The notes under the pieces: generated by a model
The model's input: the letters and a program-made list of their open reading frames with translations, nothing else
The model's database searches: none
What the model was told of the DNA's origin: nothing
DNA from: Klenkia marina
GTDB taxonomy: Bacteria; Actinomycetota; Actinomycetes; Mycobacteriales; Geodermatophilaceae
DNA length: 64,000 bases
Assembly: GCF_900101025.1 (NCBI RefSeq)
Contig: NZ_FMUH01000002.1
Location: 744,001 to 808,000 of the forward strand
Direction: 5' to 3'
Translations under genes and position numbers: made by a program
Part shown: one piece after another, positions 1 through 64,000 of the stretch
How positions within the stretch are numbered: position 1 is the stretch's first letter
How the letters are laid out: each line of letters opens with the position of its first letter

Positions 1-2392
<2,392 letters not shown>

Positions 2393-2460
2393 CAGGGGTG
2401 TACCTCCACCGGCCGAGATTACGTTCCCGTGACGGTGCGGCGCGTCGCCGGGAGGGCAGC

Positions 2461-2487
2461 GTGAGGCAGCACACAGGCTGCCCTCAC
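2461..2487 (-). terminator. hairpin after the GAF-ANTAR gene
   Basis: GTGAG-GCAGC at 2461-2470 pairs with GCTGC-(bulged C)-CTCAC at 2477-2487 around a six-base loop. It lies just past the stop codon of the minus-strand GAF-ANTAR gene and upstream of korA. It has no T tract, so it is a weak terminator or attenuator candidate separating the two genes. Confidence 0.45.
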
Positions 2488-2496
2488 TTCTGCAGG

Positions 2497-3336
2497 TCAG
2501 CCGAGCAGCGCCCCGAACTCCCGCAGCGTGCGTGCGGCGACCTCGCGCAGCTTCACGTTGGTGTCCTGGCTGACCGTGCGCAGCACCCCGAACGCGTCGT
2601 CGGGGGACACCTGGCGGACGACGGCGATCGCGCCCTTGGCCTGCTCGATGACCGCGCGCGAGGCGATGGCCTCCTCGAGCTGCGAGACCAGCGCGGCCGA
2701 CCGGTGCTGGCGCAGCTGCCCGGCCACCAGACCGCTGGCGATGCGGGCGATGAGCACCGCGAGCGCCTCGTCGGCGTCGCCGAAGCCGTCCAGTGAGCGG
2801 CTGTAGAGGTTGAGGGCGCCGAACTGCTGGCCGTCGACCACCAGCGGGCAGGCCAGGAAGGCCAGCACGCCGTCGGCCCGGGCCGCGCGGGTGAAGTCCG
2901 GCCACAGCTGCACGGCCTCGCTCACGGTGACCCGCACGCAGGTCTGCTGACGGACGGCGTGCAGGCAGGGGCCGTCGCCGACGTCGTACTGGTCGCGGTC
3001 GACGGAGAGGGTGCGCTCGTCGGTCCACGCCGAGGTGAACGGGGTGCCCTCCTGGACGACGGTGACCCCGGCGGAGTCGCAGTCGGCGATGGCGGCCTTC
3101 GCGGTGCGCGCCACCAGCTGCAGCAGCTCGGTCACGTCGCGGCCGTGGGCCTCGGAGCCGGTGAGGGCGTCGACGACGAGGGCGACGGCGGCCGGCTGGT
3201 CGGCCGCGGCCTGGGCCACGAGGTCGCGCGTGCCGCGCCCGGACGCCCGGTTCAGGACGTCGACGTCGAGGAGGTCGGGCTCGTCGGTGCGGTCCCGGAC
3301 GAGGTCCTGCTCGCCGGTGTCGGTGTCGGTGCTCAT
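2497..3336 (-). CDS. GAF and ANTAR domain RNA-binding regulator
   Basis: A 279-residue soluble sensor-regulator. Residues about 60-205 form a GAF domain (with [13 protein letters not shown] and [18 protein letters not shown]). The last 60 residues are a typical ANTAR three-helix module ([17 protein letters not shown], then a conserved Ala/Phe/Leu helix), which binds paired hairpins in nascent RNA to prevent transcription termination. Many actinobacterial GAF-ANTAR proteins respond to stress or redox signals, but no ligand can be named here. The ATG at 3336 begins the conserved region; an AGGTGG sits close upstream. The gene is divergent from htpX and precedes korAB on the same strand. Whether it controls korAB is not shown. 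Confidence 0.88.
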
Positions 3337-3417
3337 GCCCACCTGGTTGCTCCACCGCGCAGAACGCAAACCTCGCGCAGGTGGGAACGGCGTCCCGACC
3401 CGCCGCGTTGGTCGGGC

Positions 3418-4293
3418 GTGCACCGCTGGAACAACGGTCTGCGGACCGCGCTGCTGCTCGGCGTGATGGCCGGGTTCGTCCTGCTGGTCGGTGCCCTGCT
3501 CGGCGGCCGCAGCGGGCTGGTCGTCGCGGTGTTCGTGGCCCTCGGCGTGAACGGCTACGCCTACTTCAAGAGCGACCAGATCGCGCTGCGGTCAATGCGC
3601 GCCTTCCCGGTCACCGAGACCCAGGCGCCGCAGATGTACGCCATCGTGCGCGAGCTGGCCACCGAGGCCCGCCAGCCCATGCCGCGCCTGTACGTCAGCC
3701 CCACCAACCAGCCCAACGCCTTCGCCACCGGTCGCAACCCGCGCAACGCCGCGGTCTGCTGCACCCAGGGCATCCTCGAGCTGCTCGACCGGCGCGAGCT
3801 TCGCGGTGTGCTGGCCCACGAGCTCTCGCACGTCCACAACCGCGACATCCTGATCAGCTCCGTGGCCGGGGCGATGGCCACCGTGGTGACCTTCGCCGCC
3901 CAGATGGCGATGTTCTCCAGCCTGTTCGGCGGTCGCTCCGACGACCGGGGCGGCGGCAACGCGATCGGCAGCCTGCTGCTGGTGCTCCTGGGGCCGGTGG
4001 CCGCCGGTCTCGTGCAGATGGCGGTCAGCCGCAGTCGCGAGTACCAGGCCGACGCCTCCGGCGCCCAGCTCTCGCACGACCCGCTGGCCCTCGCGTCGGC
4101 GCTGCGCAAGCTCGAGCGCGGGGTGGCGGCCCGGCCGCTGCCGCAGGAGCAGCGGTTGGTGACCCAGAGCCACCTGATGATCGCCAACCCGTTCCGGGGC
4201 GCCGGGATGGCCTCGATGTTCGCCACGCACCCGCCGATGCCCGAGCGCATCGCCCGGCTCGAGGCGATGGCCCGGGAGCTCGGCCAGTCCTGA
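3418..4293 (+). CDS. htpX: zinc metalloprotease HtpX (M48B)
   Basis: Membrane-bound zinc endopeptidase that degrades misfolded membrane proteins, alongside FtsH in other bacteria. The product has 291 residues, normal for the family. Hydrophobic segments lie at about 10-28 and 31-49, the catalytic HELSH motif at 134-138, two further membrane segments around 143-200, and the third zinc ligand at Glu208 in SREYQAD. The GTG start at 3418 gives the usual HtpX N terminus; an open frame extending further upstream runs across the divergent GAF-ANTAR gene and is spurious. It converges on the YajQ-family gene, separated by a strong shared hairpin. Confidence 0.95.
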
Positions 4294-4296
4294 CGG

Positions 4297-4320
4297 CGGC
4301 GCCCCGGCGACGGGGCGCCG
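4297..4320. terminator. bidirectional terminator between htpX and YajQ-family gene
   Basis: A perfect 10-bp stem (CGGCGCCCCG with CGGGGCGCCG) closes a GCGA loop immediately after the htpX stop and nine bases before the stop of the convergent gene. Its symmetry lets it serve both strands. Confidence 0.75.
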
Positions 4321-4328
4321 CGGTCGGC

Positions 4329-4820
4329 TCAGCGGTAGTTGTCGAACTGCAGGGCGATCTCGAAGTCCTTGCTCTTGAGCAGCTGCTGGACCGCCTGCAG
4401 GTCGTCGCGCTTCTTGCCGCTGACCCGCAGCTGGTCACCCTGGATCTGCGCCTGCACGCCCTTGGGGCCCTCGTCGCGGATGGCCTTGGCGATCTGCTTG
4501 GCCTTGTCCGAGGCGATCCCCTGCTGGATGGTCGCCGAGATCTTGTAGGTCTTGCCCGACGCCTGCGGTTCGCCGGCGTCGACGGCCTTCATCGAGATGC
4601 CGCGCTTGACCAGCTTCTCCTTGAACACCTCGAGGGCGGCGGCGACCCGCTCCTCGGTGTCGGCGGTCAGGGTGACCCCCTCCTCGCCGGCCCACGCGAT
4701 GCTCGCGTTGGTGCCCCGGAAGTCGAAGCGCTGGGACAGCTCCTTGCCGGCCTGGTTCAGGGCGTTGTCGACCTCCTGGCGGTCGACCTTGCTCACGACG
4801 TCGAAGGACGCATCTGCCAT
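4329..4820 (-). CDS. YajQ family cyclic-di-GMP-binding/nucleotide-binding protein
   Basis: A 163-residue protein matching the whole YajQ (DUF520) family, beginning [20 protein letters not shown]. YajQ proteins have two ferredoxin-like folds and bind nucleotides; homologues in Xanthomonas and Pseudomonas bind cyclic di-GMP and act with transcription factors. The conserved [10 protein letters not shown] and [14 protein letters not shown] blocks are visible. The ATG at 4820 follows an AGGAGGAG, so the 26 open codons upstream are not used. A GGDEF-EAL protein encoded 1.4 kb away makes a cyclic di-GMP link possible but unproven. Confidence 0.93.
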
Positions 4821-4905
4821 GTCGGGACTCTCCTCCTCGTGGTCGCGGGCCACCTCGTGGGTGACCCGGACCGGTCTTGTACGCTCGTCGAGCACCACAG
4901 CACAC

Positions 4906-4987
4906 GGCGGGTTGCCCGAGTGGCCAATGGGAGCGGACTGTAAATCCGTCGGCTTAGCCTACGAAGGTTCGAATCCTTCACCCGCCA
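4906..4987 (+). tRNA. tRNA-Tyr (GTA)
   Basis: Type II tRNA with a long variable arm. The acceptor stem GGCGGGT pairs with ACCCGCC (4980-4986), the anticodon loop CTGTAAA carries GTA at 4940-4942, and a TTCGAAT T-loop is present. The discriminator is A4987. The 3' CCA is not encoded. Confidence 0.97.
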
Positions 4988-4997
4988 CGCCTGGTGC

Positions 4998-5029
4998 GAC
5001 GGCCCCCGACCCCACGGTCGGGGGCCGTC
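4998..5029. terminator. terminator after tRNA-Tyr
   Basis: A perfect 14-bp stem, GACGGCCCCCGACC with its complement, around the loop CCAC. It begins ten bases after the tRNA and lies before the 3' end of the convergent TadG-like gene, so it may stop transcription from both sides. Confidence 0.8.
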
Positions 5030-5063
5030 GTCGTCCCGGGGTGCGGTGGCCCCGCCGGCCGGC

Positions 5064-5492
5064 TCAGACCGTGGGTGCCCGGGCGCTGGCGACCGCGGTG
5101 CGCTCGAGCGGCGCGCCGCCGAGGAACAGCCAACCGAACGCGATGGGCACCGAGCGGGTGCAGGTCACGGTGGCCTCGTCGCCGCGCACCACGACCGACC
5201 ACCCGTCCAGCCGGGTGCCGCCGTCGGCCAGCTGGTCGGCCACGGCCACCTCGGCCGCGGACCGGTCCAGGGGCAGGGAGCCGGCGACGCCGCGGGCGTA
5301 GGCGGCCCCGTCGGACGTCTGGTTGGCCGCGGCGAGGGCGGCGCCGTCGCAGGCCGACTGCACCCGCTGCTGCTCGAGGAACGCGTCGGACGCGGCGATG
5401 GCGCCGAAGCTCATCAGGGCGGCGACCAGCCAGCAGACCAGCACGAAGGGCAGGCTGGAGCCCTGCTCCGACCTCGTCCCGCCGCTGTCCAC
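5064..5492 (-). CDS. TadG-like pilus/surface protein with one membrane anchor
   Basis: A 142-residue protein. The start of the conserved region (EQGSSLPFVLVCWLVAAL, about residues 8-25) is a single hydrophobic anchor, followed by the QSACDGAALAAANQ block typical of the TadG N-terminal domain (putative Flp pilus-assembly proteins). The remaining 90 residues include a CTRSVP segment. The GTG at 5492 is the best start, but no clear ribosome binding site supports it. No tadA, tadB, tadC or flp gene is in this window, so the gene stands alone here. Anchored secretion of the C-terminal part is inference. Confidence 0.65.
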   Translation of the reverse strand: MDSGGTRSEQGSSLPFVLVCWLVAALMSFGAIAASDAFLEQQRVQSACDGAALAAANQTSDGAAYARGVAGSLPLDRSAAEVAVADQLADGGTRLDGWSVVVRGDEATVTCTRSVPIAFGWLFLGGAPLERTAVASARAPTV

Positions 5493-5943
5493 CGGCCGGA
5501 CTGTAGGTCCACGCGGCGCGGGCCGGACCCCGCCGTCACCCGGATGGGGACGGCGGTCGGCGGTGCCTGCGCCGGGGGTCCGCGGGCAGTTGCGCAGCGT
5601 CACGACACGGGCGCTCGACACCCGTGCACGTGCCGTCGTCCCGACCGGGCGTGTCGGGACCACGACCCCGCCCGCCGGGGAGGCGCGGGGGACCGGCCCG
5701 GGACCGGTGACGGGCCGTATTGCGGTGTCGCACGGTCGAATGTCATCCTTTCGATGACTTCGGGTCGCGAGTTGTCGACGCAACGTAGCGACGCCACCGT
5801 TCATCACCTGGTCGTGCTGTCAACGACTTGCCCGACCGGGTGACGGCTCGGAGTCTTCTCGCAGCGGTCCGTGCCGACCTAGCTCTGCCCCCGCGTGGGC
5901 GGCTGCCGCATTCGAGCAGTCCACCCATGCCTGAGGAGGCGTC
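5493..5943. other. intergenic region with AT-richer island
   Basis: This 451-base stretch lies between two divergently oriented small genes. No convincing coding frame was found. Positions about 5715-5835 are visibly richer in A and T than their surroundings and contain a small TCATC/GATGA inverted repeat (5749-5763 area). That suits promoters for the flanking divergent genes, but no well-spaced -35/-10 pair could be picked with confidence. Confidence 0.5.
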
Positions 5944-6051
5944 ATGTCCAGCACCACCGCCATGTCCAGCACCGCCCGCACCGGCAAGTGGGCCCGCACG
6001 GGCAAGTGGGCCCGCACGGGGAAGTGGGCCCGCACGGGCAAGTGGGCCTGA
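5944..6051 (+). CDS. 35-residue cationic repeat peptide, four ARTGKW units
   Basis: A small gene not recognised from any named family. The ATG is preceded by GAGGAGG (5933-5939). The product starts with two copies of an MSST segment (residues 1-4 and 7-10), then carries four exact tandem ARTGKW units (11-34) and a final Ala. It has eight Arg/Lys, four Trp and no acidic residue, so it is strongly cationic. The two base differences among the DNA repeats (ACC/ACG and GGC/GGG) are both silent in this frame but change residues in overlapping frames, which supports real translation. A terminator-like hairpin follows at 6075-6105, so it appears to be monocistronic. It is too short to carry a normal signal peptide. 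Possible roles (membrane-active peptide, nucleic-acid binder, precursor of a processed peptide, regulatory short frame) cannot be separated from sequence. No maturation enzyme is adjacent. Confidence 0.6.
   Translation: MSSTTAMSSTARTGKWARTGKWARTGKWARTGKWA
5974..6045 (+). repeat. four 18-bp tandem repeats inside the small peptide gene
   Basis: Units at 5974-5991, 5992-6009, 6010-6027 and 6028-6045 each encode ARTGKW. They differ at only two third-codon positions. A shorter imperfect duplication (ATGTCCAGCACC) precedes them at 5944 and 5962. Confidence 0.95.
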
Positions 6052-6074
6052 CCCACTGCTGACCCCCTGACCCG

Positions 6075-6105
6075 CGGGGCGGTCGCCGTCCTGGCGACTG
6101 CCCCG
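6075..6105 (+). terminator. terminator after the repeat-peptide gene
   Basis: A 13-bp stem with one G-U pair (CGGGGCGGTCGCC with GGCGACTGCCCCG) and the loop GTCCT, 23 bases after the peptide stop codon. It separates the peptide gene from the GGDEF-EAL gene. Confidence 0.65.
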
Positions 6106-6183
6106 TCGTGGTGAGAAGGGCCTGGAACGGCGGTCACTCGCTGTTAGCCTCGCGCCGACCCGCTTCCTAGAGTCAGGGCTTCG

Positions 6184-8727
6184 TTGGCCGAGGTATCGAC
6201 CCCCGCGCACGCGCGGCGGTCCTCCGTGCTCCGGTGGCCGTGGACACCGACCGCCCTCGCGGTCGCCATCGCCGCCGTCTCCGGCGTGCTCGCGCTGCGG
6301 CCCCCCGACGGCGCCCCGGTCTGGTGGATCGTCGGCGTGGTCTTCGTCGGCGGGGTCGTCGCCGAGTCGGTGCCGCTGCACCTGGAGTTCGGCCGGCAGA
6401 CCTGGGCCTTCTCCTTCATGGACCTCGTGCTCGTGGTCGGGCTCATCGAGGTCGGGGCCTTCTGGACCGTCGTGGCGCGCACCGCGGCCCTGCTGGTCGC
6501 CCTGGTGCACCAGCGCTACGCCCCGCCCAAGCTCGTGTTCAACCTGGCCACCGGGGTCACCGAGGTGGCCGTGGCCGCCCTCGTGCTCGGGCTGTTCCCC
6601 CCGGTGGACCTGCAGGAGCCGCTGTCCTGGCTGGCGCTGCTGGTCGCCCTCATCGGCGCCGGCCTGGCCGGGAACGTGCTGGTCGCCCTGGCCATCAGCA
6701 TGACCGCCGGTGTCCCCGGTGCCTCCTTCTGGAAGGCGTCGTTGGGCACGGGCGCGGCGCTGCCCTTCCTGGGCGTCGGCATCGGGATCGTCGTGCTGCT
6801 GCTGCTGCGCGAGACCACCTGGGCGCTGGTCGTCGTCCTCCCGCTCGTGGCCGCGGTGCTGCTGCTGTTCCGCCAGACCGCCCGGGTCAACCGGGAGCGC
6901 AGCAGCCTCCAGCAGGTCTACGACTTCGCGCGCCGGGTGGAGGAGGTCGCCTCCGACGACACCGGGCTGCGGCGCATCGCGACCGCCGTGCGCGAACTCC
7001 TGAACGCCGACCGCGTCGCGCTCTGGCTGCCGCCCTACCTCGACGCCGAGCCGCGGCTGGTCGTCGCCCGGGCCGACGGCTCCGAGGAGTGGTACGACGG
7101 CCCCAGCGACCCGGAGGACCCGGTGCGGCGCCGGGCGGTGGCCACCGACGACGCCGGCCCGGTGCTGCTCACCGCCGGCCGGGCCACCGCGGAGGAGTCG
7201 GTCGCGCTGCAGCGGCGGGGGGCCCAGGAGGTGCTGGGCGCTCCCGTGGTCACCGCCGCGGGGGAGTTCGGCTACCTCGAGGTCTGCGACCGGCGCAGCG
7301 ACGTCGTGTCCTTCCAGGCCGGCGACCGCGCGGCGCTGGACTCGATGCTCACCCACGTCAACGCCGCCATCCGCCAGCAGCAGCTGCTCACCCGCATCCG
7401 GTACGACGCCGACCACGACGGGCTCACCGGCCTGCCGAACCGGCAGCGCCTGGCGACGGAGATCGACGACCTGCTGGGCGGTGACCCCGACGTCCGGGTC
7501 GGCCTGGTGCTCGCCTCGCTGGACAACCACACCGACGTCACCGACACCCTCGGCCACGCCGCCAGCGACGAGCTGCTCATGGTCACGGCCGGTCTGCTGC
7601 GCGAGCAGGCGCCGCCCGGGGCCCTGGTCGCCCGCATGGACGGCGGCCAGTTCGCCGTCCTGCTGCCGGGGTTGAGCCTGCCGGCCACCGAGCGCGCGGC
7701 CCGCCGGCTCCGCGACGCCGCCGCCACCCGCGCGCGGGTGGCCGGGCTGGACCTCGACGTCCTGCTCACCCTCGGTGTCGCGGCTGCGCCCGTGCACGGT
7801 CAGGACTCCGGCACGCTCATGCAGCGCGCCGACGTGGCGCTGCTGGCCGGGCACGCCTCCGGCGGCGTCGCCAGCTACCACCCGGTGCTCGACCAGCAGA
7901 GCCTGCGCCGCCTGCAGCTGGGCACCGAGCTCGAGTCGGCGATGGCCGAGAAGCAGATCACCGTGGTGTTCCAGCCCATCGTCGACACCCGCACCTCCGA
8001 CATCGTGTCGGTGGAGACGTTGGTGCGGTGGGCGCACCCGCGGTACGGCAACGTGCCGCCCGACGACTTCATCGGGCTGGCCGAGCAGATCGGGCGGATC
8101 GGCGCGCTCACCGACTACGTGCTCGACCTCGCCCTCGAGCGGTGCCGCAAGTGGCTGGACCAGGACATCGGCCTCTCGGTGGCGGTCAACCTCTCGGCCC
8201 GCTGCCTGGCCGAGTCCGACCTGGTCGACCGGGTGCGCGGCGCGCTGCGCAAGCACGGTGTCCCGGGCTCGCTGCTCACGCTCGAGCTGACCGAGGGCAT
8301 CGTCGTCGACGACTCGGTGCGCAACTCCACCGTGCTGGCCGACCTGCACTCCCTGGGCCTGCGGCTGTCCATGGACGACTTCGGCACCGGCTACTCGTCG
8401 CTGTCCCAGCTGCGCCAGCTGCCCATCGACGAGCTGAAGATCGACAAGTCCTTCGTGCTGGGCATGTCGACCAGCCAGAGCGAGTCCTTCATCGCACGCT
8501 CGATCGTCGAGCTGGCGCACAACCTCGGGCTGCGGGTGGTCGCCGAGGGCGTCGAGGACGAGGTCACCCGCGACCTGCTGACCGAGATGGGCTGCGACAA
8601 GCTGCAGGGCTTCCTGGTCAGCCGACCGCTGCCCGACGACCGGCTGGAGGCCTGGTTGCTGGCGCGCACCGGGGTGCGCTCGGCGGTCGCCGGCTCGCCG
8701 CACAGGCGGTTGTTCGTGCGCTCGTGA
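6184..8727 (+). CDS. membrane GAF-GGDEF(degenerate)-EAL cyclic-di-GMP protein
   Basis: An 847-residue integral-membrane signalling protein. Residues about 18-225 hold seven to eight hydrophobic segments (a MASE-like sensor), about 235-400 a GAF-like domain, about 410-570 a GGDEF domain, and 585-835 an EAL domain. The GGDEF signature is replaced by DGGQF (486-490), so diguanylate cyclase activity is probably lost. The EAL domain keeps ETLVRW (Glu611), Asn669 in NLS, Glu701 in ELTEG, DDFGTGYSSL (731-740) and KIDKSF, as in active phosphodiesterases that hydrolyse cyclic di-GMP to pGpG. The degenerate domain may bind GTP as a regulator. The start used is TTG 6184; the conserved part begins later, so it is uncertain by a few codons. 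Confidence 0.9.
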   Translation: MAEVSTPAHARRSSVLRWPWTPTALAVAIAAVSGVLALRPPDGAPVWWIVGVVFVGGVVAESVPLHLEFGRQTWAFSFMDLVLVVGLIEVGAFWTVVARTAALLVALVHQRYAPPKLVFNLATGVTEVAVAALVLGLFPPVDLQEPLSWLALLVALIGAGLAGNVLVALAISMTAGVPGASFWKASLGTGAALPFLGVGIGIVVLLLLRETTWALVVVLPLVAAVLLLFRQTARVNRERSSLQQVYDFARRVEEVASDDTGLRRIATAVRELLNADRVALWLPPYLDAEPRLVVARADGSEEWYDGPSDPEDPVRRRAVATDDAGPVLLTAGRATAEESVALQRRGAQEVLGAPVVTAAGEFGYLEVCDRRSDVVSFQAGDRAALDSMLTHVNAAIRQQQLLTRIRYDADHDGLTGLPNRQRLATEIDDLLGGDPDVRVGLVLASLDNHTDVTDTLGHAASDELLMVTAGLLREQAPPGALVARMDGGQFAVLLPGLSLPATERAARRLRDAAATRARVAGLDLDVLLTLGVAAAPVHGQDSGTLMQRADVALLAGHASGGVASYHPVLDQQSLRRLQLGTELESAMAEKQITVVFQPIVDTRTSDIVSVETLVRWAHPRYGNVPPDDFIGLAEQIGRIGALTDYVLDLALERCRKWLDQDIGLSVAVNLSARCLAESDLVDRVRGALRKHGVPGSLLTLELTEGIVVDDSVRNSTVLADLHSLGLRLSMDDFGTGYSSLSQLRQLPIDELKIDKSFVLGMSTSQSESFIARSIVELAHNLGLRVVAEGVEDEVTRDLLTEMGCDKLQGFLVSRPLPDDRLEAWLLARTGVRSAVAGSPHRRLFVRS

Positions 8728-8817
8728 GGGTTTGCTAGGCTTCTCCAGCACGCTCCGCGAGGGGCCGCACGAGCCGCGTCCGAGAGGGCCGGGTAGTGTC
8801 CCCCGCGCAGTACGCAG

Positions 8818-8890
8818 GCCCCTTTAGCTCAGTCGGCAGAGCGTCTCCATGGTAAGGAGAAGGTCTACGGTTCGATTCCGTAAAGGGGCT
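8818..8890 (+). tRNA. tRNA-Thr (GGT)
   Basis: A 73-nt cloverleaf. The acceptor GCCCCTT pairs with AAGGGGC (8883-8889), the anticodon stem TCTCC/GGAGA encloses the loop ATGGTAA with GGT at 8851-8853, and the T-loop is TTCGATT. CCA is not encoded. It lies 45 bases before tRNA-Met, as in the mycobacterial thr-met-rpmG arrangement. Confidence 0.97.
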
Positions 8891-8935
8891 CCGACCAGCC
8901 GGTCCAGTCGGTAGACTTCGGCCGCGAGGTCACTC

Positions 8936-9009
8936 GGCGGCGTAGCTCAGCCTGGTAGAGCAAACGGCTCATAATCGTTGTGTCACCGGTTCAAGTCCGG
9001 TCGCCGCTA
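8936..9009 (+). tRNA. tRNA-Met (CAT), elongator type
   Basis: A 74-nt cloverleaf with acceptor GGCGGCG against CGCCGCT (9002-9008), anticodon CAT at 8970-8972 in the loop CTCATAA, and T-stem ACCGG/CCGGT. It lacks the three G-C pairs of an initiator anticodon stem, so it is an elongator; a lysidine-modified Ile-tRNA is a less likely alternative. CCA is not encoded. Confidence 0.9.
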
Positions 9010-9014
9010 CCCAT

Positions 9015-9040
9015 GACGGACCCCGAGGTCGGGGTCCGTC
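9015..9040 (+). terminator. hairpin between tRNA-Met and rpmG
   Basis: A 10-bp stem GACGGACCCC/GGGGTCCGTC with the loop GAGGTC begins five bases after tRNA-Met. It is a terminator or processing site for the tRNA transcript; rpmG starts 55 bases later. Confidence 0.6.
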
Positions 9041-9094
9041 GTCGTGTCAGCACCTGCTGCCACGCTCCGCACAGAACAAGGCGAGGAAACGCTC

Positions 9095-9259
9095 ATGGCA
9101 GCCACCGATGTCCGTCCGAAGATCACCCTGGCCTGCCAGGAGTGCAAGAACCGCAACTACATCACCCGCAAGAACCGTCGGAACGACCCCGACCGGCTCG
9201 AGCTGAAGAAGTACTGCCCCACGGACAAGAAGCACACGATCCACCGCGAGACCCGCTGA
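9095..9259 (+). CDS. rpmG: 50S ribosomal protein L33, incomplete zinc ribbon
   Basis: The 54-residue L33 of the large subunit. It starts [14 protein letters not shown] after an AGGAAA ribosome binding site; an upstream in-frame ATG at 9044 would add non-conserved residues. The first zinc knuckle C14-x2-C17 is intact, but the second reads C41-P-T-D44-K-K-H47, with only one cysteine where zinc-type L33 normally has CxxC. Asp44 or His47 might be the fourth ligand, or metal binding may be lost. The position between tRNA-Met and hadA matches the actinobacterial rpmG that is kept beside hadAB. Confidence 0.95.
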
Positions 9260-9295
9260 CCTGACGGTCGCACGGATCGCCGGAGGGCGGGGAGC

Positions 9296-9745
9296 ATGAC
9301 GCTGGACGCATCACTGGTCGGGCGCAGCTACCCGCCCTCTGCCGTGTACGAGGTCGGTCGCGAGAAGATCGCCGAGTTCGCCGCCGCGCTGGGCGACCCC
9401 GACCCGGTGTACCGCGACCCGGTCGCGGCCCGTGCCGCGGGCCACCCCGACGTCATCGCCCCGCCCACGTTCGCCATCGTGCTGAGCCTGGGCGCCGGCG
9501 ACGTCGTGCTGGCCGACCCCGACGTCGACATCGACTACAGCCGGGTGGTGCACGGCGAGCAGAAGTTCGTCCACCACCGCCCCGTCCGGGCCGGCGACCG
9601 GCTGGTCGCCACCGCCTCGATCGAGGCGGTGCGCAGCGTGGCCGGCAACGACATGCTCACCACCCGCGTCGACCTGGCCACCGAGGACGGCGAACCGGTC
9701 TGCCGCACCAGCGCGATGCTCGTCGCCCGGGGGAGTGCCTCGTGA
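9296..9745 (+). CDS. hadA: (3R)-hydroxyacyl-ACP dehydratase subunit HadA
   Basis: A 149-residue MaoC-like N-terminal dehydratase (FAS1-type) with GDPDPVYRDPVAARAAG and the hot-dog strand VHGEQKFVHHRPVRAGD. In mycobacteria HadA is the substrate-binding partner of catalytic HadB in the FAS-II dehydration step. The ATG follows a GGAGGGCGGGGAG purine run, and the last four bases overlap hadB (GTGA), so the pair is coupled. The gene sits 36 bases after rpmG, as in mycobacteria. Whether this organism makes long meromycolate-like chains is not implied; homologues occur in non-mycolate actinobacteria. Confidence 0.92.
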   Translation: MTLDASLVGRSYPPSAVYEVGREKIAEFAAALGDPDPVYRDPVAARAAGHPDVIAPPTFAIVLSLGAGDVVLADPDVDIDYSRVVHGEQKFVHHRPVRAGDRLVATASIEAVRSVAGNDMLTTRVDLATEDGEPVCRTSAMLVARGSAS

Positions 9746-10167
9746 CCGCGGTCGTCCGCTTCGCCGACGTCGAGGTCGGCACCGAGCTGCCCGGGCAGGT
9801 CTCGCGGGTCACCCGGGCCGACCTGGTCCGCTACGCCGGTGCCAGCGGTGACTTCAACGTCATCCACTGGAACGAGCGCGTCGCCACCGAGGTGGGGCTG
9901 CCGGGGGTCATCGCCCACGGCATGCTCACGGCCGGTCTGGCCGCGCGCGCGGTCACCGCGTGGGCCGGGGACCCCGGTGCGCTCGTGGAGTACTCCGTGC
10001 GGTTCAGCCGGCCCGTCGTCGTCCCCGACGACGACCAGGGCGCCGAGGTCGTCGTCGCCGGGCGCGTGGCCGCCCTCCTGGACGACGACCGCGTCCGCGT
10101 CGACCTCACGGTGACCAGCGACGGCGCCAAGGTCCTGAGCCTGGCGCGAGCCGTCGTCCAGCTCTGA
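9742..10167 (+). CDS. hadB: (3R)-hydroxyacyl-ACP dehydratase subunit HadB
   Basis: A 141-residue catalytic MaoC-like hydratase/dehydratase. The catalytic Asp-His pair lies in the motif GDFNVIHWNE, followed by PGVIAHGMLTAG, the usual hydratase-2 signature. It removes water from 3-hydroxyacyl thioesters together with HadA. GTG start within the hadA stop. No hadC follows: the next gene is tRNA-Trp, 260 bases on, whereas mycobacteria have hadC at this place. Confidence 0.92.
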   Translation: MTAVVRFADVEVGTELPGQVSRVTRADLVRYAGASGDFNVIHWNERVATEVGLPGVIAHGMLTAGLAARAVTAWAGDPGALVEYSVRFSRPVVVPDDDQGAEVVVAGRVAALLDDDRVRVDLTVTSDGAKVLSLARAVVQL

Positions 10168-10427
10168 CGCCCCCCCTCGCAGGGACCCGGTGCGCACGCG
10201 GCGTGTGCCGGGGGCGAGGAGTCCTTCCGCCGGCACGAGCCGTCGTCCCGCTCTTCTGACCGCTGGTCGGGTACGTGGTGGCCGGGCCCGGAGGCGGTCA
10301 CGTACACTTCTCGCTCGGGGTTCGTGCACCCTGCCACCGGCGTGCCCCGGTACCTCTCCTCACCGACTGGTACCACCGTGCGCCACGGCGGGTCTCGTCC
10401 CCCGGCGTCCGCCCCGTGCGGCCGCCT

Positions 10428-10500
<73 letters not shown>

Positions 10501-10584
10501 CTCCTCCGCCGGTCCGCCGGCGGTCCGCCCCGGCCGGGGCGGCGGAGTGATCCGACCCCACCACCGACGACGAGGCGAGGCGCA

Positions 10585-11199
10585 GTGAGCGACGAGCAGC
10601 CGGGCACCGAGGGTGACGTCGCCCGTCGCCGTGCCGGGTCCGAGCCCGCCGACCGCGAGCTGACCGACGAGCAGATCGACGCCGAGACCCCCGGGGTCGA
10701 GGACGCCGCCGAGCTCGAGGCCGCCGAGGCCGAGGTCGCCGAGGAGGCCGCCGCCGACGAGGACAAGGTCGTCGCGACCCCGACCCGTCGCCGCCGCGGC
10801 GCCATCACCGCCGACGACGCGGACGACGACGCCGACGACGAGGTCGAGGCGCCCCGCGTCCGTCGCCGCGACCGACCGGGTGGACGTCCGGCCAGCGAGG
10901 CCCGCACCACGCGGCCTGCGCGCGGCAGCACCGCCGCCAAGGGCGAGTCCGGCAAGACGGAGGTCACGCGCACCCGTGCCGAGGCCGAGCGAGCCCGGGC
11001 CGCCGAGCTGCGCGAGAAGCGCAGCATCGGCCGCTTCCTCCGCGAGGTCGTCGCCGAGCTGCGCAAGGTCATCTGGCCCGGCCGCCGCGAACTGATCACC
11101 TACACGACCGTCGTCATCGTCTTCGTGGCCTTCATGGTCGCGCTGGTGGCCGGGCTGGACATCCTGTTCGCCCAGGGCGTCATCGCCGTCTTCGGCTGA
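10585..11199 (+). CDS. secE: preprotein translocase subunit SecE with long acidic N-terminal extension
   Basis: SecE is the small clamp subunit of the SecYEG channel. The recognisable domain is the last 60 residues, with [20 protein letters not shown] followed by one membrane segment. The preceding 140 residues are a low-complexity region rich in Glu, Asp, Ala and Arg, predicted to be disordered and cytoplasmic. Total length is 204, against about 60-160 in relatives. The GTG start at 10585 is the first after the tRNA and has GGCGAGG upstream. No internal start with a good ribosome binding site was noticed. Confidence 0.93.
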
Positions 11200-11254
11200 C
11201 CGCCGCCCCCCACCCGAGCACGCACCACCGACGCACAGGAAAGAGACCCACCCC

Positions 11255-12175
11255 GTGACCGACCCCCGCGAGACCGACGAGGCCGTCGACACCGCCACCG
11301 AGGACCCGACGGCCGACGCCGCCGTCGACGCCGCGACCGGTGCCGTCGACGCCGAGACCGGCGTGCGCGAGACCGGTGCGGCCGAGGGCTCGGTGGACAC
11401 CGGCGACCTGACCGCCGACAACCCCATGGCCGACGCCGTCGCCGGCGGGTCGGGCAACGCCCGCGGTGCCGTCGACGACGCGCTGGTGGGCGACACGACC
11501 CTGGAGCCGGCCCCCGACCACGACCCGCTCACCGAGGAGGTCCTCGAGACCGCCGAGGCGGAGGACGAGGACCCGGCCGAGGCCATGCGCAAGGCGCTGG
11601 CCAGCGCCTTCGGCGACTGGTACGTCATCCACTCCTACGCCGGGTACGAGAACAAGGTCAAGACCAACCTCGAGTCGCGCATCACCAGCCTGGACATGGA
11701 GGACTACATCTTCCAGATCGAGGTGCCGACCGAGGAGGTCACCGAGATCAAGAACGGCAAGCGGGTGCAGGTCAACCGCAAGGTGCTGCCCGGCTACCTG
11801 CTGGTGCGCATGGACCTCACCGACGACTCGTGGGGCGCGGTGCGCAACACCCCCGGGGTCACCGGGTTCGTCGGTGCCACCTCGCGGCCCTCGCCGCTGA
11901 GCCTGGACGAGGTCGTCAAGCTGCTGGTGCCGGCCACCACCGCGAAGGCCCCCTCCGCACCCGAGTCCGGCGTCCCGGCGCAGGGCGCCGCCAGCACCCC
12001 GCTGGTCGACTTCGAGGTCGGCGAGTCGGTCACGGTCATGGACGGGCCCTTCGCGACCCTCCCGGCCACCATCAACGAGATCAACGCCGAGCAGCAGAAG
12101 CTGCAGGTGCTGGTCTCCATCTTCGGCCGCGAGACCCCGGTCGAGCTGTCCTTCAGCCAGGTCCAGAAGCTCTGA
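11255..12175 (+). CDS. nusG: transcription termination/antitermination factor NusG
   Basis: NusG binds RNA polymerase to set elongation rate and, with Rho or S10, controls termination and coupling to ribosomes. The 306-residue product has an acidic Ala/Asp/Thr/Glu-rich N-terminal extension of about 115 residues, then the NGN domain ([20 protein letters not shown]), a linker carrying [12 protein letters not shown], and a KOW domain ([19 protein letters not shown]). GTG start after AGGAAAGAG. The gene follows secE by 55 bases and precedes rplK by 45, a conserved operon order. Confidence 0.96.
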
Positions 12176-12220
12176 CCCGGCTGATCCGCACCACCCCCTG
12201 AACGACAAGAAGAGGAAGTC

Positions 12221-12649
12221 ATGCCCCCCAGGAAGCGGTTGACCGCGGTCATCAAGCTCCAGATCAAGGCCGGCGCGGCCACCCCTGCGCCGCCCGTCGG
12301 TCCGGCGCTCGGCCAGCACGGCGTCAACATCATGGAGTTCTGCAAGGCCTACAACGCCGCGACCGAGTCGCAGCGCGGTGACATCGTCCCCGTGGAGATC
12401 TCGGTCTTCGAGGACCGCTCCTTCACCTTCATCACCAAGACGCCGCCGGCCGCTCGCATGCTGCTCAAGGCCGCTGGTGTCGAGAAGGGCTCCGGCGAGC
12501 CGCACAAGACCAAGGTCGCCTCGGTCACCCGTGACCAGGTCCGCGAGATCGCCCAGGTCAAGATGGAGGACCTGAACGCCAACGACCTGGACCAGGCCGA
12601 GAAGATCATCGCCGGCACCGCCCGGTCGATGGGCATCACCGTCAACTAA
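12221..12649 (+). CDS. rplK: 50S ribosomal protein L11
   Basis: The 142-residue L11, part of the GTPase-associated centre that binds 23S rRNA and activates RelA-type stringent response enzymes. The N-terminal domain shows the proline-rich [19 protein letters not shown] hinge motif; the C-terminal RNA-binding domain ends [20 protein letters not shown]. Thiostrepton-class drugs bind between these domains. ATG start with GAGGAAG upstream. Length is normal. Confidence 0.98.
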
Positions 12650-12798
12650 CGAAGGACCTCGGTGCCCCCCGACCCACGCTTCGCGCGGGTCGGGCCCCTG
12701 CACCGAGGCCGGAGAAGAACGTCTTCTCCGTGGGAGGGCCGGCCAGGCCCGTTCACCACACGATCGCCCGGGTCATCCGGGTGGAACAGGAGCACCAC
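12650..12798 (+). promoter_or_regulatory. structured rplK-rplA spacer
   Basis: This 149-base spacer carries two hairpins. CCCGACCC near 12668 pairs with GGGTCGGG near 12687, and GGAGAAGA (12711-12718) pairs with TCTTCTCC (12722-12729) across three bases. L1 of many bacteria represses its own operon by binding a structured mRNA site, so a regulatory role is plausible, but no L1-site consensus was proven here. Confidence 0.45.
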
Positions 12799-13521
12799 AT
12801 GGCCAAGCACGGCAAGAACTTCCGCAAGGCAGCCGAGCTCGTCGACCCCGCCCAGCTCTACAGCCCGCTGCAGGCGGCCGGTCTGGCGAAGCAGACGTCG
12901 ACGACCAAGTACGACGCCACGGTCGAGGTCGCGATCCGCCTCGGGGTCGACCCCCGCAAGGCCGACCAGATGGTCCGCGGCACCGTCAACCTGCCGCACG
13001 GCACCGGCAAGACCGCCCGCGTCATCGTCTTCGCGACCGGTGACAAGGCCGCCGAGGCCGAGGCCGCCGGCGCCGACGTCGTGGGCTCGGACGACCTGAT
13101 CGAGCGCATCCAGGGCGGCTTCCTGGACTTCGACGCCGCGATCGCCACCCCCGACCAGATGGCCAAGGTCGGCCGCATCGCCCGCATCCTCGGCCCCCGT
13201 GGCCTGATGCCGAACCCGAAGACCGGCACCGTGACCCCCGACGTCACCAAGGCCGTCAACGACATCAAGGGCGGGAAGATCAACTTCCGCGTCGACAAGC
13301 AGTCCAACCTGCACCTGGTGATCGGCAAGGTCTCCTTCGACGAGACCAAGCTGGTCGAGAACTACGCCGCGGCCCTCGACGAGGTCCTGCGCGCCAAGCC
13401 CTCGGCCGCCAAGGGCCGCTACGTCCGCAAGGTCACCGTCTCCACGACGATGGGCCCGGGCATCCAGGTCGACCCGAACCGCACCCGCAACCTGCTCGTC
13501 GACGAGGCCTCCCAGCTCTGA
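12799..13521 (+). CDS. rplA: 50S ribosomal protein L1
   Basis: The 240-residue L1 of the ribosomal stalk that moves deacylated tRNA from the E site; it is also a translational repressor in many bacteria. Conserved segments include [21 protein letters not shown] and [10 protein letters not shown]. The ATG at 12799 follows AACAGGAGC; a further 23 open codons upstream lie in the structured spacer and are not conserved. It ends the secE-nusG-rplK-rplA unit at a strong terminator. Confidence 0.98.
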
Positions 13522-13532
13522 TCGACCCGCAC

Positions 13533-13575
13533 ACGCAGAACGCCCCCGCAGCCAGGCTGCGGGGGCGTTCTGCGT
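13533..13575. terminator. bidirectional terminator between rplA and DUF1295 gene
   Basis: A perfect 20-bp stem (13533-13552 with 13556-13575) closes a three-base loop, CAG. It lies eleven bases after rplA and seven bases before the stop of the convergent gene. Confidence 0.9.
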
Positions 13576-13582
13576 CCGGGGG

Positions 13583-14401
13583 TCAGCTCCGGGGGAACCA
13601 CGGCACGAAGCCGCTGGTGCGCTCGACGTACTCGGCGAAGCCCTCGCGGGTGCTCCGCATCCGCTTGTCGGTCATGGCCGCGCCGGAGCCCTTGACCAGG
13701 TTCAGCGTCATGAGCACGGGGCAGACGACGAACACCCATCCCGACCAGTGCGCGGCGGTGGGCAGCCAGAGCCCCCACATGACGCAGGCGTCGCCGAAGT
13801 AGTTCGGGTGCCGCGTGTACCGCCAGAGGCCGAGGTCGTTGACCCGGCCCCGGTTGGCGGGGTCGGCCTTGAACCGCTCGAGCTGCCAGTCGCCGACGGT
13901 CTCGAAGGTGAAGCCGACCGACCACACGAGCACCCCGAGCAGCACCACCACGAGCGGCCAGCCCGAGGTGGCCGCGCCGTCCTGGAACGCGGCCACCAGC
14001 AGGGGGAGCGACACCGCGAACAGGACGACGGTCTGCGGGAGGTACACGCGCCGGTAGAGGTGCGCGGCCACCGATCCGGTGGCCCGGGCGGCGATCTGCT
14101 CGTAGCGCGGGTCCTCGCGGTCGCCGTTGCGGCGTCCGATGTGCACGGCCAGCCGCACGCCCCAGGCCGCGGTCAGGCCCAGCACGAGCAGCTGCCGGCC
14201 CAGGTCGCCGTGCCCCCCGGCCCGGGCGGTGAGCAGGCCCACGAGGGCGACGACGACGAAGCCCAGGCCCCAGACGACGTCGACCACCGAGTGCCGGCCC
14301 AGCCGCAGCGCCAGCAGCCAGGTACCGGTGAACACGGCCAGCAGCACGACGGACGAGACGACGACGCCGCCCCCCAGCGCGCCCCAGTCCACACCCACCA
14401 C
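13583..14401 (-). CDS. DUF1295 integral membrane protein, steroid-reductase/ICMT-like
   Basis: A 272-residue multi-pass membrane protein with about six hydrophobic segments. The C-terminal motif LWRYTRHPNYFGD is the hallmark of DUF1295, related to steroid 5-alpha-reductases and isoprenylcysteine methyltransferases, which bind NADPH or S-adenosylmethionine near the membrane. The exact reaction is unknown. The GTG at 14401 lies nine bases after the stop of the cyclopropane synthase gene, so the two form an operon; DUF1295 genes often accompany cyclopropane synthases and may act on the same lipids. The start is uncertain by up to three codons because GTG codons cluster there. Confidence 0.85.
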   Translation of the reverse strand: MVGVDWGALGGGVVVSSVVLLAVFTGTWLLALRLGRHSVVDVVWGLGFVVVALVGLLTARAGGHGDLGRQLLVLGLTAAWGVRLAVHIGRRNGDREDPRYEQIAARATGSVAAHLYRRVYLPQTVVLFAVSLPLLVAAFQDGAATSGWPLVVVLLGVLVWSVGFTFETVGDWQLERFKADPANRGRVNDLGLWRYTRHPNYFGDACVMWGLWLPTAAHWSGWVFVVCPVLMTLNLVKGSGAAMTDKRMRSTREGFAEYVERTSGFVPWFPRS

Positions 14402-14409
14402 GGCGCCGC

Positions 14410-15768
14410 TCAGGAGGCCCGGTGCGGGGCGCCGAGGCCCTCGTACCAGGAGCCGCGGGTCTCGGGCATGCCGCTGCGGCCGGTGGGGGTCGGCTTGGCG
14501 AAGAGCAACTGGTCCACACCCATGCGGTTCTCGGCGAAGGTGAGCCCGCCGCCGGCCAGGTAGAGCCGCCAGATGCGGGCGCCGGCCTCGCCGATGATCG
14601 CGGTGACGTCGGACCACCGCTCCTCCAGGCGGACGCCCCAGGCGCGCACGGTCCAGTCGTAGTGCTCGCGGATGCTCTCGACGTCGCGCAGCTCGAGACC
14701 GGGGGCCGCCAGCATCTCGGCGGTCTGCCAGGTCGGGCGCATGTGCATGTCGGGGGCGACGTAGCGCTCGATGAAGGCGCCGCCGCCGGGGGCGCTCGGG
14801 TGGCTCATGGCCTGCACGAGCACGCGCCCCCCGGGCTTGACCAGGCGGTGCAGCGTGGCGGCGTAGACCGGGTACTGCTCCTGCCCCACGTGCTCGCTCA
14901 TCTCGATCGAGCTGATCGCGTCGTAGGGCCCCTCGGCGGGGAGCGGCACGTCGCGGTAGTCCTGCAGGCGCACCGTCACGCGGTCGGCCAGCCCGCGCTC
15001 GGCCACGACCTTCTCGATGTGGTCGCGCTGCTGGGCGGAGATGGTCACACCGGTGGCGTGCACCCCGTGGTGCTGGGCGGCGTAGAGGATCATCGATCCC
15101 CAGCCGCAGCCGACGTCCAGCAGCCGCATGCCCGGCTGCAGGCCCAGCTTGCGGCAGACCAGCTCCAGCTTGTCCCGCTGGGCGTCGGTGACGGTGTAGC
15201 TGCCGTCGGCGGCGCCGGGGTCGGTGGCGGGGTCCTCGCGGAAGTAGGCGCACGAGTAGGCCATGTGCTCGTCGAGCAGGGCCTGGTAGACGTCGTTGCT
15301 CTGGTCGTAGTGGTAGCTGATCGCGTCGCTGTCGCGGTCGGTGGTGTGCTTCTCGCCCGACAGCACGGCCTCCTCCGGCGGGGCGGCCGGGCGCCGGCCC
15401 ACGATGCCCAGCCGCAGGGCCGTGCGGCCCCAGCGCAGCTGGTCGCGCACCCCGGGCAGCGACGGCGGACGTTCCCGCACCAGCGCCCAGACGCGGGAGA
15501 GCCCCTCGGCCAGGTCGCCCTCGACGTCGATCTCACTGGCCACGTACGCGCGGGCCAGGCCCAGCTCGTTCGGGTCCCAGAGCAGGCGGCGGAGGGCGGT
15601 ACGGCTGCGCAGGACGACGACCGGGGCGTCGGCGGGCCCTGCCTCGCTGCCGTCCCAGGCGCGGATCCGCACCGGGACGGACCCGCCGAAGACCTCGCCG
15701 ACCAGGGCGGCGAGGCGGCCGGCGACCGAGCGGTCGGTGCTGCGGGCGGGCGCGGGGGTGCTGCTCAT
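14410..15768 (-). CDS. cyclopropane-fatty-acyl-phospholipid synthase
   Basis: A 452-residue S-adenosylmethionine-dependent enzyme that adds methylene across double bonds of membrane-lipid acyl chains. An N-terminal domain of about 130 residues (lipid binding) precedes the methyltransferase domain, with SAM motif LLDVGCGWGS, YHYDQSNDVYQALLD before it, and HVGQEQYPVY and the GGGAFIERYV block after it. The length and N-terminal domain match full CFA synthases and not the shorter mycolate MmaA enzymes, which occupy this same place downstream of rplA in mycobacteria. The ATG at 15768 has ACAGGAG upstream. It is divergent from rplJ. Confidence 0.93.
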   Translation of the reverse strand: MSSTPAPARSTDRSVAGRLAALVGEVFGGSVPVRIRAWDGSEAGPADAPVVVLRSRTALRRLLWDPNELGLARAYVASEIDVEGDLAEGLSRVWALVRERPPSLPGVRDQLRWGRTALRLGIVGRRPAAPPEEAVLSGEKHTTDRDSDAISYHYDQSNDVYQALLDEHMAYSCAYFREDPATDPGAADGSYTVTDAQRDKLELVCRKLGLQPGMRLLDVGCGWGSMILYAAQHHGVHATGVTISAQQRDHIEKVVAERGLADRVTVRLQDYRDVPLPAEGPYDAISSIEMSEHVGQEQYPVYAATLHRLVKPGGRVLVQAMSHPSAPGGGAFIERYVAPDMHMRPTWQTAEMLAAPGLELRDVESIREHYDWTVRAWGVRLEERWSDVTAIIGEAGARIWRLYLAGGGLTFAENRMGVDQLLFAKPTPTGRSGMPETRGSWYEGLGAPHRAS

Positions 15769-16098
15769 GCGGGGTGTGCTCCTGTCGTGCGGCGGGCGCT
15801 CCGGGTAGATCCTGCGGTGTTCGTCCGACGGTGGCCCGTCGGATGGCGTGCACCCCGCACGGTGGGGGCGTGTACTCTTCTCGGCGTTCCCCCCAGACCG
15901 CTGGTCGTCGCACGTCCGCGTGCGATCGAAGGTCCCGGATCCGTCCGGGCGGCCCGCGCAGGTGAACGGTTCGTCCGCAGGCTTCGCCTGCTCACGCCCC
16001 GTGCGCCTCGCGCCGGGGCGTCTGTCGTCTCCGGCCCCTCTCGATCGCAGCCGCGCCGTGCCTCCTCCGGTGGTCACCCCGACTGAGAGAGGAGGCCC
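15769..16098 (+). promoter_or_regulatory. rplJ leader with ribosome-binding-site hairpin
   Basis: This 330-base divergent spacer has no gene. A TACTCT at 15873-15878 is a candidate -10 for rplJL. The leader then holds GCAGGC/GCCTGC (15977-15991), ACGCCCCG/CGGGGCGT (15994-16021), and CCTCCTC (16061-16067), which is fully complementary to GAGGAGG (16089-16095), the ribosome binding site of rplJ. Sequestration of this site, with L10-(L12) binding to the leader, would fit the known autoregulation of rplJL; that is inference. Confidence 0.6.
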
Positions 16099-16710
16099 AT
16101 GCCCACGCAGGCCAAGGATGCGGCGATCGCGGAGATCACCAGCCGGTTCCAGGACTCGAGTGCGGCGGTGCTCACCGAGTACCGCGGGCTGACCGTGGCG
16201 CAGCTGAGCCAGCTGCGTCGTTCCCTCGGTGCGGGCAGCAGCTACGCCGTCGTCAAGAACACCCTGACGAAGCGGGCCGCGGACTCGGTCGGCCACGCCG
16301 ACCTCGCTCCGCTGCTCAACGGCCCCACCGCCATCGCGTTCATCGCCGGTGACCCGGTCGAGGCCGCCAAGGCGATCCGTGACTTCGCGAAGGCCAACCC
16401 GGCCCTCGTCGTCAAGGGCGGGGTCGTCGAGGGCCGCACGGTCGATGCCGCCGAGGTCACCCGCCTCGCCGACGTCGAGTCCCGTGAGGTCCTGCTGGCC
16501 AAGCTGGCCGGCGCGATGAAGGGCAACCTCACCAAGGCCGCCGGGCTGTTCCAGGCCCCGCTGTCGCAGGTCGCCCGTCTCGCCGAGGCGCTCAAGGAGA
16601 AGAAGCCCGCGGGCGACGCTCCCGAGGCGGCCCCCGCCGACGACACCGCTGCTGCACCCACCACCCCCGACACCGACGCTGACGCCGCGCCCGCGGCCAG
16701 CGACGACTGA
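16099..16710 (+). CDS. rplJ: 50S ribosomal protein L10
   Basis: The 203-residue stalk base protein that anchors L7/L12 dimers on 23S rRNA. The conserved N-terminal RNA-binding part reads [20 protein letters not shown], with [10 protein letters not shown] following. The helix around [15 protein letters not shown] binds L12. The last 35 residues form an acidic Ala/Pro/Asp/Thr tail. The GAGGAGG before the ATG can be paired by the leader, so translation is probably controlled. It is 15 bases from rplL. Confidence 0.97.
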
Positions 16711-16725
16711 CCAGTAGGAGAAGAC

Positions 16726-17115
16726 ATGGCCAAGCTGTCCACCGACGAGCTGCTCGACGCCTTCAAGGAGATGACCCTCCTGGAGCTGTCGGACTTCGTG
16801 AAGCAGTTCGAGGAGACCTTCGAGGTCACCGCCGCCGCCCCCGTGGCCGTGGCTGCCGCCGGCCCCGCCGGTGGTGGCGCTGCCCCCGAGGCCGCCGCCG
16901 AGCAGGACGAGTTCGACGTCATCCTCGAGTCCGCCGGCGACAAGAAGATCCAGGTCATCAAGGAGGTGCGCGGCCTCACCTCGCTCGGCCTCAAGGAGGC
17001 CAAGGACCTGGTCGACGGCGCGCCCAAGCCGGTCCTGGAGAAGGTCGCCAAGGACGCCGCGGAGAAGGCCAAGGCTGCCCTCGAGGGCGCCGGCGCCACC
17101 GTCACCGTCAAGTGA
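16726..17115 (+). CDS. rplL: 50S ribosomal protein L7/L12
   Basis: The 129-residue stalk protein, present in several copies per ribosome, that recruits and stimulates translational GTPases. It shows the N-terminal dimer region ([20 protein letters not shown]), an Ala/Gly hinge (about 45-62) and the globular C-terminal domain ([20 protein letters not shown]). ATG with AGGAGA upstream. It closes the rplJL unit, followed by hairpins at 17122-17139 and 17167-17206. Confidence 0.98.
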
Positions 17116-17166
17116 CACCCCGCCCGGCGCACGCCGGGCCCGTCACCCCCGGGTGACACCGATCGA

Positions 17167-17206
17167 CAGCAGGGGCCGCACCTCCACGGAGGTGCGGCCC
17201 CTGCTG
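17167..17206 (+). terminator. terminator after rplL
   Basis: A 19-bp perfect inverted repeat (17167-17185 with 17188-17206) 52 bases after rplL, preceded by a smaller GCCCGGCG/CGCCGGGC hairpin (17122-17139). It isolates the ribosomal genes from the mce locus. Confidence 0.8.
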
Positions 17207-17271
17207 CGTGTGCGGGCGGTCGCGCTGCGTGGCGGCAGATCACGATCGGGTGTGAGACGGGGGCCACGTGA

Positions 17272-17299
17272 TTGCCGTGACCTGCGTAACCACTAACCT
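17272..17299 (+). promoter_or_regulatory. candidate promoter for the mce operon
   Basis: TTGCCG (17272-17277) and TAACCT (17294-17299) are separated by 16 bases in a locally AT-richer patch, 115 bases before the mceG start. It resembles a sigma-70-type promoter, but the -35 match is partial. Confidence 0.4.
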
Positions 17300-17413
17300 C
17301 GGCCTTCGTTACTCCCCAGTAGACATGCGCGGCCGCGAGAGTGGCCGCATGATGCCGGGGCCCGCATGCAGCAGGCAGGTGCCGGCACCGCAGCCGGTGG
17401 AGGAGGGTCGACC

Positions 17414-18526
17414 GTGGGCGTCGCCGTGCACGTGGAGGGACTCACCAAGTCCTTCGGCAGCCAGAACATCTGGAGCGACGTCACCCTCACGCTCCCGCCG
17501 GGCGAGATCTCGGTGATGCTGGGCCCCTCGGGCACCGGCAAGTCGGTCTTCCTCAAGTCGCTCGTGGGGCTGCTCAAGCCCGAGCGCGGGTCGATCGTCA
17601 TGACCGACACCGACATCGTCAGCTGCTCCGAGCGGGAGCTCTACGACGTCCGCCGGCTGTTCGGCGTGCTCTTCCAGGACGGCGCCCTCTTCGGGTCGAT
17701 GAACCTCTACGACAACATCGCCTTCCCGCTGCGCGAGCACACGAAGAAGAACGAGTCCGAGGTCCGTCGGATCGTCATGGAGAAGATGGACATGGTCGGC
17801 CTGGCCGGCACCGAGGGGAAGCTCCCCGGTGAGATCTCCGGCGGCATGCGCAAGCGCGCCGGCATCGCCCGGGCGCTGGTGCTCGACCCCGAGGTCATCC
17901 TCTTCGACGAGCCCGACTCCGGCCTCGACCCGGTCCGCGTGGCCTACCTCAACCAGCTCATCGTCGACCTCAACGCCCAGATCGACGCCACCTTCCTGAT
18001 CGTCACCCACGACATCGGCACCGCCCGCACCGTGCCCGACAACCTCGGCCTGCTCTTCCGTCGGCACCTGGCCATGTTCGGGCCGCGCGAGCAGCTGCTC
18101 ACCAGCCAGGAGCCCGTCGTCCGGCAGTTCCTCAACGGGCGCCGCGAGGGGCCGATCGGCATGAGCGAGGAGAAGGACGTCGCCCAGGTCGAGGCCGAGA
18201 TGGCCGCGCTCGAGGCGCGCGGCGGCGACCAGCACAACGGGGTGGGCCCCAAGGGCGCCTCCGGCGGCGACGCCGTGCCCCCGCAGCTCGAGCCCAGCCC
18301 CGGCCTGCCCGAGCGCAAGGCCGTGCGCCGCCGCCAGGAGCGGGTGGCCCGCATGCTGCACACGTACGACCCGGCCACCGCCGACGCCATCCGCGCCAGC
18401 CTGCCCGCCGACCTGCTGGCCCTGGCCGACTCGGGGTCCTACCAGCCCACCGTGGCCGGCGAGCGCGAGTGGCGCACCGAGGACGGCGCCGACCTGGTCC
18501 TCCCCGACCCACGGGGCCGTTCGTGA
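17414..18526 (+). CDS. mceG: Mce transporter ATP-binding protein MceG (Mkl)
   Basis: The 370-residue ATPase that energises Mce lipid importers. It is very close to mycobacterial Mkl throughout: TKSFGSQNIW, Walker A GPSGTGKS (residues 37-44), LFGVLFQDGALFGSMNLYDN, signature ISGGMRKR, Walker B ILFDEPDSGLDP and VTHD. The region after about residue 245, with QFLNGRREGPIGMSEEKD and PERKAVRRRQERV, is the MceG-specific C-terminal extension. The GTG at 17414 follows GGTGGAGGAGGG; an in-frame ATG at 17366 lacks such a site and adds non-conserved residues. It overlaps yrbEA by four bases. In mycobacteria the gene is unlinked to mce operons; here it heads one. Confidence 0.95.
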   Translation: MGVAVHVEGLTKSFGSQNIWSDVTLTLPPGEISVMLGPSGTGKSVFLKSLVGLLKPERGSIVMTDTDIVSCSERELYDVRRLFGVLFQDGALFGSMNLYDNIAFPLREHTKKNESEVRRIVMEKMDMVGLAGTEGKLPGEISGGMRKRAGIARALVLDPEVILFDEPDSGLDPVRVAYLNQLIVDLNAQIDATFLIVTHDIGTARTVPDNLGLLFRRHLAMFGPREQLLTSQEPVVRQFLNGRREGPIGMSEEKDVAQVEAEMAALEARGGDQHNGVGPKGASGGDAVPPQLEPSPGLPERKAVRRRQERVARMLHTYDPATADAIRASLPADLLALADSGSYQPTVAGEREWRTEDGADLVLPDPRGRS

Positions 18527-19344
18527 CCGCAACCCCGGGCGAGAAGCCGAAGGCGCCGGGGCTGCTGGACGGGACGTTCTCCCCGACCCGGCCCCTCAAG
18601 GCCAGCGGCAACCTCTTCGCCTTCGCCCTCGACGTCGTCCGAGCTGTGTTCCGGCGGCCGTTCCAGCTGCGCGAGTTCATCCAGCAGACCTGGTTCGTCG
18701 CCTCGGTCACGATCCTGCCCACCGCCCTGGTGGCCATCCCGTTCGGCGCCGTCATCGCCCTGCAGCTGGGCTCGCTGACCCGCCAGCTGGGCGCCCAGTC
18801 GTTCACCGGCTCGGCGTCGGTGCTCGCCGTGCTGCGCGAGGCCAGCCCGATCGTGACCGCGCTGCTCATCGCCGGGGCCGGTGGCTCGGCGATCTGCGCC
18901 GACCTGGGCGCCCGCAAGATCCGCGACGAGATCGACGCCATGGAGGTGCTGGGCATCTCGCCCATCCAGCGCCTGGTGGTCCCGCGCGTGCTGGCCGCGA
19001 TGCTGGTCGCCGTCCTGCTCAACGGGCTGGTCTCGGTGGTCGGCGTGACCGGCGGCTACTTCTTCAACGTCATCCTGCAGGGCGGCACGCCCGGCGCCTA
19101 CCTGGCGTCCTTCAGCGCCCTGGCCCAGGTGGAGGACTTCTGGTCCGGGGAGATCAAGGCGCTGATCTTCGGGCTGATCGCCGGCATCGTCGCCTCCTAC
19201 AAGGGGCTGCGGGCCGGTGGTGGGCCCAAGGGCGTCGGCGACGCGGTCAACCAGTCGGTGGTCATCACGTTCCTGCTGCTGTTCGCGGTCAACTTCGTCA
19301 TCACCGCGATCTACTTCCAGCTCGTGCCGCCGAAGGGGTCCTGA
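18523..19344 (+). CDS. yrbEA: Mce ABC permease YrbEA (MlaE family)
   Basis: A 273-residue membrane permease. Five to six hydrophobic segments follow a short cytoplasmic N terminus (EFIQQTWFVASVTILPTALVA onward). The cytoplasmic coupling loop IRDEIDAMEVLGISPIQRLV matches the MlaE/YrbE consensus (E-x-DA-x3-G-x2-P) that contacts the ATPase. The GTG at 18523 lies inside the mceG stop codon (GTGA), indicating coupled translation. With YrbEB it forms the inner-membrane channel of the Mce system. Confidence 0.95.
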   Translation: MTATPGEKPKAPGLLDGTFSPTRPLKASGNLFAFALDVVRAVFRRPFQLREFIQQTWFVASVTILPTALVAIPFGAVIALQLGSLTRQLGAQSFTGSASVLAVLREASPIVTALLIAGAGGSAICADLGARKIRDEIDAMEVLGISPIQRLVVPRVLAAMLVAVLLNGLVSVVGVTGGYFFNVILQGGTPGAYLASFSALAQVEDFWSGEIKALIFGLIAGIVASYKGLRAGGGPKGVGDAVNQSVVITFLLLFAVNFVITAIYFQLVPPKGS

Positions 19345-19347
19345 ACG

Positions 19348-20217
19348 ATGGCCCTGCTCTCACCCGTCGACCGGGTCAAGGTGCGCACCCGCCGCATCGT
19401 GCGCACGGTCTACCGGCGCCCGATGACGACGCTGGAGGACCTCGGCGACCAGGTCAGCTTCTACGGCCGCGCGCTGGGCTGGACCCCGCGCACCCTCAAG
19501 CGCTACAAGCGCGAGACGTTCCGCCTGCTGGCCGAGGTCAGCTTCGGCACCGGCGCGCTGGCCGTCGTCGGCGGCACCGTCGGCGTCATCGCGTTCCTGT
19601 CGTTCTTCACCGGCACCGAGGTCGGCCTGCAGGGCTACCAGGCGCTGGACCAGCTGGGCACCTCGGCGTTCACCGGGTTCCTCTCCGCCTACTTCAACAC
19701 CCGCGAGATCGCCCCGCTGGTCGCCGGTCTGGCCCTGTCGGCCACCGTCGGCTGCGGCTTCACCGCGCAGATCGGCGCCATGCGGATCAACGAGGAGATC
19801 GACGCCCTCGAGGTCATGGGCGTGCCCTCGCTGCCGTTCCTGGTCACCACGCGCATCGTCGCGGGCTTCGTCGCGGTCATCCCGCTCTACGTCATCGGGT
19901 TGCTGACCAGCTACTTCGCGACCCGCACCATCACCACCACGGTGTACGGCCAGTCGGCGGGCACCTACGACCACTACTTCAACCTGTTCCTGCCGCCGCA
20001 GGACGTGCTGTGGTCCTTCGTCAAGGTGCTTGTCTTCAGCGTCGTGATCATCCTGTCGCACTGCTACTACGGGTACCGGGCCGGCGGCGGTCCGGCCGGC
20101 GTCGGGCTCGCCGTGGGCCGCGCGGTGCGCTTCTCGATCGTGGCCGTGATGGTGATCGACCTGTTCCTGTCCCTGGCCATCTGGGGCTCGACGACGACGG
20201 TGAGGATCGCAGGATGA
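19348..20217 (+). CDS. yrbEB: Mce ABC permease YrbEB (MlaE family)
   Basis: The 289-residue second permease, starting three bases after yrbEA. It is similar in layout to YrbEA, with an N-terminal amphipathic stretch, five or six membrane segments, and the coupling loop INEEIDALEVMGVPSLPFLV. YrbEA and YrbEB form the heterodimer that carries lipid or sterol substrates delivered by the MceA-F proteins, using ATP hydrolysis by MceG. Its stop overlaps the ATG of mceA (ATGA). Confidence 0.95.
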   Translation: MALLSPVDRVKVRTRRIVRTVYRRPMTTLEDLGDQVSFYGRALGWTPRTLKRYKRETFRLLAEVSFGTGALAVVGGTVGVIAFLSFFTGTEVGLQGYQALDQLGTSAFTGFLSAYFNTREIAPLVAGLALSATVGCGFTAQIGAMRINEEIDALEVMGVPSLPFLVTTRIVAGFVAVIPLYVIGLLTSYFATRTITTTVYGQSAGTYDHYFNLFLPPQDVLWSFVKVLVFSVVIILSHCYYGYRAGGGPAGVGLAVGRAVRFSIVAVMVIDLFLSLAIWGSTTTVRIAG

Positions 20218-21662
20218 GCCGCGGCAAGGGTGCGGTGGTGGTGCAGCGGTTGCAGGGGTTGGCCTTCCTCGTGGTCATCGTCCTGCTCCTCGGCCTCGCG
20301 GTGGCCACCTACCAGAAGGCGTTCAGCGACGCGGTGGTCGTGCAGCTGCAGACCGACACGGTCGGCAACCAGCTGCAGAGGGCCAGCGACGTCAAGGTGC
20401 GCGGGGTGATCGTGGGCGAGGTCCGCTCGGTCGAGTCCACCGGCGACGGCGCGACCATCGAGCTGGCCATCGAGCCCGAGCACCTGGCCGAGATCCCGGC
20501 CGACGTCAATGCCCGGCTGCTGCCCAAGACCCTCTTCGGCGAGCGGTTCGTCTCGCTGGTCATCCCCGACGACCCGAGCCCCGACCGGCTGGCGGCCGGC
20601 GACGTCATCCCGCAGGACCGCAGCGAGAACGCCATCGAGCTCGAGCGGGTGATCGACGACCTGCTCCCGCTGCTGCAGGCCGTCGACCCGGCGGACCTGT
20701 CCAACACCCTCGGTGCGGTGGCCGATGCCCTGCGCGGCCGGGGCGAGGCCCTGGGGGAGAACCTGGCCGACACCGGCACCTACGTCGGCCAGCTCAACAC
20801 CGTGCTGCCCGAGCTGCAGGCCGACGTCTCGCTGCTGGCCGACGTCGCCGACACCTACGACGCGGCCGCCCCCGACGTCCTCGCGGTGCTGGACAACCTG
20901 TCGGTCACGGCGTCCACCGTGGTCGACCAGTCCGAGCAGCTGCGGCGCACGTTCACCGTGGTCGGCTCCTCCGCGCAGACGGCCGCGGGGTTCCTGCAGG
21001 AGAACGAGGGTGCGCTCATCCAGCTCGCCCAGGGCTCGCGCCCGGTGCTCTCGCTGCTGGCCCGCTACTCCCCGGAGTACCCCTGCCTGCTGGACGGTCT
21101 GACGCGGTTCAACCCGATGATCACGGAGGCCTTCGGCGGCGACGGCGACCCCGCGCTGAACCTGAACCTCACCGTCACGCTGCCGCCGCGCAACCCGTAC
21201 GTCCCGGGCGACCAGCCGGCGTACGACGACGTGTCCGGACCCGACTGCCGGGGGTTGAACGACATCGACGGGGTCATGGCCGCCGCCGCCCAGGGCGAGT
21301 TCTACTGCCCCGTCCCGCCGCTGGACGGCGTGGACTCCCAGGACAACCCGGTGTCGGGCAACCCCGTCTGCCTGGGCGGCACCAGCCCGACCGACATCCC
21401 GTTCGAGGACCCCCGCACCGGACGCGACGGCACCGGGGTGGGCACGGACCTCTCCCTGGCGTCGGCGTTCCCCCGCGGGCTCACCGACGGCGGGCTCTCC
21501 GGCGCCGACGGGGCCGGCAGCCTGGCCGGTTCGTCGGCGGAGCTGGACTTCGTGCGCTCGCTGCTGGGCTACCAGACCGGGGTCGACCCCGCACGGATCT
21601 CCGACCTCGCGGCCTCGAGCCTGGCTCCGCTGCTGCGCGGGACGCAGGTGATGGTGCCGTGA
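20214..21662 (+). CDS. mceA: Mce family protein MceA
   Basis: A 482-residue envelope protein with an N-terminal signal-anchor (about 12-34), an MCE/MlaD domain (about 40-115, including VKVRGVIVGEVRSVES and LPKTLFGERFVSLVIP), a long helical region (about 140-290) and a C-terminal part with paired cysteines (PCLLDG, DCRGL, YCPVPP, VCLGG). In Mce1/Mce4 complexes the six proteins form a tunnel across the periplasm. The ATG overlaps the yrbEB stop. The substrate cannot be named; cholesterol, fatty acids and phospholipids are known for different Mce systems. Confidence 0.93.
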   Translation: MSRGKGAVVVQRLQGLAFLVVIVLLLGLAVATYQKAFSDAVVVQLQTDTVGNQLQRASDVKVRGVIVGEVRSVESTGDGATIELAIEPEHLAEIPADVNARLLPKTLFGERFVSLVIPDDPSPDRLAAGDVIPQDRSENAIELERVIDDLLPLLQAVDPADLSNTLGAVADALRGRGEALGENLADTGTYVGQLNTVLPELQADVSLLADVADTYDAAAPDVLAVLDNLSVTASTVVDQSEQLRRTFTVVGSSAQTAAGFLQENEGALIQLAQGSRPVLSLLARYSPEYPCLLDGLTRFNPMITEAFGGDGDPALNLNLTVTLPPRNPYVPGDQPAYDDVSGPDCRGLNDIDGVMAAAAQGEFYCPVPPLDGVDSQDNPVSGNPVCLGGTSPTDIPFEDPRTGRDGTGVGTDLSLASAFPRGLTDGGLSGADGAGSLAGSSAELDFVRSLLGYQTGVDPARISDLAASSLAPLLRGTQVMVP

Positions 21663-22696
21663 GGGGCCTGACCGCACCGATCGTCAAGCTGGTCGTCTTC
21701 GCGATGGTCACGATCCTGGCCAGCTACGTCCTGCTGGCCACGATCACCAACGCCGGGTACGGCGACCAGACCGGCTACCGCGCCCAGTTCACCGACGTCG
21801 CCGGCCTCGTCGAGGGCGACGAGGTGCGCATCGCCGGTGTGCGCGTCGGCCAGGTGACCTCCATCGGTCTCAGCGACGACCAGGACTCGCCGACCGCCGA
21901 GATCGGGTTCGAGGTCTCCTCCGACGTCGCCCTGCCCACCTCGGTCGAGGCGACCATCCGCTACCGCAACCTGGTCGGTCAGCGCTACGTCGCGCTGACC
22001 GAGGGGGCCGGTTCCGGCGGCGCCACCCTGGCGGCCGGCGACGTCGTCCCCCTGGCCCAGACCGAACCGGCGCTCGACCTGACCGTGCTCTTCGGCGGGT
22101 TCCAGCCGCTGTTCCAGGCGTTGAGCCCCGACGACGTCAACCGGCTGTCCTACGAGCTCATCCAGGTGTTCCAGGGCGAGGGCGGCACGGTGCAGAGCCT
22201 GCTGGCCCACGTCGGGTCGCTCACCAACTCGCTGGCGGACAAGGACCAGGTGATCGGCAGCGTGATCGACAACCTCACCACCGTCGTCGGCACCGTCGCC
22301 GCGCGCGACCAGCAGCTCAGCGACCTCGTCGTGTCCCTGCAGCAGTTCGTGTCCGGCCTGGCCACCGACCGGGACGCGATCTTCGACTCCCTGCAGACGA
22401 TCGACACCCTGGCGCAGACCACCTCGCAGTTCCTCAGCGACGCCCGGCCCCCGCTGGCTGCCGACATCACCGCCCTGGGCCAGTTGTCGACCAACCTGGC
22501 CGACACCGGCGACCAGCTCGAGCAGTTCCTGCAGCTGGCCCCCACCAAGGTCGACCTGCTCACCCGCACCGCGATCAACGGCAGCTGGTTCAACTTCTAC
22601 CTCTGCTCGGCCTCGGGTCTGGTCACCCTGCCCGTCGTCGGCCAGACCCAGCTCCCGCCCGGCGGGGCGGCCAACGGGTCGGCGGGGTGCAGCTGA
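21659..22696 (+). CDS. mceB: Mce family protein MceB
   Basis: A 345-residue Mce protein with an N-terminal membrane anchor (about 5-25), an MCE domain (YRAQFTDVAGLVEGDEVRIA through RYRNLVGQRYVALTEG), an elongated helical region and a short C terminus with two cysteines (FYLCSASG and the terminal Cys). GTG start four bases inside the mceA stop. It is expected to form part of the hexameric MceA-F assembly. Confidence 0.93.
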   Translation: MRGLTAPIVKLVVFAMVTILASYVLLATITNAGYGDQTGYRAQFTDVAGLVEGDEVRIAGVRVGQVTSIGLSDDQDSPTAEIGFEVSSDVALPTSVEATIRYRNLVGQRYVALTEGAGSGGATLAAGDVVPLAQTEPALDLTVLFGGFQPLFQALSPDDVNRLSYELIQVFQGEGGTVQSLLAHVGSLTNSLADKDQVIGSVIDNLTTVVGTVAARDQQLSDLVVSLQQFVSGLATDRDAIFDSLQTIDTLAQTTSQFLSDARPPLAADITALGQLSTNLADTGDQLEQFLQLAPTKVDLLTRTAINGSWFNFYLCSASGLVTLPVVGQTQLPPGGAANGSAGCS

Positions 22697-23721
22697 TGGC
22701 GCGCGAGTCCAAGCCGTTCCGCGACCGCAACCCGGTCACCATCGGCGCGGTCAGCCTGTCGGTCATCGCCCTGCTGGTGCTGCTGGCCTTCAACGCCCAG
22801 TCGCTCCCGCTCATCGGCGGCGGCACCGTCTACACCGCCCAGTTCAGCGAGGCCGCCGGCCTGCGCGCCGACGACCCGGTGCGGGTGGCCGGGGTCAAGG
22901 TCGGGCAGGTCGAGAGCCTCCAGCTGGAGGACGGCGCGGTCACCGTGCAGTTCCGGGTGCGCGACGCGTTCGTCGGCGACCGCAGCGAGGCCGCGATCAA
23001 GATCGAGACCGTGCTGGGCGCCAAGTACCTGGCCCTGGTGCCGCGCGGGGAGACCGCACTGGACCCCGACGACCGGATCCCGCTGGACCGCACCGCCTCG
23101 CCCTACGACGTCGTCCAGGCCTTCAACGGGCTGGCGCAGACGGTCGACTCCATCGACACCACGCAGCTGGCGCAGTCCTTCGAGGTGCTCAGCGAGACCT
23201 TCGCCGACACCCCCGACGAGGTGCGCACCTCCCTCGACGGCCTGTCGCGGCTGTCCAGCACGATCGCCAGCCGCGACGCCCAGCTGCAGCAGCTGCTCAG
23301 CGCCACCCGGGACGTGACCCAGGTGCTGGCCGACCGCAACGGCGAGTTCACCCAGCTGATCGTCGACTCCAACACCCTGCTCACCGAGGTGCAGGAGCGC
23401 CGCCAGCTCATCGACTCCATCCTCACGTCGACCCAGACGCTCTCGGCGCAGCTGGCCGGACTGGTGCAGGACAACACCGCCGCGCTGACCCCCGCCCTGG
23501 CGCAGCTGTCCACCGTCACCGACATCCTCGAGCGCAACCGGCAGAACCTGGGGGACACGGTGGCCAACCTGGCGCCCTTCGTGACGGTCTTCACCAACAC
23601 GCTCGGCAACGGCCGGTGGTTCGACAGCTTCGTGGACAACCTCATCCCCGGGGTCGTCGGCGGCGTGCTGTGCGGCACGGTGGCCGGGAGCACCGGGGGT
23701 CTCGTGGGGTGCTCGCCGTGA
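22696..23721 (+). CDS. mceC: Mce family protein MceC
   Basis: A 341-residue Mce protein: anchor at about 14-36, MCE domain (YTAQFSEAAGLRADDPVRVAG to KIETVLGAKYLALVP), then helical repeats (SRLSSTIASRDAQLQQLLSA) and a C-terminal GGVLCGTVAGSTGGLVGCSP with two cysteines. The ATG at 22696 overlaps the mceB stop by one base (TGATG). An in-frame GTG three codons upstream is possible but less likely. Confidence 0.92.
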   Translation: MARESKPFRDRNPVTIGAVSLSVIALLVLLAFNAQSLPLIGGGTVYTAQFSEAAGLRADDPVRVAGVKVGQVESLQLEDGAVTVQFRVRDAFVGDRSEAAIKIETVLGAKYLALVPRGETALDPDDRIPLDRTASPYDVVQAFNGLAQTVDSIDTTQLAQSFEVLSETFADTPDEVRTSLDGLSRLSSTIASRDAQLQQLLSATRDVTQVLADRNGEFTQLIVDSNTLLTEVQERRQLIDSILTSTQTLSAQLAGLVQDNTAALTPALAQLSTVTDILERNRQNLGDTVANLAPFVTVFTNTLGNGRWFDSFVDNLIPGVVGGVLCGTVAGSTGGLVGCSP

Positions 23722-24956
23722 CCGCCCGCATGCAGCGGTGGGTCGCGCTGGCCGCCGCCCTCGTGCTCGTGGGCGCCCTGGGGTGGACCGTGCTGCGCCC
23801 GGCCGGGCAGATCCGGGTGACCGCCTGGTTCGACCAGACCGTCGGGCTCTACACCGGCTCCAGCGTCCGCGTGCTGGGCATCGACGTCGGCGAGATCACC
23901 GGCGTCGTGCCGATGGGCGACCGCGTGCGGGTCGACATGCTCGTCGACGACGAGTACGCGATCCCCGCCGACGCCGCCGCCGTCATCCTCGCCCCGTCGC
24001 TGGTGGCCGACCGCTACGTGCAGTTCGCCCCGGTCTACAGCGGCGGGGACCGGATGACCGACGGTGCCGAGGTCCCGCTCGAGCGCACCGCCACCCCGGT
24101 CGAGCTCGACCAGGTCTACGGCGCGCTCGACGACCTCTCCGTGGCGCTGGGCCCCACGGGGGTCAACAGCGACGGGGCGCTGTCGGACCTCGTCGACACC
24201 GCGGCGGCCAACCTCGACGGCAACGGGGCGGCGCTGAACTCCACGCTCACCGGGTTCTCCCAGGCCGTGCGCACGCTCGCCGACAACCGCGACGACCTGT
24301 TCGCCTCGGTGGACAACCTGCAGACCTTCACCAGCGCCCTGGCGACCGTCGACGCCCAGGTCGGCCAGTTCAACAGCAACCTGGCCGCGGTCGCCGACCA
24401 GCTGGCCGGCGAGCGCGAGGACCTCGCGGCAGCCATCTCCGCGCTCACCTCCGCACTGGGGCAGGTGGCCACGTTCGTGCAGCAGAACACCGCCCTGCTG
24501 AGCCAGAACGTCGACCGGCTGGCCGCCGTCACCCTCACCCTGGTGCAGCAGCGCTCGGCGCTGGCCCAGGTGCTCGACGTGGCGCCGGCGGCCATCGGCA
24601 ACGTGGCCCACGCCTACAACCCCGACTACGGCACCCTCGACACCCGCGACAACTCCCTCGGCAGCCAGGACGCCGACGTCGTGGTGTGCCAGCTGCTGGG
24701 TCAGACCGGCCGGTTGCAGCTGGGCGGGGTGGACCTGTCCGACCTCACGGCGTTCCTGGACCTGCCGCCCATCGACCAGATCTGCGGCCGGCTGCTGTCG
24801 GGCGACCCGACCAACAGCGGGTCGCTGCAGGACCTCAACGGCAACGGCGTCCCGGACCTCCAGGAGCTGCTGACCGCCATCTTCTCGCCCTCGAGCGGGC
24901 AGGCCGGCGCCACCCTGCTGCCCGGCCTGCCCTCGATCCCGGGAGCCGGCTCGTGA
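23718..24956 (+). CDS. mceD: Mce family protein MceD
   Basis: A 412-residue Mce protein with an anchor at about 6-24 (MQRWVALAAALVLVGALGW) and an MCE domain (VTAWFDQTVGLYTGSSVRV to APSLVADRYVQFAP). A long helical region follows, then a C-terminal part that includes a PDLQELLTAIF segment and two cysteines (VVCQLL, QICGRLL). GTG start within the mceC stop codon. Confidence 0.92.
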   Translation: MTARMQRWVALAAALVLVGALGWTVLRPAGQIRVTAWFDQTVGLYTGSSVRVLGIDVGEITGVVPMGDRVRVDMLVDDEYAIPADAAAVILAPSLVADRYVQFAPVYSGGDRMTDGAEVPLERTATPVELDQVYGALDDLSVALGPTGVNSDGALSDLVDTAAANLDGNGAALNSTLTGFSQAVRTLADNRDDLFASVDNLQTFTSALATVDAQVGQFNSNLAAVADQLAGEREDLAAAISALTSALGQVATFVQQNTALLSQNVDRLAAVTLTLVQQRSALAQVLDVAPAAIGNVAHAYNPDYGTLDTRDNSLGSQDADVVVCQLLGQTGRLQLGGVDLSDLTAFLDLPPIDQICGRLLSGDPTNSGSLQDLNGNGVPDLQELLTAIFSPSSGQAGATLLPGLPSIPGAGS

Positions 24957-26251
24957 CCTCCTCCACCCGACGGGCCGCCGCCCTCGTGTCGGCCGCCCTC
25001 CTGCTGAGCGGCTGCGGCTTCCGCGGTGCCTACTCCATCGACCTGCCCGGCGGCGCCGACGTCGGTGACGACCCGTACTCGGTGCAGATCCAGTTCGCCG
25101 ACGTCCTGGACCTGGTGCCGCAGTCCGGCGTCCGGGTGGCCGACGTCCCGGTCGGCAAGGTGACCGACGTGCAGCTGGGCGACGACTGGACGGCGGTCGT
25201 GACGGTGGAGGTCAACCGCGACGTCGAGCTGCCGGCCAACGCGGTCGCGATGATCCAGCAGTCCTCGCTGCTGGGCGAGAAGTACGTCGAGCTCGCCGCA
25301 CCCGGCAGCGAGGAACCCACCGGCGAGCTCGGCGACGGCTCGCTCATCACCCTGGACCGCACCAACCGCAACGTCGAGGTCGAGGAGGTGCTCGGCGCCC
25401 TCTCGCTGGTGCTCAACGGCGGTGGCCTCACCCAGCTGCAGACCATCACCTCCGAGCTCGGTCAGGCGCTGGAGGGCCGCACCGACGCCGTCCGCAACAC
25501 CCTCGACCAGCTCGACACCTTCATCGGCGGGCTCGACGTCCAGCGCGAGGAGATCAACCGCGCGCTGGACAGCGTGAACGCACTGGCCGCCACGCTGTCG
25601 GCGGGCACCGGCACGATCACGACCGCGCTGGACACCATCGGCCCGGGCCTGGCGGTGCTGGAGGACCAGCGCGGTCTGCTGGTGTCGATGCTGCAGTCTC
25701 TGGGCCAGCTCGGCGACGTCGGCACCCGGGTGATCAACGAGACCGGCGCCGACACGGTGGCCAACCTCCAGGACCTGCAGCCCATCCTCAGCCAGCTGGC
25801 GGCCGCCGGGCCGAACCTGGCCGGGTCCCTGGACCTCCTGCTGACCTACCCCTTCCCGGCCAGCTCCCTGACCGCCCTGCAGTACCGGGCCGACCAGCGC
25901 ACCGGGGGGTACGCCCTGTTCACCAACATGACCGCCGACCTCAACCTCGACCTGCGCCAGCTGTTCTGCCGCTACGTGGTCGACCAGACCACCGGGGCCC
26001 TGCAGCTGGTCGACCCCGAGGAGCTCACCGGCGGCAGCTGCGGGCAGCCCGGCAGCCCGGGCAACGGCCAGCCCACCCGGCAGGACGGGGCCGCGGGGAC
26101 GACGTCCACGACGACGGCCGGGCCGGGCTTCACCCTGCCGACGCTGCCCGACCTCACCGCCCTGGTCCCGGGCGCCCCGGCGACCGGTGGTGGCAGCGGC
26201 CTGCTCGGCCTGCCCGCGATCCCGGGCCTGACGACGGGGGCGACGCCGTGA
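24953..26251 (+). CDS. mceE: Mce lipoprotein MceE
   Basis: The 432-residue lipoprotein member of the set. The signal peptide ends in the lipobox LSGC, with the lipidated Cys at residue 21. An MCE domain (VQIQFADVLDLVPQSGVRVADV to SSLLGEKYVELAAP) and helical region follow, then a Gly/Pro/Thr-rich C-terminal tail of about 70 residues that looks disordered. In mycobacteria the equivalents are the LprK/LprN-type proteins. GTG start within the mceD stop. Confidence 0.94.
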   Translation: MTSSTRRAAALVSAALLLSGCGFRGAYSIDLPGGADVGDDPYSVQIQFADVLDLVPQSGVRVADVPVGKVTDVQLGDDWTAVVTVEVNRDVELPANAVAMIQQSSLLGEKYVELAAPGSEEPTGELGDGSLITLDRTNRNVEVEEVLGALSLVLNGGGLTQLQTITSELGQALEGRTDAVRNTLDQLDTFIGGLDVQREEINRALDSVNALAATLSAGTGTITTALDTIGPGLAVLEDQRGLLVSMLQSLGQLGDVGTRVINETGADTVANLQDLQPILSQLAAAGPNLAGSLDLLLTYPFPASSLTALQYRADQRTGGYALFTNMTADLNLDLRQLFCRYVVDQTTGALQLVDPEELTGGSCGQPGSPGNGQPTRQDGAAGTTSTTTAGPGFTLPTLPDLTALVPGAPATGGGSGLLGLPAIPGLTTGATP

Positions 26252-27522
26252 TCACGCGCACCACCCGCCTGCAGCTGCTGGCCTTCGCCCTGGTGGCGCT
26301 GCTGGGCATGAGCTACGTCGGCTTCCGCTACGTCGGCCTGGACCGGTTGCTGTTCGGCGGGGGCTACCAGGTGGCAGCCGAGTTCTCCGACTCCGGCGGC
26401 ATCTTCGTCAACGCCGAGGTCACCTACCGGGGGGTGGCGGTCGGCCGCGTGAGCGACATGCGGCTCACCGACGACGGCGTCGAGGTCGAGCTGACCATCG
26501 ACCCCGACGCCCCGCCGATCCCCGCCTCGGCCGCGGCAGCCGTAGCCAACCGCAGCGCGGTGGGGGAGCAGTACGTCGACCTGCGACCGGACACCGCCGA
26601 CGGCCCCTTCCTGGACGACGGCTCGGTGATCCCGGTCGACCGCACGTCGATCCCCATCCCGGTGGAGCAGCTGCTGCAGGACGTCGACGGCCTCGTCGGG
26701 TCGATCGACACCGAGAACCTGCGCATCGTCGTCGACGAGCTGGGCACGGCCTTCGACGGCGCGGGCGACGACCTGGCCCGGCTGATCGACAACGGCAACC
26801 TGCTGCTCACCCGTGCCGAGCAGTCGCTGCCCCAGACCCTGCAGCTCATCACCGACGGCCAGACCGTCCTGCAGACCCAGGCGGAGTCGCGGTCGGCCAT
26901 CCAGCAGTGGGCAGCCGACCTCCGACTGGTGTCCGACACCCTGGTCAGCAGCGACCCCGACCTGCGCAGCCTCGTGATCAACGCCCCCGACGCGGGTGCG
27001 GCGCTGCAGCAGCTGGTGGAGGACGCCGGACCCGGGCTCAGCTCGCTGGTGCGCAACCTCGACGTGCTCAACGACGTCACCACACCCCGGCTGGACGGCG
27101 TCGAGCAGCTGCTGGTCACCTACCCCGAGGTGGTCACGGGCGGGTTCAGCGTGGTGCGCCGGGACCCCGACGGCCAGATGCGCGTGCACTTCGGGTTCGT
27201 GCCCAACGTCGGGGACCCGCGGTCCTGCACCACCGGGTACGTGGGCACCGGGTCCACCCCCTCCCCGGAGGCCGTCGCCGCGGTCGACACCACCCAGGTG
27301 CGCTGCGACGTGGTCGGCGGCGTGGACCCGGATCCCTCGGACGGCGTCGACGAGACCGGCTCGAACATCCGCGGCGAGCAGAACATCGGCGGTTCCGGGG
27401 GGCAGGCATCCCCGGGGCCCGGGGGCGGCGCCGCCTCGAGCGGCACCACCGCGGCCGGCATCCTGAGCGAGGTCCTCAGCGGGCTGCTGAGCGCCTCACC
27501 GTTCGCCACCACCGGCGGCTGA
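26248..27522 (+). CDS. mceF: Mce family protein MceF
   Basis: A 424-residue last core Mce protein. Anchor about 8-28, MCE domain (AEFSDSGGIFVNAEVTYRGVAV to ANRSAVGEQYVDLRP), helical region, and a C-terminal part with two cysteines (RSCTTGY, VRCDVVG) and a Gly/Ser-rich tail. The motif RDPDGQMRVHFGFV is typical of MceF homologues. GTG start inside the mceE stop. Confidence 0.93.
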   Translation: MITRTTRLQLLAFALVALLGMSYVGFRYVGLDRLLFGGGYQVAAEFSDSGGIFVNAEVTYRGVAVGRVSDMRLTDDGVEVELTIDPDAPPIPASAAAAVANRSAVGEQYVDLRPDTADGPFLDDGSVIPVDRTSIPIPVEQLLQDVDGLVGSIDTENLRIVVDELGTAFDGAGDDLARLIDNGNLLLTRAEQSLPQTLQLITDGQTVLQTQAESRSAIQQWAADLRLVSDTLVSSDPDLRSLVINAPDAGAALQQLVEDAGPGLSSLVRNLDVLNDVTTPRLDGVEQLLVTYPEVVTGGFSVVRRDPDGQMRVHFGFVPNVGDPRSCTTGYVGTGSTPSPEAVAAVDTTQVRCDVVGGVDPDPSDGVDETGSNIRGEQNIGGSGGQASPGPGGGAASSGTTAAGILSEVLSGLLSASPFATTGG

Positions 27523-27640
27523 CCCCCGGGCGACCTGCCGGGCCCGACCGCTACGGTGACCTGCCCCACGCAGTGCGCCCGACCCACCACCCTGACCGGA
27601 CGGACCCGCCGTCCACGCCGTCCCACGAGAGGAGCGCACC

Positions 27641-28429
27641 GTGACCGACGAGACCCGGGGGGCTCCCCGCGACCCCGACCCCGCAGAGCCGGAGACCTCC
27701 GGCACCGCGCTCGCCGTCGACGAGACCGCCGACCAGGCCGTCACCCCGAGCGGGAGCACGGACCGCAGCGCCGACACGGGCGCCGACGAGAGCACGGACG
27801 GGGGCACGGACGAGGCCGCGGACGAGGGTGCGGCGGGCGCGGACCGCCCCCGCGGCAGCAGGCGGAGGCGCCGGGTCGCGGACGAGGACGGCGACGGTGG
27901 CGACGGTGCCGGGGACGGCGGTGCCGGGGACGAGGACGCCCGGCGGTCCCGGGCGGTGCTGCCGCTCGTGCCCGTCCTCGGCGCCCTCCTGGTGCTGCTG
28001 CTCGCCGGCACCGGTTACCTCCTGGTGACCCGGCCGGGGACGTCGTCGGTCTCCACCGACGACTACGTGGACGCACTGCAGGCCGCCCGGTCGGGCATCG
28101 TCGACGTGGCCTCCTTCGACTACCTCACCCTCGACGACGACATCACCCAGATCGAGGCGGTGACCACCGGCGACCTGAGGAGCGAGTCCGTCGACCAGCT
28201 CAACAGCCGGCGGCAGGACATCACCACCGCCCAGGCCGTGGTGAACACCGAGGTCGTCGGGGCCGCCGTGGGTGCCGCCGGCGACGGCTCGGCGACGGTC
28301 TACATGGTCATCCAGTCCACCCAGACCAGCAGCGCCTCCCAGCAGGCGCAGGTGCAGCGCTACCGCATCGAGGTGGACCTCACCCAGGAGGACGGCCGCT
28401 GGCTGCTGTCCGGGATCTCAGGACGGTGA
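27641..28429 (+). CDS. Mce-associated membrane protein (first)
   Basis: A 262-residue accessory protein encoded 118 bases after mceF. The first 100 residues are an acidic Ala/Asp/Gly-rich disordered segment ending in a basic RGSRRRRR patch. One membrane segment follows (about 106-127), and then a domain of about 130 residues resembling Mas (Mce-associated) proteins, with VVNTEVVGAAVGAAGDGSATV and YRIEVDLTQEDGRWLLSGI. Mas proteins stabilise Mce complexes in mycobacteria. The GTG has GAGAGGAGCG upstream. The exact partner is unknown. Confidence 0.85.
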   Translation: MTDETRGAPRDPDPAEPETSGTALAVDETADQAVTPSGSTDRSADTGADESTDGGTDEAADEGAAGADRPRGSRRRRRVADEDGDGGDGAGDGGAGDEDARRSRAVLPLVPVLGALLVLLLAGTGYLLVTRPGTSSVSTDDYVDALQAARSGIVDVASFDYLTLDDDITQIEAVTTGDLRSESVDQLNSRRQDITTAQAVVNTEVVGAAVGAAGDGSATVYMVIQSTQTSSASQQAQVQRYRIEVDLTQEDGRWLLSGISGR

Positions 28430-28436
28430 CCCGGCC

Positions 28437-29399
28437 GTGACCGACCAGGACCGCACCGGCGACGACGGGCCGGGCGAGGACTCCGCCCGTCCCCGCCCGC
28501 GCCCCACGCCGCGGCCCCGCACGGGCGGCGGCAGGCCCTCGCCGCGGCCCCGCGTCGCCGGGAGCCGCCGCGCCGACGACGACGTCCCGGCGACGCCGTC
28601 GGCCGAGGGGGAGGCCGCCGCACCCCGCCGCCGTCCCGCCCCGCGTCCCCGGGCCGAGGCCGCACCGGCGCCCCGGCCCGCCTCCCGCCCGCGCGGTCGG
28701 GCGGCCGAGCCCGCACCCGAGCCGGCCTCCGAGCGGCCCGGCCGCCGAGGGCTGGGGCGCCTGCGCCGCCGGGACGACGACACGGCCCCGGCCGGCCGCA
28801 CGGGGAGGCGCAGCCCGACGACGACGGGCAGCCGCACGGCCGCGACCGGCACCCGCACGGCCCCGGCCGGCAGCCGCACCGTGGCCCTGGTCCTGGCGGT
28901 GCTGTGCGTGCTCGCGGCCGCCGGCGGAGGCTGGCTGCTGTGGGAGCGGCTGCACCCCAGCACGGTCGACCCGACGATCTTCACCGCCGCGGAGGAGGGC
29001 GTGCAGGCCGTCTACGCCTACGACTACCAGGACTCCGACGGCAGCGTGCAGCGCAAGCTCGACGCGCTCACCGGTGACCTGCGCGATCAGTACGAGACCG
29101 ACCTCTCCTCCGGCGGCATCATCGACACCTACCAGCAGGTGTCGGCGACCACGAGCTACGACGTGCTCGAGGTGGGCCTGCAGCAGGTGAACGAGTCGCA
29201 GGACCAGGCCACGCTCGTCGTGTTCGGCCAGTACGTGGTGACCTCGGTCAACTCGGGGAACCAGGCCGCGCCGACCGGGTCGGAGTGCACCGTCACCGAC
29301 GACGGCGCGCAGTCGTGCACGCAGACGGTGCGGGTGACCGTGACCGACACCGACGACGGCTGGAAGATCAGCGAGCTCACGCTCCTGACCAGCAGCTGA
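28437..29399 (+). CDS. Mce-associated membrane protein (second), Arg/Pro-rich N terminus
   Basis: A 320-residue accessory protein seven bases after the first. About 145 N-terminal residues are an unusual Arg/Pro/Ala-rich stretch (short RPRP, PRPRTG and GSRTA/GTRTA repeats), strongly basic. A membrane segment (about 144-166) and a Mas-like C-terminal domain follow (TAAEEGVQAVYAYDY, SVQRKLDALTGDLRDQY, and RVTVTDTDDGWKISEL). The basic segment is cytoplasmic if the topology matches relatives, and could contact lipids or nucleic acid; that is speculation. GTG start at 28437. Confidence 0.82.
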   Translation: MTDQDRTGDDGPGEDSARPRPRPTPRPRTGGGRPSPRPRVAGSRRADDDVPATPSAEGEAAAPRRRPAPRPRAEAAPAPRPASRPRGRAAEPAPEPASERPGRRGLGRLRRRDDDTAPAGRTGRRSPTTTGSRTAATGTRTAPAGSRTVALVLAVLCVLAAAGGGWLLWERLHPSTVDPTIFTAAEEGVQAVYAYDYQDSDGSVQRKLDALTGDLRDQYETDLSSGGIIDTYQQVSATTSYDVLEVGLQQVNESQDQATLVVFGQYVVTSVNSGNQAAPTGSECTVTDDGAQSCTQTVRVTVTDTDDGWKISELTLLTSS

Positions 29400-29484
29400 G
29401 CCGGCACCGGCGCGCCCGGCTGTCGCCCGGGCCGCGTCGCTGGCATCATCTCCGCCGGAGCCGCTGAGCCCTCCGACCCCGACG

Positions 29485-29513
29485 TGGACATCTGTCCCGT
29501 ATGCGGGTAGGGT
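29485..29513 (+). promoter_or_regulatory. rpoB promoter
   Basis: TGGACA (29485-29490) and TAGGGT (29508-29513) with an exact 17-base spacer, in the 309-base gap before rpoB. The -10 fits the actinobacterial TANNNT consensus. The resulting leader is about 190 bases; no strong hairpin was noticed in it. Confidence 0.75.
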
Positions 29514-29708
29514 CTCCTGTTGCGCTGCCCTCTGACTGCCTGCCCGCCGAGCCGGGTCACCAGAGGTGCCCCGGGAACACGACGGGCCACCTCTTCGCTG
29601 ACCACGACGAACGGGTGACCATCGGCCGTCGAAGTCGCAGCGCCGACACCGCCGACGACGACCCGCACCGACCGCCCGCACGTCGTGAGGTCCTTGGAAG
29701 GACGCATC

Positions 29709-33206
<3,498 letters not shown>

Positions 33207-33213
33207 TCGTCCG

Positions 33214-33244
33214 CCGGCCGGCCCCGTGACCCGGGGCCGGCCGG
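33214..33244 (+). other. rpoB-rpoC intergenic hairpin
   Basis: A 13-bp stem (CCGGCCGGCCCCG at 33214-33226 with its complement at 33232-33244) closes a TGACC loop. There is no T tract, so full termination is unlikely; it may be a processing or pausing element between the coupled genes. Confidence 0.55.
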
Positions 33245-33298
33245 CCACCCCCTCGTGACTCAAGAAACGAAGAACTAGCCCCGGAAAGGGGTAACAAG

Positions 33299-37207
<3,909 letters not shown>

Positions 37208-37219
37208 TCCGCTGACCGA

Positions 37220-37261
37220 CAGGAGGGCCCCGCACACCACCCGGTGTGCGGGGCCCTCCTG
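37220..37261. terminator. bidirectional terminator after rpoC
   Basis: A perfect 19-bp stem (37220-37238 with 37243-37261) and the loop ACCC, shared by rpoC and the convergent oxidoreductase gene, whose stop lies nine bases further on. Confidence 0.92.
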
Positions 37262-37270
37262 CGTGTGCGC

Positions 37271-38311
37271 TCAGTGCGCGATGCGCGCCAGTGCCTCGAC
37301 GGTGCGGCGGCGCCCGGCGGGGGAGTCGTCCAGCGGCTGCGCGGTGAGGGTCGTGACCCCCGCCTCCGCGAAGGCGGCCACCCGCTCGGCCACCCAGGAC
37401 TCGGGCCCGATCAGCGAGGTCTGCCGGACCAGTTCGTCCGGCACGGCGGCCGCGGCCTCGTCCTTGCGGCCGGCCAGGTAGAGGTCCTGGATGGTGGCCG
37501 CCTCGTCGGCGAACCCGTAGCGCACGGCGAGGTCGTTGTAGAAGTTCTTGCCCTTGGCGCCCATGCCGCCGACGTACAGGGCGACGCCGTGCTTGACGAA
37601 CTCCAGCAGGTGCTCGACGTCGTCCCCGATGGCCACCGGGACACCGGCGACGACGCCCAGGTCGCCCAGTGCGGGGTCACGCTTGGCCTTCCCGGCGGCC
37701 AGCGGGGCGCCCCAGACGTCGGCGGCCTTCTCCGGGTGGAAGAAGATGGGCTCCCAGACCTCGGCGATCTCGGCGGCGAGCTCGACGTTCTTCGGCCCGA
37801 TCGCCGCCAGCATGACCGGGATCCGCTCGCGCAGCGGTGTGTTGATGAGCTTGAGCGGCTTGCCCAGCCCGGTGCCCTGGTCGGCAGGCAGGGGGATCGT
37901 GTACTTCGGCCCGGCGTGCTCGAGGCGCTCCCGCCGCCAGACCGATCGGCAGATCTCGACGACCTCGCGGGTGCGGGCGAGCGGCGCGTCGTAGGGGACC
38001 CCGTGCCAGCCCTCGACGACCTGCGGGCCCGACGCCCCCAGGCCCAGGGTGAAGCGGCCGTCGGAGACGAGGTCGAGACCGGCGGCGGTCATGGCCGTCA
38101 GGGCCGGGGTCCGGCTGTAGATCGGCAGGATCCCGCTGATCAGCTCGACGCGGTCGGTGACCGCCGCCAGGTAGCCCAGCTGGCTGACCGCGTCGAAGGT
38201 GTAGACCTCGGCGACCATCGCGACGTCGAGGCCGACCTGCTCGAGGTCGACGATCTCCTGCGCGGTCTGCCGGAAGTCCCCGGCGTAGCTGGTCTGGATG
38301 CCGATGCGCAC
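37271..38311 (-). CDS. LLM class F420-dependent oxidoreductase
   Basis: A 346-residue luciferase-like (TIM-barrel) oxidoreductase of the type that uses coenzyme F420 in actinobacteria. Visible blocks are VAMVAEVYTFDAVSQLGYLA, ISGILPIYSRTPALTAMTAA, DGRFTLGLGASGPQVVEGWHG and the LAAIGPKNVELAAEIAE strand. The substrate is unknown; FMN use cannot be excluded. The GTG at 38311 follows GAGGAGGCACGC, so the longer open frame reading upstream is not used. The gene is on the minus strand and converges on rpoC. Confidence 0.88.
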   Translation of the reverse strand: MRIGIQTSYAGDFRQTAQEIVDLEQVGLDVAMVAEVYTFDAVSQLGYLAAVTDRVELISGILPIYSRTPALTAMTAAGLDLVSDGRFTLGLGASGPQVVEGWHGVPYDAPLARTREVVEICRSVWRRERLEHAGPKYTIPLPADQGTGLGKPLKLINTPLRERIPVMLAAIGPKNVELAAEIAEVWEPIFFHPEKAADVWGAPLAAGKAKRDPALGDLGVVAGVPVAIGDDVEHLLEFVKHGVALYVGGMGAKGKNFYNDLAVRYGFADEAATIQDLYLAGRKDEAAAAVPDELVRQTSLIGPESWVAERVAAFAEAGVTTLTAQPLDDSPAGRRRTVEALARIAH

Positions 38312-38393
38312 GCGTGCCTCCTCGTCCGGGGCGTCCACGCCGACACCCCCGTCGGGCAGCACCTTGCCACGGGTCGGGACGGGCGGCGCCGGT

Positions 38394-38618
38394 TCAGGTG
38401 GCGGGGAGGGTCCGCACCGTGCCGATGACCCGGGTGACCACCGCGACGCCGTCGACATGACCCGGCACGCGGGCGCCGGCGGCGGCCTCGGCCAGGTCCA
38501 CGCGCAGCACGTAGTCCGCGTCCTGCCGGGTCAGCCCGACGCCGGAGACGCCGGGGACGCCGGCCAGGCGGGCGGTCAGCTCCGCCTTGGCGGCGCGTGC
38601 GGTGCTCCGGTCGGTCAC
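38394..38618 (-). CDS. 74-residue protein resembling the N-domain of the adjacent peptidase
   Basis: Small hypothetical protein beginning with GTG at 38618, 56 bases downstream of the peptidase gene on the same strand. The pattern is a helix (AKAELTARLAG), VSGVGL, a strand (YVLRVDLAE) and VTRVIGTVRTLPAT. The same order occurs in residues 8-87 of the neighbouring peptidase ([39 protein letters not shown]). It therefore looks like a free-standing copy of that N-terminal domain. No signal peptide is seen. An inhibitor, chaperone or pro-domain role is possible but unproven. Confidence 0.6.
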   Translation of the reverse strand: MTDRSTARAAKAELTARLAGVPGVSGVGLTRQDADYVLRVDLAEAAAGARVPGHVDGVAVVTRVIGTVRTLPAT

Positions 38619-38674
38619 GCCCCCATGGTGGACCCGTGCCCGCCGCCGGTCCAGCGACGGGCACGGCCGCGTGG

Positions 38675-39652
38675 TCAGCCCTGCGCGACGAAGGCCAGCC
38701 CGAGCACCCGCAGGACGGTGGCGAGGGGGTTGGCGAAGGTGACCCCGCCACCGGCCGATCCCCCCGTCGAGGAGCCGGCGAACAGCAGACCCAGGGGAGC
38801 CCGGTCGCTGCTGCGCCAGATGACCGAGCCGGAGTCGCCGCCCTCGCTGAACGAGCCCTGCAGTCCCTCGACCTCGATCTGGTCGTCGAAGGTGTGCACC
38901 ACGCCCTCGCCGTACTGCACGCCGACGCCGTCGACCTCGACCGCCGTGATCCGGCCCCGGGTGTGCCCGGTGGTCCGCCCGACCTTCTCCACCAGCTCGT
39001 CGGGGTCGACCTCGTCGGCGGGCAGCACCGCACCGAGCAGCGCGCCGCCGGGGTAGGCGGCCGGGTCGGCGGCGACACCCTCGTCGAGGGCCGCGACGGC
39101 TGCGTCGACCAGGTTGCCGGTGGCCACGAACCGCTCGAAGGCGGTCAGGGTGCCCACGCGGTCGGCAGCCGTGCCGCCGTCGGCCGGACCGGGCTGCAGC
39201 ACTGGGTCGCCCACCGACGCCGCGTCGCTGGCAGCCAGCACGTGGTTGTTGGACAGGACGAGCAGACCGTCGACGTCGCGTCGCGTGACGAAACCGCCGA
39301 GGGTCCCCGCCGTCACGGTCGGGTGCGCCACCGAGATGCCGGGGACCAGCGGGCGGGTGCGCCGCTGGAGCTGCTCCGGGGTGGGGGAGCGCTGCGGGCG
39401 GACCGGGCCGATGACCCGGACGTCGACCTCGGACCGCGCGGCGTCGTCGAGCGCGCCGAGGACCAGGGCCGCGTCGGCCTCGGCGAGCAGGCGGACGGCG
39501 AGGTGGACCTGGCCCGGGGCCACCGGGGCCAGGCCCAGGGCGATGCCGCTCCACCCACCCGGAGCCCCGCTGGCCACCACGGCGCTCGGAGGTGCCTCGG
39601 ACAGCCGGCGGGACAGCAGGGCCTTGAGCTCGCGGGCGGTGTCGACGTGCAC
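38675..39652 (-). CDS. trypsin-like serine peptidase
   Basis: A 325-residue S1-type peptidase. Residues about 1-95 form a small alpha/beta N-domain; the protease domain then shows His137 in LSNNHVLAAS, Asp183 in NLVDAAVAALDE and Ser274 in EGGDSGSVIW, a complete catalytic triad. FVTRRDVDGLLVLSNNH is typical of Nal1-like or bacterial trypsin-like proteases that are not secreted. No signal peptide is visible, so it may be cytoplasmic. GTG at 39652 follows GGAGGCCACC. The gene is upstream of the 74-residue protein on the same strand. Substrate unknown. Confidence 0.82.
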   Translation of the reverse strand: MHVDTARELKALLSRRLSEAPPSAVVASGAPGGWSGIALGLAPVAPGQVHLAVRLLAEADAALVLGALDDAARSEVDVRVIGPVRPQRSPTPEQLQRRTRPLVPGISVAHPTVTAGTLGGFVTRRDVDGLLVLSNNHVLAASDAASVGDPVLQPGPADGGTAADRVGTLTAFERFVATGNLVDAAVAALDEGVAADPAAYPGGALLGAVLPADEVDPDELVEKVGRTTGHTRGRITAVEVDGVGVQYGEGVVHTFDDQIEVEGLQGSFSEGGDSGSVIWRSSDRAPLGLLFAGSSTGGSAGGGVTFANPLATVLRVLGLAFVAQG

Positions 39653-39982
39653 GGTGGCCTCCGGGGTGACGGTGCTGCGGGTGACGACTGGGTACCCGAC
39701 CGTAGGCGGAGGGTCCGACAGCCACCGGCTCCGCACCGACCGACCCCGGGCCGATCACCGGCCCGGCACCGCGTCCCCCGGGTGCCGTCCGAGGGCGCCC
39801 GGGCCGGGGAGGGCCGCGGACGACGTGCGGGGTACCATGGGCGACGGTTCGATCCCGGCCGGCCACCGCCCGGGGGTGCTGCACCCCCTCGTGATGGCCG
39901 GGCCCGCACCCGCAGCACCCCGCCGACCCCGGTCGGTGGACGCGGCGGGAGCGGCGCCCGCACTGGCGTGACGTACCCGGCT
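39653..39982. other. intergenic region between peptidase and rpsL promoter
   Basis: No convincing gene in this 330-base part. It holds a GGGGGTG/CACCCCC hairpin (39872-39888) and probably the minus-strand promoter of the peptidase gene, which could not be pinned down. Confidence 0.5.
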
Positions 39983-40011
39983 TTGACCGGGTGATCCCGC
40001 CCGGGTATCGT
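39983..40011 (+). promoter_or_regulatory. rpsL operon promoter
   Basis: TTGACC (39983-39988) and TATCGT (40006-40011) separated by exactly 17 bases. This is the best promoter match in the window and serves rpsL-rpsG-fusA-tuf. Confidence 0.85.
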
Positions 40012-40339
40012 GGTCAGCCGTGCCCAGGATTCATCCTGGGCCTGCTCCACTCGTGGTGCACCTGGGTGACCGGGCCGATCTCCGGATCGCCTGGACGCCA
40101 GGGGGTCCCGCCCGGCTCCGGCCGGGTGAGCGGTCCAGCGGCACGCGCGAGGGGCGACCACGTCCGATTCGATCGCGGACCGGTTCACGGCAAGGGCGAC
40201 ACGCCCGAGCGCGGGGGCCGGGGCGGGGTGCGGACGGGCCCTGGAGCAGGGCCGGAGCACCTCCGGCGACAGCCACCAGGCACAAGCAACGCACTCATCC
40301 AGAGCACGACCCAGCGCAGGCAGGAGTTCAAGGCCACCC
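40012..40339 (+). promoter_or_regulatory. long structured rpsL 5' leader
   Basis: About 320 bases lie between the likely transcription start (near 40018) and the rpsL ATG. A 9-bp hairpin GCCCAGGAT/ATCCTGGGC (40022-40041) sits right at the 5' end. Open frames inside are short and not conserved in appearance. The length suggests regulation, for example by S7 or S12 binding, but no known motif was matched. Confidence 0.55.
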
Positions 40340-40714
40340 ATGCCCACGATCCAGCAGCTGGTCCGCAAGGGCCGCGAGGACAAGGTCGAGAAGACCAAGA
40401 CCCCGGCGTTGAAGGGTTCCCCCCAGCGTCGCGGCGTGTGCACGCGCGTCTACACGACGACGCCGAAGAAGCCGAACTCGGCGCTGCGCAAGGTCGCTCG
40501 CGTCCGGCTCACCAGTGGCGTCGAGGTCACCGCGTACATCCCCGGCGTCGGCCACAACCTGCAGGAGCACTCGATGGTGCTCGTGCGCGGTGGCCGCGTG
40601 AAGGACCTCCCCGGCGTCCGCTACAAGATCATCCGTGGCTCCCTGGACACCCAGGCGGTCCGCGGTCGCAAGCAGGCTCGCAGCCGGTACGGCGCGAAGA
40701 AGGAGAAGAGCTGA
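40340..40714 (+). CDS. rpsL: 30S ribosomal protein S12
   Basis: The 124-residue S12 at the decoding centre. The [11 protein letters not shown] and [10 protein letters not shown] loops hold Lys43 and Lys88, the usual streptomycin-sensitive residues. ATG start. rpsG follows after a single base. Confidence 0.99.
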
Positions 40715-40715
40715 C

Positions 40716-41186
40716 ATGCCCCGCAAGGGACCTGCCCCGCGTCGTCCGCTCGTCGCCGACCCGGTCTACCAGTCGCCGCTGGTGACCCAGCTGGTGAACA
40801 AGGTGCTCGTCGACGGCAAGCGCTCGGTCGCCGAGGCGATCGTCTACGGCGCCCTCGAGGGCTGCCGGGCCAAGACCGACACCGACCCGGTCGTCACGCT
40901 CAAGCGCGCGCTGGACAACGTCAAGCCCGCCCTCGAGGTGCGCAGCCGCCGCGTCGGTGGTGCCACCTACCAGGTGCCGATCGAGGTGCGCGCCTCGCGC
41001 AGCACCACGCTCGGCCTGCGCTGGCTCATCCAGTACTCCCGGTCGCGTCGTGAGAAGACGATGACCGAGCGTCTGATGAACGAGCTGCTCGACGCCAGCA
41101 ACGGCCTCGGTGCCGCGGTCAAGCGCCGCGAGGACACGCACAAGATGGCCGAGTCGAACAAGGCCTTCGCGCACTACCGCTGGTGA
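40716..41186 (+). CDS. rpsG: 30S ribosomal protein S7
   Basis: The 156-residue S7, which nucleates assembly of the 30S head and contacts E-site tRNA; in Escherichia coli it represses the str operon. Starts [20 protein letters not shown] at ATG 40716, with AGAAGGAGAAG upstream inside rpsL. The 27 upstream open codons lie in rpsL and are not used. [21 protein letters not shown] ends the protein. Confidence 0.99.
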
Positions 41187-41191
41187 TCACC

Positions 41192-41226
41192 GGCGGCTGG
41201 TGAGACCACCAGCGCCACCAGCCGCC
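41192..41226 (+). other. rpsG-fusA intergenic hairpin
   Basis: An 11-bp stem GGCGGCTGGTG (41192-41202) with CACCAGCCGCC (41216-41226). An alternative inner hairpin, GGTG/CACC, shares the left arm. This may be a regulatory or processing element in the str operon. Confidence 0.5.
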
Positions 41227-41290
41227 ACCCGCGGCGACCGCCCGGACGATCCCGGGCCCCGCGTCAGGAACCAAGCAGGAAGGGCTCGAC

Positions 41291-43378
<2,088 letters not shown>

Positions 43379-43428
43379 CCAGAGTTTCGCGCAGCACTGC
43401 GACCAGACCAACCCAGAGAGGAACCCCA

Positions 43429-44622
<1,194 letters not shown>

Positions 44623-44628
44623 GTCCCC

Positions 44629-44660
44629 GGTGGGCGGCGGCCTGAGCGCCGCCGCCCACC
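44629..44660 (+). terminator. hairpin after tuf
   Basis: A 13-bp stem GGTGGGCGGCGGC/GCCGCCGCCCACC with a six-base loop begins six bases after the tuf stop. Two copies of the palindrome ACCCGGGT (44661-44668 and 44685-44692) follow and can pair with each other. Together they probably reduce read-through from the str operon into the S10 operon. Confidence 0.65.
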
Positions 44661-44749
44661 ACCCGGGTCTGCCCGGGAGCACCAACCCGGGTCAACCGAC
44701 CCAGCAACGACTTCCAGCAACACCCGATCGGCAGGAGCGAGACAAGGCG

Positions 44750-45055
44750 ATGGCGGGACAGAAGATCCGCATCCGGCTGAAGGCCTACGACCACGAGGCC
44801 ATCGATGCCTCGGCGCGGCGCATCGTGGACACGGTGACGAAGACCGGAGCGCGCGTCGTCGGCCCGGTGCCGCTGCCGACCGAGAAGAACGTGTACTGCG
44901 TCATCCGTTCGCCGCACAAGTACAAGGACTCGCGCGAGCACTTCGAGATGCGCACCCACAAGCGGCTCATCGACATCCTCGATCCGACGCCGAAGACGGT
45001 CGACGCGCTCATGCGCATCGACCTGCCGGCCTCGGTCGACGTCAACATCCAGTAG
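44750..45055 (+). CDS. rpsJ: 30S ribosomal protein S10
   Basis: The 101-residue S10 (NusE), a ribosomal head protein that also pairs with NusB in antitermination and binds NusG. Starts [19 protein letters not shown] at ATG 44750; [20 protein letters not shown] is typical. First gene of the S10 operon. Confidence 0.99.
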
Positions 45056-45068
45056 GGGCACCAAGACA

Positions 45069-45734
45069 ATGGCGAGCACATTCCGTGGTCTCCTCGGCGA
45101 GAAGCTGGGGATGACCCAGGTCTTCGACGAGAACAACCGCATCGTGCCGATCACCGTGGTCAAGGCCGGCCCGTGCGTGGTCACCCAGGTGCGCACCCCC
45201 GAGGTGGACGGCTACTCGGCCATCCAGATCGGGTTCGGCGCGATCGACCCCCGCAAGGTGAACAAGCCCGAGGGCGGGCACTTCGCCAAGGCGGGCGTCA
45301 CGCCGCGACGGCACCTGGTCGAGCTGCGCACGAAGGACGCCGGCGAGTACACGGTCGGTCAGGAGCTGACCGCCGACGTGCTGGCGGACCTCGCGACCGT
45401 CGACGTGATCGGCAAGAGCAAGGGCAAGGGCACCGCCGGTGTCATGAAGCGCCACGGGTTCAAGGGCCTGGGCGCGGGGCACGGCGTGCAGCGCAAGCAC
45501 CGCTCGCCCGGCTCGATCGGTGGCTGCGCCACCCCGGGTCGCGTGTTCAAGGGCATGCGCATGGCCGGCCGGATGGGTGCGGTCACCACGACCACCCTGT
45601 CCCTGAAGGTCCACAAGGTCGACACGGAGAAGGGCCTGGTGCTCATCAAGGGCGCCGTCCCCGGTCCGAAGGGTGGGTTGCTCCTGGTCCGCTCGGCGGT
45701 CAAGGGTGGCCCCGTGGGGAGTGACACGAAGTGA
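45069..45734 (+). CDS. rplC: 50S ribosomal protein L3
   Basis: The 221-residue L3 near the peptidyl-transferase centre. [20 protein letters not shown] and [20 protein letters not shown] mark the loop that reaches into the centre. ATG start; its TGA overlaps the rplD GTG (GTGA). Confidence 0.99.
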
Positions 45735-46501
45735 CCAGCTCGCAGACGTCCGAGCGCGTCGACCGCACGGTCGACGTCCTCGACCCGGCCGGCAAGAAGA
45801 CCGGCACCGCGACCCTCCCGGGCGCGCTGTTCGACGCCAACGCCAACATCTCGCTGATGCACCAGGTCGTGGTGGCCCAGCTCGCCGCCGCTCGCCAGGG
45901 CACCCACGCGACGAAGACGCGCGCCCAGGTCAGCGGCACCGGCGCCAAGCCCTACCGCCAGAAGGGCACGGGCCGGGCCCGCCAGGGTTCGCTGCGTGCG
46001 CCGCAGTTCGAGGGCGGTGGCATCTCGCACGGCCCGCAGCCGCGCAACTACGAGCAGAAGACCCCGAAGAAGATGAAGGCCGCCGCACTGCGCGCTGCCC
46101 TCTCCGACCGGGCCCGCGAGGGCCGGGTGCACGTGGTCTCCGCGTTCGTGACCGGCGACGCCCCGTCGACCAAGGTCGCCCTCGCCGCGCTGAACGCGGT
46201 CAGCACCGCCAAGCGCGTGCTGGTCGTCCTGGACCGCGACGACGTCCTCAACTGGGTGAGCCTGCGCAACCTCGCGCACGTGCACCTGCTCGAGGCCGGC
46301 CAGCTCAACACCTACGACGTGCTGTGCTCCGACGAGGTGGTCTTCACCGAGGCCGCCCTCGCCGAGTACGTGGCCGGCCCCGTCAAGGGCAAGAGCGGCC
46401 GCGGCCGGGCCAGCAGCTCCGAGCTGCCGGACCTGGAGACCCACGAGATCGACAGCGAGGTGCCCTCGGTGGCTCCCGCGACCACCGAGGAGAAGGCATG
46501 A
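45731..46501 (+). CDS. rplD: 50S ribosomal protein L4, extended C terminus
   Basis: The 256-residue L4, which lines the exit tunnel near the macrolide site ([20 protein letters not shown]). The normal core ends around residue 220, and about 30 extra residues form an acidic tail ([20 protein letters not shown]). GTG start overlapping the rplC stop. Its stop overlaps rplW. Confidence 0.98.
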
Positions 46502-46800
46502 GCGTCCGCGACCCCCGGGACGTCCTGCTGTCCCCGGTCATCTCGGAGAAGAGCTACGGGCTGCTCGACGAGAACAAGTACACGTTCATCGTCCGCCCCG
46601 ACGCGAACAAGACCCAGATCAAGATCGCTGTGCAGCAGGTCTTCAACGTGAAGGTCCTGTCCGTGAACACGATCAACCGACCGGGCAAGCGGAAGCGCTC
46701 CAAGGGCGCCGTGATGGGCAAGCGCAAGGACACCAAGCGCGCCATCGTCTCCGTCGCCGCCGGCGACCGCATCGAGCTCTTCGGCGGCCCGGGCGCCTGA
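46498..46800 (+). CDS. rplW: 50S ribosomal protein L23
   Basis: The 100-residue L23 at the exit-tunnel mouth, docking site for trigger factor and SRP. Starts [20 protein letters not shown] at ATG 46498, overlapping the rplD stop (ATGA). [20 protein letters not shown] is the rRNA-binding extension. Confidence 0.99.
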
Positions 46801-46855
46801 CCGCGCACCGGACCAGCGACCTCACGCCAGATCAGACAGGGACTGAGTAGGAACC

Positions 46856-47689
<834 letters not shown>

Positions 47690-47706
47690 GCGGGTAGGGG
47701 AAGACA

Positions 47707-47988
47707 ATGCCAAGGAGCCTGAAGAAGGGCCCGTTCGTCGACGACCACCTGCTCGCCAAGGTGGACGCCCAGAACGAGAAGGGCACCAAGAACGTCATCC
47801 GCACCTGGTCGCGGCGTTCGACGATCATCCCGGACATGCTCGGCCACACGCTGGCCGTGCACGACGGTCGCAAGCACGTCCCGGTCTTCGTGACCGAGGC
47901 CATGGTCGGGCACAAGCTCGGCGAGTTCGCGCCCACGCGTACCTTCCGTGGGCACGTCAAGGACGACCGTCGGTCGCGGCGCGGCTGA
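47707..47988 (+). CDS. rpsS: 30S ribosomal protein S19
   Basis: The 93-residue S19 of the 30S head, which binds the A-site finger and S13. [20 protein letters not shown] and [16 protein letters not shown] are conserved. ATG start, 17 bases after rplB. Confidence 0.99.
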
Positions 47989-48008
47989 GCGGACGAGGAG
48001 AACCTGAG

Positions 48009-48473
48009 ATGACTTCCCAGCTGGGGACCGACGCACCGGTCGCCCGGGCCACGGCCCGGTTCGTCCGCGTCACCCCGATGAAGGCCCGGCGGGTGGTGGA
48101 CATGGTCCGCTACCTGCCCACCGACGAGGCGCTGGCGCTGCTGCGCTTCGCCCCCCAGACCGCCAGCGAGCCGGTGGCCAAGGTCGTCGCCTCCGCGGTG
48201 GCCAACGCCGAGCACAACCTGCAGCTCGACCCGACGGCCCTGGTCATCAGTGCCGCCTACGTCGACGAGGGCCCGACCCTCAAGCGCATCCGGCCGCGTG
48301 CCCAGGGGCGTGCTTTCCGCATCAACAAGCGCACCTCGCACATCACCGTCGAGGTCAGCGAGGTCGCCTCGAGCGCCGAGCTCGCCGCGCGGTCCCGCAA
48401 GGCACGCCGCGACTCGGGCCAGCACGGCCCGGCGGCGCAGCAGAAGACCAACTCGAAGGGAGGGACCCGCTAG
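48009..48473 (+). CDS. rplV: 50S ribosomal protein L22
   Basis: The 154-residue L22, whose hairpin forms part of the exit tunnel. The core includes [20 protein letters not shown] and [20 protein letters not shown]. About 30 residues of basic, polar tail follow the normal end. ATG start; its TAG overlaps rpsC by one base. Confidence 0.98.
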
Positions 48474-49387
48474 TGGGTCAGAAGGTCAACCCGCACGGGT
48501 TCCGCCTGGGGATCACCACCGACTACAAGTCGCGCTGGTTCGCCGACAAGCAGTACGCGGACTACGTCAAGGAAGACGTCGCCATCCGCAAGCTCATGGG
48601 CAAGGGCATGGAGCGCGCCGGCATCTCGAAGGTGGAGATCGAGCGCACCCGTGACCGTGTCCGCGTCGACATCCACACCGCGCGCCCGGGCATCGTCATC
48701 GGTCGCCGCGGCGCCGAGGCCGACCGCATCCGCGGCGAGCTCGAGAAGCTCACCGGCAAGCAGGTCCAGCTGAACATCCTCGAGGTCAAGAACCCCGAGT
48801 CCGATGCCCAGCTGGTCGCGCAGGGCGTGGCCGAGCAGCTCTCGAGCCGCGTCAGCTTCCGCCGTGCGATGCGCAAGGCCATGCAGTCGGCCCAGCGCAG
48901 CCCGCAGGTCAAGGGCATCCGGGTGCAGTGCTCCGGTCGCCTGGGCGGCACCGAGATGAGCCGTTCGGAGTTCTACCGCGAGGGTCGTGTTCCGCTGCAC
49001 ACGCTGCGGGCGAACATCGACTACGGCATCTACGAGGCCCGCACCACCTTCGGCCGCATCGGCGTGAAGGTCTGGATCTACAAGGGCGACGCGTCCGGCT
49101 CCCGGGCCGAGCGCGAGGCCCTCCAGGCCCTGGCCCAGCGCCAGGAGCGGCGCGAGCGCGCTCAGCGCCCCCGCCGGTCGGGCTCGACCGGCACCACCGC
49201 TGGTGGCACCGAGGCCGGCCGCGCTGCGGCCGAGCCCCAGGACGCCACCGCCACCGAGGCCCCGGTCGAGGACACCACCGCCACCGCGGTGGAGACCCCG
49301 GTCGAGACCACCGCGCAGGCCGCTGGCGAGACCGCCGGCGCCGAGGGCACCGCCACCGAGGCGAGCGCCCCGAACACGGAGGGCTGA
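48473..49387 (+). CDS. rpsC: 30S ribosomal protein S3, long Ala/Thr/Glu tail
   Basis: The 304-residue S3, which lines the mRNA entry channel. [20 protein letters not shown], the KH-type [20 protein letters not shown] and [20 protein letters not shown] are present. After about residue 225 the protein is a low-complexity Ala/Thr/Glu/Gly tail, longer than in most relatives. GTG start at 48473. Confidence 0.97.
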
Positions 49388-49390
49388 TCG

Positions 49391-49807
49391 ATGCTCATCC
49401 CGCGTCGCGTCAAGCACCGCAAGCAGCACCGTCCCGACCGCACCGGTCGGGCCAAGGGCGGCACGGCGATCAACTTCGGTGAGTACGCGATCCAGGCCCT
49501 CGAGCCCGCGTACGTGACCAACCGTCAGATCGAGTCCGCTCGTATCGCCATGACCCGCCACATCAAGCGTGGTGGCAAGGTGTGGATCTCGATCTACCCC
49601 GATCGCCCGCTGACCAAGAAGCCGGCCGAGACCCGCATGGGTTCCGGCAAGGGCTCGCCCGAGTGGTGGGTCGCCAACGTGAAGCCCGGCCGCATCATGT
49701 TCGAGCTGTCCGGTGTCGACGAGCCCATCGCCCGTGAGGCGATGCGCCGTGCGATCCACAAGCTCCCCATGAAGTGCCGCTTCATCACCCGTGAAGGAGA
49801 GGTGTGA
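49391..49807 (+). CDS. rplP: 50S ribosomal protein L16
   Basis: The 138-residue L16 beside the A-site tRNA elbow. [20 protein letters not shown] and [20 protein letters not shown] are intact. ATG, three bases after rpsC; its stop overlaps rpmC. Confidence 0.99.
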
Positions 49808-50040
49808 TGGCTGCCGGCCTCACCGCCCCGGAGCTCCGTGAGCTCTCGGTGGACGAGCTCGCCACGCGTCTGCGTGAGTCGAGGGAAGAACTGTTCAACC
49901 TGCGGTTCCAGGTGGCCACCGGCCAGCTGGACAACAACCGGCGCCTGCAGACCGTGCGTCGCGACATCGCCCGGATCTACACGATCATGCGCGAGCGCGA
50001 GCTGGGCCTGTCGGTCGCCCCGAGCGAGGGTGTGGCATGA
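49804..50040 (+). CDS. rpmC: 50S ribosomal protein L29
   Basis: The 78-residue L29 at the exit-tunnel rim beside L23. [20 protein letters not shown] and [20 protein letters not shown] form its two helices. ATG start overlapping rplP (ATGATG context); the stop overlaps rpsQ. Confidence 0.98.
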
Positions 50041-50345
50041 GCGAGACCACCAACGAGACCAACGAGGCCGTCGCCTCCGGTCCCGGCCTGGCCGGTCGTG
50101 GCTTCCGCAAGGTCCGTGAGGGCCTCGTCGTCTCCGACAAGATGGACAAGACCATCGTCGTCGAGGTCGAGGACCGCGTGAAGCACGGCCTGTACGGCAA
50201 GATCCTCCGCCGCACCAGCAAGTTGAAGGCGCACGACGAGGCCGGCACCGCCGGCATCGGCGACCGCGTCCAGATCATGGAGACCCGGCCGATGTCCGCG
50301 ACCAAGCGGTGGCGCCTGGTCTCGGTGATCGAGAAGGCCAAGTAG
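50037..50345 (+). CDS. rpsQ: 30S ribosomal protein S17
   Basis: The 102-residue S17, a 16S rRNA-binding OB-fold protein. The core runs from [20 protein letters not shown] to the end; about 22 N-terminal residues are a polar extension. ATG start overlapping rpmC. It closes the S10 operon before a two-tier hairpin. Confidence 0.98.
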
Positions 50346-50360
50346 TCCTCCGGTGCGCCC

Positions 50361-50393
50361 CGCGCCGACCCCGCCTGCAGCGGGGGAGGCGCG
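50361..50393 (+). terminator. two-tier hairpin after rpsQ
   Basis: CGCGCC (50361-50366) pairs with GGCGCG (50388-50393), and inside it CCCCGC (50369-50374) pairs with GCGGGG (50380-50385), with a small internal loop. It lies 15 bases after rpsQ and just before a TATCCT promoter-like element, so it likely separates the S10 and spc transcripts. Confidence 0.6.
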
Positions 50394-50398
50394 GCGCG

Positions 50399-50547
50399 TA
50401 TCCTGGACGACTGGCGCGCCCGCGGGCGCGCCGACAACCGGGACCTGACGGCCGGCGGCGAGAGCCGCCGGCTGTCGCACGTGAGTCCCGACCGCCGCTT
50501 CACCGTTCCGGCCCGGCGGTCAACCCAGACACCCCAGGAGTCATGCA
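50399..50547 (+). promoter_or_regulatory. candidate rplN promoter and structured leader
   Basis: TATCCT (50399-50404) fits a -10; the -35 is unclear. The leader then holds a 20-base perfect palindrome (50413-50432, GGCGCGCC around CGCG) and a 9-bp hairpin, GCCGGCGGC/GCCGCCGGC with GAGA tetraloop (50451-50472). Such stacked hairpins before rplN suggest autogenous or attenuation control of the spc operon. Confidence 0.5.
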
Positions 50548-50916
50548 GTGATCCAGCAGGAGTCGCGACTGCGCGTCGCCGACAACACCGGTGCCAAGGA
50601 GATCTTGTGCATCCGTGTTCTCGGTGGCTCCGGTCGTCGCTACGCGGGCATCGGCGACGTCATCGTCGGCACCGTGAAGGACGCCATCCCCGGCGCAGGG
50701 GTCAAGAAGGGTGACGTCGTCAAGGCCGTCATCGTCCGCACCGTGAAGGAGCGTCGGCGTCCCGACGGCTCCTACATCCGCTTCGACGAGAACGCCGCGG
50801 TGATCATCCGTGACAGCGGTGACCCGCGCGGCACCCGCATCTTCGGGCCCGTCGGCCGCGAGCTGCGCGACAAGCGCTTCATGCGGATCATCTCGCTCGC
50901 CCCGGAGGTGTTGTGA
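50548..50916 (+). CDS. rplN: 50S ribosomal protein L14
   Basis: The 122-residue L14 on the subunit interface. [20 protein letters not shown] and the [18 protein letters not shown] block are normal. GTG start at 50548. First gene of the spc operon. Confidence 0.99.
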
Positions 50917-50918
50917 CC

Positions 50919-51254
50919 ATGGCTGAGAAGACCCCGTCTCTCAAGGTCAAGAAGGGCGACCAGGTCGTCGTCCTGTCCGGCAAGGACAAGGGGGCCAAGG
51001 GCCGCGTCATCGCCGCCTTCCCCAAGACCGGCAAGGTGCTCGTCGAGGGCATCGGCCGCGTCAAGAAGCACACCCGCGTGAGCACCAGCCAGCGCGGCGC
51101 GCAGTCGGGCGGGATCGTGACCCAGGAGGCCGCCATCCACGTGAGCAACGTGATGGTGATCGACTCCGAGGGCAACCCCACCCGCATCGGCTACCGCAAG
51201 GACGAGGACGGACGCAACATCCGGGTCTCGAAGCGAACCGGCAAGGACCTGTGA
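50919..51254 (+). CDS. rplX: 50S ribosomal protein L24
   Basis: The 111-residue assembly initiator of the large subunit with a KOW motif ([20 protein letters not shown]). ATG 50919 is preferred because GGAGGT (50904-50909) lies nine bases upstream. A GTG at 50913 overlapping the rplN stop is possible and would add two residues. Confidence 0.95.
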
Positions 51255-51255
51255 C

Positions 51256-51840
51256 ATGAGCGCACCCACCCGAGAGCTGCCCCGGCTGCTCGCCCACTAC
51301 CGCTCGGACATCGCGCCGGCGCTGATGAGCGAGTTCGGCTACGCCAACGTCATGCAGATCCCCGGTCTGACCAAGATCGTGGTCAACATGGGCGTCGGTG
51401 AGGCCACCCGCGACGCCAAGCTGATGGACGGCGCGGTCCGCGACCTCACCGCCATCACCGGCCAGAAGCCCGCCGTCGTGCGGGCCCGCAAGTCCATCGC
51501 GCAGTTCAAGCTGCGCGAGGGCATGCCGATCGGCGCGAAGGTCACCCTGCGCGGCGACCGCATGTGGGAGTTCCTGGACCGGCTGCTGAGCCTGGCTCTG
51601 CCCCGCATCCGCGACTTCCGCGGCCTGAACTCCAAGCAGTTCGACGGCCACGGCAACTACACGTTCGGTCTGACCGAGCAGTCGATGTTCCGCGAGATCG
51701 ACGTCGACAAGATCGACCGCCCGCGTGGCATGGACATCACGCTGGTCACCACCGCCACCAACGACGAGGAGGGTCGCGAGCTGCTGAGCCTGCTCGGCTT
51801 CCCCTTCGCCGGCCAGACCGTCGTCCAGACGACTCGCTGA
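51256..51840 (+). CDS. rplE: 50S ribosomal protein L5
   Basis: The 194-residue 5S rRNA-binding protein of the central protuberance. [20 protein letters not shown] and [20 protein letters not shown] are conserved. ATG, one base after rplX. Confidence 0.99.
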
Positions 51841-51859
51841 GCCGGGAACAGGAGACACC

Positions 51860-52045
51860 ATGGCCAAGAAGGCGCTCGTCAACAAGGCGGCCCGCACCCC
51901 CAAGTTCAAGGTCCGCGGCTACACCCGCTGCCAGCGCTGCGGTCGTCCGCACGCGGTGTTCCGCAAGTTCGGGCTGTGCCGCATCTGCGTCCGGGAGATG
52001 GCCCACGCGGGCGAGCTCCCCGGCGTGACCAAGTCCTCCTGGTGA
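51860..52045 (+). CDS. rpsZ: 30S ribosomal protein S14, zinc type (S14Z)
   Basis: The 61-residue short form with four zinc ligands in CQRCGRPHA and CRICVREM (Cys24, 27, 40, 43). This zinc-dependent form is the usual S14 of the spc operon in actinobacteria; a longer zinc-free paralogue may exist elsewhere. ATG with AACAGGAGA upstream. Confidence 0.99.
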
Positions 52046-52065
52046 CCTGCTCCCTGCAGGTCACC
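52041..52065 (+). other. rpsZ-rpsH intergenic hairpin
   Basis: GGTGACCTGC (52041-52050) pairs with GCAGGTCACC (52056-52065) around TCCCT; the left arm includes the rpsZ stop. It may regulate or process the transcript, since the rpsH start is 79 bases beyond. Confidence 0.5.
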
Positions 52066-52143
52066 GCTCCCTAGCACCACCGATCGCCGACAGGCCCCCG
52101 CAGAGCGCGGAGGGAACCGCGGCGAGAGAGGCACGACCGACAC

Positions 52144-52554
52144 ATGACGATGACCGACCCGATTGCGGACATGCTCACGCGCATCCGCAACGCGAACTCG
52201 GCGTACCACGACGCAGCGGCCATGCCCTCGTCGAAGCTCAAGACCAAGGTCGCGGAGATCCTCCAGCAGGAGGGCTACATCGCCGGCTGGAAGGTCAACG
52301 AGGTCGAGAAGGAGGGCCAGACCCGCAAGGAGCTGGTCATCGACCTCAAGTACGGCCCGAACCGCGAGCGGAGCATCGCCGGTGTCCGGCGCGTGTCCAA
52401 GCCCGGTCTGCGCGTGTACGCGAAGTCCACCGCACTGCCCAAGGTCCTCGGCGGCCTCGGGGTGGCGATCATCTCCACCTCGACCGGTCTGCTGACCGAC
52501 AAGCAGGCGAACAAGAAGGGCGTGGGTGGGGAAGTCCTCGCCTACGTCTGGTAA
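52144..52554 (+). CDS. rpsH: 30S ribosomal protein S8
   Basis: The 136-residue central-domain assembly protein, often the spc-operon repressor in enterobacteria. [20 protein letters not shown] and the C-terminal [20 protein letters not shown] are typical. ATG at 52144; the ATG two codons later is also possible. Confidence 0.98.
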
Positions 52555-52569
52555 GGGAGCGATTCACAG

Positions 52570-53109
52570 ATGTCTCGAATCGGACGACTCCCGGTCCCGG
52601 TCCCCGGTGGCGTCGACGTCGCCATCGACGGCCGGACCGTCAGCGTCAAGGGCCCCAAGGGCGCCCTGACCCACACCGTCGCCTCCCCGATCTTCGTGGA
52701 GAAGGACGAGTCCGGCGCGCTGCTCGTGCAGCGTCCGGACGACGAGCGCGAGAGCCGTGCGCTGCACGGTCTGTCCCGCACCCTCATCGCCAACATGATC
52801 ACCGGCGTCACCGAGGGGTACGCGAAGACCCTCGAGATCGTCGGCGTCGGCTACCGCGTGCAGGCCAAGGGCAGTGACCTCGAGTTCGCCCTCGGCTTCA
52901 GCCACCCGGTGCTCATCAAGGCCCCCGAGGGGATCACCTTCACCGTCGAGGCCCCGACCCGCTTCAAGGTCGCCGGCATCGACAAGCAGCAGGTCGGCGA
53001 GGTCGCCGCCAAGATCCGCAAGCTGCGCCGGCCCGACCCCTACAAGGGCAAGGGCGTCCGGTACCAGGGCGAGGTCATCAAGCGCAAGGTCGGGAAGACG
53101 GGCAAGTGA
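52570..53109 (+). CDS. rplF: 50S ribosomal protein L6
   Basis: The 179-residue L6 near the GTPase-associated centre. [20 protein letters not shown], the repeated beta fold and [20 protein letters not shown] are present. ATG; its TGA overlaps the rplR ATG. Confidence 0.99.
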
Positions 53110-53525
53110 TGGCAGAGACCAAGAGCAACGAGAAGGTGGCCCGGGTGCACAAGCCCGTCGGCACCGATGCCAGCACCGCGCGCCGCGTGTCGCGGGCCCG
53201 GCGGCACAACCGCCTGCGCAAGCGCGTGGCCGGTACCCCGGAGCGTCCCCGCATGGTGGTCAAGCGCAGCTCGCGCCACGTCCACGTGCAGGTCGTCGAC
53301 GACACCCAGGGCATCACCCTGGTCAGCGCCTCGACCATGGACGCCTCGCTGCGGGGCACCGCCGGCGACAAGTCGGCGCTGGCTCGCCAGGTCGGCGCGC
53401 TCGTGGCCGACCGGGCCAAGGCCGCCGGCATCTCCGCCGTCGTCTTCGACCGCGGCGGCAACCGCTACCACGGGCGGCTGGCGGCGCTGGCCGACGGCGC
53501 CCGGGAAGCCGGGTTGAACTTCTGA
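53109..53525 (+). CDS. rplR: 50S ribosomal protein L18
   Basis: The 138-residue 5S rRNA-binding protein. [20 protein letters not shown] and the C-terminal [20 protein letters not shown] are conserved. ATG 53109 overlaps the rplF stop by one base; a GTG directly upstream is an equal alternative adding one residue. Confidence 0.97.
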
Positions 53526-53559
53526 TGCGCGACAACACGAAGATCGAGAGGGACGTCTG

Positions 53560-54204
53560 ATGCCAGGACCACAGCGACGCGGCGGTGGCGCCGGCGGGAC
53601 CGGTGGCGCCGGTGGCGGACAGGGCGGCAACGACCGTCGCGACCGTCGGGACGGTGGCGGCCGCGGCGCAGGCAACGGCCCGGCCGAGAAGAGCCAGTTC
53701 CTGGAGCGCGTGGTCGCGATCAACCGCGTCTCCAAGGTCGTCAAGGGTGGCCGGCGCTTCAGCTTCACCGCGCTGGTGATCGTCGGCGACGGCGACGGCA
53801 CCGTGGGTGTCGGCTACGGCAAGGCCAAGGAGGTGCCCGCGGCGATCGCCAAGGGTGTCGAGGAGGCCAAGAAGCACTTCTACCGCGTGCCCCGCATCGC
53901 CAGCACCATCCCGCACCCGGTGCAGGGTGAGGCGGCCGCCGGTGTCGTGCTGCTCAAGCCGGCCAGCCCGGGTACCGGTGTCATCGCCGGCGGCCCGGTG
54001 CGTGCCGTCCTCGAGTGCGCCGGGATCCACGACGTGCTCTCCAAGAGCCTCGGGTCCTCGAACCCGATCAACATCGTGCACGCCACGATGCAGGCGCTGA
54101 AGGACCTCGTCCGCCCCGAGGAGATCGCGGCCCGCCGTGGTCTGCCCCTGGAGGACGTCGCCCCCGCAGCCATGCTCCGTGCGCGTGCCGGCCAGGGGGT
54201 GTGA
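53560..54204 (+). CDS. rpsE: 30S ribosomal protein S5
   Basis: The 214-residue S5, involved in decoding accuracy and mRNA unwinding. About 42 N-terminal residues are Gly/Arg-rich and disordered; the core begins [20 protein letters not shown] and includes [23 protein letters not shown] at 53560, with GATCGAGAGGGACG upstream. Confidence 0.98.
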
Positions 54205-54205
54205 C

Positions 54206-54388
54206 GTGGCCCAGCTCAAGGTCACCCAGGTCAAGTCCGCCATCGGCACCAAGCCCAACCAGCGCCAGACGCTGCGGTCGCTCGGTCTGAAGCGGATCAA
54301 CCACACGGTCGTGCAGGAGGACCGTCCCGAGATCCGCGGCATGATCGCGACGGTGCCGCACCTGGTCACCGTCGACGAGATCGCCTGA
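54206..54388 (+). CDS. rpmD: 50S ribosomal protein L30
   Basis: The 60-residue L30. It reads [20 protein letters not shown] and [23 protein letters not shown] 54206 starts one base after the rpsE stop. Confidence 0.97.
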
Positions 54389-54410
54389 GCGGTCGAGAAG
54401 GAACACTGAC

Positions 54411-54854
54411 ATGACTCTGAAGGTCCACCACCTGCGTCCGGCCCCCGGCGCCCACACCAAGAAGACCCGCGTGGGTCGTGGTGAGGGCTCCAAGGGCAAG
54501 ACGGCCGGTCGCGGTACCAAGGGTTCCGGCGCCCGCGTGCAGGTCTCTGCGCGCTTCGAGGGTGGCCAGACCCCGCTGTACATGCGACTGCCGAAGCTCT
54601 CGGGCTTCACGCCCCGCAACAAGGTCGTCTTCCAGGTCGTGAACCTGGACAAGATTGCCTCGCTCTTCCCCGAGGGCGGCTCCGTGACCCCGGAGACGCT
54701 CGCCGAGGTCGGCGCGGTGCGGCGCAACCAGCCCGTCAAGGTCCTCGGGACCGGCGAACTGGGCAGCGTCAAGGTCGACGTCCAGGCGCACGCGTTCTCG
54801 GCCTCCGCGGCCGAGAAGATCGCCGCAGCCGGGGGCAGCACCTCCCAGCTCTGA
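54411..54854 (+). CDS. rplO: 50S ribosomal protein L15
   Basis: The 147-residue assembly protein of the large subunit. [20 protein letters not shown] and [16 protein letters not shown] are conserved. ATG. Last gene before a U-tract terminator, so secY is on a separate transcript. Confidence 0.99.
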
Positions 54855-54861
54855 CAGACCA

Positions 54862-54906
54862 CCCCCTGTCCCGTCCCGGGCCTCCCGGACCGGGGCAGGG
54901 GGTTTT
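54862..54906 (+). terminator. rho-independent terminator after rplO
   Basis: CCCCCTG (54862-54868) pairs with CAGGGGG (54896-54902) at the base of a longer GC-rich hairpin, followed directly by TTTT. It ends the spc operon between rplO and secY. Confidence 0.85.
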
Positions 54907-55007
54907 CTGCGTTCACCGGCTACTCTGCGCCGGGCCCGTTGCGAGTTCGTGCGCGGCGCTTGGCAGAGTGGCCCCACACACTCGCACGACCGATTCGGGG
55001 AGGGCAC

Positions 55008-56318
55008 GTGCTGCAGGCGTTCGCCGCGGCGTTCCGGACGCCAGACCTCCGGCGCAAGCTGTTGTTCTCCCTGGCGATCATCGCCGTGTACCGGCTGGGC
55101 GCCAGCGTCCCCGGTCCGGGGGTCTCCATCGAGGCCATCAACAGCTGTCTCGACCAGGCGCAGGCCTCCGACCAGCGCGACGTCTACTCGCTGGTCAACC
55201 TGTTCTCCGGCGGCGCACTGCTCCGCCTGTCGATCTTCGCGCTCGGGATCATGCCGTACATCACGGCGAGCATCATCGTGCAGCTGCTGGTCGTGGTCAT
55301 CCCGCGCTTCGAGCAGCTGAAGAAGGAAGGGCAGTCGGGCCAGCAGAAGCTGACCCAGTACACCCGCTACCTGACGATCGCACTGGCGGTGCTGCAGAGC
55401 ACCGGCATCATCGCGCTGGCCCGCAGCGGTCAGCTGTTCCCGAACTGCCAGCAGGAGCTCATCCCGTCGGACTCGATCTGGACGACGGTCGTGCTGGTCA
55501 TCGCCCTGACCGCCGGCACCGCGATGATCATGTGGCTGGGCGAGCTGCTGACCGAGAAGGGCATCGGCAACGGCATGTCCGTGCTGATCTTCACCTCGAT
55601 CGCCGCACGCATCCCGGCCGAGGGCGGCTCGATCCTGCAGACCCGCGGTGGCCTGGTGTTCGGCCTGGTCTGCGTCCTGGCCCTCGTCGTCATCGCCTCG
55701 GTGGTCTACGTCGAGCAGGCCCAGCGTCGCATCCCGGTGCAGTACGCCAAGCGCATGGTCGGTCGGCGCATGTACGGCGGCACGTCGACCTACCTGCCGC
55801 TGAAGGTCAACCAGGCCGGTGTCATCCCGGTGATCTTCGCGTCCTCCCTGCTCTACCTGCCCCAGCTGATCAGCCAGCTGCAGGGCGACTCGGCAGGGTC
55901 GGTCCGGCAGTTCTTCGAGAAGTACGTCATCAACCAGTCCAGCCCCGTGCACATCGCCATCTACTTCGGGCTGATCGTGTTCTTCACGTACTTCTACGTG
56001 TCGATCACGTTCAACCCCGAGGAGCGGGCCGACGACATGAAGCGGTACGGCGGGTTCATCCCCGGCATCCGCCCGGGCCGGCCGACGGCCGAGTACCTGC
56101 AGTACGTGCTCTCGCGCATCACGCTGCCCGGCTCGATCTACCTGGGCCTGGTGGCCGTGCTGCCCAACCTGTTCCTCTCCATCACGCAAGAGGGGCAGAA
56201 CCAGAACTTCCCGTTCGGCGGGACCGCGGTGCTGATCATGGTGGGAGTGGGGTTGGAGACGGTGAAGCAGATCGAGACGCAGCTCAACCAGCGCAACTAC
56301 GAAGGGTTCCTGAAGTAG
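55008..56318 (+). CDS. secY: preprotein translocase subunit SecY
   Basis: The 436-residue central channel subunit with ten membrane segments. The start [40 protein letters not shown] and the C-terminal [20 protein letters not shown] are typical. The GTG at 55008 follows GGGGAGG; an ATG at 54939 lacks a good site and adds non-conserved residues. adk overlaps its TAG by one base. Confidence 0.98.
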
Positions 56319-56914
56319 TGCGCGTCGTCCTCCTGGGGCCGCCCGGCGCGGGCAAGGGCACCCAGGCGCAGATCATCGCCGGCCGGCTCGGCGTCCCGGC
56401 GATCTCCACCGGTGACATCTTCCGGGCCAACGTCAGCGGCGGCACCGACCTCGGCAAGCAGGCGAAGACCTACATGGACGCCGGCGACCTCGTCCCCGAC
56501 GAGATCACCGTGGCCATGGTCAGCGACCGCCTGGCCGAGCCCGACGCCGAGGCCGGTTTCCTGCTGGACGGCTTCCCGCGCACCATCGCGCAGGCCGAGC
56601 AGCTGCGGGCCTCGCTCGACGAGCTCGGTCAGCGGCTCACGTGCGTGCTGGAGCTGGTCGTCGACGAGGAGGAGCTCGTGCGCCGGTTGTCCGGTCGCGT
56701 GGTCATCGTCGACGGCAAGCCGGTGCAGCGCGACGACGACAAGCCCGAGACGGTGCGGCACCGGCTCGAGGTCTACCACGCCCAGACCGAGCCGCTCTCG
56801 GCCTGGTACGCCGAGGAGGGCCTGCTGGCCCGCATCGACGCGATCGGCGGGATCGACGAGGTCACCGGGCGTGCGCTCGAGGCGCTCGCCCAGGCCGACG
56901 ACGACCAGGGCTGA
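56318..56914 (+). CDS. adk: adenylate kinase
   Basis: The 198-residue enzyme that interconverts ATP, AMP and ADP. P-loop [19 protein letters not shown]-binding [10 protein letters not shown] and [13 protein letters not shown] are intact. The LID is a shortened, cysteine-free form ([20 protein letters not shown]), between the zinc-type long lid and the minimal mycobacterial one. GTG start within the secY stop codon. Confidence 0.97.
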
Positions 56915-56998
56915 GCCGGTGCACCCGCGTCGGCGAGCTGCCCGATGAGCTCGGGCCTGCTGGCGCGGGTGCCCCTGCTGGCCCGATGGAGTGGACGC

Positions 56999-57802
56999 AT
57001 GATCCAGGTCAAGACCGCGCACGAGATCGAGCTGATGCGGGCCGCCGGGCTCGTCGTGGCGGGGGCGTTGGCCGCGGTCCGCGCCGAGATCCGGCCCGGG
57101 GTGACCACCGGTGAGCTCGACGCCGTGGCGGAGGACCACATCCGCACGGCCGGGGCGATCCCGTCGTTCCTCGGGTACCACGGGTTCACCGGCAGCATCT
57201 GCGCCTCGATCAACGACGAGGTCGTGCACGGCATCCCGGTGGCCGGCCGCACGCTGGCCGCGGGGGACAACGTCTCCATCGACTGCGGGGCCATCCTGCA
57301 GGGCTGGCACGGCGACAGCGCGTTCACCACCACGGTGGGGGAGCCCTCCGCCGAGGACGCCGCCCTGCTGGCGGTCACCGAGCGCTCGATGTGGGCAGGT
57401 CTGGCCCGGGCGCTGGTGGGTGGCCGGTTGACCGACATCAGCCACGCGGTCGAGCAGGCCGTGCGTGCCGAGTCGCACCCCTACGGGATCGTCGACCACT
57501 ACGGCGGGCACGGCATCGGCACCGAGATGCACCAGGACCCGCACGTGCTGAACCTGGGCCGCCCCGGCCGCGGTCCCAAGCTGGTCCAGGGCATGGCCCT
57601 GGCGATCGAACCCATGATCACCGTGGGGTCGCCCGACACCGTCGAGCTCGAGGACGGCTGGACCGTGGTCACCGAGGACGGCTCCCGCGCAGCGCACTTC
57701 GAGCACACCGTCGCCCTCACACCGGAGGGTCCGTGGGTGCTCACCGCGGAGGACGGCGGCGTGGCCGGGCTGGCACCGTTCGGAGTGACGCCCCGCACCT
57801 GA
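56999..57802 (+). CDS. map: type I methionine aminopeptidase
   Basis: A 267-residue enzyme that removes N-terminal Met. The five metal ligands are visible in SIDCGAI and HGDSAFT (Asp), [12 protein letters not shown] (His), AIEPMIT (Glu) and FEHTVALT (Glu). The ATG at 56999 has GGAG seven bases upstream and begins [20 protein letters not shown]; an ATG at 56945 would add 18 non-conserved residues. The secY-adk-map order is conserved in actinobacteria. Confidence 0.96.
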
Positions 57803-57813
57803 CCCTCCCGGGG

Positions 57814-57843
57814 TTGGAGCAGGTGGGGCGGGCGGGGTACAGT
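57814..57843 (+). promoter_or_regulatory. infA promoter
   Basis: TTGGAG (57814-57819) and TACAGT (57838-57843) with an 18-base spacer, just after map. It gives a leader of about 165 bases before infA. Confidence 0.7.
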
Positions 57844-58016
57844 TGCCGCTGGCGTTCGCGCCGTCCGTCGTCGTGCTGTGGCCGCACTCCGCCGGACGCC
57901 CTCTGCGAGTACGCCCGCACCAGACACCCAGCACGACCACCCGCGCCCCGTGCGGTGCAGGTGGAAGTCGATCCGGCACGCGCCGGGGCGAACCAGATCG
58001 GGAGGCAGCGCAGGGA

Positions 58017-58238
58017 ATGGCTAAGAAGGACGGGGCCATCGAGGTCGAGGGTCGAGTCGTCGAGCCGCTCCCCAACGCGATGTTCCGGGTCGAGCTCCAG
58101 AACGGGCACCGGGTGCTCGCGCACATCAGCGGCAAGATGCGGCAGCACTACATCCGCATCCTGCCCGAGGACCGCGTGGTCGTGGAGCTCTCGCCCTACG
58201 ACCTGACCCGCGGTCGGATCGTCTACCGCTACAAGTGA
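58017..58238 (+). CDS. infA: translation initiation factor IF-1
   Basis: The 73-residue OB-fold factor that occupies the A site during initiation. [20 protein letters not shown] and [20 protein letters not shown] fit exactly. ATG 58017 with GGGAGGCAGCGCAGGGA upstream; the upstream open codons are not conserved. Confidence 0.99.
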
Positions 58239-58306
58239 CCCGTCGCGGGTCCGGCCACGACAGCCGGGTCCGTGACCACGAACTACAAGGAATGAGGGCG
58301 GCACCG

Positions 58307-58420
58307 GTGAAGGTCCAGCCGTCGGTGAAGAAGATCTGCGACAAGTGCAAGGTGATCCGCCGGCACGGCCGGGTCATGGTCATCTGCGACAACGCCCGGC
58401 ACAAGCAGCGCCAGGGCTGA
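58307..58420 (+). CDS. rpmJ: 50S ribosomal protein L36
   Basis: The 37-residue zinc-type L36 ([20 protein letters not shown]), with Cys11, Cys14, Cys27 and His32 as ligands. GTG 58307 gives the conserved start; an ATG at 58292 would add five residues. Confidence 0.97.
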
Positions 58421-58434
58421 GGGAGTAACAGGAC

Positions 58435-58809
58435 ATGGCACGACTGGCCGGCGTCGATCTGCCCCGCGAGAAGCGGATGGAGATCGCGCTCACCTACATC
58501 TACGGGATCGGCCCGACCTCGGCGAAGGCCACCCTGGCCGCCACCGGCGTCAGCCCGGACCTCCGCGCCAAGGACCTCTCCGACGAGGACCTGCTGAAGC
58601 TGCGCGACTACATCGACGAGCACTTCCGCGTCGAGGGTGACCTCCGCCGCGAGGTGGCCGCCGACATCCGCCGCAAGGTCGAGATCGGCTGCTACCAGGG
58701 CCTGCGTCACCGCCGTGGCCTGCCCGTCCGCGGGCAGCGCACCAAGACCAACGCGCGCTCCAGCAAGGGCCCGCGCAAGACCATCGCCGGCAAGAAGAAG
58801 GCCCGCTGA
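58435..58809 (+). CDS. rpsM: 30S ribosomal protein S13
   Basis: The 124-residue S13 at the subunit interface and P-site t[23 protein letters not shown] and [20 protein letters not shown] are present. ATG. Confidence 0.99.
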
Positions 58810-58916
58810 CCCAGCGGTAGCCCTCACCGGCACCCCACCCCGGCCGTTGCGCCCCCGCAGAGGGGGCGGCCGTGGGTTCCTCGAGCTCCACCAGGCCACG
58901 AACAGAGAAGAGAGTC

Positions 58917-59321
58917 ATGCCTCCCAGGGCACGCGCGGCTGGCGCCAAGAAGGTGCGCCGCAAGGAGAAGAAGAACGTCGCCCACGGCGCGGCGCACATC
59001 AAGAGCACCTTCAACAACACGATCGTGTCGATCACCGACCCCACGGGCAACGTGATCAGCTGGGCCTCGGCCGGCCACGTCGGGTTCAAGGGCTCCCGCA
59101 AGTCCACGCCGTTCGCGGCGCAGATGGCTGCCGAGAACGCCGCGCGCAAGGCGCAGGAGCACGGCATGCGGAAGGTCGACGTCTTCGTGAAGGGTCCCGG
59201 CTCCGGCCGCGAGACCGCCATCCGCTCCCTCCAGGCCACGGGCCTCGAGGTCGGGCAGATCTCCGACGTCACCCCCCAGCCGCACAACGGCTGCCGCCCC
59301 AAGAAGCGCCGCCGGGTCTGA
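58917..59321 (+). CDS. rpsK: 30S ribosomal protein S11
   Basis: The 134-residue S11 of the platform. [20 protein letters not shown] and [17 protein letters not shown] mark it; the C terminus carries the Asn-Gly that forms isoaspartate in Escherichia coli. ATG 58917 follows GAGAAGAGAG. A GCCCCC/GGGGGC hairpin (58851-58867) lies in the spacer after rpsM. Confidence 0.99.
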
Positions 59322-59369
59322 CCCCCGCGCCTTCTGACTCCACTTCTTAGAAACCCAGGGAGACCCGAC

Positions 59370-59996
59370 GTGGCCCGTTACACCGGAGCCGACTGCCGCC
59401 TGTGCCGGCGCGAGAAGATGAAGCTGTTCCTCAAGGGCAGCAAGTGCGAGTCCGCCAAGTGCCCGATCGAGATCCGTCCCTACCCCCCGGGTGAGCACGG
59501 TCGCGGTCGCACCAAGGACAGCGAGTACCTCCTGCAGCTGCGCGAGAAGCAGAAGGCCCGTCGTATCTACGGCGTGCTGGAGAAGCAGTTCCGCGGCTAC
59601 TACCAGGAAGCCAACAAGAAGTCCGGCAAGACCGGTGAGGTCCTGCTGCAGATCCTCGAGACGCGGCTGGACAACGTGGTCTACCGGGCCGGCTTCGCCA
59701 AGTCCCGCGACATGTCGCGCCAGCTGGTGCGCCACGGCCACATCAAGGTGAACGGCCGCAAGGTCGACATCCCCTCGTACCGCGTGTCGGCCAACGACAT
59801 CGTCGAGGTGGCCGCCAAGTCCGTCGAGATGGTGCCCTTCCAGGTCGCCCAGGCCGAGGCCGGCTCCCGGCCCGTGCCGGCGTGGCTCGAGGTCATCTCC
59901 AGCCAGCTCAAGGTGCTCGTGCACTCCATCCCGGCCCGGCAGGTCATCGACACGCCGGTCCAGGAGCAGCTGATCGTCGAGCTCTACTCGAAGTGA
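59370..59996 (+). CDS. rpsD: 30S ribosomal protein S4
   Basis: The 208-residue S4, which nucleates 16S rRNA folding and binds polymerase. The N terminus carries four cysteines (Cys9, 12, 26, 31), the zinc-binding form. The S4 RNA-binding motif is [23 protein letters not shown] start after AGGGAGACC. Confidence 0.98.
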
Positions 59997-60010
59997 TGCA
60001 CCTGTAGGAC

Positions 60011-60041
60011 GGTGGGGCGGGCGGACAGAGCCCGCCCCACC
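60011..60041 (+). other. rpsD-rpoA intergenic hairpin
   Basis: GGTGGGGCGGGC pairs fully with GCCCGCCCCACC around GGACAGA, 14 bases after rpsD. No T tract follows. It may partly terminate or protect the ribosomal mRNA and so tune rpoA expression. Confidence 0.6.
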
Positions 60042-60099
60042 GGCACGTCTCCCTCACGGCGTCATATGGCGGTCGCCGGAGGACCAGAAGGAGAACGAC

Positions 60100-61164
60100 A
60101 TGCTCATCGCACAGCGCCCCACCCTCACCGAGGAGACGATCGACGCCTCGCGTTCGCGGTTCGTCATCGAGCCGCTGGAGCCCGGCTTCGGTTACACCCT
60201 CGGCAACTCCCTGCGCCGCACCCTGCTGTCCTCGATCCCCGGCGCTGCTGTCACCAGCATCCGCATCGAGGGCACCCTGCACGAGTTCACCACCGTGCCG
60301 GGCGTCAAGGAGGACGTCACGGAGCTGATCCTGAACCTCAAGGGTCTGGTCGTCAGCTCCGACTCCGACGAGCCGGTCACCATGTACCTGCGCAAGCAGG
60401 GCCCCGGCGAGGTCACCGCCGCCGACATCGCGCCCCCGGCCGGTGTCGAGGTGCACAACCCCGACCTGCACATCGCGACGCTGAACGCGAAGGGCCGGCT
60501 CGAGATCGAGCTGGTCGTCGAGCGCGGCCGCGGCTACGTGCCGGCCACCCAGAACAAGCAGCCGGGCCAGGAGATCGGGCGGATCCCCGTCGACTCCATC
60601 TACTCCCCGGTGCTCAAGGTGACCTACGCCGTCGAGGCCACCCGCGTCGAGCAGCGCACCGACTTCGACCGCCTCGTGGTCGACGTCGAGACCAAGCCCT
60701 CCATCGAGCCCCGCGACGCCATCGCGTCGGCCGGCTCGACCCTGGTGGAGCTGTTCGGCCTGCTGCGCGAGCTGAACGTCGACGCCGAGGGCATCGAGGT
60801 CGGGCCCAGCCCGGCCGAGGCCGCCGACATCGCGAACTTCTCGATGCCGATCGAGGACATGGACCTCACCGTCCGGTCCTACAACTGCCTCAAGCGCGAG
60901 GGCGTGCACACCGTCGGTGAGCTCGTGACCCGCTCCGAGGCCGACCTCCTGGACATCCGCAACTTCGGTGCGAAGTCCATCGACGAGGTCAAGCTGAAGC
61001 TCGCTGCCATGGGTCTGGCGCTCAAGGACAGCCCGCCCGGGTTCGTCCCCACCTCGGTGGAGAGCTACGACGAGACCTACGACGACAGCTACCCCGGTGA
61101 GGCCCAGTACGCCGACGGCCAGGGCTACGCCGAGGGCGACTTCCGCGAGACCGAGCAGCTCTGA
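60100..61164 (+). CDS. rpoA: DNA-directed RNA polymerase subunit alpha
   Basis: The 354-residue alpha subunit. The N-terminal dimerisation domain ([20 protein letters not shown]) is followed by a linker and the DNA-binding C-terminal domain ([20 protein letters not shown]). The last 35 residues are an acidic Tyr/Asp/Glu-rich tail. ATG with AGAAGGAGAAC upstream. Confidence 0.99.
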
Positions 61165-61292
61165 CAGACGGACCTCGTCGCCCGCACGGGCGGCGAGGTC
61201 CCGCCGGTCCCGGCACCGCCGCGACCGGAGTTCCACCCATCAGTGAAAGCGCGGCCTGCACGGATGCTCCGGCGGCCTGAGGAAGGATCGAC

Positions 61293-61964
61293 ATGCCTAC
61301 TCCCACCAAGGGCCCCCGCCTCGGCGGTTCGCCGTCGCACGAGCGGCTGATGCTGGCGAACCTCGCCACCTCGCTGTTCGAGCACGGCCGGATCACCACG
61401 ACCGAGACCAAGGCGAAGCGGCTGCGCCCGGTCGCCGAGAAGCTCATCACCATGGCCAAGCGCGGCGACCTGCACGCCCGCCGCCAGGTCATGACCACGA
61501 TCCGCGACAAGAACGTGGTGCACCACCTCTTCGCCGAGATCGGCCCCCGCTACGAGAACCGCCCCGGCGGCTACACGCGGATCACCAAGGTCGGTCCCCG
61601 CAAGGGTGACAACGCACCCATGGCCGTCATCGAGCTCGTCGACGCGCTGACCGTGGCCCAGCAGGCCGTCGGCGAGGCCGAGCGCGCCCGCGGCACGACG
61701 TTCGCCGCCGGTTCCGGCTCGGCCGCTGCGGCCGGCGAGGTCGGCGCCACGACCAAGGCCGTCACGCCGGACGACGAGGTGCAGGACGAGAACGTCACCG
61801 AGGAGCAGCCGACCGCCGAGAACGGCGTCGTCGTCGAGGCCGACGGCGTCTCGCCCGAGGTGGCCGACGCCGCTGCCGCCGAGGTGAACGCCGCCGAGAC
61901 CGGTGACGCCGCCAGCGCCGGCGTCGACGCCCCCGGCGGGGAGTCGCAGCCCGACCCGAAGTAG
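61293..61964 (+). CDS. rplQ: 50S ribosomal protein L17, long acidic tail
   Basis: The L17 core ([20 protein letters not shown], and [20 protein letters not shown]) fills about 117 residues. The remaining 105 are an Ala/Glu/Asp/Val-rich low-complexity tail, longer than in mycobacteria, giving 223 residues in all. ATG with GAGGAAGG upstream. Confidence 0.97.
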
Positions 61965-61972
61965 TCGCCTCC

Positions 61973-62821
61973 GTGACACCCAGCTCCGTCGACGAGCCCG
62001 CCACCGATACCGGTGGCGGGCTCGTCCGCGTCCGGCTGGGCATCGCCTACGACGGCACCGACCTGCACGGCTGGGCGCGCCAACCCTCCCAGCGCACCGT
62101 GCAGGGCGACCTGGAGCTGGCGCTGGCGACCGTGCTGCGCCACGACGTCGACCTCACCGTGGCGGGGCGCACCGACGCCGGGGTGCACGCGACCGGTCAG
62201 GTGGCCCACCTCGACCTCCCGGCAGCCCTGTGGGCCCAGCACGAGGCGAAGCTGCTGCGACGACTGCGGGGCGTGCTGCCCGGCGACGTCGCGGTGACCT
62301 CCGCTGCCCTCGCGCCGGCCGGGTTCGACGCACGGTTCGCCGCCCTGGCCCGGCACTACGCCTACCGGTTGACCGACGCCGTGGCCGGCCCGCCGCCGCT
62401 GCGCCGCCTGGACACCGTCGGGTGGCCCCGGACCCTGGACGTCCCCGCGATGCGGGTGGCCGCGGCCCTGCTGCTGGGCCAGCACGACTTCGCCGCCTTC
62501 TGCCGGCGACGCGAGGGGGCCACCACCATCCGGGTGCTGCAGGCCCTGGACGTGGTCCTTGACGGAGACCTGGTGACCGTGTCGGCGTCGGCCGACGCGT
62601 TCTGCCACTCGATGGTGCGCAGTCTGGTGGGCGCCCTGCTCGCGGTCGGCGAGGGCCGGCGTCCCCCGGACTGGCCGGCCGCGCTGCTCGCCCGCACCAG
62701 CCGCGCCGACGAGGTGCCCGTCGCCCCGGCCGGCGGCCTCACGCTCCTGGCGGTCGACTACCCGCCCGACGACCAGCTGGCCGCCCGCACCGAGGTCACC
62801 CGGGCCCGCCGCGACGCCTGA
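61973..62821 (+). CDS. truA: tRNA pseudouridine(38-40) synthase
   Basis: A 282-residue enzyme that modifies the anticodon arm. The catalytic Asp68 is in [33 protein letters not shown] and [20 protein letters not shown] are conserved. GTG start eight bases after rplQ; no ribosome binding site is obvious, so it is probably coupled to rplQ translation. The first 17 residues are not conserved. Confidence 0.95.
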
Positions 62822-62874
62822 AGCCGGGGCCGACGCACGCGCGCACGTCGCGACGAACGGACGGCGCGGGCCGG

Positions 62875-63540
62875 TCAGCCGACCGCGGCGACCGCCTCGC
62901 GCACCGGGGTGTCCCCGCCGGTCAGTTCGAGCACCGACCCGGGGTGCGGGTCGTCGAGCAGCGCCACCAGCACGGCGGCGACGTCGTCCCGGCTGATCTC
63001 GCCGCGCTCGACGGAGGCGGCCAGGCGCACGGTGCCCGTGCCCGGGTCGTCGGTGAGGGAGACCGGCCGCAGGACGGTGGTGTCCAGGCCCGGCCGGGGC
63101 AGCACGTCCTGCTCGGCGGCGAGCTTCGCGCGCAGGTAGGCGACGAACACCTCGTCGACGCCCTCGGGCGTCGCGCCGTCGGCGACCGCGTCGACGCCGT
63201 AGGAGGACAGCAGGACGTACCGGCGGACCCCGGCTGCCTCGGCCGCGTCGGCGAGGAGGACGGCCGCGCCGCGGTCGACGGAGTCCTTGCGGGCGATGCC
63301 GCTGCCGGGACCGCCGCCGGCGGCGAACACCACGGCGTCGGCGCCGCGGACGACGTCTGCGACCTGCTGGACCGACGCCTGCTCGAGGTCCAGCACGGCC
63401 GGTGCGCCGCCGTCGTCCTCGACGTCGGCCCGGTGGTCGGGGTTGCGGACGACACCGGTGACGGTGTCCCCGCGGGCGGCGAGCAGGCGAGTGAGGCGGC
63501 GGGCGATCTGGCCGTGGGCTCCGGCGACGACGACATGCAT
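62875..63540 (-). CDS. NAD(P)-binding domain protein, atypical SDR
   Basis: A 221-residue Rossmann-fold protein of the NAD(P)H-binding/atypical short-chain dehydrogenase group. VVVAGAHGQIARRL near the N terminus is the dinucleotide-binding loop; LLSSYGVDAVADG and AYLRAKLAAEQDV carry the usual Ser and Lys, without a clear Tyr-x3-Lys. Substrate unknown. ATG 63540. It converges on truA and is downstream of the MobA-like gene. Confidence 0.8.
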   Translation of the reverse strand: MHVVVAGAHGQIARRLTRLLAARGDTVTGVVRNPDHRADVEDDGGAPAVLDLEQASVQQVADVVRGADAVVFAAGGGPGSGIARKDSVDRGAAVLLADAAEAAGVRRYVLLSSYGVDAVADGATPEGVDEVFVAYLRAKLAAEQDVLPRPGLDTTVLRPVSLTDDPGTGTVRLAASVERGEISRDDVAAVLVALLDDPHPGSVLELTGGDTPVREAVAAVG

Positions 63541-63549
63541 GCCGGTCGA

Positions 63550-64000
63550 CTACCCGGTCGGGTGCGGCGGCACTCCCACCGCGGCGCGGGCACGGTCCAG
63601 GTCGGCGGGGCTGTCGCAGTCGGTCCACGGGGTGGGCCGACCCTCGGGGACCGGTGGCCGGTGCCGGCGCACCTGCAGGCCGTCCAGCACCGCCCGCAGC
63701 GACCTGGGTGCCGGTGCGGCGTCGGCCGGCCCGGCGAGTCGGCGCCGCAGTGCGGCCGTGCGCCAGGCGCCGAGCAGGTACTGGTCGCGGCCGGTGGCGT
63801 CGACCACGAGCACGCCGTCGGCCGCGGGGTGGGCCCGCAGGTCGGCGACCAGGTCGGCGACCAGATCGGTGGTCAGGAAGGGCAGGTCGGCGGCCAGCAC
63901 GACCACCAGGTCGGCGTCCACGGCGTCCAGGCCCGCGCGCAGGGCCGGTACCGGTCCGCCACCGGGCGGGTCCTCCCGCACCACGACCACGTCGCCCGGC
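63550..64000 (-). CDS. MobA-like nucleotidyltransferase (partial)
   Basis: The C-terminal 150 residues of a molybdenum-cofactor guanylyltransferase-like NTP transferase; the start lies beyond the right edge. LVVVLAADLPFLTTDLVADL carries the metal-binding Asp, and WTDCDSPADLDRARA is the usual end. It may act on molybdopterin or on another sugar-nucleotide substrate; the missing N terminus with the nucleotide-binding GG loop would decide. Confidence 0.8.
   Translation of the reverse strand, partial: PGDVVVVREDPPGGGPVPALRAGLDAVDADLVVVLAADLPFLTTDLVADLVADLRAHPAADGVLVVDATGRDQYLLGAWRTAALRRRLAGPADAAPAPRSLRAVLDGLQVRRHRPPVPEGRPTPWTDCDSPADLDRARAAVGVPPHPTG

Follow-up and report, generated by a model that had tools for sequence, protein, structure and literature searches.

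The window analyzed here, a 64,000-nucleotide stretch of the Klenkia marina genome, carries at positions 5944–6051 of the forward strand an ATG...TGA frame of 35 residues plus a stop codon, encoding MSSTTAMSSTARTGKWARTGKWARTGKWARTGKWA, which is followed on the same strand by the gene for a membrane protein with GAF, GGDEF and EAL domains. The features of the locus are as follows:

5882–5895, + strand: conserved 14-mer GCTCTGCCCCCGCG, with promoter, operator or leader as possible roles
5933–5939, + strand: Shine-Dalgarno GAGGAGG, recognized from the sequence
5944–6051, + strand: gene of the 35-aa peptide, proposed to supply a ligand in multiple copies
5974–6045, + strand: four ARTGKW units (5974–5991, 5992–6009, 6010–6027 and 6028–6045)
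6063–6120, + strand: strong hairpin 3′ of the stop codon, terminator-like, without a clear T run
6142–6150, + strand: TGTTAGCCT, similar to an extended −10 element; the sensor gene may have its own promoter here
6184–8727, + strand: partner protein, membrane sensor-GAF-degenerate GGDEF-EAL (Pfam), TTG start
6184–6963, + strand: membrane sensor domain, proposed receptor, the most variable domain, with a predicted S-component-like fold
6967–7371, + strand: GAF domain (Pfam PF01590)
7408–7851, + strand: degenerate GGDEF domain (Pfam PF00990)
7927–8628, + strand: EAL domain (Pfam PF00563, E = 4.7e-67)

The ARTGKW array is the top-scoring tandem repeat in the window (score 136), and its four units of 18 bases are alike except at two sites (ACC/ACG and GGC/GGG), neither of which changes the encoded residue in the peptide frame. 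The peptide contains four Arg, four Lys and four Trp with no Asp or Glu, and is short and leaderless, its N-terminus not being signal-like as judged by eye. These observations agree with an earlier sequence-only reading of this DNA: the ribosome-binding site, 36-codon frame, downstream hairpin and four exact ARTGKW units that it described are all present, a residue count returns its eight Arg/Lys and four Trp without acidic residues, and the only two base differences between the DNA repeats are silent, as it stated. It had also taken the frame to be a genuine coding ORF of no recognized family, in line with the best Pfam match (E = 0.045, far under the cut-off) and the zero matches in NCBIfam. 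PDB sequence searches gave no relevant match, and no second copy of the gene was found in its own genome (next match E = 0.37). The gene is more than a chance frame, since frame and layout are kept in relatives and the differences between neighboring units are mostly silent.

Upstream of the gene, the exact 14-mer GCTCTGCCCCCGCG occurs at 102 sites in 90 of 112 genomes of the same family (Geodermatophilaceae), and a short ORF with an R..[KR]W core follows 90 of these sites, in 89 genomes; the invariance of this core is no evidence in itself, since the search pattern demanded it. In 93 of 97 family loci, the start codon has a Shine-Dalgarno-like motif no more than 16 bases away. Past the stop codon, positions 6052–6125 fold at −43.9 kcal/mol (paired stretch 6063–6120), and the best 50-base window after the stop has a median of −33.7 kcal/mol over the 97 family loci, a value taken without a shuffle control. 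The motif TG[TC]TAGCCT follows within 420 bases of the stop in 73 of the 97 loci; TGTTAGCCT is a possible separate promoter for the sensor gene, as judged from its resemblance to an extended −10 element. RNAalifold gave the 5′ leader −2.25, compared to −0.21 (sd 0.50) for shuffled columns, with an essentially nil covariation term; although below the shuffles, the fold is tiny, and we therefore do not call the leader structured. A known RNA element at the locus was considered and rejected, as the GCTCTGCCCCCGCG/peptide region gave no Rfam match at gathering score and the best match, on the opposite strand, was at chance level (E = 3.1). We note that GCTCTGCCCCCGCG (5882–5895) and the GCGGTCCGTGCCG preceding it show stricter conservation than the peptide, and that an inverted repeat, GTCATC-N5-GATGAC, lies at 5742–5758, in the stretch that separates the peptide gene from the divergent TadG-like gene, where it is possibly an operator.

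A short ORF with a hairpin past its stop, in a fixed place upstream of one gene, is also what would be expected of a leader ORF that regulates the gene behind it through its own translation, by attenuation or coupling. Such a leader, however, needs neither the joint divergence with the sensor protein nor the replacement by long W-tailed proteins in relatives that are described below, and the possible separate promoter after the hairpin also speaks against it, such that we consider this explanation highly unlikely.

A protein search of the 112 same-family genomes matched 24, several of them spuriously, and recovered the same layout with differing units. Further loci were added from seven genomes (L163–L169), from six (L170–L175), and from two (L180 and L181) with signal-like N-termini and GVSW repeats, bringing the homologues to 104 of the 112 genomes. 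Most of the eight genomes without a homologue are incomplete. No sensor match was found in four (G036, G069, G070 and G075); in two (G072 and G074) the contig reaches only about 200 bases beyond the upstream end of the sensor match, and in the remaining two (G067 and G094) the matched sensor is preceded by a protein with a W-rich tail. A peptide-profile search of the order matched 52 of 397 genomes, 50 of them within Geodermatophilaceae; the two matches outside the family (L161 and L162) were dropped as chance-like repeats without a partner gene. A scan of named genomes returned 78 loci, mostly from Klenkia, Modestobacter, Blastococcus and Geodermatophilus, with the peptide upstream in 70 by the automatic rule and in the other 8 by eye; these 8 rest on contigs matching loci already read, and two of them (L312 and L370) have one intact unit each.

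There are 39 distinct first units across 90 loci, and the core of the unit is R-[G/T/S/N]-x-x-W-small residue. Three copies are present at 40 loci, two at 24, four at 17 and five at 2, with 7 counted as one by rule. Since units such as RGASWS, RGTMWG and RGTQWG occur in relatives, the second basic residue is dispensable, and acidic residues are absent from only 54 of 96 distinct peptides; positive charge, which the sequence-only reading had treated as a key feature, is thus not supported as such. Its case for a real gene, in turn, gains from relatives in which homologues are this widespread, copy number varies, and the repeat differences keep the frame. The same variation in charge and acidic content bears on an antimicrobial role, suggested by the richness in Arg, Lys and Trp: taken together with the association with a sensor domain across the phylum and with the finding of no maturation or immunity gene among the neighbors examined (TadG-like, YajQ and GGDEF-EAL, a narrow test), it leaves such a role extremely unlikely. 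Nor did the analysis yield support for the binding of nucleic acids, a further option of the sequence-only reading.

Within each array, the units are held alike at the protein level: among 88 distinct arrays, they are protein-identical in 85 and DNA-identical in 8, and neighboring units differ by 242 silent vs 7 replacement changes, where 23% silent would be expected at random (binomial p = 4e-142). Recent copying of DNA alone does not account for this, since the DNA would then be identical too. The simplest reading of these substitution patterns is that selection holds the copies alike within a species while the unit changes between species.

At 89 of 90 loci, the partner orthologue is encoded on the strand of the peptide gene, its match lying 211–500 bases past the peptide start; the exception is at a contig end. 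In 78 aligned sequences, the fourth residue of the GGDEF motif (E) is always Q or R, while the EAL motifs are kept (ETL in 78/78 and DDFGTG in 77/78, with one gap); with GGDEF degenerate and ETL/DDFGTG intact, the protein is probably a c-di-GMP phosphodiesterase, an activity predicted from these motifs. The sensor is its fastest-evolving domain, mean pairwise identity over the 78 sequences being 49% for the membrane domain, 73% for GAF, 86% for GGDEF and 88% for EAL. A hydropathy scan gives the sensor domain about seven or eight membrane segments. No Pfam family scores above cut-off for it; MASE9 (PF20972) reaches 17.4–18.0 bits in 3 of 8 distant relatives, below its curated cut-off of 24.3, and is unlisted for an alignment of 65 sensors. 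Comparison of the predicted fold by VIA-align shows a resemblance, among the families listed, to ECF S-components (RibU, FolT, ThiT and CbiM-type), at 9–17% identity.

As side observations, the window genome (G000) has 22 EAL-domain matches in 4.2 Mb, indicating a rich c-di-GMP network, and a DUF520/YajQ gene lies near the peptide gene (4329–4898, − strand). YajQ proteins have been reported to bind c-di-GMP in other bacteria. By BLAST, a YajQ gene is present at 41 of 90 family loci, many of the fetched stretches being too short to contain it.

The c-di-GMP enzyme next door also raises the question of whether the peptide could act in the cytoplasm by binding or sequestering this nucleotide. The Caulobacter Cle proteins have arginine-rich c-di-GMP-binding peptides as extensions of CheY-like proteins, and bind c-di-GMP through a tandem Arg/aromatic peptide (PMC5677366; for tandem motifs of this type see also PMC8325347). 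The peptide gene likewise encodes a tandem Arg and aromatic motif linked to c-di-GMP, but no Cle motif ([YF]xGP[DE][RK]R) is seen, by eye, in the window peptide or in those family peptides that were inspected, and the unit varies freely around R and W. Furthermore, related sensors that are paired with repeats drive kinase or GAF-PAS proteins (see below). We consider c-di-GMP binding by the peptide to have a very slight chance of being correct, and a c-di-GMP sponge was set aside on account of relatives with signal-like N-termini and kinase-coupled sensors.

Central to our interpretation is the comparison of the unit with the protein encoded beside it. Over all comparisons, the distance between units correlates with that between sensors (rho 0.38, or 0.34 as a partial correlation on EAL), and 0 of 300 label shuffles came as high, the correlation being uncorrected for phylogeny. 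In 39 disjoint pairs of nearest relatives, the unit difference gave a rho of 0.69 with the sensor and 0.09 with the catalytic domains, the former becoming 0.72 once corrected for the catalytic domains (p = 2e-7). Sensors differ by 1.5–18% in the 7 same-unit pairs and by 16–60% in the 32 different-unit pairs, in 22 of which the catalytic domains are less than 5% different. At the level of the aligned sequences, unit difference is thus seen to track sensor divergence and not catalytic divergence. The sequence-only reading had correctly placed the peptide beside a cyclic-di-GMP protein, but missed the role of this neighbor as the likely partner, whose membrane domain diverges with the unit.

The corresponding DNA comparison covers 32 of the 39 pairs, five having been set aside and two having a peptide outside the automatic list. 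Sensor divergence in this set is 6% for same-unit vs 40% for different-unit pairs, compared to 14% vs 22% for the noncoding intergenic spacer (p = 0.08) and 14% vs 16% for far-upstream DNA (p = 0.40); the GAF domain (5% vs 14%, rho 0.62) and the leader (3% vs 8%, rho 0.54) show lesser tracking. Exchange of a linked DNA block alone is disfavored, since the spacer would be expected to travel too, although single cases may differ.

A fixed protein contact would also yield joint divergence, and the strongest rival to a signaling role is a constitutive one, in which the peptide, instead of diffusing, stays permanently with the sensor as a small partner or subunit that the sensor requires for folding or basal activity. 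The leaderless form and the strict genomic neighborhood are in line with this. On the other hand, the signal-like N-termini, the subtilase-like tails with up to 22 units, the identical copies and the seven mini-genes described below fit release better than a 1:1 complex, and we consider a permanent subunit unlikely.

The same pairing of W-repeats with related sensors occurs in other architectures. Searches with the sensor protein or its profile gave matches in 19 of 70 selected genomes, in 50 of 296 at the class level and in 58 of 296 at the phylum level. Upstream of these matches we find small precursors with a signal-like N-terminus (by eye), one repeated unit and variable spacers (SNGWQ ×4, GTSWH ×3, SHTWE ×4), as well as larger proteins whose tails carry as many as 22 units; the one of these tested with Pfam is a Peptidase_S8 (E = 4e-40), the others being subtilase-like by eye. 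At one locus (L189, genome G136), seven separate MRGATWG mini-genes lie between 828 and 380 bases ahead of the sensor match, each of the form ATG-CGN-GGN-GCN-ACN-TGG-GGN-TGA and preceded by a Shine-Dalgarno-like sequence; they differ from one another silently, and the spacers between them are unrelated.

In counting such cases, we scored a locus as positive if a same-strand ORF ended no more than 400 bases upstream of the sensor match and contained the same xxxW tetramer twice or more. The class set began with 69 loci, of which two were left out as too short (L238 and L258) and four as having less than 400 bases upstream (L193, L197, L207 and L210). A W-repeat ORF was found at 38 of the remaining 63, of which we use 37, as L233 looks like a wrong frame; at 19 of another 20 class matches, chosen blind to the upstream DNA as 16 loci with open frames of 468–550 aa plus 4 others; and at 16 of 26 phylum loci. 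Shifted windows gave 1/91 for the class, this being a W tail one gene further up, and 0/25 for the phylum. EAL genes away from the listed sensor matches, in 12 genomes, were counted with a window set by the open frame only, and gave 1/40 (L267, with RSRW twice, which is chance-like), compared to 25/57 for class sensor loci by the same window (p = 1.5e-6) and 5/57 on the opposite strand of the sensor loci. The sensor-match window was adopted because the open-frame window misses loci at which the frame opens far upstream.

The rule was negative at 25 of 63 class and 10 of 26 phylum loci, and sensors without a repeat may have other or single-copy ligands. In an order-level set of 20 matches, three loci (L177, L179 and L182) have only single-W secreted candidates, one (L185) has nothing, and two (L176 and L178) have too little upstream contig; none of these six was counted as support. 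Units start with G at 34 of 53 positive loci, so G-x-x-W is common and not universal. Pfam on eight partner proteins from the 20 further class loci showed HisKA in one, GAF-PAS in two, GGDEF in one (at the repeat-less locus) and no output domain in four (L407, L409, L410 and L419). As kinase and GAF-PAS outputs are also paired with repeats, the presence of repeats goes with the sensor domain rather than with c-di-GMP enzymes per se. We also observe that the loci L405–L419 encode proteins of about 450–505 aa, counted from the sensor match onward, many with WTTTGVL or a similar sequence at their end, and that W-tailed proteins are encoded upstream of them.

Two genomes of one genus carry three sensor paralogues that keep their own units (GLRW, GLTW and GRRW), with 79–90% identity within and 22–35% between these channels over about 100 residues; a repeat-less sensor paralogue in the two genomes pairs with its counterpart too (66%).

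The subtilase-like tails of most distant relatives (S8 by Pfam in one) could also mean that the W repeats are an anchoring or surface-binding module, with the sensor reading the attached protease, its products or similar. The Geodermatophilaceae, however, keep the repeat alone, without a protease and with its sequence still tracking the sensor, and an anchoring module is in our view quite unlikely.

Taking these alternatives into account, we consider it likely that the gene encodes a multi-copy peptide signal, the units of which are recognized by the adjoining membrane sensor that sets c-di-GMP. This reading draws on the protein-identical units, the joint divergence of unit and sensor, the fast evolution of the sensor, and the W-repeats before related sensors, as well as on the seven mini-genes, the signal-like precursors, the kinase and GAF-PAS outputs, the parallel channels and the S-component-like fold. 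Each six-residue unit, here ARTGKW, would be the ligand or would yield it upon cleavage, and its recognition by the membrane domain of the next-door protein would alter the activity of the attached EAL phosphodiesterase and hence the c-di-GMP level. The unit would thereby serve as a code for the species, changing in concert with the sensor much as pheromone types do. ECF-transporter S-components bind small ligands from outside the cell. Signal-like N-termini are present, by eye, in L180, L181 and other relatives, whereas the window peptide has none. Physical binding, release of the units, export of the leaderless form, the direction of the c-di-GMP change, and action between cells or on the producer itself are steps that we infer. 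A signaling peptide had been among the options of the sequence-only reading and is now the best supported of them, its interpretation as a whole being only partly upheld. More broadly, we lean toward a phylum-wide class of Actinomycetota signals, in which short W-centered codes, whether produced as repeats without a leader, as mini-genes, as secreted precursors with many copies or as subtilase tails, would be read by S-component-like membrane receptors joined in one protein to an output such as a c-di-GMP enzyme or a kinase, with species-specific types arising by joint divergence of ligand and receptor, and with parallel channels within a genome.

The agr and ComQXPA systems are peptide pheromone typing systems, and the present locus resembles them in that a small peptide gene adjoins the gene of a putative membrane receptor, both of them variable, with ligand and sensor domain diverging jointly: the peptide adjoins the putative receptor gene at 89 of 90 loci, and unit and sensor co-vary over the 39 pairs (rho 0.72 after correction for the catalytic domains). 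It differs in that the putative S-component-like receptor of the window sits on a c-di-GMP enzyme and not on a histidine kinase, that the units are arranged head to tail, and that no maturation gene of the AgrB/ComQ type was found among the neighbors examined. RopB is a cytosolic regulator. The LCP-RopB systems of Firmicutes are reported to use leaderless short peptide signals with distinct codes per species (PMC10518010); the window peptide is likewise short and leaderless (by eye), with codes that differ between species, but its neighbor is a membrane GAF-GGDEF-EAL protein and not, among the nearest neighbors, a RopB/Rgg-type regulator, and the peptides share an R/G..W core. A GGDEF-EAL protein as reader of a cell-cell signal, as proposed here, has a counterpart in DSF-RpfR, in which a PAS-GGDEF-EAL protein reads a fatty acid (PMC13220807), unlike the proposed peptide and membrane sensor of this locus. 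The sensor shares a predicted fold with ECF S-components, but at 9–17% identity and as a fusion with GAF-GGDEF-EAL, not as a transporter component. Ligand and receptor domain are without a known family among those searched, and the logic of a variable peptide with a matching sensor resembles, by analogy, known pheromone typing. In the PMC literature, which leaves out most subscription papers and preprints, we recognized no description of this system, and a prior description is possible.

As peptide and receptor are small, adjacent and variable, specificity is directly testable. If the proposed reading is correct, the Actinomycetota would have a peptide language plugged straight into c-di-GMP, a large set of orphan membrane sensors would be assigned their ligands, and the predicted fold suggests that the ligand-binding fold of a transporter would have been recruited as a peptide receptor.
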